Source of the DNA: Aurantiochytrium sp. KH105
Lineage: Eukaryota > Sar > Bigyra > Thraustochytrida > Thraustochytriidae
Assembly (NCBI GenBank): GCA_003116975.1
Contig: BGKB01000120.1
Span: forward strand, 1 to 64,000
DNA: 64,000 nt
Direction of reading: 5' to 3'
The position numbers and the translations under genes are program-made. Below the pieces are notes generated by a model. The model saw only the letters and a program-made list of their open reading frames with translations, did not search any database and was not told where the DNA came from. This document shows, in pieces, positions 1-64,000 of the stretch (position 1 is the first letter of the stretch; each line of letters starts with the position of its first letter).

Positions 1-282
1 ATTTAGACCCTTCAACCTGCGAGTTTTTTCTTCTATCTCGCGCAGTTCAGCTTCGAAAGCTTCGAGTTCTTCGCGCTGTTTAGCTTCGAAAGCTTCGAGT
101 TCTTCGCGCTGTTTAGCTTCGAAAGCTTCGAGTTCTTCGCGCTGTTTAGCTTTAGAAGCTTCAAGTTGGCTGCGCAATCCTTGAGATAACCTTATGTTTT
201 CCGCCGCAGATTCCAAGATATCGGCTACATGATCTGAGATCCATGATGCGTCCCCGTCGCCCCTCGCGAGAAGCGACTTCAT
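1..282 (-). CDS. Partial coiled-coil protein with 11-residue repeats (runs off left end)
   Basis: The minus strand is open from an ATG at 280-282 to the window edge. It encodes about 35 mixed residues (MKSLLARGDGDASW...) followed by a highly charged helix built from 11-residue units of the type KQREELEAFEA, three of them identical in DNA. The period of 11 with alternating Glu/Lys/Leu suggests a long coiled coil. In the same frame upstream there is another ATG (397-399) and 22 residues (MRDLKEEQDEF...) closed by a TGA at about 331-333. The upstream piece may therefore be an uORF, part of an unseen intron-containing model, or a disrupted N-terminus. I do not recognise a family, and the C-terminus lies outside the window. 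Confidence 0.5.
   Translation of the reverse strand, partial: MKSLLARGDGDASWISDHVADILESAAENIRLSQGLRSQLEASKAKQREELEAFEAKQREELEAFEAKQREELEAFEAELREIEEKTRRLKGLN
50..177 (-). repeat. 33-bp tandem repeat inside the coiled-coil gene
   Basis: Three identical 33-bp units lie at 50-82, 83-115 and 116-148, followed by a diverged copy to about 177. Because 33 bp is 11 codons, the array stays in frame and adds helical length to the encoded coiled coil. Confidence 0.9.
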
Positions 283-1426
283 TCGATCGTATGCTTCTGT
301 TATGAGATGATGATCCGATGGTTTCTTTCTTCATTTTTTGATTTGTGCATTCGTGATATTTCGCACGAATTCATCTTGCTCTTCCTTCAAGTCGCGCATG
401 GTAATTACGTCGTGGTAGTGCGGCTGCACGCGCGCCCGTCCCCGCGCTACGCTCGGCTAGCTGTAGCAGCCCTGCGCGCTGTCACCTGCGCACCGACCCG
501 CTTTCCCTCGCTCGCTCCATCGGGTTCTGCTCACCTGCCCAGGCCGCCACAGTATAGTTTGTTTGTTCCGTTCAATCAAGTGTTCCTGTGTACCACTGCA
601 GCGCATTCTGCTTGTCTCGCCATCATACACACGTGCTCAGCCAGCCAAACGCGACGCGTAGGCAGGGCTGGTGACACGCTTCGAAAGACCGTATTTTGCG
701 AGCTTACAGCAAGTTCGCAAGCGGCATCGGCGTGACGCCGTGAGCGAGCAAGCAGGGAGGATCGCCCCGGCACCTTTGTATGCAGACGATTCTTTTTCCA
801 TATGGTATAATGGGGTGACGATCAGCAAGTGCGGTGCGAACGGGGTTGAGTGGGAGTTGGAGTTGATCTTAGAAATGGGGGAAAATTGTCGATGCGGGCG
901 ATAATTCTTGTTTTTGCGAACGATCAGAATGCATTGTGTGAATTTTCAATTTTGATCATGGGGAATCCGATTGCGGCTGCTTGCGGGTAAAAAGCACCTT
1001 CGCATTGTCATGTCAGCCCACTCATCTCCGATCAACCTCTTCGACTCATTTCCCGTCGGCAAGGCTATCTTCATCTTCGCAAGGATTGCTTCTAGGCTTA
1101 CCGCCATTTGACGATGGATGGATGGATGGATGGATGGATGGATGGATGGATGGTCCGAGCCGAGCCGAGCGCCAGCAAAATGGTCGTAGATCTTGCACCG
1201 TGATGAACTTGCTCAAATTTGAGAACGCGGCGAACGTGGCCACGACATTGTTCTCAGCAGAAAGAGGAAAGAGGGCGTCGTGCAAAACTGCGTGGTACGC
1301 TTGGAGCGCAAAGGCACCAGCGAACGAGCAGCAGAGCCGTCCGCGCGGGGCGCGCAGACAGCACCGCGTGCGCGACCGGTCGAGGACGTGGAGTGTTCCG
1401 ACATCGAAAAGCAGGGGGCGCGCAGC
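283..1426. other. Intergenic region between divergent genes, no gene seen
   Basis: Upstream space for both the leftward coiled-coil gene and the rightward protease. Short open frames here are compositionally random and start on non-ATG codons. It contains a GATG microsatellite but no RNA gene that I can recognise. Confidence 0.5.
1113..1153. repeat. (GATG)n microsatellite, about 10 units
   Basis: An uninterrupted run of GATG/GGAT tetranucleotides about 275-315 bp upstream of the protease ATG at 1427. It probably lies in the promoter or 5' leader. Confidence 0.9.
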
Positions 1427-2323
1427 ATGGCGCTCTTGGCCGCAACTCGCGCGCTGCTGACGCCTGGCGCTGCTCCACGCAGGCTCGGGCAACGAGGACT
1501 GAGCACGACGTGCAAAGAGGCCGCTGGTCATTGCACGCTGAGCTTGCATTCGTGGTTCTTTAAGCCAGCCTTTGGCATGAAGGACTATGAGATTCTTGGA
1601 CGCGCCTCGGGAATCTTGACAGCGCGCCGCGACGGTGCGCTCACCGTGCTCACCTCGCTGCACAACGTCGATCCTGCCAGCCTTCCTCACTATTGCGGAC
1701 CCGAGGACGGTCCAACCGCGTGGATGCACCATGTACGGCCTGACGAGGTCAAGATTGTGCTCCAAGTCCTTGACGAAAGTGGTAGTGTACTCGACGAGCT
1801 CGAAATGAAACATGACGCGGTCTCCAAGCATGAGTCTCGCGATCTTGCTGCAGTAGACTTTGAAAATGACAACGAAGCGCGTGCCTTCTTGGAGAAACAC
1901 GCGCTCGTCCCTTTCGATTTTGCTTCCTCTGCGATGGCGAGTCCCGAGCCTGGCGATGAAGTCCTATGCCATGGCCAGACTGTCGAACCGCGTATGGAAG
2001 ACGACCAAGATGTGTCGAAAAGTATGCCCGCCAGAATTGGCGGTATTTTTGCCATCAATGAGACTTTACAAGTCATGGCCCAGGGAGGCGTTCATATCAC
2101 GGCGCCGCAAATCCTCGTTGCCACATCCGAGCCGCTCGAACCAGGAATGTGTGGCGGCGCGGTCCAGGCAACGGGCGGTCTTGTGGGAATGATCGAGGGG
2201 ATTCTCACCCCAGAGCTTGCCGAGCGCCTCGAGCTGCCCCAGCTCACCGCTGTGATTCCCGCCTCCGAGCTCGCCGACTTCGTCGCCACGCTCCCCAACA
2301 CCAACTCCACATCTTCACCATAA
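1427..2323 (+). CDS. Trypsin-fold protease homologue with Cys at the nucleophile position; probable mitochondrial presequence
   Basis: 298 residues from the first in-frame ATG; the open frame further upstream begins only with GTG. The N-terminus (MALLAATRALLTPG, then RRLGQRGLS) is rich in Arg/Ala/Leu/Ser without acids, like a mitochondrial targeting peptide. Three motifs occur in the order and spacing of a trypsin-like peptidase: LTVLTSLHNV with His79, SRDLAAVDF with Asp139, and EPGMCGGAV with Cys242 where GDSGG would be expected. A GxCGG nucleophile site is known from viral chymotrypsin-like cysteine proteases and is rare in cellular proteins. I infer a protease or an inactive derivative; substrate unknown. 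The motifs are direct observations, the fold is inferred from them, and no PDZ domain follows. Confidence 0.65.
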   Translation: MALLAATRALLTPGAAPRRLGQRGLSTTCKEAAGHCTLSLHSWFFKPAFGMKDYEILGRASGILTARRDGALTVLTSLHNVDPASLPHYCGPEDGPTAWMHHVRPDEVKIVLQVLDESGSVLDELEMKHDAVSKHESRDLAAVDFENDNEARAFLEKHALVPFDFASSAMASPEPGDEVLCHGQTVEPRMEDDQDVSKSMPARIGGIFAINETLQVMAQGGVHITAPQILVATSEPLEPGMCGGAVQATGGLVGMIEGILTPELAERLELPQLTAVIPASELADFVATLPNTNSTSSP

Positions 2324-3053
2324 CTTATCTAACCCCCTCTCATCCACAATCACCATCATTATTGCTTGCCCGTAAAACCAAAAACCCACGTCTTCGTCAG
2401 TTCTCTCGACGCGCCCAAGAGTTCACGTGCACCAACTCCTCTGGACATCCCCCTGCTCCTGCTGCTGCTATCAATTTCCTTCCAAGCTACAATCGTCGCC
2501 AACAACGTTTGACGAAAGCACAAGACGCAGCTAATTCTCCATAACAGCGAGAGCCAAGAGCCATACCGCGTCGGAATCGCGCTGCTCGAAGCCGAGCCCG
2601 TGCTTTGCTGCACAACTTGCCGTGCTTTCGGCCCCCAACGCTCCTCCCCTCGAGTGCGCGCAAAGGGTTCGCTGGAGGGCGGGCCTTGGATACCGTGCTT
2701 GCAATGCGTGCCACGTGCACAGAGAGGCAGAACCTTGAGCGCGGAAGCGGCGGCGGCGCGCGTGCGTGCGAGCGCGCGGCGGGCCGAGACCGAGCGGGCG
2801 AGGCGCCGCTCCCGCCCAGACTGCGCGCCGAGCGGCCCCGGCTCTGCTCGCTCCTGCGGGCGCGCGAGCAGCGGCCTCGGGCGGTTTGCGCGCCTGGACT
2901 GCCGCGAAGCCCTGAGCCGCGCGAGCTGCACCTGGCTGCCGCTGCTGCCGCTGCTGCTGCTGCTGCTGTACTGTCGCGAGCCTCGCGCGAGCCGAGGAGA
3001 CCCGAGCGAGGAGCGCTCGAGCGTCCGCGGCCGACCCTCGGAGCTTCGCGCGC
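2324..3053. other. Intergenic/5' leader, no gene seen
   Basis: Region between the protease stop and the CRAL-TRIO gene ATG. The first 250 bp are moderately AT-rich and probably hold the protease 3' UTR. The rest is very GC-rich with a short CTG run near 2940-2970. Long open frames on both strands are low-complexity and look like by-products of composition. Confidence 0.5.
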
Positions 3054-6014
3054 ATGAAGTCTCCCGCGTCGGCCCGGGATGACAGGGCCCAGGCCGCGTC
3101 GCCCATGAGCCCGCCCACAGCGACGAGCATGCCCTCGATATCGTCGCCGCCCACGGCGTCGGCCAGCGATGCCGGCAACGGCTGCTTCAAGTCATCAGGA
3201 CCCAACAGCATGTCGATGCGCAGCGCGACGCCGCTGGCGTCCGATCTCGAGACGGAGATTGACCATCTCGGCGACACTTACCTCTCTGACGAGTACGTGC
3301 GGTACGGCGACTTTGTCAAGCTCTTTGCGACCAGCCAATACTACAAGCAGGATCTCGCTCTGAAAAAAGACAAGAGCATGGCCGGGACCCAAATTGGCGG
3401 CTACATTGGCGTCTACGAAAAACGCGACGGGCAAACGCGCGTCGCCGTACCCCCCATGGGCGAGAACGCTGAGGGCACATTCAAGGAAAGCATCCTTCAA
3501 GTCCAAGATCCCAGCGGGGAGATTCCCGATGGCACTGTCGTACGCTATGGTGACACGGTGATCCTCGTGGACAAAAACGGAATGGTGTGGAACAACAAGT
3601 GCGGAGTCTCCTTTACAGGGTTCTTCGAGGGTTACCTCGGCCCCAGGCCGCGCGGTACCAACGGCGAGGTGTACGTATCTTTTCAAAAGAATGGCCACGA
3701 TCTTCGTCCTGTGGTCTACGGAGACAATGCTGTCTACATTGAGGTGCAGGCTTCGCATCGCTATCGCACGGGATACAACTGCAGACTTACCAACTACCGC
3801 GCGTCCACATCGCGCATCGTCGGCGGCTACGTGTGCTCGGACAGCACAGGCTACGACTTGCCCTTTAGCGTGCACCGTCACTCTGGGCCGCCCGTCAAGG
3901 CGTACGAAAGTCCAGCCCAGATTCGCCGACGAACGCTTTCCGAAAAGGGCCTCCTCGCGAGTAAGGGCTCCTCGGCCCATTCGTCTGGGCATGTCTTTGT
4001 GCCGCCCAAAATCAAATCTGTTTCTGTCGAGCGAGGCGGCATCGACGGTGCCCGAGATGTCATGATACAAGAGCCGCTGTACGGTCGGCCCATCAAGCTT
4101 TACATGGTTCGCCCCGAGGACTTTATCCTTATTGAGCTTGACCAGGAGCATGGGCTTGCGCGCATTAGCGCAGACCACCTCTTTAGCGCCGCAGAGTCCG
4201 CGGCTGCAAACATGGCCAACGGGCCGCTGGAGCTGAACATTGCCATTGACAAGGATGCCAAAACCGCGGCCACGGCGCCGACCCCCGCATCCAGCGGCGG
4301 GGGAGTATCGCCCAGCGACAAGGTAGCCGAGGCTGTCGGGAGCAAGCTCGAGCTCATTGCGTTGGAGCTTCTCGTGGAGCAGGATCTCAATGTGCTCAAG
4401 CGCGCTTTTCAAGACGATAACAATAGCGTCCTTGGCGAGACCTCGAGCCCGGGATCGAGCGACGACGCAAGCAAGCCATTGAGCAAACTCGACCTACTCA
4501 TTGCCTCGCACAAGCTCGCGATGGTCTATTTTGCCTGCGCCGTTGTGGCCCCGTATCTTGTATGGCAGTGCATTTTGGTCGTGGGCGAGCTCATTGAGCC
4601 CATTCACGCTCTCTCGCAATCAAACAAGAGCCTCGCTCTCATCGAGCGCCTCGCCACTACACTTGTTCAGGATTTCGGTATTGACGTCGTCGATGGCCGA
4701 GCCTTGATCGAAGACGCGCACCGCAACATGGACACCACTACCCTGACGTCAAGTTTGATTGCCTTTTTCGTTGCGTACGCAATGGGTCTGGTGACCCCAG
4801 ACTTTGCGCGGCATCCGCCTTCGCCAACAGTCGAAGGCCCTGGTGAGGAGGCCGCAAACTGGCTCATCCACGTTCAGGTCCCGGACGGCGCCTGGGACCA
4901 CGCCAAGATGGAGCGGCAGCAAGAGCAGGCCGAGGCCGCCGCTGCAGCGGCAGCTTCGACCTCTTCGCGCCCCACCCTCTCTGTCGTGGAAAGTACGCAG
5001 ACGATACTGGAGGACGACCTTGCAGAGGATGGTCGTCCAAGCAAACCCAAATCTGCAGCAGCCTCTGCGCAGCCAGAGGGTGCCTCCGGCAAGCCCAAGT
5101 ACACGGGCGCCGAAAACTTGGGCGGCGCCTGGGGCGAGCAGGGCGTTGATGAGAACGGGATCCCCAAACACCCTGCCTTTGGTCGCTTTTTGGCTGGAGA
5201 AAAAGGCAATACGGAGGCTGCGATCCAGCGGTGGGCTCGGACGTGCGAGTGGCGCGTGGAAGGTAAGATTGACGAGATTCTCGACCAGCCGCATCCGCGA
5301 TACCATGTTCTCAAAAAACACGTGCCCAACTACTATTGTGGCCGAGGCAAAACTGGGCATCCCGTTTATATCGATCAGCCGGGCAAGGTGAAGATGAAGG
5401 CCGTGAGGCGGGCGGGACTCAAGCTGTCAGACCTTATCTTTCACTTTATCTACTCGAGCGAGGCCCTGTGGTCCATGATCGAGCCGAGCGAGGACGGCCG
5501 GACCATCTCTATCCTCGATCTCAATGGCGTGTCGATGTTTGATTTTGCCGGCGAAGTGGTCGACTTTGTCAAGCGCACCATTGCTCTCTCTGGTGAACAT
5601 TACCCGGAACGTGCCTATCGAATCTATGTCATTAACGCTCCGCGCTTCTTTGCAGGTGTCTGGAGCGTTGTCAAGCCATGGGTCGATGAGGAGACGCGCA
5701 AGAAGATTGGCATCTTTCGCAGCATCTCCACGTTCAAGCCAGTCCTTTTGGAGGAAATTGACGAGGACGTGCTTCCGGAAATGTATGGCGGAACCAACAC
5801 CAAGCCGCTCGATCAGTCATACGAAGAACGCCTTCTCAACTCCCACGTCTGCCGTGTGCTGATCGAGCAGGGCGTTCCGATGCTCGATGACGACGGCGAA
5901 CCGATTCCTGGATCGCCGGCCAACCTCCGCGACCAGGTCGACGACTCGCTCGAATCTGGCGTCTCCAAGCTGAACCTTGAGTACATTGCAAAACAAAACG
6001 CGGCGAAGAAATAG
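3054..6014 (+). CDS. Membrane-anchored CRAL-TRIO (Sec14-like) lipid-transfer protein with N-terminal beta-rich domain
   Basis: 986 residues from the first ATG in the frame. Order: Ser/Pro-rich tail (1-65); a beta-rich region with Gly/Tyr-rich strands (about 75-280) that I cannot assign; a linker; two hydrophobic helices (about 485-512 and 562-583) that could form a membrane hairpin; an Ala/Ser/Glu-rich linker; and a C-terminal CRAL-TRIO domain (about 710-915). The last is recognised by HPVYIDQPGKV, TISILDLNGVSMFDF, YRIYVINAPRFFAGVWSVVK and LPEMYGGTN, the familiar GHPVY / D..G / INAP..F / LP.EYGG series. Sec14-type proteins bind and exchange phosphoinositides and other lipids. Here the lipid module appears tethered to a membrane, so a contact-site or organelle role is possible (inference). 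Alternative: a peripheral protein whose hydrophobic segments are buried. Confidence 0.85.
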   Translation: MKSPASARDDRAQAASPMSPPTATSMPSISSPPTASASDAGNGCFKSSGPNSMSMRSATPLASDLETEIDHLGDTYLSDEYVRYGDFVKLFATSQYYKQDLALKKDKSMAGTQIGGYIGVYEKRDGQTRVAVPPMGENAEGTFKESILQVQDPSGEIPDGTVVRYGDTVILVDKNGMVWNNKCGVSFTGFFEGYLGPRPRGTNGEVYVSFQKNGHDLRPVVYGDNAVYIEVQASHRYRTGYNCRLTNYRASTSRIVGGYVCSDSTGYDLPFSVHRHSGPPVKAYESPAQIRRRTLSEKGLLASKGSSAHSSGHVFVPPKIKSVSVERGGIDGARDVMIQEPLYGRPIKLYMVRPEDFILIELDQEHGLARISADHLFSAAESAAANMANGPLELNIAIDKDAKTAATAPTPASSGGGVSPSDKVAEAVGSKLELIALELLVEQDLNVLKRAFQDDNNSVLGETSSPGSSDDASKPLSKLDLLIASHKLAMVYFACAVVAPYLVWQCILVVGELIEPIHALSQSNKSLALIERLATTLVQDFGIDVVDGRALIEDAHRNMDTTTLTSSLIAFFVAYAMGLVTPDFARHPPSPTVEGPGEEAANWLIHVQVPDGAWDHAKMERQQEQAEAAAAAAASTSSRPTLSVVESTQTILEDDLAEDGRPSKPKSAAASAQPEGASGKPKYTGAENLGGAWGEQGVDENGIPKHPAFGRFLAGEKGNTEAAIQRWARTCEWRVEGKIDEILDQPHPRYHVLKKHVPNYYCGRGKTGHPVYIDQPGKVKMKAVRRAGLKLSDLIFHFIYSSEALWSMIEPSEDGRTISILDLNGVSMFDFAGEVVDFVKRTIALSGEHYPERAYRIYVINAPRFFAGVWSVVKPWVDEETRKKIGIFRSISTFKPVLLEEIDEDVLPEMYGGTNTKPLDQSYEERLLNSHVCRVLIEQGVPMLDDDGEPIPGSPANLRDQVDDSLESGVSKLNLEYIAKQNAAKK

Positions 6015-6474
6015 ATTGCTTTGTACGAACCAAAAACAAAATCAGTAAATAACCTAGCGCTGACTGCTCTGCTTATTTTTTTGTGGCACATTCTTTGTCA
6101 GCCTCAAGCCCGGACCGGTGGCACCACCTCCCTCCACCAGACAGCCCTTGAAGTCTCTGCGGCTTCAAGAAAAAGATTGAGTTGCATTGGTAGGCCACGT
6201 ACGAAAGATCAGGTCATCACCAGCAATGGTCGAAGAAATCCAAAGGCATGCCTTTTTGAACATTCATCCAGATCTCAAACTAACAATTCATTAAAAGTCG
6301 GCAAAGTGAAGTGAGTTCGCTTGCATCCCCAAGGGTTGCTTGCTTCTCGAATATGGAGATGGAGATGAAGATGGAGATGGGAAGAGAAGAGAAGGAAAAT
6401 GGAGGATTCCTTGATTTGCGGGTGACTCCGCTGATGATGATCGACAAGGATTCTCAAAGGGAGAGCGCACGCGC
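6015..6474. other. Convergent intergenic region with ATGGAG repeat
   Basis: Shared 3' region of the CRAL-TRIO (+) and quinone oxidoreductase (-) genes. It holds a short hexanucleotide run (ATGGAG with one ATGAAG variant) at about 6353-6380. No gene seen. Confidence 0.5.
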
Positions 6475-7419
6475 TCAGAGACGCAGCACCATTTTCCCCT
6501 TATGTTTTGAGTTGTTCATGTCCTCAAAGGCGTCTGCATAGGCGTCAATGCCTTCAAACGTGTGACTAATGTGAGGAAGCGCGATTTCGCCCGACGCGAG
6601 CCTCGGCCACACGTGGCGCTTCAGCTCCTCGCAGATGCGAGCTTTTTCAGAGTCAGGCGCTGACCGCAAGACCGACCCCGTGATGGTGAGGTTCTTGAGC
6701 AGCACACGCGTCATGTTGAGTTTTTCCGTGACGGGAGACCCCAGAAAACCCAAAATGACCAAACGAGCTCCCTGTTGCATCATCTTGAGGTGCCGCGGAA
6801 GATAGGAACCGCCCACCATGTCCAAGATCACATCTGCCTTCTCCTCTTTTTCCCACTCCTCCGTGTTGTAGTTGTAACAAACGTCAGCGCCCACAACATC
6901 GGTGCAGAACTTGCATCGTTCATCGTCGCGGGCGGTGGTCGTCACGCGGCTCGCCCCAAAAGCTTTCGCCATGGCGATGGCGGTCGTCCCAATTCCGGAG
7001 GCGCCCGCTTGCACAAAGACGGACTTGCCCTTGAGAGTGTCTGGGCCATCCCAAAAGAGGTTCTTCCACACGGTAAAGGTGGTCTCGGGCAGCGCAGCGG
7101 CGCGTACGAAGCGGTCGTCACCTTGAAACGGGATTGGCAGCGTGAGACGCTCATCGGTGATGCAGTACTCTGCATATGCGCCACCGCCAACGAGGGCGCA
7201 GACCTCCTCGCCGGACTGCTCTGCCACTCCGGCGAGCTCCAGTCCGAGCACGTCGGTCTGGCCAGGCCGCACGGGATAGCCGCCCTCGTGCTGCAAGAGC
7301 TCGGGCCGGTTCACGCCGAATGCACGAGTTCGCACGAGGACTTGCCCGGGCTCTGGGCTGGGCACCGCCATCTCCACCACGCCCTTGCCCGCGCGCACCG
7401 CGCGCATCATCCGCGACAT
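6475..7419 (-). CDS. PIG3-type NADPH:quinone oxidoreductase (MDR superfamily)
   Basis: 314 residues from the ATG at 7417-7419 (MSRMMRAVRAGKG); two further Met codons follow within five residues. The open frame extends another 68 codons upstream, but that part does not resemble the family, whose members are about 325-335 residues. Typical features: GVNRPELLQHEGGYP for the N-terminal GroES-like domain, LGLELAG, the Rossmann nucleotide loop VQAGASGIGTTAIAMAKAFG, ARDDERCKF for the NADPH phosphate region, and VILDMVGGSYL. Zinc-binding Cys residues of classical alcohol dehydrogenases are absent, as expected for the quinone reductase/PIG3 branch. It likely reduces quinones or enones with NADPH in oxidative stress defence (family knowledge). 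It faces away from the PanP-like gene across a roughly 1.1 kb divergent region. Confidence 0.9.
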   Translation of the reverse strand: MSRMMRAVRAGKGVVEMAVPSPEPGQVLVRTRAFGVNRPELLQHEGGYPVRPGQTDVLGLELAGVAEQSGEEVCALVGGGAYAEYCITDERLTLPIPFQGDDRFVRAAALPETTFTVWKNLFWDGPDTLKGKSVFVQAGASGIGTTAIAMAKAFGASRVTTTARDDERCKFCTDVVGADVCYNYNTEEWEKEEKADVILDMVGGSYLPRHLKMMQQGARLVILGFLGSPVTEKLNMTRVLLKNLTITGSVLRSAPDSEKARICEELKRHVWPRLASGEIALPHISHTFEGIDAYADAFEDMNNSKHKGKMVLRL

Positions 7420-8518
7420 TGCTCTTGGCCCCTTGGATTCCTTTTGGTGTTCGACTTCAAGTTGTTGGATTGATGTGATCTGCTGACGACGATCATGGAG
7501 ATGATTCATGCCATGGTGAAGCCAAGCCACGCCAAATGCCACGCAAGAAGCAGGATTGGGTCGCATCAAGAGGAAATGATTGCTTGCGTGGACCATGCGA
7601 TTTGCTGTTGCTGATGATGGCACGATGAGACTTGCTGCGTCAAGAGCTTTGTGTAATTAAATGCAGTAGGCTGGCTATGCGAAAAGAGAAGGAGTGGAAA
7701 TTATAAAACAACGTCGATCGGAAGAAGGTCATTGAAAGGGTTTCGTCGGCGGGGATCTTTCTAATTACCGTCGCATGTCCTTTTGCTACCCTGCTGTACC
7801 TTTCTTTTCGTGTTACGCGAGCCGAATATCCTTGTTGTTATAGATTTCTGCAGTTTGCGCGTAGATCGATGGGATAAACCTCTCACACATGGACTTCTTC
7901 TTCCATTCATTTATTACAATAACAACATGTCGATCTCACCCTTCACCCCCTCCCCCCCAAAAAATCTATCCGAGCTTTCTCCAACATTTCCTCGTTCCAA
8001 GCAAGTCTCCCAGCTTCTCCTCCGCCATCACCATCATCTTGTTCATCTTCCCCGCTCCCACATTTTCCCCCATCGCCGAGCTCCCCAGCTTTTCGCCACC
8101 TCCAGAACAACCCAAGCACGCCCCGCTGCGCCCCGCCCCCGCCCGCGCTGACCTCGTCGCCCTCCTCGCCCCCCTCCGCGTCTATGTCCACCCCCGGGAA
8201 GCCCAGTCCTCCCCGACCCCTCCCTCTATCCGCCTCTAACCACCTCAACCAACTCTCGAGACGCCGCGCCTGACCGCCCAGTCCCCAAACCCGCCGCGGC
8301 CGCGCGCGCGAGGCGAAGCGTGCCCGCGCGGCCTCTGCAGAAGCGAACGCGACGCGCTCGGGGCCGTCGGGGCCGGGCGCGGGCTCGAGCGCGGCGAGCG
8401 TGGGTACGTGCCGCGACGTTCGTTCATTCACTCATTCATTCATTCATTCTCCCGGCTTACGTAAGCAGAGCCAGTGGCCGTAAAGGCGCGAATCGATATT
8501 ATAGAGGCGCAAAGCCGC
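7420..8518. other. Divergent promoter region between quinone oxidoreductase (-) and decarboxylase (+)
   Basis: The left third is AT-rich. The middle (about 7930-8240) is strongly pyrimidine-biased on the plus strand (C/T-rich runs), and a short CATT repeat lies at 8421-8448. Long open frames on either strand in the C-rich part are low-complexity and not credible genes. The C/T-rich tract could belong to the leader of the decarboxylase. Confidence 0.5.
8421..8448. repeat. (CATT)n-like short repeat
   Basis: Six imperfect CATT units just upstream of the decarboxylase ATG. Confidence 0.75.
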
Positions 8519-10837
8519 ATGGCGCTGCGCGCGGGCGCGATGGAGACGCTCGAGGCGAGGTCGGAGGCCTCGGACGCGTCCGAGGTGGACGAGGTGGAGG
8601 AGGAGCTCATCCGCAGGCTCTTCCTGCCGCGGTCGGCGTCCATCACCTCGGAGAGCGAGCTGCTCGAGCGGCGCGGCGCCGTCTCCGCGGACGACGAGGC
8701 CACGCTGCCCGAGCTGCACTTGCGGCAGAGCGACGCCGCAGAGGACGTCCCGCCGTCCGTGGCGGCGACGACGGAGGCGACCACGACGAGCTCGAAGGCG
8801 ACGCAAGGCGCTTTTCGGCGAGCGTCGTCGCGTCACCCGGATGTCGCAGGCGACGGAGCGCCGGGCGCGCTGGAGAGTGGCGCCGAGCCGGCCGCCTCGG
8901 TGGCGACGGCGGCTTCGAGCCTCAAGCACACGGAGCGGCAGCTGAAGAAGGCGGAGAAGAGCTTCTTGGACGCCGACCACGTCCGGGCCGCCAACGTCTC
9001 GCTTCGAGAGCTCTCGGAGCGATTCGGGGAGACGGCCGTGCCGACGAACCCGCTCGGAGGAGACGAGGACAGAATCGACCAATACCTTGAAAAGTTTGTG
9101 AATACGGCGGTCAAGGACGCGGTGAACACGAGCTCACCAGCCATGATTGGACACATGACGTCGTCGTTGCCATTTTTCATGCGGCCTCTCAGCCGGCTTG
9201 TGACGACAATGAACCAAAATGTGGTCAAGACTGAAACAGCGAACACGGTGACCTTTTTGGAGCGCGAAGCGCTCGCGCAACTCCATCGACAAATTTACCA
9301 TCGCGACGAAGAGTTCTACGCAAAGTACTCGCAGGCGATGGACGCCGTGCTGGGCGTCTTTACGTCGGGCGGCACCGTTGCCAACACGACAGCGCTCTGG
9401 ATCGCACGGAACTCGGCCCTTGGTCCTCGTGACGGTTTTGCCGGCATCGAACAGTGTGGCCTCATGGGTGCGCTGCGGCACTTTGGCTACGAAGGCGCCT
9501 GCGTTGTAGGAAGCGAGCTTTTGCACTACTCAATGGGCAAGGCCGTAGACGTGTTGGGTCTCGGAATGCAAGCGCTCGTGTCCGTGCCATTCGACGAAAA
9601 CTTCAAGGTGCGCCTCAATCTGGTCGAAGAGGCGGTCCGGGACTGCGAGGCCAAAAAGCTTCTCGTGATTGCAATTCTTGGCGTCGCTGGGGCGACGGAG
9701 ACGGGGACCATTGATGACCTCGACGGCCTCGCGACCATTGCTGAGCGCCATAAGATTCACTTTCACGTCGACGCCGCCTGGGGCGGGCCCCTCGTGTTTT
9801 CACGCAGACATGTGGGGCTCTTGCGAGGTATCGAACGTGCGCACTCTGTAACGCTAGACGGCCACAAGCAGCTCTACATGCCCATGGGATGTGGCTTGTG
9901 TTTTCTCCGTGACCCGGCGCTGATCGCATCGGTGCAAAAGACTGCGCGTTACATTATTCGCAAGGAGTCGTACGACCTCGGTAAATTCACTCTCGAGGGC
10001 TCGCGGCCCGCCAACGCCGTCTATCTGCACGCAAACCTAAATGTCTTTGGCGTGCGCGGCTACGAGGTCCTAGTGGACCGGAGCATTCGCATCGTGCGCT
10101 TCATGGCACGGCAGATCGAAGCCTCCAAGGGATGGTTCGAGCTGGTAACGAAGCCTCTGACGAACATCTTGCTATATCGAGCCATCCCACCGGCGCTGCA
10201 GGCGGCAGTGCTCGCGGGCGAAGCCTTAACGGCGGAACAGGATGCTGCAATCGACGAGCTCAATGTTGCACTGCAGCAACGTCAGACACTTCAGGGTCGG
10301 ACATTTGTGTCACGAACAACGATTCGCGCCCCGAATAGGGACCGGCGGCCCGTCGTGGCACTCAGAGTGGTGATTGCCAACCCATTGACTTTTGAGAGTG
10401 ATATTCTCCGCGTCTTGCGGAACCAGCTGGAGCTTCTTGCAGACCTTTTGCCGGTCGAGGAAGCTGCCTCGCGGCCGATGCCCAAGTACGTGTTGCCGGA
10501 AGGCCCCAGACAGCATACGCGGACCGAACTTCTCTCGCCAGAGGACATATTTGAAGGAGGTGATATTCCGGAGCTCCCACCCTCACCTTTTGCGCCGCGT
10601 CGGACAGCTGCGCAAGGTGAAATTGACAAGACGAATACACTTCCTCCTCGTGACGCCTCTGCTGAATTGAGCAAATCGCGATACTGGAGCGAGTACTGGG
10701 AAACGATGCCACTCGAAGTGCGAAATCTCTTCAAGGGAAATAAGGAGCTTTTTCTCACCTCCCTTGTGGCTCCTGAGCTTGGTCTAGAGGACGATCAAGG
10801 GCTCTTTAGCAAGGGATCTGCGACAAAGTCTATGTAA
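8519..10837 (+). CDS. panP: PanP-like pyridoxal-phosphate decarboxylase (aspartate 1-decarboxylase/GAD superfamily)
   Basis: 772 residues from the first ATG (MALRAGAMETL); the frame extends upstream only to a GTG at 8474. After a 180-residue low-complexity extension comes a PLP fold I/type II decarboxylase core. Motifs: MIGHMTSSLPFFMRPL, GVFTSGGTVANTTALW, ILGVAGATETGTID, FHVDAAWGG (Asp418, pyridine N contact) and LDGHKQLYMPMG (Lys450, Schiff-base Lys), then FTLEGSRPANAV and TFVSRTTI. These match the bacterial PanP group (Vibrio-type aspartate 1-decarboxylase making beta-alanine for pantothenate) better than plant or animal GAD, as far as I can judge from memory of the family. A C-terminal tail of about 100 residues follows the core. 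It could supply beta-alanine or GABA; substrate is not decided by sequence. A bacterial origin is inferred. Confidence 0.85.
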   Translation: MALRAGAMETLEARSEASDASEVDEVEEELIRRLFLPRSASITSESELLERRGAVSADDEATLPELHLRQSDAAEDVPPSVAATTEATTTSSKATQGAFRRASSRHPDVAGDGAPGALESGAEPAASVATAASSLKHTERQLKKAEKSFLDADHVRAANVSLRELSERFGETAVPTNPLGGDEDRIDQYLEKFVNTAVKDAVNTSSPAMIGHMTSSLPFFMRPLSRLVTTMNQNVVKTETANTVTFLEREALAQLHRQIYHRDEEFYAKYSQAMDAVLGVFTSGGTVANTTALWIARNSALGPRDGFAGIEQCGLMGALRHFGYEGACVVGSELLHYSMGKAVDVLGLGMQALVSVPFDENFKVRLNLVEEAVRDCEAKKLLVIAILGVAGATETGTIDDLDGLATIAERHKIHFHVDAAWGGPLVFSRRHVGLLRGIERAHSVTLDGHKQLYMPMGCGLCFLRDPALIASVQKTARYIIRKESYDLGKFTLEGSRPANAVYLHANLNVFGVRGYEVLVDRSIRIVRFMARQIEASKGWFELVTKPLTNILLYRAIPPALQAAVLAGEALTAEQDAAIDELNVALQQRQTLQGRTFVSRTTIRAPNRDRRPVVALRVVIANPLTFESDILRVLRNQLELLADLLPVEEAASRPMPKYVLPEGPRQHTRTELLSPEDIFEGGDIPELPPSPFAPRRTAAQGEIDKTNTLPPRDASAELSKSRYWSEYWETMPLEVRNLFKGNKELFLTSLVAPELGLEDDQGLFSKGSATKSM

Positions 10838-12884
10838 ATGGGATAAGTATGCGTGCTTGCTTGTTGTTGTTGTAATGAGGCGGTGAACAGGATGGAGAAG
10901 CGCAATAGGCCAAGCCGAAATTAGGAAAAATGATTACTCTTCTTTTGACGTACGACCTCACTTGTGTTTCACAGGCCGCGACGAGGACACCCTGGCTTCG
11001 GCTCATCCAAAAAGGTGCGAACCCGGGCTTTTCGTGCCGTACAAAATCAGAGACACGAAGGGTTCTTATTTGTGCGGGTCGCGTGGGGTTCGCAAATACA
11101 GGCGCTGGTACGGGGCAGAGACAACCAAGTCGTGACGGGGAACATGCAGCATGGGAAGTCCACTGTAGACTTGCTGTGCCAACAACCATGCAATCTCGGC
11201 AGCCACTCATTCGTACGAAATTAAGGTAAGTCTAATGTCGCTCAGAGCACGAACTAGCACGGTTAAAGATTTGTGATCATCAAGCTCTTCGCCACAACCT
11301 CGAGACGACATTTAAGTTGGGAAGAAATATCGTTTTTCACCATCAAACAAATTCGTCTCAGCAGAACCGAAACTCCCAGACATTCCAAGCGTACTTATTA
11401 GCAATCCACTTGATTCGAACAAAGCTCCACCAGAGTTTGTCAAAATTCTCGAGTGCTCTGGAGATCCAAAGCTTGCATCGAACTCTCACACAAGACTTGC
11501 CGTCCCTTATTATTGAGTTCAGTCGCAATACCACCATCATCAACACAAGCTGTTGTCCCAGACAATTCTTTTGAGGATGAGCATGAGACAAATATTGATG
11601 AAGCTAGGCAGCAAGACTCAGACCACATTCACCCGAGGGCCGTGCACAATGAAATTTTTTCTTCCAAAGGACCTCTTTGCACGGAAGGTCCGCCCAGTCA
11701 GTCAGCAAAGGAAGACGCTGACAACTTGTCTGTCAGGCCGCCATTGATCGCAGCAGCAAGATCAGCAGCAGCGATCGGCAAACTTTTGAGCGGCGCTATA
11801 ACGTTTCATACGCAGTTCGACACGTGGTGGAGTTGATGGGTCAAGGTGGCAACCTGCTCATGCGAGCCCAGGATTCGACAGATGTCGACCTTCTTGATGA
11901 TTTACCGCTCTTGTGAGCCCAGACCTCGACAGGGACTGATATGCACAATGGCTCACCCGGAAAGGAGAAGAAAATTGAGCAACCAAGCGTGGGAGACGAT
12001 TGGCTTGGGTAAAGGCAAAGCCAACAGCCAGCAATGGCTCGCAAGTGATAATCAATCTGTGAGACGAGATATGGGCTCGCTGGACACCATATTCTAACAG
12101 CGAAAACACAAGGTTGGGCGTAGTGGCCTGGTCACGACTCAATATAGGGCAGAAATACAGGGCGTGTGCGGGTGTCGACACCCTTTTATATTTGGCCTCA
12201 AAAGCATGTAAAATAAGACGAAGCTTGATACGATGCGCAGCTCTATAAGAGAATGCATGAACCATTGCGTTTTGCTTTTGAGGAACGCATTAAGGTGCTC
12301 ATCGAACAGCATAGCACTCAACAGAAGTCTCAAGGGCGAGACAAAAGAATAACAAAGGCATTAGAGTTTGCAACGAATGATGCAGCAGCTGCAGCAGTAG
12401 TGCAGTCTAGGTCATCAGGAAGGGCCGAAAAGGCGTGAAAGCGAAACTTGTGAAAAACAATCGTACCCAAACAAGTCTCTCAAGAATGCTGAAGACACCC
12501 CAAGCAAATCATACAGACCGCCTCAAGACCAGAACGACGCGCCCAAAACGACCAGCATTCCTTCGAAGCCCAAAATCAAGACAAAGATTGCCAATGTAAA
12601 GACCAAGTATCGTAGAATGCAGGCAAAACGTCGACCAACAACGATAGCTAACAGCGAGATTATCTTCTATTTCACGCATTTCCTAGTTTTTTCCCCGCCG
12701 TCTCGCCCAGCTGTGCGACAGTCTCATCCTCGAGCATGGTCGCAAGGCCAGCGCAGAGTTGCCTCTTTAGACCGTTCTGATACTCCTCGCGAACGCATAT
12801 GCGCGGCGGCGGAGCATTTGGCCGAAATGCGGCAACAATCTTCATAAACAAATGAACAAAATAGATCGATGGCATCCTAATCTT
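10838..12884. other. Two-kilobase gene-poor convergent region
   Basis: Between the decarboxylase and the Roc-COR-TIR gene. Composition is more AT-rich than the flanking genes. Short open frames do not resemble known proteins. A segment at about 10973-11225 has a splice-acceptor-like TTTCACAG on its left and a perfect AAG/GTAAGT donor-like site on its right (about 11223-11231). It includes a P-loop-like GNMQHGKST (about 11138-11164) but closes with TAA just before the donor. It may be a fragment of a GTPase gene, or chance. A 14-bp perfect palindrome lies at 12170-12183. Confidence 0.4.
12170..12183. repeat. 14-bp perfect palindrome GGGTGTCGACACCC
   Basis: The two 7-bp halves are exact reverse complements. 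It sits in gene-free sequence just before an AT-rich run. It could be a dimeric protein-binding site, or chance. Confidence 0.5.
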
Positions 12885-15800
12885 TCAGTGCTCAAAACAT
12901 CGGCGCACCAGCTCGTTGTAAAAGGCTTCCTCCTCGTACCACTTGCGTCGCACAGGCAGTGACTCTTCCTCGAGAAAGAAACCGTCGCAGAAATCCGGCG
13001 TTGATGCGATGTACTCGCCGAAGCTCGCGTAGCTCGCGCGATGTGTGTCAGCCTCATGAACCACAACAATGTGCTTTTCAGAATCGCGCGCGCATCGGAG
13101 CTCCTCGAGGACAGCGCTGCTCGCGAAAATCCCCTTGGTTAACACCAACACATATGTATGTGTACGGCGCACGCCGTCTAGCATTGCCTGCTGGTTGAGA
13201 TTGGCGCGATAGCCCTGATCAAACCAAACGTTGAGGCCGCGATTCTCGAGTTTCAGACGCAGAACGTCGGCCAGGTCGCCGCCCGTCGACTGCACGTGGC
13301 TCAAAAACACGTGCGTGTCTTCGTTCGGACCAAGGGACGGAACGTCAGGCACCCGAGCAACATCAGCACCGTCCTCGTCCGTATCAAGGGCGCCGATTTG
13401 CTCCACGAAAAAAGGATCAAAGTCTGCGACATCGGCCACGTCATCTTCCTCATCAACGGCCCAGAGCTCTTCCGACCCATTGTCGCGCGCACTTGTCAGC
13501 TCATGATATGACACACGAGCACCCGTCATTGGGCTGTGAAGCAGCAGCCGCCACTCAAGTCCGTAAAAGACGGTCTCGGCTTGCTCGCGGAACATGGAAA
13601 CCAGCAACTTGATGACACGTGCCGGCTTTTTCGCAGTGGCACTCACGGTGATCTGGACCGCATCGCCACGCACCTCCATAAGAAAGGAATCGCGGCCAAA
13701 AAAAACCTTGGCCGTTTGCGCATCGAGCTTGGGGGGTCTTGGAGCCAAGCTGCGTGATGTAGCAGCATCTGGTTGCGTCGCATAGGTGGCACATTGGGCA
13801 ACGAGTCGGTGAAAGACACCATTCGGCAGGAAAAATGAAGAGAAATCGAGCTCGCACGTCAAGCCACGCTTGAATCTTCTCGTTTCGACCTGCTTAATGG
13901 AGTCCGACAGCAAGCCTGAAACGAGAAACTCGTCGTCACGATGCTCATCAAAGCGCCACGGACACAAGAGCATATTGGCCTCCATGAACTGCAGCAGATA
14001 GTCCACCTCCTGGTCGGCCCAGAGCCACTCCAAAAGCGAACGCGTCGCAATCATGTCTTTTCGCAACCGCTCATACGCGGGTAAGAGACCCACACTCTTG
14101 AGGTCGCGATCATAAAACAAGCTCTGTGCGTGAAGGTCGTCTGCAATAACGCGAGCAAGCTTCTTCAGCAGCCACTCAGCGTCAATCACCACAACGCGCT
14201 CCAGAGTTTGCGACCCACGCAAGTGAACAACTACGCCGAGGCCGTGAAAGTACTCGAGCATCGCATCCACATCGGCACGAGGTCGGCCATACTCGGCCGC
14301 GCGCTCAACAACCTCGTCATAGAGCATAAAGGGTTCGCGGCTCTGAAGCATGTCTTCATGGAGTTTCAGCCAGGCGAGTGGGACCTGCTCGCGCACGTAG
14401 CGCTGCTCGGACGCCACACTCGCGATTGCAGTGCGCAATTCTACTGCACGATTTTTGTCAATGCTGCTGTTGTCGATCGCGAAAAAGAGATGACCCCCCT
14501 TGGAAGGCTGAACGAGGTGTTCGTGCGAAGTCGCACCCACATGTTCGCGAAGCACGCGATCCACCTCGCGGAGCTGGGTGACCTGATCGAGGAAAGTGCC
14601 AATCATGAGCACTGGCGCCTCGGGCGCATGCAGCCTGATACTGTGGAGCCAGAAGCGGAGAAATTCGATGGCTTCAGCCTGTGTCGACAGCTTCTGATAC
14701 TCCTCCAGAGTCAACGTCTCGCGAAAGTGCTCCTTGCCAACAATCTCGCGCATGTCAAAGACCACCAGATACAGGCCCTTGTCCGTGAGAAAGATGTGAT
14801 GCAGCGCGTAGAATACCTTTTGCCCACCATAGTCCCAGATCGTAAAGCTCACGTCACGCGCCTCGGCCTGGGCGGCACCTTGCAGCACCGCCTGGTCTTC
14901 GTCTCGAAGGGCAAACTTGCGCGTCAGCTGCTCCTCGTCAACTAGCGCTTTTGGAGAAGGCGATTCGGGGACCGGGGGAGCCGTGGCGGCAGCGGCTTCG
15001 AGCCGAACAGGAGACTTGGAGGCAGACAGACGGCCTCCCGTGGCAGCAGAAAAAAGGCTCTGCGCTGCCTCTGACACACGCCGGCCCAGAGACTTGCGCT
15101 TGAGACTCTTGCGCTCCGGAGCATCCTGAAGGCGACGCAGAGCTGCGTAGCGAGCTTGCGCGTCAAATTCGCCATGGTCCGAAGACAGTGGTTGCCAATG
15201 CTGGGCATTGGTGCGGTGGAGATCGGCAACCTCGGTCGAATTGTGCTCCATTACAGGAGTTTGGCCCAACAGCGAGCGCACCGTGGACGTTTTGCCAGCT
15301 GCGCCACGCCCTACCACCATGAGTTTAGCGCGACCCCAAGCATGCTCGTCACCCTCGTCGATCGCAGCCTTGATTGCCTCCAGCCACGCATCGTCGTCGC
15401 GCTGAGGTGGATTTGCCTTATTTCGTGCGAGCGCGGCGTCGATCTCCTTGAGGATACTGTCGTCGATGCCGTTCCCCGTAAGACTGCGCATTCGTCGAGA
15501 AAGAAAGAACGAAAGAAAGAAAGAGAGAAAGCAAGCAAGCGAGCGAGCCAAGCCAGGTCAAGACAACACAAGACAAGCCGTGCGTGCGTGCGTGCGTGCG
15601 TGTTAGTCAGCCACTTTGCTTTCGCCTGCCTGCCTGCCTTCCTTGCCAGCCTCAGTCACTGTCACTTACGAAAGCGTCTGCAGCGTCTTGTTCTGCTTGA
15701 GCGCCTCGCCGATGTTGTTGCATAGAAGACTGAGCGTTCGTTGAGAAAGAAAGAATGAAAGAATGAAAGAAAGAAAGAGAGAAAGCAAGCAAGCGAGCGA

Positions 15801-15964
15801 GCCAAGCCAGGTCAAGACAACACAAGACAAGCCGTGCGTGCGTGGTGCGTGCGTGTGCATGAATCAGTCGCCTCTTCCTCGTCTCCGCGGTCGCTCTTCT
15901 CAACAACGTACTTGAGCTCGGTCGCGCCGTTCTCCATTCTTTCGATCGCTCGGGCTGCGGCCAT
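12885..15964 (-). CDS. LRR-Roc-COR-TIR protein (ROCO family), three exons
   Basis: Spliced model on the minus strand: exon 1 15964-15912 (ATG at 15962-15964), exon 2 15729-15670 (60 bp), exon 3 15483-12885. Both introns are phase 2 with GTACGT or GTAAGT donors and CAG acceptors, and joining them gives a continuous frame of 903 residues. Domains: a short leucine-rich stretch (ATELNLLCNNIGEALKQNKT, then LQTLSLTGNGIDD); a Roc GTPase with P-loop GRGAAGKT (96-103), a 120-residue insertion, switch motif DYGGQ (255-259) and GTFLDQ; a COR region (about 400-690); an acidic linker; and a TIR domain (about 759-875; DTHVFLSHV, GLNVWFDQ, YVLVLTKG). Glu832 in VLEELRCA aligns with the catalytic Glu of NADase TIRs such as SARM1. 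Probable innate-immunity or cell-death signalling GTPase; NAD cleavage is inference. Confidence 0.87.
15484..15602. repeat. Duplicated intron segment, copy 1 (intron 2 of the Roc-COR-TIR gene)
   Basis: About 119 bp starting exactly at the splice acceptor of exon 3. It is nearly identical to 15730-15856, including a GAAA/GCAA-rich run, a unique core (CCAAGCCAGGTCAAGACAAC) and a GTGC run. Read on the coding strand this supplies a long pyrimidine tract before the acceptor. Confidence 0.9.
15730..15856. repeat. Duplicated intron segment, copy 2 (intron 1 of the Roc-COR-TIR gene)
   Basis: Partner of 15484-15602, starting at the splice acceptor of exon 2. The copies differ by a few substitutions and small indels in the repeats. 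With the 60-bp LRR exon between them, they indicate a tandem exon-plus-intron duplication or intron conversion. Confidence 0.9.
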
Positions 15965-16788
15965 CTTCCCTGCACCAGCTCGAACCTCCCTCGCGAGCGC
16001 CTCACTCCTCTCGCGCGAGCCCCAGCGCGCTTCGTGCAGCCGGATCCGTCCGCCGCGCGCGCGCGTGCGAGGGTCTGCCTGCCTTGCCTGCCAGGTGCGC
16101 GAACGAGCGAGCGAGCGAGCGATTGCGCGTTTGCTGCTGGCGCGGCGCGTGCGGCCCTCGCGCTGGACACCTGCGCATAGAACTTGTAGCGGCTGGATTG
16201 TTGTGCGAGCAATGGCAAGTGGAGAATGGCGCCGCACAGTGAAGTATGCGGGTGTAGACTGCATTTGCTGGAAATGTGTGCACGGCGTGTGCACCTGGGG
16301 CTGGCTGATTGTTTTGCAAGTGCAGAATGGCTCGGCGCATTGTGAAGTATTTTTTGGGGTGTGGTAGTAGACTTTCGCTTGATAGTGAGTTTCTGGATTG
16401 TGCGGCAGACAGTAGGCTCTTACTTTGCATTCTTGGAGTGCAACAAGCACGACGTCTCCGATCGAGCAAGTTAGTGCTCAAGGTCGCCCCCCCATGTCAA
16501 GTAGGTACCACGCACTCAAATTGAAACAATGATATCATTGTGCAGGACTTGTTTATGCCCCCAAAACGTCCATACAAGGATCGTTTTTGAGAGCTTTTCG
16601 CGGAACAAAGAAGAAAGAAGCGCTGTAAACAAGCGAACGAAATGCGCTGGGCAAGCAAATCAAATCATTCTCTCATTTATATGCAATGTACACCCGCTCT
16701 CTTTCTCTCCCCTCCTTTATTCTTTTCAAAGTTGAGATCATGGAAATACCTGTTCAATCTAATCATATCACTTTCGTTTTGCTTAGCA
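15965..16788. other. Intergenic/promoter region of the Roc-COR-TIR gene
   Basis: Lies between the ATG of the Roc-COR-TIR gene and the stop of the LARP6-type gene. The part next to the ATG is GC-rich with GAGC repeats (about 16105-16120); the part next to LARP6 is AT-rich. No additional LRR exon or other gene could be recognised. Confidence 0.5.
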
Positions 16789-18333
16789 TCAGATATCCTC
16801 TGTGGGCTCAGTCTCGCTCTTGGAACCATCTCGCAGACCGCGCCACTCGCGAGGACCGAAGCCCCGGTACTTGTTATGTTCATTCGGTGGACCGCGCGCA
16901 AATGAACCCTGTGCTCCCGAGACGAATGAGCTGGCTGCAGTTCCAGCGGCAGGCTTGGGCTTGCGGCGTGGAGGCGATGGGGCGCGACCTTCTTCATTTA
17001 AAGCTGCCGTCGCACCGTCCATTCCGGTTGACTCATATGCGAAGTGCGCATTACCATGTTCAGACGAAGTCTTCTTTTCCGGGGTCACGTCGGTCGCATT
17101 ACCAGACGCGTCGGCGAGGTAGGAGACGACAGTACCAACGCGAAGCGAGTTGAAGACTTCGGGGTTGTCGGCAAGGCTGAAAAAGTACGAGCGCGGTCCC
17201 TTTTTGCGCTTGATCTTGCTGGGAAAATCGGCAATGAAACCTTCAAAGTTGTCTCTGTCGAGCGTGCGAATCTTGCCCATGCGGCGTTTGAGCGCAGCTG
17301 TGGGCTTGACGCTAGCGTCGTTGTTGCCCTCGGTGTCTGCGACGGCTTCCGCGTCAACGCCAGCATTTTCATTGTCCTGGGCGGCTTCTCCGGGCGACTC
17401 AGGCGCTGGCGCGGGGTTCTGGTTGTGATTTTGATTCGCCTGGCGCTTGGCAGGGCGTTCGCGTTTCACTTGCACGCTGCTGCGCCAGTCAGTGGAGATA
17501 TGCAGATCTACCATGGCCTGCGCGAGCTGTTGCGACGCAAGTTCAACAAGAGCAAAGGGCTGCGGTCTGCGAGCAAAGTTCTTGCTTTGCTGCTGTTGCT
17601 GTTGCTGCTGCTGCTGCTCCGGGACATTTTCAAGCGTCACGCCGAGCACAAGGTCAGAAGGGGACTTGTCTGCGGTCATGGCGGAAGGCGCCTCGGGCAA
17701 CTTTGACTCAAAGTAAGCCCGGACCTTGTCTGCAGTCATTGGGCTGCGATCTCGCAGGTCTTGAAGACTGAAGAGACCCGTGACGCGAACTGTCCGAGCA
17801 ATCTTTTCGAGGTCTTGATCGCCCCCATTGCCAGAATGATTGCCATTGCTGGCGGGGCCGCCCGTCATGATGACCGCGTCAGGGGGTAGCGGCCGCGTCC
17901 GTCGCACGGCACGGTTATCTTTGCTGAGCTCCAAAAGGGCACCTTGGCCGCTGCCGGCGTTGACAGCCTCAGCAACTTCGCGTGCCTTGATACCTTGGCG
18001 CTTAAGCTTGGGGAAGGTGAGCAGGACACGGATGGCGCACCAGCCGCGCGGATTGCCGCGCAAGGTCTTTTCGAGGAGAAAGTGGTCCTGGACGAGGTTC
18101 TCATCGTCAAAGTAATATTCGAGCTGCTTCAGCAGGCCTGCCTGGCGCTCTGCCGCAACCTCGGCGCTCGCTTGGTCCGCGCTAGAGGGCGCGGACTGCT
18201 GGCCTTGCTCCTCCATCCTGTCTTCCCAGCGCCGGCGACAGTCGCGTTGTTGCCGTACTCTCGCGCGCTTGCGGTATGCTTTCGAAAGCCTTTCGAGATC
18301 ATTCGCAGGCATGCATGGCTTTATCTTCGACAT
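16789..18333 (-). CDS. LARP6: LARP6-type La-related RNA-binding protein
   Basis: 514 residues from the ATG at 18331-18333; the frame goes on upstream only to a TTG. A basic N-terminus is followed by a La motif (about 65-152: LKQLEYYFDDENLVQDHFLL, GWCAIRVLLTFPKLK). It ends LELSKDNRAVRRTRPLP, where the terminal V-R-R-T-x-P-x-P is characteristic of the LARP6 branch. An RRM-like region follows (about 175-310), interrupted by a Gln run. Near the C-terminus (about 486-500) FARGPPNEHNKYRGF resembles the SUZ-C motif of LARP6 proteins. Animal LARP6 binds stem-loops in collagen mRNAs; plant relatives bind polyA-binding protein. Here the role is inferred as mRNA binding and translational control. The Gln tract and Asn/Ala-rich linkers vary in such proteins. 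Confidence 0.88.
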   Translation of the reverse strand: MSKIKPCMPANDLERLSKAYRKRARVRQQRDCRRRWEDRMEEQGQQSAPSSADQASAEVAAERQAGLLKQLEYYFDDENLVQDHFLLEKTLRGNPRGWCAIRVLLTFPKLKRQGIKAREVAEAVNAGSGQGALLELSKDNRAVRRTRPLPPDAVIMTGGPASNGNHSGNGGDQDLEKIARTVRVTGLFSLQDLRDRSPMTADKVRAYFESKLPEAPSAMTADKSPSDLVLGVTLENVPEQQQQQQQQQQSKNFARRPQPFALVELASQQLAQAMVDLHISTDWRSSVQVKRERPAKRQANQNHNQNPAPAPESPGEAAQDNENAGVDAEAVADTEGNNDASVKPTAALKRRMGKIRTLDRDNFEGFIADFPSKIKRKKGPRSYFFSLADNPEVFNSLRVGTVVSYLADASGNATDVTPEKKTSSEHGNAHFAYESTGMDGATAALNEEGRAPSPPRRKPKPAAGTAASSFVSGAQGSFARGPPNEHNKYRGFGPREWRGLRDGSKSETEPTEDI

Positions 18334-19100
18334 TTGTGCCAAACAAGTCTAACGTCACAGTATGAAGCAGAGTGTTTACGAGAAAAGGAAAAGAGAAGAT
18401 GTTCGGCTGATGCGCAGAAGAGGAATTGATGATTGGATTATCAAGTGGGTGTGATGTTCGAAAGTGCAGGTACTTTGTAGACCCCGAGATTAGCTGCTCA
18501 GCGGAAACAAGATCATCCCAACCAAAGAAGTTCATGGGCAAACAAAGTTTTCTTGATCATCCTAAAGAAGTTCATGGGCAAACGAAGATTTCTTTTCCCA
18601 TTTCAAGAAAGAGTCGACGAGTGGGCTGTATAGTGGTTACTTTCTCAATAACTGCTGAGGTATGAACGTCATTTCCATTTCCCCAAAATCATGAAATGCA
18701 TCAAAAATCTTCGTCGTCCCACAACATGGTCCTTTTGATGTACATCACCCTTTGGAGATTCCGTGACGAAATGACTGCCATGCTGGACAGGATTAATGCT
18801 CTTGAACCAACCTTGCGAATGTCGACTTTAGAATACATTGATTGAAAACGCAGCAAGATGATGCTTGAAAATTCAATGGAAATTGGTGATTGAGAGCATC
18901 GCAAGTCACGCCTATTTTTATCGCCTGCATTGCTTCGCACGTTGTCAGCTGTAATTTTAAGCTGGTGCTCTGTCTTTTGGGCGTCACTGGTTTGAGCTTT
19001 GCACCCAGTAGGTGAGTTGCGAAGGGACAAGGATATTTGCTGTATGAATTTCTTTTTCACCTTGATGGGGTTAAATTAAGACCGGCGGCCAACCGACAGA
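18334..19100. other. AT-richer gene-free stretch upstream of LARP6-type gene
   Basis: Ordinary composition with no credible open frame. It holds the promoter of the LARP6-type gene and a 40-44 bp tandem duplication at 18511-18594. Confidence 0.5.
18511..18594. repeat. Tandem duplication of a 40-44 bp unit
   Basis: Copy 1 18511-18554 and copy 2 18555-18594 share GATCATCC, AAAGAAGTTCATGGGCAAAC and a terminal TTTCTT. They lie back to back with four bases of length difference. Confidence 0.9.
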
Positions 19101-19553
19101 TAAAGGCCTCCATGGTGATCATGACCTTTTTCTATTTCCGCAAGGCAAGCATGGAGAGCGGGCAGGCAGGCAGGCCTTCAGCTCTCGCATAATGTTAACC
19201 AGTTTGGCCAAATTGGGACACTCCAAAGATAGCTGGCTGGCCCCGGTAGGAGGGAATGTGCAACTTTTCTGTATTTTTTCCAACAACCAGTCGGCCAGCC
19301 AAAAATTGGGACGATCGATGAAGCTGAGACCGGGGCGTCCCAAGCAACCGTTAACGTCAACGCAGCGCAGTACGCTTCAGTGTCGATGAGCTGCAGTTTT
19401 TTTTCTCTTCCAACCAGGCAAGCCAACCTGGGACATCCGCAAGTTTGCCATCTGCACTGATTTCTTGGCGGTCTTGAGACCTTGCGCGTCTTTCATCGCG
19501 ACGCCGCAGTGGCGGGGGCAAGAACAATCAAGGACCGTCACCATCACCACTGT

Positions 19554-19576
19554 GCTGCTGCTGCTGCTGCTGCTGC
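19554..19576. repeat. (CTG)n trinucleotide run
   Basis: Seven to eight consecutive CTG units in non-coding sequence. Confidence 0.85.
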
Positions 19577-19660
19577 ATGCGCTGGATCGAGCGAACGTTA
19601 CAGAGTGCACGCGGTTTGAGGCTTGGAGCCCGCGGCCTTTCTCGCCAATCTCTGCCGCGT

Positions 19661-19716
19661 TCTCCGCTGCATTCTGCGCCGCATTTTGCGCCGCATTCTC
19701 CGCTGCATTCTCCGCC
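19661..19716. repeat. 12-bp minisatellite (TCTCCGCTGCAT type), 4-5 units
   Basis: Units at 19661, 19673, 19685 and 19697, with a partial one at 19709. They alternate TCTCCGCTGCAT and T(C/T)TGCGCCGCAT. Confidence 0.85.
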
Positions 19717-20429
19717 ACGAGAGGCTGGCCGCAGCCGTCCACTGTGGAAGCTCTCCTTTTTGGGTTTTCGCGTTACAGCCGCCCTACATTTTGCGTTCCT
19801 CAAGTGCTCGGTGACATTCTTGGCGACGCACGAGCTCGGAGGCGGCCGTCGGAGCCCGCTCCAGGCTCGCAGCCGCGGACCCAAGCTCGCAGTCGTTTGT
19901 ACCCGGTCCAGGGTCGACCGACAGCACTGCCGCAGTCGGCCGTTGACCTCGACTGTGACATTCTAACACAGCACAGGCCGCGGCAGCGGCTGCGGCCCGC
20001 GGCGCGGCTCGACCGAGAAAGGGATGAAAGTTGGCGTGCGCCGCGTTCTGCGGCATGCCGAGGACCTGATCAAATCGATCGTGCTGAGCGGAGCTTGGCT
20101 CTTCTCCGCCTCCGGCCCGGAGCCAATGGCCGAGTATTCCCCCGCGCGTCGTCCTCCGCGTTCCCGCACGAGGCGGTGGGCCTCAGAGGGCGCCATTCTT
20201 CGCGCCTTCGGCCTCTTTCCGCCGCTTTCATTCTTCGCGCGCCCCGCACCGCTGCCGCTGCTTCCACTGCTGCTGCAGCAGCTTCTGCCTGCTGCTTCCA
20301 CGCGCCGCAGCGCAGCACGGCTCTCTCTCTCCCCGGGCGCAACACAGCGCCGCGCGCGCAGCACGGCGCGGCGCGGCACAGCACGCACGGCGCCGCGAGA
20401 TCTCTGCTGCCGCTGCTGCCATTGTGCAC

Positions 20430-20458
20430 GCGCTCGCTCGCTCGCTCGCTCGCTCGCC
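20430..20458. repeat. (CGCT)n microsatellite, 7 units
   Basis: Uninterrupted CGCT tetranucleotide run. Confidence 0.9.
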
Positions 20459-21052
20459 GCTGCGCAGGTGTGGTGCAGGTCTTTCACGGGCTCTCATTGA
20501 TTGATCGACTCGGATTGATTGATTGACGCGCCCGCCACCGACCATGGCGACGGCCACGGCTAGCCCATACCTGATCTTCACGTTGTCAACCAAAGCGCGC
20601 TCGCGCCCGCCGCGCGAGCTCCGGGACCTCTTCTGCCGTGCCTGGGCCTCCGGCGCCTTCCTTCACAGGCGCGACGGGCCGGGCCTGGGCCCGCGGTTAC
20701 CTCTCCTCGCCTCTTCGCCTCCTCGCCTCCTCGCCTCCCGCCTCCTGCGAGCTGTGGCGGCTCTGCGCCGCGGTCCCATGCGCTCCTTCCCTCGCGCGCG
20801 CACGACGGGGCCGCCTTTGTCGTGATCAGCTCGGCATGATTAACGATCGCCCGCCCCGCCCCTTACGCCGCGCTAGGGTTCGGGCCCCGCCCCGCGTGAG
20901 CCGCGACCACGATTCTGCGCGGCCCGGCCGAGGAGGAGCGAGCGAGGGAGGCAGCGAGGCAGGGAAGGGCGCTTTATCCTGCTTGCTTGCTGCTCGCCGG
21001 GATGAAGGGCGGGAGCCTTTGGGAGAACGAGAGAGCGAAAGGAGAAAGATCG

Positions 21053-21076
21053 AAGAAAGAAAGAAAGAAAGAAAGC
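21053..21076. repeat. (AAAG)n microsatellite
   Basis: About six AAAG/GAAA units. Confidence 0.85.
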
Positions 21077-21194
21077 GGGCAGGGGATCAATCGATCATCT
21101 CCTGCCGCAGGGCCGCGCGGGCGAGACGACCGGCGCGGGCGGCGCACTCGTAGCGGCCACCGCGGCAGCAGCTGCAGCAGCCACGCTCGGTCGC

Positions 21195-21249
<55 letters not shown>

Positions 21250-21250
21250 C
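21195..21250. repeat. (CAGG)n microsatellite, 14 units
   Basis: A 56-bp perfect CAGG/GGCA run, the longest tetranucleotide array in the window. Confidence 0.95.
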
Positions 21251-21739
21251 TGCCGAGGAAGGAGATAAGATGGCCAGAGAACAAATTAGCTGTAGCTGCG
21301 AAAGCGGCGGACCTCCTGACCCGGCTGTGGGCGTACTCCACGTGTGGACGAACCCCGTCCCTCACTTGCAAGGGGGGGGGTTCTCTGTCTGTCAGTCAGA
21401 CAGACCGACGGCTGCGGGCAGACAACAAGAGGTATAAGCCATAGCGGCTCGAGCGAGTATTGCGCCTCCGCCTCGCGCACGCTTGGAACCGCCGTGCCTT
21501 GCAGCCGTCGCTTCTCGCGGCGGTGGGACTGCGGCCACCCTCGTCCTGCCTGCCTGCCCTTGGCGAGACCGGAGTCGACGGGCAAGTGGCGGTGGCTGGC
21601 TGGAGATCGACAGAGAGGGCGACCGACGGCCGAGATCAAGTCGACCGACTGCACCTGTGAATGAAAGACGCCAGGCGGCTGCAGCCAGCAGCTGTATTGT
21701 CAAGCTCTGGCCCCCGCACTGACAAGAAGATTAGAGAAC

Positions 21740-21866
21740 GAATGAATGAGTGAATGAATGAATGTGAGATCTCTCTCCGGCTGACCGTGGCTGCAGTGGC
21801 AGCTGGCCGCCACGCGGCGCGGAGCCAGGCCGCCCTGCCTCCGCACATCCATTCAGTCATTCATTC
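21740..21866. repeat. Inverted repeat of GAATG units (17-bp arms, about 93-bp loop)
   Basis: Arm 21740-21756 (GAATGAATGAGTGAATG) pairs with arm 21850-21866 (CATTCAGTCATTCATTC) at 16 of 17 positions. Both arms are microsatellite-like, so the pairing may be a by-product of repeat expansion in opposite orientation. Confidence 0.6.
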
Positions 21867-22455
21867 CACCAACCTGCCAACCAGTAATCCGAACCCGGCG
21901 CGACCGGCGTGACCCGGCTCTGCAAATCAATTCGAAGCCAACCGCAGTGCAGCGGCGGGGCGTTCAGATGCCGCTTGCGTCCTTCCGGCAGCTGCAGCGG
22001 CCACGGGCGCCAGCGCTGGCCGCTACCGCGATGGGGGCTCCTGCTGCCAGCACAGCAGCGCGCCCGTTCCCGCCGAACCCCACAGAAGCGCCAAGAGGCT
22101 CTTTACCACGTGGCCGCGGCCCTCGAGGCTGCATGGCCCGAAGCCCCACGTCCATCGTCCCACAGTGTATGGGTGTGGGCGCGCACGGCGGGCGGTAGCC
22201 GCGCCCTAAGTGAAAGGGACCCGACGACCGGTAGTACCGCCTGGACCGTCTCGTCTCGTCTCATCTTGGTCTCAGGACGAGACCGTCCCGTTGCATCTGG
22301 CTGCTGCTGCAGCAATGCTGGTGTATAGCGGCAGGAAAGATCCGCCACTCGAAAATCGGCATTCTACGCAACCTTTCTCGGTGTGTGCGCACAGACAGAC
22401 AGACAAACAGACTTCCAGCATTTTTATTTCTTTGCGTTTTCTCCCCTTCAGACTA

Positions 22456-22504
22456 GCCAGCCAGCCAGCCAGCTGGCCAGCCAGCCAGCCAGCCAGCCAG
22501 CCTG
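22456..22504. repeat. (CCAG)n microsatellite
   Basis: About 12 CCAG units with one CTGG interruption. Confidence 0.9.
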
Positions 22505-25500
22505 CAGCCCCATGCGCAGCAGCAACACCAACCAACCGCGCGAACACTGTGCACACGGCAGCGGCCACGAATCAATTAGCCTAGCTGTAGCTAGCTAACG
22601 AGTGGAGTCCACTCTACTTCGCGTGGATACCCTGGCCGGTTGGTCTTTCGATCGGTCGCCCTGTCGTCCCTTTGCTCCTGTCAACCAACCGGCCAGTTCC
22701 AGGGCAAAGCGTCCCGGCCGGCCGAGGCCTTTTTCCGGGTTCGGCCGCCAGGATGCTCGCGCGGAATCGTGCACAGAGCACGCACAAAGAGCACGCACGC
22801 AAGCAAGCACGCAAGCATGCCTGACCGGCAGGCGCGTCACGTCGCGTCTGTTCGCCTCGCTCGCTCGCCGCGTGGCCGCCGAAAGACCGTCTCGGCAGAA
22901 GCGGCGAGCCTTGCCGCCTGCCACACCACTAGCGGACGACTGGGTGTATGTGATCCTCAAATTTTACCTCTTCTCCTCCTCCTCCTCCTTGTCTTTCAAG
23001 CTGTCTTTCGCACCCTTCAGCCGCCGCCAGCGTTCCGACGGACGGCTCGCGCGGCTCGCTGGTCGATCCTCGAATCAAGCCACGCGAGCCCGGCGTCCCA
23101 AAATACATGTAGAGTACCGTACTGGGCAGAGGTCGACAACGGCCGCGCCGGCTTGGCCCGGCCTGTTTCTCCTATCCTCATTTTTAGCTGTAGTATACTC
23201 GGTCTTTCGCGCGTCCTCCCTCCTTCCCCTTCTATCTTTAAAGCTCCTTTTCTCTCTCTCTCACTCTCCGCGCGCGAGGCCTGGCGGCGACTGTCTGACT
23301 GGCTCATGGGCGAGCCCACGTCTGCGCCATGCCACAGCGCAAAGGCTGCCGGAGCCTGGCGCCGTACTCTGGGCGCGCGCGCTCTTGCTCTGCCCTCCGC
23401 GAGTGGTGGGGGGGACACGGAGCACAAACCGCGCGAGCAGATGGACGGCGCATTCGCGCTCGCGCGCCGTCTTGGGCCTGGGCCAATCAGCTTGCGTTCA
23501 TCCCACAGCATGCTTCTTGCGGCGGGTACGGTGGGCCGACAGCCCCGCAGTCGAGGTCCTCGTGGCTCGCGGACCGGAGTCCGTCCAGTCACCCGCCTAG
23601 CTTGCCGACCAACCATCCGGACAAGCTGGTCTGGCCCCCACGCCCCTCAAACGCATCTATCCCTCTAGGACAGCTGGCTGTCCGTCCGCCGCACCGGGGC
23701 ATCCCGTTTCACCTGCCTCTGCACGGCCCGGCAGGGGCCACGGAGGCTCGCCAACGTCGGTCGCGCAGCCGCTGCCCGCGTTCATTTCTTCTTTGTAATC
23801 TCGCGTCGCGCCGCGCCGTCACTGCAACCTCTGGCCTACCTGTCCTACTTTTTTTGGTTGACATTGGCGATAGATAACCCGCAGCCGCCGGCGCGCGAGC
23901 CAGAGCGGCGCAACGCTCCCCCTCTCCCCCCCCCCGCACCGTGGGCCGCTTCGGGAGGTCCCTTTGCTCATTCTCCGCCACTCTGCGCGAGCCCGGCCCG
24001 CGGCGCCACGGTCTTTGTATTTTACCTTCTCCAGCACGGCGCGGTACAGCGCTTGCAGCTTTGGCCGCGCCGTCGTAGGGAGGCGATTTTGAGAGCTAAC
24101 TTAGTTCACACCTCGCGCGTGGTCGACGCGACGCCGTGCCGCGGCACACGAGCAAGCAGGCATGCAAGCCAGCTTGCGAGCCAGGCGATCTCGCCGACGC
24201 ATCGAAAATAACGCAAGGCAACGCAGCGCGAAAGCGAAGCGATGCGTTGCGATTCGATGCGAAAGCAACGCGACGCGAAGCGATGCGATACGACGAAACG
24301 CGGAGAAACTTACCGCTCCTGCACGGCGCGCCATCGGGGGGGATGGCCGCTTGCTTGCCGGCTGTCTGAGCAGGCCGCGACGCGGCGGCCTTACCTCCAG
24401 CTAGGCTTGACGATACTAGCGCCGCCCGCCGACGAGGCCTGCAGTGGAGCAACCAACTTGAAGCGCGGAGAAGGAAACGAGCAGCCCCGGCGAGCACTCA
24501 CACACACCGCACACGCTGTCCGGGCGGGCGTTGGCGACGGGCGTGCTCGCGCCCTTCGAGCCGCGAAACTTCGCGCACGTCCTGGGGTTGCTAGCCAGCT
24601 ATCAGCCAGCCAGCGAGGTAGCTAGCCCACCGAGCTATTGACTCTCGGCGAAAGACTCGAAGAGCAAGGGAAGGCGCGAGGCACCAGTGGCCAGTCGCCA
24701 CGCCACACCACGGCTCGGCTCGGCGACTCGAGTGAGTCGAGGTGAAGTGCGACGCCGCGCCGTGCCAGCCCGTGCTGCCAGCCAGCCAGCCAGCCTGCCT
24801 GCCGACGGGGCCGCAGGAGAGCGCGTGGGCGCAGTCGCCGTAAGCAGCGTATCGGCTGCCAGGAGCGAGCTAGAGCTCGGGCCAGCTGCCAGGCTGACCG
24901 TGAAGGCAAGGCAACCAACGTCTTTCGGCCGCCATGAGAGACTTGAAAGACGCTGATGTTTGACCCCGCGCGCGTCTCTGCACCGCCTGCAGCTGCAGCT
25001 GCCATGGCTGGTCCTGGTGCTGGTGCTGCTGGTGCTGCTGCTGCTCCGTGCGCCACGGCGGCTTTCTGACCTCGGTGCGACCGGAAAGAAAGCCCCGGCC
25101 ATTATGGCAGTCGTTCCTCTTTTCCTTCTTTTCCTCTTGCCTCGGCCGGCTGGCCTTTCTTTCGTTCACTCGTACCAGGCCCCGCGAGCTTTCCCGGGTC
25201 AGCCAGCAGCCAGCAGCAGCAGCCAGCCATCGCAACGGGCTCGCGCGCAAGGCCAGCCAGCCAGCTGCAGCTGCAGCTGCAAGGCCGCGCGGGCGCGGTT
25301 GCCAACTAGCTTGCTTGACGGCAGGCAGACTCAGGGCGATCGACGCGTGCCGAGGCTGAAGCTGGTAAAGGTAGGCAGCTGAGGCAGCCAGGAAAAGAAA
25401 AAAAGCAAACAGACGAGGCGGGTCTTTCACGGGTGTCCGCACTGTGTGGAGGCGCATCTGCCGCCGCCCGCCAGTGGCGACGCCGTGGGACATGGGCCGG

Positions 25501-25964
25501 ACGGCTGCGGGAGGTGCGCGGCCCGCAGCCGCGATGCGCAGGCCGGTCTCCGCGGCCCGCCGGGATGTGAGGGCCGGGGCCGTCACGCGTCTGCGCGGGG
25601 TCTTTCCCCCCGCTGTGGGTGGCTGTGGAGCAGCCCCCCACCCCGCGCGCCTTTCCCCCCACCCGCTTTCGCTGCTTCCTCCTCGCCGCTGCTTCCTTCA
25701 CGTTCCTTGGCCTTTGCGCCTCGCGGCCAGCCATGCCGCGCCGCGCCGCGCCATGATCGGCCGGAGGGAGGGAGGGAGGGCCAGCGTCGCGACGCCAAAC
25801 CCGAATCGCGGCGCCGCCGAAGACCGTCAGCGACCAGCGCCTGCAGCTGCTGCTGGGCTCGCGAGCTAGCCAGCAAAAGCGAGCGAAAGCAAGCACAAAA
25901 GCGCCAAAGCGAAACAAGCGAACGTACAGAAAAGCAAGACAGACACACAACAAGCCAGCCACAA

Positions 25965-26050
25965 CAAGCAAGCAAGCAAGCGAGCAAGCAAGCAAACGCG
26001 CAAGCCTAGCCGTCCGCCACCGCACGCACGCACGCACGCACGCACGCACG
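25965..26050. repeat. (CAAG)n and (CACG)n arrays upstream of the AGC-like kinase
   Basis: CAAG units at about 25965-25994 and a perfect CGCA run at about 26021-26050, ending about 75 bp before the kinase ATG. Confidence 0.85.
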
Positions 26051-26126
26051 GTCGCTCACTCGCTCGCTCGCGTGCCTGCCTGCCGAGGCCGCGTGAGAGG
26101 CTCGCTTTCAGGCTAGGTGGTGCGCC

Positions 26127-27176
26127 ATGAACCCCGCCACCGTGCAACTAGAGTCCGTCCTCTGGTCCAGCAACCACGGCCTCGTCGCCCTCGCGAACGC
26201 AGCAGACGCAGAGGGGGCCAAGGCCTCCGAGGCAGCGCGCGGCGCAAGCGAGGCAGACAGCGCGGCCGCCGCCGTCTGCGGCTTCGAGGACGTACTTCGG
26301 CCCGACCTCTCCGTGCCCGACCTCGCCGGCGCCGCCGTGAGCAAGGGCAACTTCGTGCTCAAGCTCCAAAGGCGCAATGCGAGCGAATCTGGCATTCACG
26401 TCGTCGGTGACGAGAACGTTCACCAGGCGGAGAACGAAATTGATATCATGAGGCATCTCGACGCCGAGCCAAGCAAGTGCAAGTTCATCGTCGAGTTCCT
26501 CTTTGGAACCTGCACACCCCAAGTCTCTTACATCGGCATGGAGCACTGCCGCGGGGGTGACCTCTTCTCCTTGTTGGCCTCATGTGACTCACTGCTCATC
26601 GGCGACGTCATTCACTACGCTGTCGAGATCGCCATCGGGATTCAGTACCTCCACGATCGCAACATCATTCATGCCGACCTCAAGCCAGAGAATATTGGCC
26701 TCACAGCCTCAGGACATGTGCGTCTCCTCGACTTCGGACTGTCTGTCCTTCTTGACGAAGAGCGCGATCGCAATCCTGAGAACGGCCGCCTCGAGGTCGT
26801 AACCAGTTCCGGGACCATCTTCTATTCCGCCCCAGAGATCCTTCGGCGAGAATGCCACGGCATCGAAACCGACTGGTGGAGTTACGGTGTCCTCATTTTT
26901 GAAATGCTTTTTGGATCCTGGCCCTGGGATGGGGTCGATGCGCAAGAGACTTGCAATCTTATCTGCTGCACGCCACTGCCTTCGCCACAGGACCTTGGAG
27001 CAGAGGCTCTCGATGCTGACTGGGACCTCATTGAAAAGCTTTTGGTAAAACCACGGTCTGAACGACTCGGGTACAACAAGGGTCTTGAAGATATTAAGAC
27101 CCACGCGCTTTTTGCGTCTGTCGATTGGGATCTCGCTGCACGGGAGGGCTACTTGGCTCCATTCTCCCTGCAGTAG
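26127..27176 (+). CDS. AGC-like serine/threonine protein kinase with non-RD catalytic loop
   Basis: 349 residues from ATG 26127. Kinase motifs: FVLKL with Lys79 (VAIK position), Glu102 in QAENEIDIMRHL (helix C), MEHCRGGDLFSLL, catalytic loop IHADLKPENI (Asp184, Lys186, Asn189), LDFGLS (Asp202), GTIFYSAPEIL, and TDWWSYGVLIFEMLFG. The ending SERLGYNKGLEDIKTHALF with a following VDW is the AGC-group signature. Two oddities: no glycine-rich GxGxxG loop can be seen ahead of Lys79, and the HRD arginine is Ala (HAD). Activation by loop phosphorylation through that Arg is therefore not expected. An unseen upstream exon could supply the glycine loop. Substrates unknown. Confidence 0.85.
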   Translation: MNPATVQLESVLWSSNHGLVALANAADAEGAKASEAARGASEADSAAAAVCGFEDVLRPDLSVPDLAGAAVSKGNFVLKLQRRNASESGIHVVGDENVHQAENEIDIMRHLDAEPSKCKFIVEFLFGTCTPQVSYIGMEHCRGGDLFSLLASCDSLLIGDVIHYAVEIAIGIQYLHDRNIIHADLKPENIGLTASGHVRLLDFGLSVLLDEERDRNPENGRLEVVTSSGTIFYSAPEILRRECHGIETDWWSYGVLIFEMLFGSWPWDGVDAQETCNLICCTPLPSPQDLGAEALDADWDLIEKLLVKPRSERLGYNKGLEDIKTHALFASVDWDLAAREGYLAPFSLQ

Positions 27177-27620
27177 AGAGAGAGAGACCCTTTCTTCTTT
27201 CCTTCATTTTTTGTCCTTCCTCCCCTTTTTCTTTTGCAAATATATACACACATAACCTCGAGAGCTCCAAGGGAGGGGCTCTACACATCACACTGCCGCG
27301 CAGCCGCTGCTCGCGAAATTTTGTTTCCCATTCCGTGGCCAACCGAGTCTTTGGCCATACCTGCACTGAAAAATCAAATAATTAGAACGGCGAAGTTGGT
27401 GATCGTCTCGTCATAAGCGCTTCCGACTACTCTGAGCCTGCAATGCGGGATATCATCCTTTATTCTCCTTCTCCTTCTTCTTCACTTTTCCGCAACCTTC
27501 CCCTTTTTTGGTTTACGACGTTGGCTTCCTTCTGCATAAATAACCTGCACCCGGCTGCATCAATCATGTAGAAAAGAAAAGGTCATCTTAGCTTGCGAAA
27601 CTTAAATGATACTTGAGTCA

Positions 27621-27786
27621 AGATCTTAACCATTTGAGGATTCTGGGGAGGATTGGAGAAAGCAAATTTCTTCCGTCGCTTGCTTATTAGTCTTCACGGA
27701 GCCGAGATCTCAACCATTTGAGAATTCTGGCGAGAAATATTCTGGCGAGGGTTGGAGAAAGTAAATTTCTCCCGTCGCTTGCTCAT
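27621..27786. repeat. Direct repeat, two copies of a 66-82 bp unit
   Basis: Copy 1 27621-27686 and copy 2 27705-27786 share AGATCT(T/C)AACCATTTGAG, TTGGAGAAAG and CCGTCGCTTGCT. Copy 2 carries an internal duplication of about 15 bp (TTCTGGCGAG twice), which accounts for its extra length. Confidence 0.85.
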
Positions 27787-27945
27787 CATCCAAAGGGGGG
27801 GGGTTACGTCCAACGGAGTCTCGATCATCCGGCGCGGAACTTGACTGTCGATGAAGGCAATACGAATGCCCTCCACCCAGCAGCAGTCAACACCCTGGCT
27901 TTGGACTTGGACTAGGACCAGGACCTCATCGTCACGAAACGCAAA

Positions 27946-28022
27946 CTCGCTCGCTCGCTCGCTAGCTAGCTAGCTCGCCAGCTTGCCAAAGTACACGCAC
28001 GTCCGCACGCACGCACGCACGC
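27946..28022. repeat. CTCG, GCTA and CACG tetranucleotide runs before the isomerase ATG
   Basis: (CTCG)n then (GCTA)n at about 27946-27977 and (CGCA)n at about 28005-28022. They end about 45 bp upstream of ATG 28066, so they probably lie in the leader. Confidence 0.8.
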
Positions 28023-28065
28023 AAAGGATACAGAGAGGTGCCAGCACGGAAGGAACTCGAGCACC

Positions 28066-29058
28066 ATGGCGACCGAGCAAAAGGAAGAGGTGCTTCTCCA
28101 GTCGGATCGCAACGGTGTCCGTACGCTGACGTTCAACAGACCGGCCAAGTTGAACGGATGGAGTCCGGACCTTGTCCAGGCCTTCCAGGAGGGTCTCGAG
28201 CAGGCCGCCAACGATAATACCGTCAAAGCATGCATTCTCACAGGTACGTTGAACGCAACACGCAGCAAAAGTCTCCAAGACTCATTTTCCGCTCATGCGC
28301 TTGTTCTTCCTTCGCATCAACCATTTTGCTCACATTGACTCACGATACGATCATCTCCTTTCGCGTCGCTTCGGCCTCAAATGCGATACCAACACAATCC
28401 TAAACACACAGGCGCCGGAAAGTACTACTGCGCAGGTGTCGACTTCGCAGGCAGCCTCAAACCCATGCACCCCCGAGATCTCCTTGCTGCAATCACCGAG
28501 CAGAACGAGGCTCTTTTTGCGCCCTTCATTGACTTTCCCAAGCCGCTCTTTATTGCGGCTAACGGACCAGCAATTGGCGCCTCTGTCACCTCGGCCTTTC
28601 TTGCCGATGGCATCGTTGCCGCAGAGAGCGCGAGCTTTCTGACCCCGTTCAAGAGTCTTGGTCTCGTCCCCGAGGGATGCAGCTCGTACACCTTTCCTCA
28701 GGCCTTTGGCGAAACGACTGCCCGCGAAATCCTCGAAGGTCGCAAGCTCTCTGCGCAGGATGCGCTCGAGCTCGGCTACTGCCAGTACGTTGTTCCCCAA
28801 GATCAGGTCCTCGCCAAAACCCAAGAGCTTGCCGAGGAATGGATTGCATCGGGCCGCACGCGCAAACTCATCGAAAACGGATCTCAGGCCAAGCTCCGAG
28901 AGGTCAACAAGGTCGAAAGCGTTGCATTGGCCAACGCCATGCTTGGTCTTCCCTTTCTCAACCACATGGTCAACTTTTCCTACGAAAAGTCCAAGTATGG
29001 CCCTTTTCTCGTCTTTTGGCTCGCTCGCACCACGCGCCCTCTCTGGAGCCGCCTCTGA
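28066..29058 (+). CDS. ECI2: Peroxisomal enoyl-CoA delta-isomerase (ECI2/PECI type), two exons
   Basis: Exon 1 28066-28243, intron 28244-28411 (168 bp, GTACGT donor, CACACAG acceptor, phase 1), exon 2 28412-29058; spliced product 274 residues. Crotonase-fold motifs: TLTFNRPAKLNGW, the oxyanion-hole segment TGAGKYYCAGVDF (spans the splice junction), NGPAIGASVT for the second oxyanion NH, and SLGLVPEGCSSYTFP. The Glu of PEGCSS is the known catalytic acid/base of ECI2-type delta3,delta2-enoyl-CoA isomerases. The protein ends in Ser-Arg-Leu, a good PTS1 signal, so it probably acts in peroxisomal beta-oxidation of unsaturated fatty acids. No N-terminal acyl-CoA-binding domain is present, unlike animal ECI2. 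The splice model is supported by restored frame and motif continuity. Confidence 0.93.
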
Positions 29059-29840
29059 TCATGCACGTTCCCGTGTCTTCGTTATCCAGCCTTTCTTCGT
29101 CTTCGCATAAAGTAATCTTAATCTTCTACCCTGCACAAACAACAATTCTCGCGAACATCTCGTGCCGCATCATACTTCTCTTATCAAAAAATGTATCTCC
29201 TGTTCTTGCCCGCTGTTCCCCCAAGCCAAAAATTTATGAAAAGGCGGAGTGACCCTCTTCGTCGCCCGACCAATAAAGAGCACATCGACGGCGTTCGTAC
29301 CGAGCGTCTCCATGAGCAAGGGCAACACAATGCTCCATGCCAACAACACGTAGACAACGGAGCTCGCCGTGCTAGGCTATCCAACTGGCAGCGGCGCTAT
29401 AACCGACTTGCACCGCGGCGATTGTGCACTTGCCGAGCGCGCAAAAGCCACTTGCGGATCCCGGCGAACAAACAAGGCGAGCCCGGTGACACCAGACCCG
29501 ACCGAGGAAGCGCGCGCGGGCGACGCGGGCGGCGCGGGCGCGAGCGCGCGGGCGCGGGCGCGGGCGCAGGCACAGGCACAGGCGCGGACGCGGAAGGCGC
29601 GCTGCGCTGCGCCCCGGAGAGGCGGTCTCCGCGTCCAGCTTGTCGGCGCGGCAGAGAGAAAGAGCGCATCTGAGCGGACCCCGACCTAACGTCGGGTCGA
29701 GCACACGCACAGCCTTGCGCGCGTGGCGCGAGGTGGACGAGGACGCGACGCGGCAGCGAGGAAGGCGAGAGGAGAGGCGAGGCGAGGCCGAGTCCATCCG
29801 AACCCACGTCCAGCCTGATCGCGCCGAGGATTGGAAAAAC
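29059..29840. other. Intergenic/5' region of the SET-domain gene
   Basis: An AT-rich start, then a very GC-rich segment (about 29500-29620) with GGCGCG runs. The reading frame of the SET gene remains open back to a TTG at 29640 but has no ATG before 29841. Confidence 0.5.
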
Positions 29841-32800
29841 ATGAGGAAATCTGCAAGGGGCATCAAGCCCTCGAGCAAACTGCTCGAGAGCAAGGGCATC
29901 GAGGTCGATGGGTACACGCCGACGGCGGTTCCAGACTTGCAAAAGGCGCGTGCCAGAGATGGCGAAAACGCAGTCGTCGTTGCACCTCTTTCAAGTCCCA
30001 CTCTTGCAACCTCAGACAGTGCTGCCCCTGCAGCTGCTTCAGCTGATGCTGACGCTGCTGGAGCTGATGCTGACGCTGCTAGTGCTGACGCTGCTCCTGC
30101 TCCTACTCCTGCTACTGATACTACTGATACCATTACTACGAAAACCACCTCGAGGCCGAGCTCTACATCTGTTGCGTCGACGACCATCGAGAGAACCTCA
30201 AGGTCGGTTGGCGGAGCAGACTCGTCGCAGCTTGCGTCGAGTGCAAAGATGTCCGCCTCGTCTGCGGGCTCGAACTTGGCCTCGGCCTCGGCTTCCGCCG
30301 GCGATTCGACCGCACCTCCACAATCGGATGTCTCGCCTCAGCAAGCTGAAAGCGCGCCCTTGAGCAGCAAGGGCATGTTTGCCAAGGTCGTCGCCGCGCC
30401 GCCTGCTGCTCCTGCTGCCGAAACAAAGCTACCTGCACCAACGAGCAGCGCCAATAGCAGCGCTGGAAGCGGCAGCGCGCCAAAAAACAGCAAACGTGTG
30501 CACCGAACGGTTCTCGAGGACCCACTCGCGAAGCGCTGCAGATTGCTAGAAATCCAGCGCAACCACTTTAAGCGCACCCTTGACCGGGTGCTCAAGCTCG
30601 ATCGTTACGGTTTTATTCTTGGCAAGGATTATGGCGGTCTTCCTGCGCCAAAGGGAATGATGACGCTTTCGCAAGTCATGAAAAAACTTGAAAAAGGAAG
30701 TTACTTTGCGCCCCATGTCATGCGGGACCATGACTGGGCAAACTCACGAAAGATCGTCGAAATGCTTCGCTCTCGCAAAACGTACGAGGAAGTCAAGCTT
30801 CTGAAAAAGTCGGATTTTCTCGACATCAACTGGGATGCCATCGAAGCCGACCTGCGCTCCATATGGACATTCGTCTACAAACATCAAGAAGTCAACGAGG
30901 ACCCGCGTTCGTTTTACAATACTGCCAAACGCCTCGAAGAGTTTGCTGCAGACAACTTTGCTTCTACACGCGCCAAAAACAAGGAAGAACTCCACAAAGT
31001 CCGCGATGAGGAGAGGCTCGAGCGGCTCACCTTTGAAAACCGAGAACCGGCCATGTCCAATTGGTGCAAAAAGCCGCAGGAGCGAAGAGAGTACACTCAG
31101 GTCGACCACTACAAGGTTGTCGAGGGTATCACGGAGGAAGAGCGCGCCGAGCTCGAGGACCTTCTTGATGCCACCGGTTCAGAAAACCGCTGGCTGCTGC
31201 CCGAAGACGGCGACGCAGAAAGCGCCCTCAATGCGCGCGGCTCTGTGAAAAAGAAACGCCGCCGCGCAGATGGTGCAGCAGCGCCCGTCAGCGGCGGCCT
31301 TGCCGGAAATCTTCCGTTTGTTAGTTGGCGCATCAAGGAGCTCGGCAAGGATCTCCTCGAGGTTGACAGTTGGGGAATCGATCCCTTCACACGACGCAAC
31401 CTTTCCATTGCTCTCGAGTCCATTGATGCCCCGGACCTGCGCATGACCCAGCCTCAAGTGAACTGGTTCATCGAAGGTCTGCTCCTGCGCGAGCTCAATC
31501 GACAGGGGCCTGATATTGGCTGGGACCTGACGCATGCGCTGAAATCGCTTCGCGCGCGCGCTCAGGCCGGTGGTGCTCTCTCTAGCGCCAACAGCATGTC
31601 TCACTTTGTAAACAAGAACGAGACCGATATCAAGACGTCGTTAGAGAAAACGGAAGATCAAGACGCTTCGACCAAGGAGGCGTCAGTGGAAGATCAAAAT
31701 GACACAACAATGGAAGACACCAAAATGGAGGAGAGTCCAGATGCCGCTGTCACAACTTCCGCAACGAGCAAGGCGCCAGCAGAGGACGAGACGAGCACAG
31801 CTTCAAAGGACGCGGATCGGCCCGCTGACGCTCCTGGGACTGTGGACGTTGCCAAGAGTACGGCCACAAAGCCACAAAGCTCTGCTGCCTCGTCACGCGC
31901 GCAAAGCGCTGATGATGTCCTCGCGTTCAATTCATCATTGGACGCGGCATCCGCATCCAAGGGAAACAGCGAGAACGGGCCTGGGGAAACGGCAGCACAG
32001 CACAGCAAGACCAAGGAAGCGGCGCCAAAGACTCTGAATGGGGCCGCCAAGACGACGCGTGGAGCGGCCAAAGCGAAGCTCGGTTCAAAGGCTAGCAAAA
32101 AAGGCAGCAGCGAAGGCAACTCAACGGGTGAGGTCGATTCATTGGCTGATGTTGTGGAGAAGATCGAACGCGTTGGACGCAAGCGCAAGAGAACAAATCT
32201 CGTGGAGCACGAGAATATTATCTGGTCCTCGCGACGCACGCGACGCAAACCGGAATTCTTTGAGGCAGTTCCAAAGGTGATTGTGGCCGACCAGATCGAT
32301 GAAAACGCCCCCGCTGCATCTACAACAACCCGCAAGCGTGGCCGTGGAAGCGCCGCGGCAGCAAGCACGACCTCGCGCAAGACTACGAGGGCCGGCCGTG
32401 GAAAGGCCAAGACCGCCGCTTCGCAGTCCGCGGCGAATGGAACCTCATCGAGGAAACGCAAGGCCGGTAGAGGGCGTGGAGGCGCACGATCTCGGTCAAG
32501 CACTCGAGGTGGTCGCAAGGCCAAAGCAAACGAGGATCTGAGCGAAGTCGATGACATTGACGCAGAAAATGAAGACGACGGGACAGAGGGCACCACCGCA
32601 GAAGGTCGAAAGCTTGTGGGCAAGCGTCTTAGCGTCTTCCGTCCTGTGGAATGTGCGTGGTTCTCTGGACGAATCACGGCGTACAACCAGAATCCCAAAG
32701 AAGAAGGCCGCCATCATTGTGTGCTTTTCGATAATGGCGAAGAGGCCTGGGTCGACATTCTCAAAGACCGCTGCATTGTCGAAAATGTAGCCAACACCAC

Positions 32801-35800
32801 CTACGATCGCAATGTTTCCGATGAAATGATCGTCGCTGCCGTGGACGTAATTCTACGTTCGCTGCAGAGCTGGGGCCAGCACAACTTCTGCGTCCACCCC
32901 AAGGGCGTCGGTGTCATTTGTCTAAATGACAAGGGTATTCAAAAGGGAGATATCCTCGGCTCGTACCACGGCGAACTTTATCCACTCTGGCTCTGGGAGC
33001 AAAAGGAGGCGCGAGAGGACGCCTTGCGCAAGCAAACGCGCGCAGGCAAGACCACCTTGCCCGATTTCTGGAACATGCGCTTTGAGATTCCGAGTTCGGA
33101 GCCCAATGGATTCACGATCCTCTATGTCGACTCCAAGCACCTTGGTACGAGCATGAGTCGACTTAGCCACAGCTGCCGCCCCAACGCCTGCGTCATGATG
33201 GCAATTGTTGACGGCAAGTACAACATTGCCATGCGCGCCCTTCGCGACATCGAGCCCGGCGAAGAGGTGACGATTGATTACAACTGTGTGACTGACAGCA
33301 TGGACGAGTTCCGCGCAGCCATTTGTCTCTGCGGATCTGAAGGTTGCCGCGGCTCGTTCCTGTACATTACCGGAGCGCAGCAGTTCATGCAGGTCGTGGA
33401 GCGCCGTCACCAGCCTGTCCACCGCGCGGCAATGCTCTTTGAGGCATCTCTTGATAGCCAAGGGAAACCTCCAGCCACTAGTAAGCCGGTTCCCAAACGG
33501 GGTAAGGGCGGTCGAAGGAAGCGTTCCAACCCACGACGCGCCTCTGCATCGTCCGCAGAAAAGAATGCGCACGGGCTCGACGCTGACAGCATTGCGCGAA
33601 TGCAAAAGTATGGTCTCAAACTTGACCTTCTCGATCGACAGCCCGTTTGGGCGCTCCGCTTCGTTGCGCTTGCTCTTCGCTTTGTTGAGCAAGAGCAGCT
33701 CGAGCTACCGTCGCGTCTATTCCATGAGGAGCTTGCCCGTCGCGAAAAGGTTGCGCTTTCAGGCGTCAATGGTGTCCAGGCTGGGCATACGACCACCACG
33801 ACAGAAGCTACGGCAGCAGCAGCAGCAGCAACAACAACAACCGTCAAAAGCACGAAAACCAGCAGAAGCACCAAAAACACGACAGCAACAAAAGCCACCA
33901 ACAGCAATGGCTCTGCGGGGAAAACAGCTGGAAAACAGACCGCCCAACAGACCTCGAAAAGAGCATCCTCGAAAAGGGCAGTCCCAGCAAAGACTGCAGC
34001 CAAAAAGTCTTCGGCGCGCAAGACCGCAAAGGGGGGCAAGGCCGCGCAGCAACGGGCTGGCGCAGCGAGCGAGACCAAAGCTGCTTCTAGAGGCACTCAA
34101 AACATTCCGCCCGCGACGCAGCGCAAGCGAGATCTCGACCCGGACTCGGCTCGCGAGCTTTGGACCTCGGTAAAACGCGAGGCCAAGGGCATTGCGCGTC
34201 AGCGTGTGTGCAACCTCATCATTGCTCTGAGCAAGCTTCGGCATCGAATGGACACCCGGATCCGTCTGGGCTTTGAAGGCGCCATGGAAAATGTGCGACC
34301 CATGTGGACGCAATTTCAGGCGTCGACGGGCCCGGAAAGCTTTCCGGAACGCGCTGCGGCAGCCGCAGCTGCCGTGGCAGTCTCTTCGTCCGCGGCAAAC
34401 CGGCAAGAGAACTGGGGCGCAATGTCGCCGTCCAAGGGGCGCGAGCGCGTGTCGCAACACAACCAAAAGGTACGCGACCTCGTCAACGAGACCACGGCCA
34501 AGCTCGTAGAACGTGTGTGGTGGGTTGGCGACCGTTGTGAGGCACGGTGGTGCGGAGATGATGCCGAGGATTATCCCGGATGGTATTCGGGCACAATTCT
34601 CCACGTGCACCCCAACCCGCTGAGCAAAGAGCAGGGTTCTGCATACGAAAAGAATCTCTCTTCGTTGTCTGGGACGGACGCAAACCAGCCCACGAAAGAT
34701 TCTGGCAGCACAAATCCTTCAAACGATCCCAGCGAGGCGGCTACGCCCGCGGCGTCGCAGAGCGTATCAGCTGCAGACTCTGAGGCCGCTTCGGAAATGC
34801 CACCCGTTCCAAATGAGAACGGCAGCAAGATGGAAACAGATGCTGCAAATGCATCTGAAAAGGAAGCAGGAGAAACGACGCTGAGTGCGGACCCAGCCAG
34901 CAAAAAGTACTTTGACGCTCTTTTACGTGGACCTAGCGTTCATATCCTCTACGATGATGGTAGCGTCCTCAACCGTATTCCTATCGGGTCAAATGTCTTG
35001 CGGCGACCACAGCTTACCGACAACCCAGATTATCCTGAACCGCATGTCGCATTAAGCACCAAGACGCACCAGAGTCCCTTTCGGCCCTTGACGGACGAGG
35101 ATGTGATGAATGCACTTTGGAATGACCGCACCAACAGTGTGATGCAGCGGGTGCTTCGCTTGCTGGAAAGGACATGCGTTTATCACATTAATGTGTGGCA
35201 GGCCGCTAGCGATCCGCGCATCAAATCTCGGTACTGGTGGAACATCAAGACGCGTGCGATCCACAAAGGCAAGCCCCCGGTGGCGGACCGTGCCGAAAAA
35301 ATGACCTATGTGCCCAAGGCGATGCGGGAGATCCGCGAGCTCGGCAAGTACTGTGTCGGGTCGATTGAAGAGGCCCGCGATGGCATTCGTCGCCTCCGGG
35401 ATCTCGTTCTCAAGGTACCCGGCGTGGCGCAATCAGAGGACGGCCAGGTTTGGAAAGATGGCAAAATGGATGACGCGCACCAAAAGCTTGTCGACTTGCT
35501 TACTTTCTACAGCCTCACCGAAAACTGGTTTCAGGTCACGGAGGCGCCGCCCGTAAACTTTTACGGCCCCGATAACGCCTACAACCCGACCGCAGCTCAT
35601 TCGCTGCATCACGAGAGCAGTGTGGTCGCCCCGCTGCTCGGCTGGCTTGACCAAAAAGAGGAGAATATGTTGGTTGAGCAGCTCATGGGCACGACTGTCC
35701 TTCCCGAGGTCGAAAGCGCGTACACCCCGATTGAGGCTGCAAAGTACGGCTCGCACGTTCGCAACCGACTGATGAAGCAGCTTGGTGACAACAAGAAGCG

Positions 35801-38800
35801 TTATCAAGACTGGGACAAGGAAACGCAGCGCATGTTCGCACCGGCGCCGCACGTGCATACCGACCTTCAGGCGGACGCCTGGCCGCCGCCGCTACCGCCC
35901 CCGCGGTTGTTTGGGTCGCCTGTGCTCGACGCGGCGCTCTTTGACAATCGCAACTTTGACGGCGTAGCGTCTGGATTCGAGGGCCGTCTCGACGACGTTT
36001 ACTTCAAGAAGCAGGTGCTCGAGGAACACGACAAGCCTGCCAGTGCAGAAGGAGACGACGTGTTCCAGCGCCTCTTGACAGCGCTCAAGGCGACGCGGCG
36101 TTCCGCATCACGGTTTCCAGGCAAGGAAGGTCAAATGTTTTCGCCGCCGCCGCCCCCGACGGTGAACCAACACGTTTGGATCCGATGCGAGGCCAAGGAT
36201 TGCGAAAAATGGCGCAAGCTCCCCGCCGGGTATTCGGCTGCGGACTTTCCGGAAAACTTTACCTGCTCGATGCTCAAGCGGGTGGACCCGCACTTTGCCT
36301 CGTGCACAATTCCTGAAGAACCCAGCACGGGAGAGTCGTCTCTCAAGTGGGGCTACGGGATTGGCAGCGTCGATGATTTGCAAAACGGTCATCGCATTGA
36401 CGCCTATCATCGGCGTTCACGCAAGTGGTTTGCTGTCGAGATCGTGGACGCGCGCACAGACGCAGTTCATGTCGTCTTTCCTAAACAGGCAGGCCGCGCC
36501 GAGGACTGGCTGCCTCGGCACCCGGGTCCTGGCCAATTTGCTTCGATTATGCCATTGTACTCGTTCTCTGACCGCGCGGACGATCGATCAGGCCAGCGCG
36601 TATACCGCTACGTTGAGACCACCAAGAGGGAGTTGAGCAAATTTGGCCCCAAGGCGCTCATGAAGGATTATCAGCAGTATGCGAGTGGCGCCGCAGAGTC
36701 GAGTGGGCTTCCCAAGATTTCCATCCAGGCGGTCATTGGGACGATTGCCGACCTCGTGAACCAAGTCTCTGCCGATGGCGGTGAGCCCTTGGGTCGTGTG
36801 GAAGTCAAGGTGCGCCGCAAGGTCCTCGTTGACGAGGGCCACTTGTCGCCATCTAATGCTGGCACCGCCGCGACCGCCGCCGGTCCTGGCCTCTTACGTC
36901 GGGCCAATAGCACGCAGAGCAGCCTTAGCGCCACGGCAACAGTACGATCTGCGGCGGCGCGCGATCGCGATCGCTATCGCCTTGTGCAACGAGAGGCGAT
37001 GTTTATGTTCTTTAAGGAGATGAAGCGCCTCTACGGCGGCCTCATCAGCTTTGAGGACATTTCACGTCAGGCTGACGCTTTGGACGACCGCCAAATCAGT
37101 TATCTGAATCCGACGTCGTGGTCGAGCAATCGCTACGGCGCTTGGGTTGACGCCGCGTTCGACGAAGACATTGGTGTCTCCATGGAGCAAGACCCTGCCG
37201 AGCGAGACGAAGAGCACGTCGTTGTTGGTATGCAGGTCATGACTCCAGATGGTCTTGGCGTTGTGCTCCGTCGCACAGGAATTCGGACGTATTGTGTGGC
37301 TGTCGCGGCGGCCAGATCGATGCGCGTTGAAACCCAATTTGGTTGGGGCACGGTGGACCTAGTTCGAGAGGGCACTCCACCTATTGCCGAAGTTTCTCTG
37401 GATTCGGGTGCGCGCATGTTCGCCGCGGATCTTGCCGTCGAAGTGGAGTACCTTCTTGTCATTCCCGTGGAGGCGCTTGTGCACGCCAAATTGGCCGATG
37501 TACCTCTTGAGCAGCTGCTCAAAACGAGACAGCCCCGCGGTCCTCGAGGTGGGGACCACTCTCCGTCGTCTTCGTCAACAACACTTAAACGTGAGATTTC
37601 TGACGTTTCCCCATTTCCACAACCAGCCGCGGTCTCCAAGGTTAAGACAGAGGCAACCGAGCCGGCTCAAGCTCCTCGTGTTGAGCTTGCGCAGGATTCC
37701 CGTGCGAAGGCTGATGTAGAGACTCGGCCAATGGAAATTGTCAAGGAGGCAAGTGCCCCCGACACCAGGGCTCAGCATGGGGTGAGCGACAGTACCTCCT
37801 CCTCCTCCTCCTCCTCCTCCTCCTCCTCCTCCTCCTCCTCCTCCTCGGTTAAGCAAGCCGCGGCCCCTGGGACAGACTCGGAGCAGCAGATCAAGACGCT
37901 CTCGGCAAAAGAACTGCCAGACAATCCCAAAGGAGTCGTGCCCACTTCGACGAGTGCTGCCGCGCGCGAGGACAGTGAAGCAGGAGGTGCTGCGCTGGCG
38001 GGGGGTGCCGCGCCGGCAAAAGTAAACGCTGAAGCGGTGGGTGATGGTGCGGCAGAGTCAGACGCAAGCAAGGCATCAAATGGATCAGCTGCTGCAATTC
38101 TTACGCGAGGTGAAGAAAAGGCCGAACCCGATTCGGCGGAGTCAGCTGTGCACGGATCAAAGACTGCGACGGTCTCTGGCGATAGCGATGCTATCATGGC
38201 GGCGCCATCCGAAAAGAAAGGGGCGAACGAAACTCTTGTCGTGCCCGGCGTAGAAAAGGTCGAGTCCAGACAATTAGAATCGGCTGCGCACAAGTCGAAT
38301 GCCGCGACAGTCTCAAGCGAGAGTGCTGCGGTGCCGGCCGAGACAAAGGTGGCGAGTGAAAGCGCTGTTGCACCCGGCGAAGAGAAGGTCGGATCCAGAT
38401 CGACGGAAACGGTTGCGCACGAATCGAATGCTGCGACAGTATCCAGCGAGAGTGCTGCGGTGCCGGCCGAGACAAAGATGGCGAGTGAAAGCGTTGTCGT
38501 ACCCGGCGTAGAGAAGGTCGGATCCAGATCGACGGAATCGGCTGCGCACGAATCGAACACTGCAACAGTATCTAGCGAGAGTGCTGCGGTGCCGGCCGAG
38601 TCAAAGGTGGCGAACGACAGCGTCGTCGCACCCGGTGACGAAAAGGTCGAATCTAGATCGATGGAATCGGTTGCGCAAGAATCAAATGCTGCGATAGTCT
38701 CCAGCGAGAGTGCCGCGGCGCACAATGAAGAAAAAGCGGCGAACGACAGCGTCGTCGCACCTGGGGAAGAAAAGACCGACTCCAGAGCGAGTGAACCGGC

Positions 38801-39056
38801 TGCGCACGAGTCGAACGCTGCGGCAGTCGCGAGCGATGATTCTGCTGCCAACACGACGCCGGCCGAACTGAAGGTGGCGAACGATAATGATACTTTCGGG
38901 TCTGCATCAACGGAAGCCCCTGCGGTGAGAAAGGAGGCGACGCCCACGTCTGAGTTTCCAACTCTCATCGCAAATGTTACGAAGACTGAGGGAAAACAAG
39001 AAGAAACGAAGTCGAAAAATGAGTCGATCCCCTCTCTGGCTCCTTCCGCTTCATAA
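29841..39056 (+). CDS. ATXR3/SDG2-like SET-domain histone lysine methyltransferase, 3071 residues, with CW zinc finger
   Basis: Start chosen as the first in-frame ATG. Order by approximate residue: Ala/Ser/Asp-rich tail; bromodomain-like helical region (216-370, weak); basic Arg/Lys/Gly-rich stretch; Tudor-like segment (926-985, VECAWFSGRITAYNQNP); SET domain (1011-1150) with RLSHSCRPNACV and EEVTIDYNCVTDS; Cys cluster CLCGSEGCRGSFLYITG (1162-1180). The sequence after the SET core matches plant ATXR3/SDG2, a major H3K4 trimethylase, as I recall that family. A second Tudor/chromo-like segment (about 1559-1590, RCEARWCGDD) and a CW zinc finger (2107-2160, WIRCEAKDCEKWRKLP) follow; CW fingers read methylated H3K4. 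The last 350 residues are tandem 43-residue repeats. I infer a nuclear enzyme that writes and reads H3K4 methylation. Confidence 0.85.
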   Translation: MRKSARGIKPSSKLLESKGIEVDGYTPTAVPDLQKARARDGENAVVVAPLSSPTLATSDSAAPAAASADADAAGADADAASADAAPAPTPATDTTDTITTKTTSRPSSTSVASTTIERTSRSVGGADSSQLASSAKMSASSAGSNLASASASAGDSTAPPQSDVSPQQAESAPLSSKGMFAKVVAAPPAAPAAETKLPAPTSSANSSAGSGSAPKNSKRVHRTVLEDPLAKRCRLLEIQRNHFKRTLDRVLKLDRYGFILGKDYGGLPAPKGMMTLSQVMKKLEKGSYFAPHVMRDHDWANSRKIVEMLRSRKTYEEVKLLKKSDFLDINWDAIEADLRSIWTFVYKHQEVNEDPRSFYNTAKRLEEFAADNFASTRAKNKEELHKVRDEERLERLTFENREPAMSNWCKKPQERREYTQVDHYKVVEGITEEERAELEDLLDATGSENRWLLPEDGDAESALNARGSVKKKRRRADGAAAPVSGGLAGNLPFVSWRIKELGKDLLEVDSWGIDPFTRRNLSIALESIDAPDLRMTQPQVNWFIEGLLLRELNRQGPDIGWDLTHALKSLRARAQAGGALSSANSMSHFVNKNETDIKTSLEKTEDQDASTKEASVEDQNDTTMEDTKMEESPDAAVTTSATSKAPAEDETSTASKDADRPADAPGTVDVAKSTATKPQSSAASSRAQSADDVLAFNSSLDAASASKGNSENGPGETAAQHSKTKEAAPKTLNGAAKTTRGAAKAKLGSKASKKGSSEGNSTGEVDSLADVVEKIERVGRKRKRTNLVEHENIIWSSRRTRRKPEFFEAVPKVIVADQIDENAPAASTTTRKRGRGSAAAASTTSRKTTRAGRGKAKTAASQSAANGTSSRKRKAGRGRGGARSRSSTRGGRKAKANEDLSEVDDIDAENEDDGTEGTTAEGRKLVGKRLSVFRPVECAWFSGRITAYNQNPKEEGRHHCVLFDNGEEAWVDILKDRCIVENVANTTYDRNVSDEMIVAAVDVILRSLQSWGQHNFCVHPKGVGVICLNDKGIQKGDILGSYHGELYPLWLWEQKEAREDALRKQTRAGKTTLPDFWNMRFEIPSSEPNGFTILYVDSKHLGTSMSRLSHSCRPNACVMMAIVDGKYNIAMRALRDIEPGEEVTIDYNCVTDSMDEFRAAICLCGSEGCRGSFLYITGAQQFMQVVERRHQPVHRAAMLFEASLDSQGKPPATSKPVPKRGKGGRRKRSNPRRASASSAEKNAHGLDADSIARMQKYGLKLDLLDRQPVWALRFVALALRFVEQEQLELPSRLFHEELARREKVALSGVNGVQAGHTTTTTEATAAAAAATTTTVKSTKTSRSTKNTTATKATNSNGSAGKTAGKQTAQQTSKRASSKRAVPAKTAAKKSSARKTAKGGKAAQQRAGAASETKAASRGTQNIPPATQRKRDLDPDSARELWTSVKREAKGIARQRVCNLIIALSKLRHRMDTRIRLGFEGAMENVRPMWTQFQASTGPESFPERAAAAAAAVAVSSSAANRQENWGAMSPSKGRERVSQHNQKVRDLVNETTAKLVERVWWVGDRCEARWCGDDAEDYPGWYSGTILHVHPNPLSKEQGSAYEKNLSSLSGTDANQPTKDSGSTNPSNDPSEAATPAASQSVSAADSEAASEMPPVPNENGSKMETDAANASEKEAGETTLSADPASKKYFDALLRGPSVHILYDDGSVLNRIPIGSNVLRRPQLTDNPDYPEPHVALSTKTHQSPFRPLTDEDVMNALWNDRTNSVMQRVLRLLERTCVYHINVWQAASDPRIKSRYWWNIKTRAIHKGKPPVADRAEKMTYVPKAMREIRELGKYCVGSIEEARDGIRRLRDLVLKVPGVAQSEDGQVWKDGKMDDAHQKLVDLLTFYSLTENWFQVTEAPPVNFYGPDNAYNPTAAHSLHHESSVVAPLLGWLDQKEENMLVEQLMGTTVLPEVESAYTPIEAAKYGSHVRNRLMKQLGDNKKRYQDWDKETQRMFAPAPHVHTDLQADAWPPPLPPPRLFGSPVLDAALFDNRNFDGVASGFEGRLDDVYFKKQVLEEHDKPASAEGDDVFQRLLTALKATRRSASRFPGKEGQMFSPPPPPTVNQHVWIRCEAKDCEKWRKLPAGYSAADFPENFTCSMLKRVDPHFASCTIPEEPSTGESSLKWGYGIGSVDDLQNGHRIDAYHRRSRKWFAVEIVDARTDAVHVVFPKQAGRAEDWLPRHPGPGQFASIMPLYSFSDRADDRSGQRVYRYVETTKRELSKFGPKALMKDYQQYASGAAESSGLPKISIQAVIGTIADLVNQVSADGGEPLGRVEVKVRRKVLVDEGHLSPSNAGTAATAAGPGLLRRANSTQSSLSATATVRSAAARDRDRYRLVQREAMFMFFKEMKRLYGGLISFEDISRQADALDDRQISYLNPTSWSSNRYGAWVDAAFDEDIGVSMEQDPAERDEEHVVVGMQVMTPDGLGVVLRRTGIRTYCVAVAAARSMRVETQFGWGTVDLVREGTPPIAEVSLDSGARMFAADLAVEVEYLLVIPVEALVHAKLADVPLEQLLKTRQPRGPRGGDHSPSSSSTTLKREISDVSPFPQPAAVSKVKTEATEPAQAPRVELAQDSRAKADVETRPMEIVKEASAPDTRAQHGVSDSTSSSSSSSSSSSSSSSSSVKQAAAPGTDSEQQIKTLSAKELPDNPKGVVPTSTSAAAREDSEAGGAALAGGAAPAKVNAEAVGDGAAESDASKASNGSAAAILTRGEEKAEPDSAESAVHGSKTATVSGDSDAIMAAPSEKKGANETLVVPGVEKVESRQLESAAHKSNAATVSSESAAVPAETKVASESAVAPGEEKVGSRSTETVAHESNAATVSSESAAVPAETKMASESVVVPGVEKVGSRSTESAAHESNTATVSSESAAVPAESKVANDSVVAPGDEKVESRSMESVAQESNAAIVSSESAAAHNEEKAANDSVVAPGEEKTDSRASEPAAHESNAAAVASDDSAANTTPAELKVANDNDTFGSASTEAPAVRKEATPTSEFPTLIANVTKTEGKQEETKSKNESIPSLAPSAS
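37795..37846. repeat. (TCC)n coding microsatellite (poly-Ser)
   Basis: About 17 consecutive TCC codons in the SET-domain gene, translated as a serine run. Confidence 0.95.
38190..38834. repeat. 129-bp tandem repeats encoding 43-residue units at the SET protein C-terminus
   Basis: Well-conserved units start at 38319, 38448, 38577 and 38706, each 129 bp, with one more diverged unit before them. Each encodes a segment like ESAAVPAETKVASES, then V.PG.EKV.SRS.E..AHESNAATVSS. Units differ by scattered substitutions and keep frame. Confidence 0.9.
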
Positions 39057-39215
39057 AAAGAAAAGAGAGTTTCTGCAAGGTACAAAGGATGATTTATAAA
39101 GGATTTGGTTCTCATCATAACGAAGAATGAACTTGTAGACACACATGGCGGCATCTCCCAAAATGTAGGGTAGCCTAGGAAAGAAAGAGGGCGATCATGA
39201 CGATCGCATCTTCTT

Positions 39216-40073
39216 TCATGAGCTTGCGGGGTTGCACGCAGAATCACCCCAAAGAAGATGCATGCCAGAGGCACAGAGTACGGGCATGGTCAGATTGTCG
39301 TCGAGGCCGGCAATATCAACTCGCTCTGCCAGAGCTCCAATGCAGCCTGCAACAAGTGCGAGAACGAAACGCACATTCAATGGTTCATGTCTGCAGTCGA
39401 AAAAGGTACTGTACACAAAGGTTGCGGCTGCGCAAGCAACGAGAGCGCCTGTAGAGCCGGCAAAAGATTTTCCTTGGCTCGGTATTTGGTCTCCGCCAGA
39501 GGTATGATAACGCTTCCAGAGTGTGCCCACGAGGCCTGCAGCGGGATCTCCAAAGGCCAAAAGTAGGATGCCGAGGTGGAACTCGCGATCTCGGAAGCAG
39601 AAGCGGCAGATGGACGACCCGAGCAAGAAGAAAAACGCTCCTGGAATGCGGCCAGCAGCTTCGCTGGGTCGTGCAATGGCTCCAAAATTGGCCATCAGAT
39701 ATTCGTTCAGGCTGGGATACAAGAGACGGAGGCGATGCACGAGGTAGAACCAAGCCGTCGACAATACGAGCGTGACGATCTGCTGCGTCCAGGTTAGGAC
39801 TCCGCTCGCAGACGCGGCCACAAAGAGGCACCCCGTGAGAGCGTGCTGGAAGCGTCGCGTCAGTTCCAGCCCGCGATCATCCCCAGATCTTTTCCCCCCT
39901 TCTCCTGCCGACGCGCCGTTACGCGCCGCGCCGACGGCGTTCACCACGTACTGCGCGGCGACGACGGCCACCGCCACGGCCAGCGCCGTCGCCGCGGTCG
40001 CCCCGCCGGTCACGCCAAGGCCAGGCCCTTCGCCATGGCGCACTCCATCGTCCCCTCCATCGTCACCATCCAT
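39216..40073 (-). CDS. CTP-dependent diacylglycerol kinase (Dgk1-type) or related polyprenol kinase
   Basis: 285 residues from the first ATG in frame (40071-40073); the frame extends upstream to a GTG only. Several hydrophobic helices indicate an ER-type membrane protein. Family motifs: LTRRFQHALTG near the first cytosolic segment, GRIPGAFFFLLGSSICRF, LLAFGDPAAGLVGTLWKR (the conserved FGDP/A..G of the CTP-transferase-like group), GKSFAGSTGALVAC, and ERVDIAGLDDNLTMPVL. Yeast Dgk1 phosphorylates diacylglycerol with CTP to phosphatidate; plant VTE5/VTE6 and farnesol kinases share the fold. The D-N-L-T-x-P ending fits all of them. DAG kinase is the best guess. It is tail-to-tail with the SET gene (159 bp apart) and head-to-head with the acidic-protein gene. 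Confidence 0.82.
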   Translation of the reverse strand: MDGDDGGDDGVRHGEGPGLGVTGGATAATALAVAVAVVAAQYVVNAVGAARNGASAGEGGKRSGDDRGLELTRRFQHALTGCLFVAASASGVLTWTQQIVTLVLSTAWFYLVHRLRLLYPSLNEYLMANFGAIARPSEAAGRIPGAFFFLLGSSICRFCFRDREFHLGILLLAFGDPAAGLVGTLWKRYHTSGGDQIPSQGKSFAGSTGALVACAAATFVYSTFFDCRHEPLNVRFVLALVAGCIGALAERVDIAGLDDNLTMPVLCASGMHLLWGDSACNPASS

Positions 40074-41005
40074 GCTCGGACCGGGCGCCGCTGCCGGGCC
40101 TCTTCCCGCGCCCGCCTCGCCCCGCGCCAACGCGAACCCCGCCGCGCCGAGTCCGCGCGAGAGCTCCGGGCAGGCGGGCTGCTTCGCGCTCTGCGCCAAC
40201 TTTGCGAGCCCCGCTTCGCCGACCTTGTTGCAGTAGAAGAAGAATAAGGAGGAGAAGAAGAAGAGACCTGGCACCTTTAGTGCGGGAAGCCGTGCTTGCT
40301 GATCGCGTTCTCGCGGGGGCTCGAAACTTGCAAGTCCGGGCGTCTTCCCCAGCGTTGAAGCCAGTATCTGCGACAGGTTTATGCCTGCGCTGCTTCGCCG
40401 ACAGGCACGTGGTAGTTATACAGAGAGAAGAAGTTCAGAAACTTACGTCGTCCCAGACTCATCGCGTCCTCGTCATACGCTAACATCCACGCTTCTTTAT
40501 TTGTTATTGTCAATCCACCAACATTGTCGCCAAGCTCTGCGCCCGCCAGCGCGCCGCTTCGGAGGCGCTACTTCGCCGAGAGGCACAGGTTAGTTATACG
40601 CGTAGAAAAAGAAGAAGAAGAAGTTCAGAAAGTCAAGTCGTCCCAGACACCGTGCTCATCGCGTCCTCGTCATACGCTAACAATCCACGCTTCTCCATTT
40701 GTTATTGTCGCCAAGCTCTACGCCCGCCAGCGCGCCGCTTCGCAGGCTTCTCCTCGTCCAAAACGACCCCCAGGGCACCACCACCAAACCTGGTCGTCCC
40801 AGGCCCCGCGCGGTACCCCTCCGCGGTACCTCGCTTCTGGACGCGTCCCACTTTGTAGGACCCTCGCCGCGGCGGCGTCCCAGAGAGCGGTACCGGGCGC
40901 GGGGCCTGGGACTCGGGCGACCAACCAAAAAAGGACGTCGAGCAAATCGCGATCGCGAGAAGAGTTTTCCACGCGCGATGGCGCGCGGCGCAGCGACGCG
41001 CGGCG
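40074..41005. other. Divergent promoter region with tandem repeats, ends at assembly gap
   Basis: Upstream of the DAG kinase (-) and of the gene that continues past the gap (+). About 350 bp consist of a tandemly repeated 178-bp unit. The part at 40740-41005 is GC-rich and in frame with the downstream gene, but without a decisive start codon. Confidence 0.6.
40393..40745. repeat. 178-bp direct tandem repeat, two copies
   Basis: Copy A begins at about 40393 and copy B at about 40571, running to about 40745. Shared landmarks in order: CTTCGCCGA, TAGTTATAC, GAAGAAGTTCAGAAA, CGTCGTCCCAGAC, TCATCGCGTCCTCGTCATAC, TTTGTTATTGTC, GTCGCCAAGCTC and GCGCCCGCCAGCGCGCCGCT. Small indels separate the copies. 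Confidence 0.88.
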
Positions 41006-41312
41006 NNNNNNNNNNNNNNNNNNNNNNNNNNNNNNNNNNNNNNNNNNNNNNNNNNNNNNNNNNNNNNNNNNNNNNNNNNNNNNNNNNNNNNNNNNNNNNN
41101 NNNNNNNNNNNNNNNNNNNNNNNNNNNNNNNNNNNNNNNNNNNNNNNNNNNNNNNNNNNNNNNNNNNNNNNNNNNNNNNNNNNNNNNNNNNNNNNNNNNN
41201 NNNNNNNNNNNNNNNNNNNNNNNNNNNNNNNNNNNNNNNNNNNNNNNNNNNNNNNNNNNNNNNNNNNNNNNNNNNNNNNNNNNNNNNNNNNNNNNNNNNN
41301 NNNNNNNNNNNN
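41006..41312. other. Assembly gap (307 N)
   Basis: A run of undetermined bases. It falls within or just before the 5' part of the following gene and next to the 178-bp repeats, a likely reason for the failed assembly. The true gap length may differ from 307. Confidence 1.
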
Positions 41313-41313
41313 C

Positions 41314-42771
41314 AAGACGCTCGAGGAGTCGCTCGCGCGGGACTCCTCGGCGCGCAGGAGGAAGCAGAAGCTGGAATTGCTCGTGCAGCAGCTCCGCGAC
41401 GGCATCGAAAAGGACGAGGACGAGCTCAGGTGCTGGTACCCCGGCAAGGCCGAGCACCTCCGCGCCCGCGAGGCCGCGAAGAAGAAGTACGATCCGAACA
41501 AGCTCAGCGGCGCGGCGCGCCCTGCAGAGGAGGCCTACCCGTGGCTCTACCCAGACTACCACGCCAAGAAGGAGCGTCTGGCACGCGAGGAGGAGGAGCG
41601 CGAGCAGAACAAGGGCGAGGACATCCTTGCCAAGTTCAAGGGCCACTGGGGCAAGCATGTTCGTACGCGCGAACTCGCAGGCCGCTACCTTGAGCTTGCC
41701 ATCCGCCTCGCCCAGAGCGCAGACACGGCTCTCGTGGGGAGCGCCATGGCCCGCGCCAGGAAGATTGGCGACATTGTTGCTAAACTCCAGGTCAGCGATG
41801 AAGACGGTGCTCTCGGCCTCTGGGTCCCCTGGCTGGCTGTGGCTCACGCCTTCCAAGATGCCGACCTCGATAAGATGCGCGACGCCACGGAAACGGCGCA
41901 CCTCGAGAATGTTGACATGAGTACCGCAGGCCCCTTCGCACGTATGCTCCTTTGGGATACGGCTCTTTATGCGCATGTGGCTGCCTTTGTGCTCAACGAG
42001 GGCGAGGAGGCCGAAAAGATGGCAACGGCTGCCATCGATCGCGCTGTCGCTGCCAATCCTGCTGTGGCGCGGTGCCTGCTTCTCGATGGTGCATATGAGG
42101 AAGCCGTGGACGGAAGTGAGGTCGACGAGATTGTCTCGCAGACCCTTGACGCTGCCATTTCCAGCTTTGTCAAATCAAAGGCTGATCTGCCTACCCTTGA
42201 AGAACCCTCGTGGGACAAGGAGGAGGAGGCCATTGTGTACTTTGTTCGATCCATTAGCGCGTGGCGAGATGCGGATCCATGCTGGCGCGAAATGATCGCT
42301 ACTGCACTGCAAAAAGCTCAGGCTGGAAAAGAGGGGAAAGTCGTCGTCACTACAGACGCCGACGACGATGATGCCGAAGTTTCTGTGCTTGCGCGCATGT
42401 ACCAAAGTGTCGAGATCGACCCTTTCGAAGAAGTTGCTCAAGATGAGAGCGACGAAGAGGGAGAAGAAGAAGGAGATGATGATGATGATGATGGCGAAGA
42501 CGTTGACTCCAAAATCAATGATAATCCAGGCAAAGCTCATGGCAAGGAAGACGATGACGATCAGCAAGAAGATGACGAAAATGAGGACGAGGATGAAAAC
42601 GACGAGGACTTGCGGCCAGCAGCAGCAGCAGCAGCAGCAGAAGCAGGATCATCATCGTCATCGAAACGCTCTGCACGAAGACCTCTGAGTTCTCGCCAGA
42701 ACAAGCGACGCAAACGTCAGAGGAAGCAAAGCTCCAAGCCCAACAAGCGCCGCGACACCCGCGGCTGGTGA
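41314..42771 (+). CDS. Conserved-looking protein of unknown function with acidic tail (5' end lost in gap)
   Basis: 485 codons are open from the right edge of the gap to the stop. The N-terminal part is a charged helix (ARDSSARRRKQKLELLVQQL). It is followed by an alpha-helical region of about 300 residues with Ala/Leu-rich helices (ELAGRYLELAIRLAQ, MLLWDTALYAHVAAFVLNEG) that could be TPR-like. Then comes a strongly acidic Asp/Glu stretch (about nt 42440-42615), an Ala and a Ser run, and a Lys/Arg-rich end that would serve as a nuclear signal. Acidic plus basic tails suggest a nuclear or nucleolar protein or histone chaperone-like factor, but I do not recognise a family. The start codon lies in the gap or just left of it. 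Confidence 0.75.
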   Translation, partial: KTLEESLARDSSARRRKQKLELLVQQLRDGIEKDEDELRCWYPGKAEHLRAREAAKKKYDPNKLSGAARPAEEAYPWLYPDYHAKKERLAREEEEREQNKGEDILAKFKGHWGKHVRTRELAGRYLELAIRLAQSADTALVGSAMARARKIGDIVAKLQVSDEDGALGLWVPWLAVAHAFQDADLDKMRDATETAHLENVDMSTAGPFARMLLWDTALYAHVAAFVLNEGEEAEKMATAAIDRAVAANPAVARCLLLDGAYEEAVDGSEVDEIVSQTLDAAISSFVKSKADLPTLEEPSWDKEEEAIVYFVRSISAWRDADPCWREMIATALQKAQAGKEGKVVVTTDADDDDAEVSVLARMYQSVEIDPFEEVAQDESDEEGEEEGDDDDDDGEDVDSKINDNPGKAHGKEDDDDQQEDDENEDEDENDEDLRPAAAAAAAEAGSSSSSKRSARRPLSSRQNKRRKRQRKQSSKPNKRRDTRGW

Positions 42772-43418
42772 GTTGACGCAGCGAATGTAATTATTTTCTC
42801 TGTTTTCACCTCTTCAATGGCTCGGGTCTCTCGATCATAGTGCCAAAATTCATACCACCGCGATCCTTTTACTCTCACTTCGTTCTCACAGCGGAAGTTT
42901 TTCCCTCGATTCGTTGTTCATGGGCGCAAATACGTCTCGCCTATTTCTTGTCGTTGTCGGTGCTGCTGCTTTTGCTGTTGCTTTTGCTGTTTTTGCTTCG
43001 TTCTCCCTTTACCTTCTTCCCTCCTTCCTTTCTTTGCCTTCGTGTTGACAGCAGAACTGATGTATAAATCTCGCGGCAGTCGCCATCGCGTTTAGCAGCC
43101 GGTTGGCGGCAGTGACTCCTCGTTTTCCAAGTGTTGGATTTTTTCTGCTTTTCGCGCTTGGTTTTCTCGAGTAGTAGGTTTGTCTTGAGAGTTCGAGGCA
43201 ACCGAGTCAACGACGATCCTCGTCATCAAACCCGAACGCGCTTGCAGACAGTCGCTTGAGGCCCTCGCCTCTTCGGCTGCGCGGGCGCGGCGGGCGGAGC
43301 GCGGCAGGAGGGAGCTGAGCGCCGACGAGAAGGAAAAGGACACGGAGAAGAAGACCACCGCAGTGGCCCGAGAGCCTGCGCAGATCTCCTCCGACGGCGC
43401 GGCGAGGCGGCGAGAAAG
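42772..43418. other. Intergenic/promoter region of the ubiquitin protease gene
   Basis: T-rich first part with (TGCTTT)-like runs (about 42957-43000), then a candidate TATA box and a GC-rich leader. No gene seen. Confidence 0.5.
43063..43069 (+). promoter_or_regulatory. Candidate TATA box of the ubiquitin protease gene
   Basis: TATAAAT in an otherwise GC-rich context, about 350 bp upstream of the ATG. Orientation fits the plus-strand gene. It would imply a leader of about 320 bases. No start-site data can be derived from sequence alone. Confidence 0.3.
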
Positions 43419-46400
43419 ATGACACCCTGGCTGAGGGCAGGCGCGCTCGGCGCGGCGGCGGCGACATCGACGCAGCCGTCGCCGTCGCCGCCCGCGCGCC
43501 CTGAGCTGCCTGGACCCAGAGCAGGCCAGAAGGAGGCCCGCCGCGATGCCATCGAGAAAGCTCAGAAGCTGGCTTCCATTGCCACGGATATCTTTGGCGG
43601 GGCTGCGCAAGATATCAACCGTGAGGAGCTCGACGGCGGCGATCTGGCGCCAATTGTGGCAGAGGTCGTAGCCTCTTTGCAAAACACAGAGCCCATGCAT
43701 GTACTCTGTCTTGCAACGGCGTGCCAGCCTGGCTTTACCGGGCACGGCGCAGCTGTCATCCTCGTCAAGGCCCTTCGCCACGATATGGATGTCTTTGTCC
43801 TCGGAACTCTCCAGGGACTCGTGATTGCGCGCAAGCCGACTTTGCTCGCGTCTCTGGCTGTCCCCCTTGCTCGCGTTGTACTCGAGGACGGAAACAGGCC
43901 TCTAAGGCTGGAAAGACGCCAAATACTCGAACTCCTGCTGTTGGGCTCCGTTTCGTCCCCGGGAGTCATGCTTGAGCTGGGGTCCGCAATTGAATACGCC
44001 TCCCCAGAAGTCGCAGAACTACTGGCTGGCGCGCACTGGGGGCTCGCTCATGCATGTGCGGCACCGCGCACGCTCGAGTCTCCGTTCGGCGATGCGGCGG
44101 CGCGCGAAGCAGCCATGCGCAGCAATTCCTGGGTGCATAACGGTGCCGCTCGGCCCTCTCTGCTCCCCGGGAGGCCCGGCAACGACCACTTTGCCTTTTC
44201 TTACCCGTACTTTTCCTGGCCAGAGGGTCGCTGGGTTCTCGAGCCTAGCCCTGGCCAAGGCGACAGCCCCGCCTTTACACTTCACGCTCAAAATTGCGCT
44301 TTCGGAACAAGCGTGGAGGGTTGTCTCCTCGAGCAAGATGCTGATGGCCCCTTGCTTGTCAAAGGGACTGTGGCTCGCACGAGTGGACGCAATTACGCTG
44401 CCGTCTACGCCTCGGTCCGCGACCGTGCGAATGCTTCGCAAAGGAACCCTTACCCGCTCATGATCAGCCACTGGTCGGGGCGCGAACTTCGTGGCTGGAG
44501 AGCACGGGGCGCGGATCGCTTGATCATGCTCGGTGTCCCGCGTCTCATTCAGGCGAGCCTCGACGTCGAAGCCATAAACGACACGGGCGCTGAGCGAATG
44601 CTACGAACCGTTGCCCTTGCCGCAGGCCAGACCTTGCAACTAAGCAAAGGAGAGCTCTCCGGAGGAGATGGTTGGGCCGTACAGACATGGATTTACCGAA
44701 AGAATGAGCGCCCCGCGTCCGAGTGGATCGAAATTATGCGCATCGGTCGCCTCAGTCTCCGCATGCAAGAATCTCCGGCCGGCCTTGAGCTCGCCATCGT
44801 GGAAACAAAGTCGCAGAGCGTGGTTGTTAGTGCTCAAGGAAGTCTCCCCGACGCGAAGTGGCTGCAAATCGTTTGCTTCGGAAAGACCTCCGATGGTGTC
44901 GGTTTTGCTGTCAATGGGGACCACATCATGACCAACTGCAGAGATTTTGATCTCGGCTCACAAGCGCTAGAGGCTCCCGAGCTGTGCTCTTCGCACCTTT
45001 TGTACGGCTTTTTCAAGGTTTGGAAACGTGCCATTGATGTAGCAACCATCTCGCGCGAATATCAGCGTGGATTTTCTTGCGCCGTAAACGCCGAAGAGGT
45101 TGGCTCACTCCTCGCTTTTTGCCCGCTCCAGGGCGTTGGCCCAACTGCCTTGTACGACGTGTCTGGTCATGATCGCCACCTTGTCGTGGTGACACGCTCG
45201 TCGTCTCAAGCATCGTCCGTTCTCGCAACAGCCGAAGTATCAAGCCGCGAGACCGACACTTCTTTGCCACCGACGTCGCCTTTGTACGGCTTGCATTCTC
45301 AAGGCGAGCTCTTTTCCATTGGTCCTGTTCTGGATACTCGCGGCGGACGACAAGCTGGAGTCAGCCTTAGTCCTGGAGCCTCACTTTGGACACAACGTCG
45401 CCTTCCCATCGCGGACGGTGCCGAAGCTGAGTTCACCATGTGCATCAAACCAGGAACCCAGGCCTGTCTTGTCTTGCATGCCGGTTCGTACTGGGATGTT
45501 CTCAAGTACACGTATCAGCGGCACGGAGCTTTCGACCGCCAGGTGCGACTGTTCCTCTCGGTTGACACGGTCTCCGGGCATGGTTTCCAGTACAGAATTT
45601 CCGTGCAAGTGGCCCAGCCCCATATTCAAACCCTTGTGCAGCTTCCCTGCGTGGGGTTCACTCCAAGTGCAGAAGTAGGCAAGTCCAGGGATGGAATCGA
45701 AATTCGTGTGGGCATTGCGTACTCAAACACTCATGAGCTTTCAATCCTGGTCAACAACAATGTACTCGCCACCCTGGCCGCCGATCTCCCCTCCCTCCTC
45801 CGAATGACAATCTTGGACGGCGTCTTTCTCGGCGTCATGACCAATACGCAGCCTCTCGCCGTGCTCAGGATCCAAGCACGGGCAAAAGAAAGTGCTGGCG
45901 CCGAGAGCCGCCGCCTTCCGTGGGAGATTTCCGGAAAATCTTCCTTGCTCGCCGCTGCGGATGCTCCAGGCGGGACGAACGAGTCATCGGCCTCTGGTAG
46001 CGGGACTGCCCAGACCGCAGGGGACTACTCGCCGCTCATCGACCTTTCGAATGCAGCAAGTTCCGCGGCCGCAAGTGACACCCCACAGCAATGGCAATGC
46101 CCAGTTTGCACGTGCTTAAATGCTCCGAGCGCCACGATGTGTGAGGCATGCAATAGTCCCAACCCCAATTCTGGTTCAACATCCACTGCATTGGTCCCAA
46201 TCGCGTCACCAGGTCCGAGCTCTGGTTCGAGTGGTGCATCCTCGCAATGGGCGTGCTTGCAATGCACATTTCGCAATGCGGCTTCTAACTTAGTCTGCGA
46301 AATGTGTCAACAGCCTCGGCCAGCGAGCGCAGCGCCTAGTGACCCGGGTCCCAGCGCAGCGAGCGGCGTTGAGGAAGCTTGGAATTGCTCCATATGCACA

Positions 46401-49400
46401 TTGCGCAACCCGGCCTCAAATGTGGCGTGCTCCGCATGCAGTTCGCCACGTCCCAGCGTACCAGCCTCTGGCCCAGGCACCACCTCAGGAGCCGCAGGTG
46501 CTGAAGCCGGGGCAGGTGGATCGGCAACGACAACGGCGACGGCGACGGCCGCAGCAGCTTCAGCGCCGGGGCAAAGTGCTGCGTCGACTAAAGTCGAAGA
46601 CGGGAAACTTCGCGACGCGATCAAGGCGCGCTGCGAAAATCTAGAGGCTGCTCTCCAAGCGGAAATGGTGCGAATGGCCTACTCTCTCAGCGACGAGGGA
46701 AGCGGAGACGACTCGGGGCTTCCGATGTTGGACAGTATTGGAAACTGGGACACCACATTGGGTATTCTGGATGTTGTCGCAGCGGCTGGGGACGAGGATC
46801 GAATCGTTTACGAATTGGATGGAGAGTATGGAGACAATCAGGGCCGCTTTCAGCTTCTCGCGCATGTCGACCCAACATCGGTGACTTGGCGCATCGCGGG
46901 AGCTTGGCTTGCGCGAGGCGTGGGTCGAAATGGGCCACACTATGTGGACTTGCGGCTCGACGATGCAGGAGAGCGCTTATTCGGAACCTGGGCTTTTGGG
47001 GACGCTGCTTCCGGGAATTGGGACGCCAAGCTCGAGGCAGATGCGGAACAGTGCCGCGGACTCGTCCAACGTCTGCGGGAAACAACAATTGTAACATCTC
47101 TGACGGAAATGGCGCTGCGCGATGCGCGCGAGGCTCAAATCAAGGTCACCGACGATGAAAAAAACTTTCCCTTTTCGCCTTTCGCGTCGGGGCTCCGTAA
47201 CATGGAGCAGGGACTTTACAACGTGTGTTATCAGAACTCGCTTCTGCAGGCGCTTTTTGCCACGAGTGCGCTGCGACGTGCGCTGTTGTTCCCCCCGGAG
47301 GGGACAATGATGGACAATGCTCTTATTCACGCTCTCCGCGAGCTGTTTGCACGACTTCTCGTATCACAAACACCTGTATTTGCTTCCAGAGGGCTGCAAA
47401 AGGCCCTCTCTCAGGACTGGCGTACGGGCGAGCAAATGGATGTCTCTGACTTTCATAACTATGTCTTTGCTAAGCTCGAAGACGCTTTCCCCCAAGGTGC
47501 TCTACTCGATGAACTTTTCGGGTACAGCGTTGCCCAGATTCGTCGATGCGCTTCGTGTGGGACGGCCAAAGTTATGGATGAGGCCGGGCGCGGCCTTGCT
47601 GTGACCTTGCCCGGTCAGTTCATGCCCATCACAGACATTACTGCGGTAACTTGCGCAACCAAGTCGAGACTTCACGAAGTTCGAGTTCCCGACGGCTTTG
47701 AGCTTATTCGTGCCAATGTTAATGCAGACAAGGACGATCACCCGTGCGTTTTTCTATGCGTTCGTCGCGATCCGGACGCCGAGCCCGTTACCGAGCTGCT
47801 CGTTCGGGTCGTCCCAGGTACAGACCCGGTTCCGGGGACTCCGAATGGGTACAGAAGCGTAGGCGTCAATCTGAACCCTGGGCCCGAACCTCCGGCGCCG
47901 ACCCCAGCAGAGGCTGCCGCGAGAGCAGCTTCTGGTGCTCCCGCGCCTTCGCCCGCATCAAACGGAAACAAACCAGATCAGGTGTATCTGTTTTTCCAGT
48001 GCGGCGCACGCGGTTCCCCCATCACGGACCTCAACGTTCTTGTTGGCGCGGAAAATATTGCTTCGCCCCCGGAGGACGCGCGCGTCATCTCCACTGACCT
48101 GAACCCAAGCTGGCAGGCTCGAGCCGTCGTGACTGGAGTGCCAGTCAACGCAGGTGCGACAAGCGCATCATCAAGTGCAGGGGCAGGAGCAACGGTTCCA
48201 GTTGCGCAAACTGCGGCTTCGGGTTCGACCTCTGGCGCTGGGCCTGCAACGACACCTGTCAAGCTTTGCTACATGCGAGGCATGCCCGTGACAGATGTAT
48301 TGGTCTCGACGGCGCCGCTTTTGAACCAGGCAGCAGAGTACCAGGTACTGGACACGCCTCTGAACCTTGCCTTGGATCCTTCGCAAAGCGCGTCGAGTGA
48401 TGTCTTTCTTTGGTTTAGCGATTCGCGCGTTTTTGTCAAGCCAATCACAGACCTCGTACTCGTTGAGCGCGCGCAAGAGGCTCAATTCAGAGAGAATGGT
48501 TTTGAGTCATGCGGTACATTCGTTTTCCGCGGCGGACGCACGCTAATGAAGAGACGTGGTGAGGGGACTCCTATCACACAAGTCTCCATCTTTCGCGCCC
48601 CTCGCGTGGTGCCTCCGTATCGCTTCAACGAAGTCCTAGACCTCTACGAGCGCCGCCTCACGACGGATCATAGAGGTAACGAACGCGACGGCACAAGCGC
48701 CTCTTCCTCCTCCTCTTCATCATCATCATCGTCTTCCTCGTCGCCATCCTCCTCGGCGGCGACGGTAACAGCAACAACCCCGGAGGCTGGTGACTTGCCA
48801 AGCGCATCGGACGAGGTCGCTCTGGCAGCGCAAGTGAAAGAGGCGCCAGGAGGCGCTCGTGTTAAAGCTGACCCCATTCGTGCTCTCTTTGATCGGAATT
48901 GGTTGCCGCAAATCTCGTCAAACAAAGCAAAGAATGGATCGGGCTCGTCGGGGTCCGGGTCCGCAAGCTCGAACCAAAACATGGACCCTCCGCCCGGTCT
49001 TGCCATTGGTCGCGGCAAGACCTTGCAGCTACGAGGTCTCAATGAACCTGTACAGGCTGGGTTTTTCCATGGTAGCTTTTCGAGGCTAGGCCCTGAAGGT
49101 CAAGCAGGAACTTTACACGGCACAGCATTCTTCCGGCCCGAGTCCCTCCGCTGGTCCTTTCTTGGCTATGCATGCCAGGAAAACAACAATGTCAATTTCG
49201 TTGAGTTTAGCTTTCAGGACCGCGGCGGTGGAAATTGGGGCCTTTCCGGCTTTGCAATCAATTCAGCCAGTTGCTCGACTTCGATGGCCGCTGCCCAGAT
49301 CAACGTTGATGGAAAGCGCGTGAGCTCAACGGCCCAGGGCGCGCAAGGCCCGATTGTGGACCTGTGCGTCCTCCGAGATGGCGAGGCCATCCCTTCGGGC

Positions 49401-51242
49401 TTTGAAGTCATTTCAAGCTTTGAGAACGCCCAACGTTGCAATCTTCGCGATGGCGATAGCACGATGTCCATATTGCTTGCTGCGCGCCATAGCGCGGACC
49501 CGGGTGAGGACCCGATCGCCAAAGTCGCTCTTTTCCTTGCCGACCTGGAAGAGCTTCCAAACGGCTTTCAACCTGTGACACAGACGCCTTCAGGCGCAAA
49601 TGCCGACTTGAACCATGGAACAGGCGGCGTGGCCATGTACTTGGCCTATCGAAGGTGCTCAAGCGCTCAGACGACACGCGCAGTTCATCGACTTGCACTG
49701 CAGTGGCGGAACCTTTCGGAGAAGGTGCCTCCTGGATTTTCTGCCATTGATCGAACGGTCTCAAATCAAATGGAGGCGAGCCTCACGATGACGGGGACCC
49801 ACAATATCTTTCTTTGCGCGGATGAAAGAGATTCCTCGGCAGTAATCCACCCTCATGTGCTCAACGGGACGTACGAGACCTCATGGGGCGATTTGCACCT
49901 CTATGCCGTGTCGACGATGCGGGAAGCAACGCTTGTCACGGGCTCCTTTAGTGCTGTTTCTGCCCTAAGAAACACCAGCCCAAGCGAAGGGCTTTCGTTG
50001 GTGCTCTTGCCACTCGAGGGAGACGAAGGCTTGGAAATGGGGCAGTCCATGCTGCCTTCGTGGACCCGTGAGGCGGCGAGGCGGAGGCGTCCTGCAGGGC
50101 GAAAGGCTCCACGCGCAAACTGGATCATGTGCGGATCGTGGACCAAAACGGATGCCGTCGGCACAGACGCCCTGCGGAGAGCCCCGACGATCTGGCGTGG
50201 GCGGACGGATGCATCGCACCGCGAAGTTTTGGCTTCGTGGTCGTGGGCGAAAACTGCTGGCATTGTCCAGCTTGTGCAAGACACGTATGTTCAGCTTGCT
50301 ATTGCAAAGGACCCGAGCGAGTTGTGGCGTGGGGGGCGCAAACTTTTCTCGGACAGGCGCGCAGACCATAGCATTCAGAGTTTAGTGCATCATTACTTTA
50401 GCTCGGCGGTGCTCGATGGATCTGACATGCTCATGTGCGACAATGAAGGCGTCAAGCGCATGCACGAGCAATCGACGCTGATGGCCAGCCCGCCCGAACA
50501 CCTAATTCTGACGGTGAAACGCATGGGCTTCGACTACGAGCGAGGGCGGGCCATTAAACACCTCCAGAGCACCCGTTTCGACCCTGTGCTGGTCCTTCCC
50601 TGCGGCGCCACTGCAGACGCTGCAGCGGAGGACATCAAGGATGTTCCGTATGGTCTGTACGCCGTTCTCGTCCACACTGGCGCAAATGCTAACTCAGGCC
50701 ACTATTTTGCGTACACGCGCGATGCTTCCGACGAGAGCATCAATGAGCGTGACAGCCCAACGTCGCCTTGGCGTCTGCTCAACGATGCCAAGGTGCTACC
50801 CGTCGATTGGGCGATGATGACAAACCAGATTGAACAGTCTGAGTCGAATACAGTGTACCTGCTCTTTTACCGACAGCTACAGGCTGCTGGGGCTGAAAAG
50901 GCTTCCGATGTGGCGGGCCATCATCCTGCCAAGAAGGCCCGAACTCGCGAGCAGGGCGACCGCGATGAGACGCGCGAGCAACATCAAGCAAATCCGCGGG
51001 CGATGGAACTCGAAAGGTCATCTACGTCGTCTTCATCCTCATCTTCAGCGTCGGGACAGCATAAACAGGCTCCGGGCTTGTCACCGACGCACTTTCAGAA
51101 TGTTGTTTCGGTGCTACGACAGCAGCCGCTGCCCGAGCTTCTCACGAGTGTCATGCACGAGAATGTCGTCTCTCACCAGCAAGAGCTTGAACGCCGAACT
51201 TCGCCGTATTACGAGGCCTGTCTGCAAGCGATGATGGAATGA
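43419..51242 (+). CDS. Giant ubiquitin-specific protease with RanBP2 zinc fingers and MABP-like insertion
   Basis: 2607 residues from ATG 43419. Two LamG/concanavalin-like beta regions are likely (about 417-547 and 667-770). Three RanBP2-type zinc fingers follow (about 888-1015): WQCPVCTCLNAPSATMCEAC, WACLQCTFRNAASNLVCEMC, WNCSICTLRNPASNVACSAC. Such fingers often bind ubiquitin or RNA. The catalytic USP domain starts with GLYNVCYQNSLLQALF (Cys1270). Its His box comes over 1150 residues later: VLVHTGANANSGHYFAYT (His2428), then WRLLNDAKV (Asn2455 as third catalytic residue) and VYLLFYRQ. The insertion holds about four repeats with the PITDL/PVTDV signature of MABP beta-prism domains (about 1430-1730), a Ser-rich linker and two or more beta-rich modules. 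I infer an active cysteine deubiquitinase recruited to membranes or ubiquitin chains by its extra domains; substrate unknown. Confidence 0.9.
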   Translation: MTPWLRAGALGAAAATSTQPSPSPPARPELPGPRAGQKEARRDAIEKAQKLASIATDIFGGAAQDINREELDGGDLAPIVAEVVASLQNTEPMHVLCLATACQPGFTGHGAAVILVKALRHDMDVFVLGTLQGLVIARKPTLLASLAVPLARVVLEDGNRPLRLERRQILELLLLGSVSSPGVMLELGSAIEYASPEVAELLAGAHWGLAHACAAPRTLESPFGDAAAREAAMRSNSWVHNGAARPSLLPGRPGNDHFAFSYPYFSWPEGRWVLEPSPGQGDSPAFTLHAQNCAFGTSVEGCLLEQDADGPLLVKGTVARTSGRNYAAVYASVRDRANASQRNPYPLMISHWSGRELRGWRARGADRLIMLGVPRLIQASLDVEAINDTGAERMLRTVALAAGQTLQLSKGELSGGDGWAVQTWIYRKNERPASEWIEIMRIGRLSLRMQESPAGLELAIVETKSQSVVVSAQGSLPDAKWLQIVCFGKTSDGVGFAVNGDHIMTNCRDFDLGSQALEAPELCSSHLLYGFFKVWKRAIDVATISREYQRGFSCAVNAEEVGSLLAFCPLQGVGPTALYDVSGHDRHLVVVTRSSSQASSVLATAEVSSRETDTSLPPTSPLYGLHSQGELFSIGPVLDTRGGRQAGVSLSPGASLWTQRRLPIADGAEAEFTMCIKPGTQACLVLHAGSYWDVLKYTYQRHGAFDRQVRLFLSVDTVSGHGFQYRISVQVAQPHIQTLVQLPCVGFTPSAEVGKSRDGIEIRVGIAYSNTHELSILVNNNVLATLAADLPSLLRMTILDGVFLGVMTNTQPLAVLRIQARAKESAGAESRRLPWEISGKSSLLAAADAPGGTNESSASGSGTAQTAGDYSPLIDLSNAASSAAASDTPQQWQCPVCTCLNAPSATMCEACNSPNPNSGSTSTALVPIASPGPSSGSSGASSQWACLQCTFRNAASNLVCEMCQQPRPASAAPSDPGPSAASGVEEAWNCSICTLRNPASNVACSACSSPRPSVPASGPGTTSGAAGAEAGAGGSATTTATATAAAASAPGQSAASTKVEDGKLRDAIKARCENLEAALQAEMVRMAYSLSDEGSGDDSGLPMLDSIGNWDTTLGILDVVAAAGDEDRIVYELDGEYGDNQGRFQLLAHVDPTSVTWRIAGAWLARGVGRNGPHYVDLRLDDAGERLFGTWAFGDAASGNWDAKLEADAEQCRGLVQRLRETTIVTSLTEMALRDAREAQIKVTDDEKNFPFSPFASGLRNMEQGLYNVCYQNSLLQALFATSALRRALLFPPEGTMMDNALIHALRELFARLLVSQTPVFASRGLQKALSQDWRTGEQMDVSDFHNYVFAKLEDAFPQGALLDELFGYSVAQIRRCASCGTAKVMDEAGRGLAVTLPGQFMPITDITAVTCATKSRLHEVRVPDGFELIRANVNADKDDHPCVFLCVRRDPDAEPVTELLVRVVPGTDPVPGTPNGYRSVGVNLNPGPEPPAPTPAEAAARAASGAPAPSPASNGNKPDQVYLFFQCGARGSPITDLNVLVGAENIASPPEDARVISTDLNPSWQARAVVTGVPVNAGATSASSSAGAGATVPVAQTAASGSTSGAGPATTPVKLCYMRGMPVTDVLVSTAPLLNQAAEYQVLDTPLNLALDPSQSASSDVFLWFSDSRVFVKPITDLVLVERAQEAQFRENGFESCGTFVFRGGRTLMKRRGEGTPITQVSIFRAPRVVPPYRFNEVLDLYERRLTTDHRGNERDGTSASSSSSSSSSSSSSSPSSSAATVTATTPEAGDLPSASDEVALAAQVKEAPGGARVKADPIRALFDRNWLPQISSNKAKNGSGSSGSGSASSNQNMDPPPGLAIGRGKTLQLRGLNEPVQAGFFHGSFSRLGPEGQAGTLHGTAFFRPESLRWSFLGYACQENNNVNFVEFSFQDRGGGNWGLSGFAINSASCSTSMAAAQINVDGKRVSSTAQGAQGPIVDLCVLRDGEAIPSGFEVISSFENAQRCNLRDGDSTMSILLAARHSADPGEDPIAKVALFLADLEELPNGFQPVTQTPSGANADLNHGTGGVAMYLAYRRCSSAQTTRAVHRLALQWRNLSEKVPPGFSAIDRTVSNQMEASLTMTGTHNIFLCADERDSSAVIHPHVLNGTYETSWGDLHLYAVSTMREATLVTGSFSAVSALRNTSPSEGLSLVLLPLEGDEGLEMGQSMLPSWTREAARRRRPAGRKAPRANWIMCGSWTKTDAVGTDALRRAPTIWRGRTDASHREVLASWSWAKTAGIVQLVQDTYVQLAIAKDPSELWRGGRKLFSDRRADHSIQSLVHHYFSSAVLDGSDMLMCDNEGVKRMHEQSTLMASPPEHLILTVKRMGFDYERGRAIKHLQSTRFDPVLVLPCGATADAAAEDIKDVPYGLYAVLVHTGANANSGHYFAYTRDASDESINERDSPTSPWRLLNDAKVLPVDWAMMTNQIEQSESNTVYLLFYRQLQAAGAEKASDVAGHHPAKKARTREQGDRDETREQHQANPRAMELERSSTSSSSSSSASGQHKQAPGLSPTHFQNVVSVLRQQPLPELLTSVMHENVVSHQQELERRTSPYYEACLQAMME
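48702..48756. repeat. Serine-codon run (TCC/TCA/TCG) in the ubiquitin protease gene
   Basis: About 17 consecutive Ser codons with mixed codon use, which suggests an older or selected tract compared with the pure TCC run of the SET gene. Confidence 0.8.
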
Positions 51243-51396
51243 TTGGGGCGGGGCGCTCGCTCGCTTGCTTGCTTTGATCTGATTAGTTTTTCATCCTTTG
51301 CTCTCAGGATCTTCGAACATCGGGACCTGTAGTACAAAAATTATAAATTTGGGAACAAAGAAAGGAACGTGAGAAGTTGTCGAATTTGGTATCTTC

Positions 51397-51915
51397 TTAT
51401 CGTAGTCTACTCGTGTTGGTCGTGCCCATGCGCTGCGAGCTGCGTCGCGTCATGTCGCGAAATCCTTGGTCCTTGATTTTGCTTTTTCGTGAGGTCATGT
51501 GCGCAGGTGCTCGCTTGCCTCCTGCGGCAAGCTCCTTTCGAATCCGATCATTCTTGCTGCGCGCAAGCGCCTGTTGTTGATGTGTCGTCGCTGGGCCCTC
51601 CAGAAGTGCCGCTTCAAGCGCTCTGACGCGATTCTGGAGCTCGCGTTTCTCGCGAGCCAGACGAAACACGAGTCTCCGTTCCAGCGTGCCGTCCGTTGTT
51701 CCGGTGAGTGGGGTTTCCGCATCGTCCGCATCCCGATCAAGGCCCGCGGCCCGCCGCTGCTGTGCACCCCGTCCCTTGCTCGTCCTCGCTGTCGTCCTCG
51801 TCGTCGTCGTCGTCGTCGCCCTCGAGGGAGAAATTTCCTCGCCCGGGCTCACCTGGAGCCACTCCTCCGGGACCGAGGAGGCGTCCACGTGGGTCCACTC
51901 CGCGTCAAAGCTCAT
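51397..51915 (-). CDS. Small coiled-coil protein of unknown function
   Basis: 172 residues from the first in-frame ATG (MSFDAEWTHVD); the frame continues upstream only to a TTG. It has an acidic N-terminus (VPEEWLQVSPGEEISP), a Thr-rich run (about nt 51800-51825), a helix with heptad-like spacing (RLVFRLAREKRELQNRVRAL) and a Lys/Arg-rich C-terminus. No family recognised. It sits tail-to-tail with the ubiquitin protease gene (154 bp between stops). The acidic start, heptads and first ATG argue for a real gene, but low complexity keeps confidence modest. Confidence 0.55.
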   Translation of the reverse strand: MSFDAEWTHVDASSVPEEWLQVSPGEEISPSRATTTTTTRTTARTSKGRGAQQRRAAGLDRDADDAETPLTGTTDGTLERRLVFRLAREKRELQNRVRALEAALLEGPATTHQQQALARSKNDRIRKELAAGGKRAPAHMTSRKSKIKDQGFRDMTRRSSQRMGTTNTSRLR

Positions 51916-52948
51916 GGTCGTTGCTCCGCGTTTGAGCGCCGCCTGCGCCGCCAGCGCCGTTCCTCGCCTCGCGCGCCTCGCGCGCGTACGCGGCCTCGGA
52001 GTCGCTCTTCGATGCGCTTTTGCTTTTTCTGCGAGACCGAATGGCACTGTTCCGCAGAACCGATCCTGCACGTTCCGAGATCGTGCGCCTTCTGTTCCTG
52101 GCCGAGCGCGATCGCCGTGATCACCGTGAAGAGCGTCGCTTTCCAGGTCGGGCACAGCAGCCAACAGAAGCAGCCGCAGCAGCAGCTACAGCAGCCAGAC
52201 AGACGCCTGACTGCTGCCGCAGAGGCTCGTCACAGTGGGGAGAGAGCTAGAAATGCGTAGCTAGGCGGGGCGGGCCATAGGATGATGGTAAGAGGACTCG
52301 CTGGGTTATCTGCGGCGGGTCGTCGGCCGGGGGAAAATCGTGTCCGTTTGTGCGCATCGAATGAGAAAGCGAGTCGACGCACTTGCGCTTCGACGTGCGA
52401 CAGACTAGCCACATTTCTGCGCAGAAGTCATCCGGCCAGCCAGGAAGCAAGCCAGCCAAACAACCAACCACAACGAGAAGCGCAGGTATAGTATAACCCT
52501 TCCGGACAATAGTTTCCCTTGGGGTCATACTTTGGACAGGCAAATAACCGATAAACTAGAAAGAAAAAACAGGGAGAGAGGCTTGATGGAAGAACTGCAA
52601 GGAGCCGCCATTTGTACGACTGGGCAAAAGTCCTACTCCACTTTGAGTACAGTATTCCGTAAGTCACTCATTCACTGTGTGTCTCTCCCTGTCAGTCAAT
52701 GATGGATGGCCGAACTTGGCCTTGCTTGCTTGTAAAGTAGTATGCAGGCCTTGTACATGTCCAGTAAAAAAGGAGGCCGAGCTGCAGCCGATTCACCGGC
52801 TTCTGTTCGCGTGGAGGCAATCAAGCAAAGCCTTCACGGGCTTTGCGCAGTTTGCGCGAGGCCAAGGGGCCCGCGCCAGGTGGACCAGGGCCGCCGCTGT
52901 CCACGCACTGTACGTCAAGCAAGGTCAGGCCAGCTCTTGCGAGGAGCG
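51916..52948. other. Divergent intergenic region, no gene seen
   Basis: Upstream of the coiled-coil gene (-) and the secreted Cys-rich gene (+). It contains a CAG-rich patch (about 52155-52200) and a CCAG patch (about 52433-52460). The frame of the Cys-rich protein is open from 52742 but lacks family features before the signal peptide. Confidence 0.5.
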
Positions 52949-53332
52949 ATGGCATCTCTCTCCGCAAGGAGTGCTCTTGCGCTCTTCGTAGTTGCGGCGA
53001 TGCTCGCACTCTGCGCGGGGTTTCACGTGCAAGAAAACGATAGTCTTATGCCGCTTACGCATCGCGAGCTCGGCAAGCGCCCCAAGTGGCTCACTAAACG
53101 ATGCTTTAAGGCAGCCAAGCGGTGCATGAAACCGGCGTCAGCAAGACCCGAAGTGGACGATATTCTGCAAATGTGCAGCGCGCAAGAAGACTTTTTCGAC
53201 TCCGTCCTGACGTGCATGAAGAAGAAGAAATGCAAGGGACGAAAACTGAACAACTTTTGCGAAAACGCTTTTGAGGTTGACATGTATACGTATTTTTGCG
53301 CTGCTCAGAGTCCCTGCGTTAGTCTTTTGTAA
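52949..53332 (+). CDS. Small secreted cysteine-rich protein
   Basis: 127 residues from ATG 52949, chosen because it starts a textbook signal peptide: MASLSARSALALFVVAAMLA followed by LCAG, with cleavage likely around residues 24-26. The open frame has an earlier ATG at 52742, which would bury the signal. The mature part of about 100 residues is basic and has eight cysteines (RCF, RCM, MCSA, TCM, KCKG, FCEN, FCAA, SPC), an even number that fits four disulfides. The spacing C-x6-C occurs more than once. No family recognised; possible extracellular ligand, inhibitor or antimicrobial-type protein (speculative). Tail-to-tail with the phosphatase gene, 156 bp apart. Confidence 0.72.
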   Translation: MASLSARSALALFVVAAMLALCAGFHVQENDSLMPLTHRELGKRPKWLTKRCFKAAKRCMKPASARPEVDDILQMCSAQEDFFDSVLTCMKKKKCKGRKLNNFCENAFEVDMYTYFCAAQSPCVSLL

Positions 53333-53488
53333 TATTCAAGGTCAGTATTCTTTTCACGTTGTTTTTTTAGTATTTCTTATCTCATGTACGCTTTTGAAGA
53401 ATCGACAGGAGCAAGGACTTTCTAGCGCTCGCTCCACAAAGCCAGCTCACAAGCAAGCAAGCAAGCATTGCTCACGAAAGAATCCTTC

Positions 53489-54784
53489 CTAGATTTGTTC
53501 GAGCATGTTAATTACGGTTGGCATGAGGGTTTTTCTCGTGATTGCACGCCGCAAGTGTTTGACGGCGGCGAGCCCCTCTGCAGGAAGGCCAGCGCTCTCG
53601 CGTAGCGGCTCGTCAGCAACGAGTCCAAAGCCTTGATTGACAATATCTTGCACATCTGCCCCAAAGAGTGGATTCGCAGCAAGCTCGTCAGGCAATCCTT
53701 GCGGAAGACGGTCAAGCGCGTCGCACAAGGGAGGCAGCAAACCTTCTTTGCGCGCGCGCATCACTACGGACTTCATTTTACCCCCGCCTTCGGGCACCTT
53801 GACGGGCTTGCACAGGCAGAAGAGCGCATCAAGTTCGCTGTCACTCATCATTGACTGCAAGGCCGAATCAAGCCCCTCGCCGCTCTCCTCTGCGCGTGCT
53901 ACGAATCCTTTGGCGGTGTCCATGATTGATGCAAAGCCAATGGTAGACCCAGCAAAGGTCCCTTGAGAGAGCGCGACGCTCTTAAAGTCAAGACGCAGCA
54001 GATCTGATGCTGAAAAACCTTCGACGTCGCCTCGGGCATCCATGAGTTCGCGGAAAAGAACCGACTGGGCCTCGCGATCAGGGACAATCGACGCAAAGCG
54101 GTCGCAGAGAGCCTTGTGCACACGAACGTCCCTGTCGCTGAACTTTTTGGCATCGGGGTCAAAGTCGCGGGTGTCGAGCAAGATGACGCCAAGCAACATG
54201 GTCACCAGGGCATCCGGTACATCGAGGGCCTCGCCCTCGTCCAGGATTCGCTCGGCGACAAGGGTGCATGCCGAGCCGCAGCCTTCGTCGACGACACGCA
54301 CTGCCGCGTCTTTGTGCGCGCCAGAATCCTGGTGATGATCCATAATCCCCATGACATTGACGTCCGAGCCGAAAATGGCACCGAGACGGGCTGTGAGCGC
54401 GTTGTGATCCGTGAGCCCCAGCGCAACGTGCGAGGCGCGCGTTTCTGCGGACACAGTCTGCAGGACCTGCGCGGCCTCGTCAACAAAGACGAGACCCTCG
54501 GGGGACATGCCTGCCTTTTTGAAAAGCAGCTCGGCATCCTTGCGCAGCTTGAGTTCATTGCGCGGTACGTTGGCGAGAGCCACCGGGTCGCATCCAAGAT
54601 CGGCCGTGCTCTTGCTCACGGACCACCACCACGCAAAACCGATGGCGCTCACCAGCGAGTCGGCGTCGCATGCATCGTTACCCGCTACAGCCAGAATGCG
54701 CCTTCCCCCCGCCGGGGCTGCGGCCTCGAGCTGGGTAAAGGCGGCTCGACCTCGTGCGAGGACTTGCTCCAAGCTTGCCGCCAT
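53489..54784 (-). CDS. Exopolyphosphatase/Prune-type DHH-DHHA2 phosphoesterase
   Basis: 431 residues from the first ATG (54782-54784). DHH-superfamily motifs: AGNDACDADSLVSAIGFA (about 35-50, metal-binding Asp residues), FVDEA near 100, GIMDHHQD (Asp-His-His at about 149-151), VDEGCGSACTLVAE, and LLGVILLDTRDF. The C-terminal part (DFKSVALSQGTFAGSTIGFAS onwards) fits a DHHA2 domain. In yeast PPX1 and animal Prune, this combination hydrolyses inorganic polyphosphate, cyclic nucleotides or short polyphosphates using Mn/Mg. The third catalytic-block DHH is canonical. It has no targeting signal that I can see. Length is near that of yeast PPX1 (about 397). Its 5' side faces the end of the ankyrin-SAM gene. 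Confidence 0.9.
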   Translation of the reverse strand: MAASLEQVLARGRAAFTQLEAAAPAGGRRILAVAGNDACDADSLVSAIGFAWWWSVSKSTADLGCDPVALANVPRNELKLRKDAELLFKKAGMSPEGLVFVDEAAQVLQTVSAETRASHVALGLTDHNALTARLGAIFGSDVNVMGIMDHHQDSGAHKDAAVRVVDEGCGSACTLVAERILDEGEALDVPDALVTMLLGVILLDTRDFDPDAKKFSDRDVRVHKALCDRFASIVPDREAQSVLFRELMDARGDVEGFSASDLLRLDFKSVALSQGTFAGSTIGFASIMDTAKGFVARAEESGEGLDSALQSMMSDSELDALFCLCKPVKVPEGGGKMKSVVMRARKEGLLPPLCDALDRLPQGLPDELAANPLFGADVQDIVNQGFGLVADEPLRESAGLPAEGLAAVKHLRRAITRKTLMPTVINMLEQI

Positions 54785-55546
54785 GCTCAATGTCCTTTTC
54801 TCGACTTGTGCAGGCGCCCTTGCACTCGGCCGAGGCGTTGGGGGCCCGAAGCCTCTCGAAGCCGTCCACCAGTGGCGCCTCGCCCCGTTTTGTTGCCTTG
54901 CCTTGCCTTGCTTTGCCTCTGGCCTCGTCAGCGCGATTGTTTTCTGCGTTTGCCAAGGGTGCTCTGCGCCTCACAGGATCCAAGAGATGTCGTTTCTGCT
55001 TTGCTCGGCAATCGCTTTTCGATCTGCCTCACCATGGAGGGACGAAGGACAGAGTCTTCGTCCTCATCCAGATGCTTACGTAATCGCTTCGCGACGCGTC
55101 TTGCAGTCAATCTATAAAACGTTTACGCAGTACTTGTCGCACATTGGACGTGGCTCTTGTAGCTTTGGTGGACTTCGAAGCGCTGCGACTTCTGAAGGTC
55201 TTTATAGCTGTATACTTGATGAAGAGCAACCCCAAAGCTCGTTGAGACTCGGGTGCGCGGCGGTAAACAGAACAAATAACATCATTTTATTATCTCAACA
55301 TCACAAGCAAACGTATGGCGAACAAAAAATATATCACGACGACCCCATTCCAGTCTCCTTGGGCACTGGCACGGTCGGTCAGCTATGCAAACACTTTCTT
55401 CACACTCAGCTGGCGTCGAGTGAAGATCGATGGTAAGGTAGCCATCGAGCTTGAAGAGCAGCCAACGCCGCATCAGCGAGTGCAGGGTACATCTTGCGCT
55501 TGATGGAAATGGAAACACTCACGGCATCATGTCAATCTTGCTATAG
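54785..55546. other. Intergenic/promoter region of the phosphatase gene
   Basis: GC-rich near the phosphatase ATG and AT-richer toward the ankyrin gene stop. No gene seen; long frames here are antisense shadows or low-complexity. Confidence 0.5.
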
Positions 55547-56854
55547 TCATTGCCGCTGCTTTGCAGATTGGACGTGCAGCGGTTCGTGATAAAAGCTGAC
55601 CTCTTTGCGCGAGGTTCCAATACCACGAGAGGTCTGCAAATCAATATCATCATCGTGACCTTCCTTATCGAACCACGTGACCCTCTTCGCGTGCCGAATC
55701 CTTCCGTTTTCCATCGAGCTCGCAAACGCATGATTCGCACCGTTCGAACCCCAGTCGGTTGCGAGGCAGGCATCGTTCTGGTCAGCACCCGAGAGCCCCC
55801 GCATGACCTTTGACATGTGATGCGAGGCGCGTCTCGGCAGCGAACTTCGCGGTGGAGGTGCAAAACTCGGATTGAGCCGCTGCAGGATTGCGCGCCGTTT
55901 AGACGGTGAAGTCACGCCCATCCCCTTGAGGTCCTCGTCTTCCAGCATCAAGCAATCCTCCACCGTAAGCAGGTTTTCTTCATAGAACGCGACCACGAGA
56001 TCCTGTGGCTGCCGTAGGGCGTCTCGCGGAATCTGTGCAACCTCTGACGCCGTTGCGAATTCCAGAAACGCGACAGCGTCGGGACGATCAAACCATCTGG
56101 CCCACGCCAAGGCGTCGTTGCCATCGACGGTTTCGAGACTCAAATCAGCGCCTGCCGCGTAGCAGAGCTTGAGGCTGCGAAGAAGTCCTTCCGCGGTGTG
56201 ATGCGATTCTTCGGGCTGTTGACATGACAGCATGAGCGCCGTCCATCCATCGGTTAGTTGAAGGTCAAGTTTGGCACCGCGCTGGATGAGCGCCTGAGCC
56301 GTGTCGGGCTGGTCGTAGCGACTCGCGAGCATGAGAGCGGTCCATCCCTCGTTGTCCCGCAGATTTACCTTGGCGCCACGCTGAATGATCGCCTGGGCTG
56401 TATCCGGCTGGCTGTAGCAGCACGCGTACATCAGCGCGGTCCCTCCCTCGGTATCCTGCAAGTCCAACTTGGCGCCCCGCTCGATGAGCGCCAGGGCCGT
56501 GTCGGGCTGTTCGTAGCGACACGCGAACATGAGAGCGGTCCACCCTTTGCTTTCCTGTAGATTCATTTTGGCGCCTTGCTCGATGAGCATTTGGGCCATG
56601 TCGGGCTGGTCGTAGCGGCATGCGAGCATAAGAGCAGTCCATCCGTTGTTATTTTGCAGGTCGATCTTGGCGCCGCGTCCAAGGAGCCATTCTGCGATGG
56701 CGGTCTGGCCTCCAGATGCGCTGTGTATGGCCCACATAAGGGGCGTATGCCCACCACTCGACACGCTCGCGTCGAGCAAGTCAGGTTTCCTCTGCACGAC
56801 GCGCTGCACGCCGGCAAGGTCGCCAAGCTTGATGAGCCTGCGCATGCTCACCAT
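55547..56854 (-). CDS. Ankyrin-repeat protein with C-terminal SAM-like domain
   Basis: 435 residues from the ATG at 56852-56854 (MVSMRRLIKLGDL). The frame stays open upstream with another ATG at 57311-57313, but that 153-residue part is Ala/Arg/Cys-rich low complexity with an Asn-Ala run, so I prefer the downstream start. Seven ankyrin repeats cover about 1-245. Repeats 3-6 are 33 residues each and very alike (GWTALMLACRYDQPDMAQ, GAKLDLQ type). A SAM-like domain follows (about 286-328): LVVAFYEENLLTVEDCLMLE, then DLKGMG and RRAILQRL. The tail (330-435) is Ser/His-rich with no recognised motif. Probable scaffold or adaptor; partner unknown. Confidence 0.82.
   Translation of the reverse strand: MVSMRRLIKLGDLAGVQRVVQRKPDLLDASVSSGGHTPLMWAIHSASGGQTAIAEWLLGRGAKIDLQNNNGWTALMLACRYDQPDMAQMLIEQGAKMNLQESKGWTALMFACRYEQPDTALALIERGAKLDLQDTEGGTALMYACCYSQPDTAQAIIQRGAKVNLRDNEGWTALMLASRYDQPDTAQALIQRGAKLDLQLTDGWTALMLSCQQPEESHHTAEGLLRSLKLCYAAGADLSLETVDGNDALAWARWFDRPDAVAFLEFATASEVAQIPRDALRQPQDLVVAFYEENLLTVEDCLMLEDEDLKGMGVTSPSKRRAILQRLNPSFAPPPRSSLPRRASHHMSKVMRGLSGADQNDACLATDWGSNGANHAFASSMENGRIRHAKRVTWFDKEGHDDDIDLQTSRGIGTSRKEVSFYHEPLHVQSAKQRQ
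56210..56660. repeat. 99-bp ankyrin-coding tandem repeats
   Basis: Four to five consecutive 99-bp units encode 33-residue ankyrin repeats. Nucleotide similarity between units is high (shared GAGAGCGGTCCATCC and GGGCTGGTCGTAGCG blocks), which suggests recent expansion or gene conversion. Confidence 0.8.
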
Positions 56855-58410
56855 TCTCCCCGCCCTCGTCTCCAAGTCAAGCCCGCCTCGCGCGCCACAG
56901 CCCACGCGGCAGCGCGAGGCCGCCGGCCGTCTCGACTTGCTCCTCTCCTGCTGCCGCTGCTGCCGCTCGTCCTCCCCTCCGTCCCCGTCGCCCTCGCCCT
57001 CGCCGTCTGCGTTGGCGTTGGCGTTGGCGTTGGCGGGCTGGGTCCGAGCGTCGCCCGGGCCCCTTAAGAAGGCCGCGCAGCACGTGCACGTGCTCGTGCA
57101 CGTGCGTGCACCGCTTTCGCGCCGCGTGACGCCGCCGCAAGCGCCAGCGCCCGCCCGCGCTCCTCGCCCAGGCGCGCTCCGAGCTCCTCGCGCCGCGCAG
57201 GGCTTCGGGGACTGCGCTCGCGCTCGCGCGACGGCCGGCTCGCCGGCGCCCGCGCGCGCTGCGGTATCGACGTCGCGCTGCTCGCACCGCGCAAAGAGCA
57301 GCAGCGCACACATGCGAGTCACAGTCGCGCGTAAGTAAGTTAGGAGTCGAGGCGGCACGTGCCCAGGGCGGGCGGAGCGCGTGCACGAGCAGGTGCAGGA
57401 GCAGGTGCAGAGCAGGCGCTCGCGACAGCGACGCTGGTGAGCGAGGCGTGACGTGAGACGAGCCGGAGCTTGCTCGCTTGCGTGGCTTGCTTGCGTGGCT
57501 TCACATCAGGCAGGGTTTGGCATTAGGCAGAGGGGATCGGTTATCTTGGAACAAGCAAGGTGTGATGCGCGTTGGCAAGGAGGCACGCTCACAAGACGGA
57601 CGACCTTGGACCATGGGGAATGCAGTCTCTGATGAAAGGCGGAAATGGTCTCTTTGGGGGTGGGGGGCGCATCGCTGCGCGGTAAAAGTCGCTGGTTCCG
57701 GGTGCCATTCGGGCTGAGCGCAGCACAGGCTCAGGGGCAGTTCCTCGTCGCGGTCGTTGTTCGAGGGTGAGTGAACCGGGTGAAGTCGTTCATGTGTGGC
57801 AAGTAAATTTATTCTTCACATCTGCGCCACCCTATCTCTTGTCACTCGTCCGGGGCGCGCTCGTGAGACACGACCGGATGCCAAAGAAAGAAAGAAATTA
57901 AGAAAGAAAGAAAGGGATAATACGCGACGCCAAATGAATGATCTTCATTCTTGGCGGCTAGCCTGTCCAGAATAGTTTGTAACTTTTAAAGCCTACCTAT
58001 ACTTTCTTTCAAGAAGCGCTTAAAGATCCTTTCAAGAGGTTCTCGCAGGCAAACAACGAAGCATGAGTAAAGTCAATCAAGCAATTGTTCTCGCGAGGTT
58101 GAACAGCGAGGGTCAGTACCACCAAGATGACGTGCTTTTCGGTTCGTTCATGATCATTCACCCTCAAAGGGCTCCGTTTCTTCAGATGTTATCAACCAAA
58201 CTTCGTTCTGCGCCGTTGCAGACCATCAGCATTAAGCTTTTGGCAATCTCTGTAATAGGTATACGCAAGGTGAATGGAGGGGGGGGGATGCATGAGGTCC
58301 CTCCAGCTTGCTGTGAAGCCTTTATTTGCCTTTGACTCTTCTCGCGATGATCCTTTTTTTTTTTTTTTAAACCAAGGATCTGAGCAAGGATCCCGCGATC
58401 TCAACCGCGA
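56855..58410. other. Divergent intergenic region between ankyrin-SAM (-) and B56-kinase (+) genes
   Basis: The left part (to about 57450) is very GC-rich and could be an N-terminal extension or leader of the ankyrin gene. The right part is AT-richer with an AAAG run at about 57884-57918 and a poly-T run near 58353-58369, shortly before the ATG of the fusion gene. No separate gene seen. Confidence 0.5.
57884..57918. repeat. (AAAG)n microsatellite
   Basis: Imperfect AAAG array with one TTAAG interruption in the divergent intergenic region. Confidence 0.8.
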
Positions 58411-61113
58411 ATGAATAAACTGCAAACGTACGTACGAACGAACCCCTCCGGCCGGCAGCGAGACAGCCGCAGGAAGATGGCGGCCGAGGATCGCGAGGCT
58501 GCGCCGGTGCTGGCCGCGCTGGCCAGAGGAGGCGCCGGAACTGCTGCGGCCGCGGAAACACTGCGCGAGATTGCGGACGCTGGCGAGCTCCGCGACTTCG
58601 AGTGGGACGAAGACGTCACGCTCCGTGCGAACCTGCGCGCTGCGCTCAAGACGTGGTGGCAGCCCTCGGCCGCGACGCGAGAAGGAGCCACGGCAGCGTG
58701 CGCAGCCCTCGACGCCTGCGTCCTGTCGCTTCTGCACGGAACGCCAGAGTTCAACGAGGACGCACGCAGGGACGTCTTCGACTGGACCATCGGAAACCTC
58801 GCGCTCGAAGCCTTGCAAGTGCGCAGCAGTGCCGCCTTGCATGATGCCATTTGCGTGAGCTACGCACTCGACGAATCGGCCATCGGCCGCACAAAGCTAC
58901 GCGGTGCCATGGGCGGATTTCTGAAATTGTGTGCGCATGATCCGCCGGATTCGCGCGAAGGTCTCGCCGCAGTGGCGGGCCTATTGCACACGGTAACAAC
59001 AATCGTGCAAGGCATGGTTTCGCCGCTCAGTAAAGCAGACCTTGGTCTATTGACAAACATTGTGCTTCCGCTGCACGGCATTCCCGGCAAAGTTTCCCCA
59101 AGCGAGTCTGCACTTGGCGAAATCCATCGTCCTCTCACGGCATGTGTCATGGCTTTTGCGCGTTTGGCGTCACCGGAGGACAAGGTAAACATCATCGATC
59201 TCGTCATCAAGGGTTTGACCGACTCCTGGCCGACCTCTTGGGAGGGCAATTCTCCCAAAGAGGTTCTTCTCCTCCATGGACTCGAAACCTTGTTGCGCGC
59301 CGACCTCGCCGTTGCACCATCTGCCCCGGACTCGGGTCCGCTTGTAGGGCGCAAGCTTGGCGAGGCTGTAGCCAGCGACAACAGTACCGTGTGCGAGCGC
59401 GCGCTCATGTATTGGAAGCACCCAGAGACGGTCGAGAGCCTTTATACCATGGGCGCACCTGCGGTGCGCTCCGTGGCTCGCTCACTCTTTGCAAATGCGC
59501 TGACGCACTGGAACCACACTGTTGCTCGCCTTGCCCCGCTTGTGCTATCTAGCCTTTACGACTTTGACCGTGACCTTGTTACTGAAATCGCCATTGAAAT
59601 GCTCGGCGCTGATGCCGATGTCGAGGCGTACATTGAAGGTTTTCTCGAGGCGGCCTCCAAGACGCAGGAAGATGACGACAAGAACGCAAAAGGGGAGGAC
59701 GGGGATGAGAGCGAGGATGAAGAGAGAAGTGCTCAAGTTGAAGACGAGGATATTCAAAGCAGCGGTCGTCGGCAGCGGCGCAAGGTCCGAGCAACGGAGA
59801 AGGCGAGCATCCCAGCCAAACGCGACGTGTCCTTTATGAACATGATTGTAGGACGCGAGCTGGGTCACGGTTCGTTTTCGAAAGTCTTTCACGCGCAACA
59901 AGCAATCAAGAACAAACCCTCGAGGGAATGGCCAGAGTTTGCTATCAAGCGCATGAGTGAGCGACATCGTGATATTGCTCTTCGCGAAGCAGAAATGATG
60001 GATGCCATCCAGCACCCGCTGTGCACGCGCCTCGTGGGACTGTACGAGAGTGCAGGAAACATCAACCTCGTCATGGAATACGCAGCCTCTGGTGACTTAC
60101 ATTCTGCGCTGGCCTCGATTGGTACGCTGGACGCGGACACGACGCGTTTTGTCGCAGGCGAAGTCGCCTCGGCACTGCGAGCCGTGCATGGCGCTGGTCT
60201 CATTTTTGGCGACCTTAAGCCGGAGAACGTCCTCATTCATGCCAACGGTCATGTCAAGCTTGGCGACTTTGGTGCAACGCGTCCACTTGAGCAAATTGCA
60301 AGCGCCACCATGCCGCTGGAAGGCACGCTCGCGTATCTCGCCCCGGAGCTCTTTCGGCGCCGTGATGGGCCAAGTGCCGCCGAGCCGGACACATTGACGA
60401 TCCCAGAAGCAATCGACTGGTGGGCTTATGGCTGTGTGGTGTACCAGATGTTGGCGGGCCAGCCCCCGCTCTGGGTCGAGGATGAGCGAGACGTTGTCAA
60501 GAGCCTCGTTTCATTTGAGATTGAAAGGTATCCCGATGGTTTCCCCGAGGATGCACAGGCTCTCGTGGACGCTCTGCTCGTGCATGACCCAGCAGAGCGT
60601 CTCTGTTCCTCCAGCGGTGCCCAGGAGCTCGAGTCGAATGCATTCTTTGCGCCGCTCGATGTTCCCTTTGATGAATTGTACGAGCAGCCGGCGCCGAAAT
60701 TTGCCGTGGGCAAAGTGAAACAAGAAAATGGTCCTTGGACCCAACGCTCGTATTCGATGATGATCGCGCCTCTTCCCGAAGCGTACGCCGAGGCATCGGG
60801 GGCGTCCTCCTCCATTGTGAATGAAATTGCAGAAACGGACAAGGAGCGTCGGTCTGTATGGGGCTCGGCGCAGGGTTTGCAACAGCTCCGCCGTCCACAA
60901 GGTCTGCCCCCGGTGGGTGAGGGTTCGAGACGCAAGTCTGCAACCAGCGCGACGGCAGCCACGGCAGCGCAATTCATGAGTGTCATGCCCGGCATGATGG
61001 GACGCGGGCGAGGCGCACGCCGTGGAGGCCGTGGAGGTGGTCGCGGGGGCAGCAGCGCAGGTGGAAGCGGAGGCAAATTTATGGTCAAGGGCCTTGATCT
61101 CACAGCCGGTTGA
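58411..61113 (+). CDS. PP2A B56-like regulatory domain fused to a serine/threonine protein kinase
   Basis: 900 residues from ATG 58411; a second candidate start is Met23 (MAAEDRE). Residues about 130-395 resemble the HEAT repeats of PP2A B56 (B') subunits, notably SPKEVLLLHGLETLL, STVCERALMYWKHPE and ANALTHWNHTVARLAPLVLS, which parallel the B56 blocks SPKEVMFLNELEEIL, VAERALYYWNNE and SKTHWNKTIHGL. An acidic linker and a basic patch (415-465) lead to a complete kinase domain (478-745): GRELGHGSFSKV, Lys513 in FAIKRM, helix-C Glu526/528, IFGDLKPENVL (Asp601, Lys603, Asn606), LGDFGA (Asp619), and GTLAYLAPELF. The HRD motif reads FGD, so it is a non-RD kinase, broadly PDK1/AGC-like. The C-terminus is an RGG tail (863-880). 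Such a protein could bring a kinase to PP2A substrates (inference). Confidence 0.85.
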   Translation: MNKLQTYVRTNPSGRQRDSRRKMAAEDREAAPVLAALARGGAGTAAAAETLREIADAGELRDFEWDEDVTLRANLRAALKTWWQPSAATREGATAACAALDACVLSLLHGTPEFNEDARRDVFDWTIGNLALEALQVRSSAALHDAICVSYALDESAIGRTKLRGAMGGFLKLCAHDPPDSREGLAAVAGLLHTVTTIVQGMVSPLSKADLGLLTNIVLPLHGIPGKVSPSESALGEIHRPLTACVMAFARLASPEDKVNIIDLVIKGLTDSWPTSWEGNSPKEVLLLHGLETLLRADLAVAPSAPDSGPLVGRKLGEAVASDNSTVCERALMYWKHPETVESLYTMGAPAVRSVARSLFANALTHWNHTVARLAPLVLSSLYDFDRDLVTEIAIEMLGADADVEAYIEGFLEAASKTQEDDDKNAKGEDGDESEDEERSAQVEDEDIQSSGRRQRRKVRATEKASIPAKRDVSFMNMIVGRELGHGSFSKVFHAQQAIKNKPSREWPEFAIKRMSERHRDIALREAEMMDAIQHPLCTRLVGLYESAGNINLVMEYAASGDLHSALASIGTLDADTTRFVAGEVASALRAVHGAGLIFGDLKPENVLIHANGHVKLGDFGATRPLEQIASATMPLEGTLAYLAPELFRRRDGPSAAEPDTLTIPEAIDWWAYGCVVYQMLAGQPPLWVEDERDVVKSLVSFEIERYPDGFPEDAQALVDALLVHDPAERLCSSSGAQELESNAFFAPLDVPFDELYEQPAPKFAVGKVKQENGPWTQRSYSMMIAPLPEAYAEASGASSSIVNEIAETDKERRSVWGSAQGLQQLRRPQGLPPVGEGSRRKSATSATAATAAQFMSVMPGMMGRGRGARRGGRGGGRGGSSAGGSGGKFMVKGLDLTAG

Positions 61114-61155
61114 AAAGTAAAATCACGGACGGAATCAAGCACGCACGCATGCACG

Positions 61156-61190
61156 CTAGATAGCTAGCTAGCTAGCTAGTTAGCTAGCAG
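61156..61190. repeat. (TAGC)n microsatellite in a convergent 3' region
   Basis: About eight TAGC units with small interruptions between the B56-kinase stop and the UNG stop. TAGC repeats are self-complementary in register (GCTA/TAGC) and could fold back. Confidence 0.85.
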
Positions 61191-61268
61191 ACAAGCACAG
61201 AATCATTTCCATTGTCTTTGTGTTGTAGGCCTATTCTATTCCGTCATTTTGCCAATGTTTTCTGTTTT

Positions 61269-62261
61269 TTAAATCTTCCAGTCAATGGGTTCCTTGCCCT
61301 TCTTCTCAAGATACGCATTTGCCCGTGAAAAGCACTTGGAGCCGATGAATGGCTCCTTCGTCTTGCTCGCCCCAAGCGGAGACGGGTGGCTGCTCGTGAT
61401 GACGAGATGTTTGGAGCGGTCCACAGGTGCCGCCACTTTCTGTGCATGTTTGCCCCACAGCATAAAGACGAGACCATTCTTGTTCTTGTTCAGTGATCGG
61501 ATGATGGCGTCGGTGAACTTTTCCCAACCTCGATCCTTGTGCGAGTTCGCCTCGCCCTTGCGGACCGTGAGCACGGTGTTGAGCAACAGGACACCTTGCT
61601 TCGCCCATGGCACGAGCGAACCCGTCGTGGGCTTGGAAATCTTGACGTCGGTCATGGCTTCCTTGTACATGTTCCGAAGCGAGGGTGGGATGGCGATGCC
61701 CTCCTGCACGGAGAATGCAAGCCCGTGCGCCTGGCCGGGGCCGTGATAGGGATCCTGGCCCAAAATGACCACCTTGACCTTGTCAAAAGGGCAAAGTTCA
61801 AGAGCTGAAAATACCATGGACTTTGGCGGGAAAATCTGCTTTCCGGCCTTGGCCTCCTGACGCAGGAAGGCGTCGAGCGAGCGCCAGTACGGCTTGCGCG
61901 CCTCGGCGCCAAGTTGTGCCTGCCAGCCCGGCTCGAGGTTAAGCGCTGCCACGTCCTCGCTCTTGGCCGTCTTGGCCGCCTTGGCGTCTTGGTCTCCAGC
62001 ATTCTCGGCTGGCCTCTTCTTGCCGGCCGAAGTCTTTTTCGCCTCCGCGTCCTTGGGGCTCGCCGTCGTCGTCGCCGCCGCCGCCGCCTTCGAGGAGGCT
62101 GTCGCCGTCGAGGCGGTCGCGGTTGGCGTCGTCGAGAGCGAGGCGGCCATGGCGGATGAGGCTGCGCTCGCCGCCGCGCTCGCCGCCGCCGCCACCGCCG
62201 GGGACGCCGCGGCGGTGGCGGGGCCCTTGAAGAACGCCTTGAGCGACGCCTGCCGCGCCAT
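61269..62261 (-). CDS. UNG: Uracil-DNA glycosylase (family 1) with PIP box
   Basis: 330 residues from ATG at 62259-62261. The extreme N-terminus MARQASLKAFF has a PCNA-interacting PIP box (Q-x-x-L-x-x-F-F), as in nuclear UNG2. Next come an Ala/Ser/Thr-rich linker (18-75) and a Lys-rich stretch (KKRPAENAG), a probable nuclear signal. The catalytic domain (about 110-330) shows GQDPYHGPGQAHGLAFSV (Asp170 water-activating), IPPSLRNMYKE, GVLLLNTVLTV (Asn228 uracil contact), and SSHPSPLGA (His292 and the Leu intercalation loop). It removes uracil from DNA to start base-excision repair at replication forks. All family-1 key residues are intact. It is tail-to-tail with the B56-kinase gene, 155 bp apart. 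Confidence 0.97.
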   Translation of the reverse strand: MARQASLKAFFKGPATAAASPAVAAAASAAASAASSAMAASLSTTPTATASTATASSKAAAAATTTASPKDAEAKKTSAGKKRPAENAGDQDAKAAKTAKSEDVAALNLEPGWQAQLGAEARKPYWRSLDAFLRQEAKAGKQIFPPKSMVFSALELCPFDKVKVVILGQDPYHGPGQAHGLAFSVQEGIAIPPSLRNMYKEAMTDVKISKPTTGSLVPWAKQGVLLLNTVLTVRKGEANSHKDRGWEKFTDAIIRSLNKNKNGLVFMLWGKHAQKVAAPVDRSKHLVITSSHPSPLGASKTKEPFIGSKCFSRANAYLEKKGKEPIDWKI

Positions 62262-62625
62262 CTTCTCTGCTGCCGCTGCCGCTGCTAGGCTCCGAGCCGG
62301 GGTTCCTCCTCGCTGTGCTCACGGTTGGGATTTTGCTCGCGCTCACTCCCTCCATCATGTTGCGGGCCCAGGCCTCCTTCGGGTTGCGGTAGAAGCAGAC
62401 GGGTTCCGCAGGTCGCACGCAGAATCTTGCGCCAGATTATCGTGGACGGAGCGTCGGGGCTGTGGAAGTAGGCCGATGACGATGATGATGGTGATGACGA
62501 TGGATGATGATTGATTGGTTAAGGGTTTGTCGTCAGGAGAGAGGTATAAATAGTACGGAAAAGTTAAGTTGGTATACATACAGGTTTGCTAGGCGGGCGG
62601 GTGGGTGGGCGGTCCATCATCCACC
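62262..62625. other. Promoter region of UNG and 3' region of the RCC1-TBC gene
   Basis: 364 bp between the UNG ATG and the upstream gene's stop. It includes a (GATGAT)-like run (about 62476-62510) and a TATAAATAG at about 62537-62545 on the plus strand, read as CTATTTATA for UNG on the minus strand, about 280 bp from its ATG. No gene seen. Confidence 0.5.
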
Positions 62626-64000
62626 TCAGCAGGTTGGGTAGAATACGCGCGCATTGAGCTCGTGCAAGGAGGCGAGAATGTCTTTGGAGAGACGCACGTC
62701 GTCTGCGATGGTGAAAAGGTGTCCGGCGCGCTTGACGATCAAGGAGTCCCAGAGCGCTTCCTGGCCCGGCGAGCACGAGAGAAGACGAATACAGGTCTCA
62801 AAGGGAGCATCCATGAGCACCTCGCGAAAAAGGGAAACAATAGCCACGGAAGCACGCATGCAAAAGGCCGTACCTTCCCAAAGAAAACAGTCCATGGCAC
62901 GACACGCCAGATCAAGTGGAAGCACCTTGAAAAACAGCGTCTGAAGCCAATTGTACAAATACAGGTGCGGATGGGCGCCAATCTCGCTCAGATGCGCCGC
63001 GACACCCGTAGTCTCAGCATGCGCCTCGAGCGCGCGTTCAAAGATCTCATAATACTCAAAAATCAGCGTCTGGTCGAGCCGATAAAATGCAAAGAGGTGC
63101 TCCTTGAGAAGCAGGTTCGCCAGAGTCTGAAACGCCTGATACTCGTTCGCCGTGTTAAGACATAATATAGCCGCAAGGTACGACATTCCTTGAACGTAGC
63201 CAATGTCGGGCCTGTAATGCGCAAAGGCCTTGAGAACACTCCGTAACCGCTTGCCAAGAGGGGCGTCCTGCGCAAACATCCGCAACGACGGAAAGGTGCG
63301 CGGAAGATCCGCATCAATGAGCTCGCAGGTTTCGCGTGGCACATCCAGACGCTTCAAGGAATCCGAGTCAAGTTCCGTTTCGGTCGCATCGGGGCTATAT
63401 GCGTCGGGCTTCTGCGCTGCCGCGCGCGGCACAACAACTTGCTGCTTGGCACTCGCCTTGAATGCAAAGTACAGAGGCTCAGTGATGCGCATTGTGTTGC
63501 CCACGGCCAGCGGCCATGCTACGGCGCGCAGAGGCGTGGGAATGCCGGCCATCCACATGACACGAGTGCGTGCTTTCTCGCGTTGTCGACGCCAATCCTT
63601 GAGGACTTTTTCTTTCCAACGTCCGCGGCGTAGCGTCTCTGCTTGTTCGAATGCAAGCGTTTCGGCAAGCACCCCCGGAAGGAGCTTGGGTTGCTGCGAG
63701 CCAAGCTCCTCCTCGGATAGTGCATCTGCATCAGCCAGACTAACGTCGTTGCGAAGATTTTCCATATACACGCAGTACGTGTCGCCACATGCGATCATAC
63801 GTAGACCACCGGCCGGCGCAATGCGCCCATTACGGCTTGCGAATACGTCTACGCATTCGCGATCGGTGAGATCCGCGTTGCCGTTGCCTTGCTCAGAGGT
63901 CCACATGCCCGGGCGCCTGCCCCAGCATGCGACTCTCCCGCTTTGCCCGCGCAAAACCACCGCGCCATGCGACGCGCCAAGCGCAAGCCAGCGCGCCTGA
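62626..64000 (-). CDS. RCC1-repeat/TBC (Rab-GAP) fusion protein, N-terminus beyond the window
   Basis: The frame is open from the right window edge to a stop at 62626. The first visible residues, LALGASHGAVVLRGQSGRVA followed by CWG, and later GGLRMIACGDTYCVYMEN, are typical RCC1 propeller blades (G-A-x-H-x-x-V-L). A charged helical linker follows (AETLRRGRWKEKVLKDWRRQ). A TBC domain comes next (about nt 63600-62700): GIPTPLRAVAWPLAVGN, IDADLPRTFPSL (arginine finger of I-x-x-D-x-x-R) and YRPDIGYVQGMSYLA (glutamine finger Y-x-Q-G). Both catalytic fingers are present, so GTPase-activating function toward a Rab is expected. RCC1 repeats with TBC are uncommon; the propeller might bind membranes or a second GTPase (inference). 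The number of blades is unknown. Confidence 0.85.
   Translation of the reverse strand, partial: QARWLALGASHGAVVLRGQSGRVACWGRRPGMWTSEQGNGNADLTDRECVDVFASRNGRIAPAGGLRMIACGDTYCVYMENLRNDVSLADADALSEEELGSQQPKLLPGVLAETLAFEQAETLRRGRWKEKVLKDWRRQREKARTRVMWMAGIPTPLRAVAWPLAVGNTMRITEPLYFAFKASAKQQVVVPRAAAQKPDAYSPDATETELDSDSLKRLDVPRETCELIDADLPRTFPSLRMFAQDAPLGKRLRSVLKAFAHYRPDIGYVQGMSYLAAILCLNTANEYQAFQTLANLLLKEHLFAFYRLDQTLIFEYYEIFERALEAHAETTGVAAHLSEIGAHPHLYLYNWLQTLFFKVLPLDLACRAMDCFLWEGTAFCMRASVAIVSLFREVLMDAPFETCIRLLSCSPGQEALWDSLIVKRAGHLFTIADDVRLSKDILASLHELNARVFYPTC

What the first reader, a model, noticed from the sequence alone, without database searches (positions are those of the whole stretch)
58411..61113. 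PP2A B56-like regulatory domain and protein kinase in one polypeptide
The N-terminal half carries several B56 (B') signature blocks in the right order. The C-terminal half is a complete protein kinase with all catalytic residues, and an RGG tail follows. I know of no described fusion of a PP2A targeting subunit with a kinase. It would place opposing activities on the same substrates, or use the B56 fold as a kinase targeting domain.
Basis: partly seen in the sequence, partly recalled or inferred. Interest (0 to 1): 0.88.

Follow-up and report, generated by a model that had tools for sequence, protein, structure and literature searches.

The report
B56-like solenoid fused to AGC-type kinase
One uninterrupted gene of an unidentified, apparently eukaryotic organism joins a piece related to the B56 targeting subunit of the phosphatase PP2A to a protein kinase, a pairing I found no report of; several parts of B56 that normally grip phosphatase substrates look changed, so the B56 part more likely aims or controls the attached kinase than serves the phosphatase.

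Summary
The reading frame at 58411-61113 (+, 900 aa) is real and unbroken. Residues 185-396 match Pfam B56 (E=3.3e-19, profile positions 194-387 of 413) and human B56gamma (67 of 203 aligned residues identical; 0 of 2000 shuffles reach the score). Residues 1-186 show no B56 similarity by sequence; only a low-confidence fold model, whose two best PDB matches are B56 structures, suggests that they are the rest of the solenoid. Residues 480-733 are a kinase (E=1.9e-44) nearest PDK1 and other AGC kinases, with the phosphotransfer residues but FGD instead of HRD (non-RD). An acidic/basic linker separates the halves; an RG-rich tail follows.

The fusion is supported at DNA level. Opposing activities on shared substrates is weaker: in the alignable part of the LxxIxE pocket 1 of 7 contact residues is identical (K240S, H243D, I227T among the changes), and the half that should carry the loop facing the PP2A catalytic subunit cannot be aligned. 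Best reading: a B56-derived solenoid used as a kinase targeting or regulatory domain. No relative was found, but the collections searched are of prokaryotes, viruses and phages, so rarity is untested. No transcript evidence.

The parts
58411..61113 (+). B56-kinase fusion ORF, 900 aa plus stop; alternative start at 58477 (Met23)
58477..58968 (+). residues 23-186, N-terminal half; no B56 similarity by sequence, low-confidence helical model
   Evidence: no sequence match; fold
58969..59598 (+). residues 187-396, B56 (PF01603) C-terminal half
59251..59265 (+). SPKEV block (residues 281-285) identical to B56gamma 298-302
59641..59820 (+). linker, residues 411-470, 18 D/E of 60, with a basic stretch
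59764..59793 (+). basic stretch GRRQRRKVRA (residues 452-461), NLS-like by eye only
59848..60609 (+). protein kinase domain, residues 480-733, AGC/PDK1-like
60205..60213 (+). FGD in place of HRD (residues 599-601), non-RD catalytic loop
60691..61110 (+). C-terminal tail, residues 761-900; no Pfam family above its cut-off
60997..61050 (+). RG/RGG box, residues 863-880

Best explanation
A gene fusion put a B56-derived HEAT-like solenoid in front of a non-RD AGC-type kinase. The solenoid has probably given up canonical LxxIxE substrate capture and acts as the kinase's own docking or regulatory scaffold; the kinase, lacking the HRD arginine and the usual activation-loop phosphosite, is probably active without activation-loop phosphorylation and is directed by the solenoid, the linker and the RG tail. 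Shown: both domains in one open frame; change of the alignable pocket residues; FGD motif. Inferred: expression as one protein, kinase activity, the targeting role.
For: Both domains above Pfam cut-offs in one stop-free frame; coding-like linker. B56gamma pocket residues named in PMC4930772 (passages), in the confidently aligned part: E226H, I227T, S230T, I231I, A236V, K240S, H243D, 1 of 7 identical, the same in all 5 scoring schemes and in the MAFFT alignment. Acidic-patch E310 (PMC7108865, passages) is T293 and E316 is A or V in 5 of 5 schemes. Blocks LPLH, WP, SPKEV, ERAL-YW and THWN are kept. Kinase with K513, E526, D601, N606, D619 but FGD; PDK1 Ser241 aligns to Pro635 (alignment; residue number recalled).
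Against: S230T and A236V are mild (A236 contacts by its main chain), and in B56gamma K240A and H243A weaken BubR1 binding (Kd about 28 and 80 umol/L) without abolishing it. E276 of the acidic patch is kept as E256 (5 of 5 schemes), and E344, counterpart of the B56delta patient residue E420, as E329. In the poorly aligned stretch S173 and T184 are identical in 4 of 5 schemes. H187 and R197, whose mutation abolishes binding, lie in that stretch too; by eye H144 and R160/R164 could be their counterparts. Loss of LxxIxE capture would not by itself stop assembly with PP2A A and C. No relatives, so conservation of the fusion is untested.
Confidence: 0.5

Rival explanations
1. Kinase-phosphatase hub: the B56 part still joins PP2A A and C, so that one complex holds a kinase and a phosphatase, either on a shared substrate or with PP2A resetting the kinase in cis.
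For: Clear B56 homology over the C-terminal repeats; E256 and E329 match B56gamma E276 and E344; RRKS and RRS sites in the tail fit the R-R/K-S/T consensus of PKA (PMC8467178, passages). Precedents: kinase plus PP2C domains in one oomycete protein (PMC3019232; PMC10925823, passages).
Against: The N-terminal half, where the acidic loop with the C-facing glutamate (B56gamma 121-131) and the A contact K202 would lie, has no recognisable similarity (893 of 2000 shuffles score as high). B56delta W207R, D251H and D251Y lost A and C in pulldown (PMC11352527, figure legend); their counterparts lie in that half. K240 and H243 are replaced.
Confidence: 0.28
2. Two transcripts or two proteins: the long frame is genomic coincidence, and a B56-like protein and a kinase are made separately through an intron or an internal promoter.
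For: No RNA evidence was available; Met476 and Met478 lie just before the kinase domain. No promoter or terminator scan was run.
Against: No stop in 900 codons; the linker has the codon-position GC of the two domains, unlike the flat and lower GC of the two flanks sampled, and no donor site of the patterns searched in 59601-59860.
Confidence: 0.12
3. Assembly chimera joining two unrelated genes at the linker.
For: The window does contain a run of N (41006-41312).
Against: That run is about 18 kb away; no long repeat at the junction (two overlapping 15-mers shared with 641-642 only; no direct repeat of 20 nt or more); the frame is kept across the junction.
Confidence: 0.05
4. The N-terminal domain is a generic alpha-solenoid that only resembles B56.
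For: Residues 1-186 fail the sequence tests made; Foldseek also returns many ARM/HEAT proteins at E-values only a few-fold weaker.
Against: Pfam B56 E=3.3e-19; the 14 PDB sequences at E<=0.01 are B56 subunits, one of them a chimera holding B56gamma; Z=21 against shuffles.
Confidence: 0.05

Closest known systems
PP2A B56/B' (PPP2R5) regulatory subunits, e.g. human B56gamma, PDB 2npp
   Same: C-terminal half: 67 of 203 aligned residues identical, blocks in the same order
   Different: N-terminal half unrecognisable by sequence; most alignable LxxIxE-pocket residues replaced; a kinase domain is attached
PDK1 and other AGC kinases (S6K, RSK, PKA)
   Same: Best PDB matches; phosphotransfer residues in order
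   Different: FGD for HRD; six residues fewer before the alpha-C helix than PDK1, and K115E, R131A, T148L, Q150E (PIF-pocket roles and numbering recalled; alignment); no PH domain and no F..F/Y hydrophobic motif found after residue 730
Oomycete proteins with kinase plus PP2C (and cNMP-binding) domains
   Same: Kinase and phosphatase-related parts in one polypeptide (PMC3019232, section 8 and passages; PMC10925823, passages)
   Different: There a phosphatase catalytic domain, and in two P. infestans cases an inactive kinase; here only a PP2A targeting-subunit-like domain. The accessory-domain table of PMC3019232 (30 rows by my count) lists no B56, though one kinase with HEAT repeats
Oomycete CDK-cyclin fusions
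   Same: A kinase fused to what is normally a separate regulatory protein (PMC3019232, passages)
   Different: The partner is a known kinase subunit, not a phosphatase subunit; all four may be inactive

Membership tests
PP2A B56 (PF01603) | Pfam score above the curated cut-off | tested here: met
   69.6 bits in the whole protein, 71.7 in residues 1-410; cut-off 25
PP2A B56 (PF01603) | Similarity along the whole domain | tested here: not met
   Profile 194-387 of 413 only; residues 1-190 alone give no B56 hit at E<=1; shuffle test 893 of 2000
PP2A B56 (PF01603) | B56 HEAT-like fold | tested here: inconclusive
   Single-sequence model pLDDT 55.8, pTM 0.52; top PDB matches 6vro and 5k6s, E 6.3e-4 and 8.5e-4, TM 0.33 by query length
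PP2A B56 (PF01603) | LxxIxE pocket, alignable part (E226, I227, S230, I231, A236, K240, H243) | tested here: not met
   1 of 7 identical; two of the six changes are mild
PP2A B56 (PF01603) | LxxIxE pocket, N-terminal part (S173, D180, T184, H187, R188, Y190, R197, R201) | tested here: inconclusive
   Not reliably alignable; S173 and T184 identical in 4 of 5 schemes, no other of the eight identical in any scheme
PP2A B56 (PF01603) | Acidic patch E276, E310, D313, E316 | tested here: inconclusive
   Over 5 schemes: E276 is E256 in 5, E310 is T293 in 5, D313 is R296 in 3 and D298 in 2, E316 is A or V in 5
PP2A B56 (PF01603) | Contacts to PP2A A and C (acidic loop 121-131, K202) | tested here: inconclusive
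   These lie in the unalignable half
PP2A B56 (PF01603) | Assembles with PP2A A and C | not testable with these tools
   needs biochemistry
Protein kinase (PF00069) | Family profile and phosphotransfer residues K, E, D, N, D | tested here: met
   E=1.9e-44; K513, E526, D601, N606, D619
Protein kinase (PF00069) | HRD motif | tested here: not met
   FGD; only the Asp is kept
AGC group / PDK1 | Nearest relatives are AGC kinases | tested here: met
   The 60 listed of 856 PDB sequences are AGC kinases by name; PDK1 126.7 bits, S6K 124.5. Only solved structures were compared, no tree was built
AGC group / PDK1 | PIF pocket, hydrophobic motif or PH domain | tested here: not met
   Pocket positions replaced or missing (numbering recalled); no F..F/Y motif after residue 730; no PH hit at E<=1

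The most novel reading that the evidence does not exclude
A stable lineage-specific kinase-phosphatase hub in which a B56 subunit that still assembles with PP2A A and C carries its own constitutively competent AGC kinase, so that one complex writes and erases phosphates at the same site or the phosphatase is steered by a kinase in cis.
Probability: 0.2. Interest if true: 0.88.

Novelty: new variant of a known kind. Interest (0 to 1): 0.6.

Why it matters
B56 subunits are known as PP2A's targeting subunits. A B56-derived domain working in cis with a kinase would show that the phosphatase's targeting fold can be recruited to a kinase, or that nature has built a fused writer-eraser; either is directly testable by pulldown and kinase assay.

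Tried and rejected
Relatives: viral contigs with residues 151-410, with the kinase and with alignment A1; genome contigs with residues 151-410 and A1; phages by tblastn with residues 185-410. None gave a relative at E<=1e-3. The kinase was searched in viral contigs only. These are collections of prokaryotes, viruses and phages, so this says nothing about eukaryotes. No whole genome is held for the window, so other B56 genes of the organism could not be counted. NCBIfam gave 16 families, all with scores below their cut-offs, mostly bacterial kinase models. The kinase fold model was useless (pLDDT 34.3) and was not searched. Rfam at gathering thresholds and ARAGORN found nothing in the window. 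I tried to read the fate of H187, R197 and the C-facing acidic loop; the alignment there is not better than chance, so I make no claim on them. I considered an upstream exon with a missing first repeat: the three + frames of 57500-58410 show no obvious one by eye; no profile search of them was made. Passages of PMC8256288 were seen and not used.

Full report
Observation. The window looks eukaryotic in gene content: other ORFs match UDG, RabGAP-TBC, DHH, ankyrin repeats, UCH and RanBP zinc-finger families, and no whole genome is held for it. The ORF at 58411-61113 is open for 900 codons. GC by codon position is alike in residues 186-400, the linker and the kinase (third position 0.61 in each, second position 0.40-0.47); it differs at the N-terminus (0.70, 0.55, 0.77) and is nearly flat in the tail (0.65, 0.62, 0.59), while the two flanks sampled are flat at about 0.50 and 0.43. 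The ATG at 58477 (Met23, context aagATGg) is a plausible alternative start; I judge this by eye.

B56 part. Pfam B56 covers residues 185-396 (E=3.3e-19). The 14 PDB sequences at E<=0.01 are B56 subunits, one of them a chimera that contains B56gamma. Against human B56gamma, residues 187-410 give 67 identities in 203 aligned positions (30% in the MAFFT alignment of residues 185-410) and a score that none of 2000 shuffles reached. Residues 23-186 are no better than shuffles (893 of 2000; best ungapped block 113 of 200). A single-sequence model of residues 22-420 is all-helical (pLDDT 55.8, pTM 0.52); its two best PDB matches of 1090 at E<=10 are B56 structures (343 and 336 columns, gaps included; probability 1.00), a third B56 is rank 6, and ARM/HEAT proteins fill much of the rest of the 50 rows shown. 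The best E-values are 6e-4 and 8.5e-4, TM is 0.33, and Foldseek also uses the amino acids, so this is a hint rather than proof that the whole B56 solenoid is present.

What is kept and what is lost. From published contacts (PMC4930772 passages; PMC7108865 passages) I listed 15 B56gamma residues of the LxxIxE pocket and its phosphate contacts. In the well-aligned part, 1 of 7 is identical; K240 and H243, which hold the motif's glutamate, are Ser207 and Asp210. Against this, K240A and H243A in B56gamma weaken but do not abolish binding, and S230T and A236V are mild. The other eight fall where the alignment is unreliable; there S173 and T184 are identical in 4 of 5 scoring schemes and the rest in none. 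Of the acidic patch, E310 and E316 are replaced, E276 is kept, D313 depends on the scheme. E344, the counterpart of the B56delta patient residue E420 (offset of 76; E420K named), is kept as E329. The acidic loop with the C-facing glutamate and the A contact K202 lie in the unalignable half. Three of the four regions that PMC11352527 calls highly conserved but outside the regulation interface (B56delta 295-316, 341-353, 373-389; passages) correspond to B56gamma 219-240, 265-277 and 297-313 and overlap blocks kept here, which fits retention of the fold rather than of the interface. So the sequence argues against ordinary LxxIxE capture and is silent on PP2A assembly.

Kinase part. Residues 480-733 match Pkinase (E=1.9e-44). 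The 60 rows listed of 856 PDB sequences at E<=1e-10 are AGC kinases by name, PDK1 first by a small margin. K513, E526, D601, K603, N606 and D619 are present; the HRD motif is FGD. In the alignment the PDK1 activation-loop serine aligns to Pro635, six residues are missing before the alpha-C helix, and PIF-pocket residues differ (PDK1 numbering and roles recalled). I infer an active, non-RD kinase that does not need the usual activation-loop phosphate. The tail has an RG box (863-880) and two RR(x)S sites.

Explanation. Most likely (0.5) the B56-derived solenoid targets or restrains the kinase without classical PP2A-B56 substrate capture. The hub model (0.28) remains open. Separate transcripts (0.12) and assembly error (0.05) are unlikely on sequence grounds but were not excluded by experiment.

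Known or new. Ten full-text searches showed no B56-kinase fusion in the titles and abstract openings listed: searches (8 of 8 papers listed; 20 of 857; 12 of 57; 15 of 203; 15 of 7,124; 5 of 5; 10 of 11; 0 found; no paper holds both Pfam accessions; 15 of 29), 62 (15 of 93); some searches were aimed at B56 structure rather than at fusions. The P. infestans kinome lists no B56 among kinase accessory domains (section 8 read) but reports kinase-PP2C and CDK-cyclin combinations, so the general habit is known while this pairing is, to my searches, not. Subscription papers and eukaryote protein databases were out of reach.

Noticed in passing
26127-27173 (+): A second AGC-like kinase in the window (best PDB match ribosomal protein S6 kinase alpha-6, E=7.1e-42; 31% identical to this kinase over 207 columns) with HAD for HRD, also non-RD; its Pfam match starts at profile position 42, so the N lobe is diverged or incomplete.
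   Followed up: partly
43419-51242 (+): 2607-aa ubiquitin-hydrolase (UCH) ORF with a RanBP-type zinc-finger match.
   Followed up: no
41006-41312: Run of N, probably a scaffold gap, that several listed ORFs read through as X.
   Followed up: no
61150-61189: Imperfect AGCTAGCT-type inverted repeat (20-nt arms, 80% complementary) about 37 nt after the stop codon.
   Followed up: no
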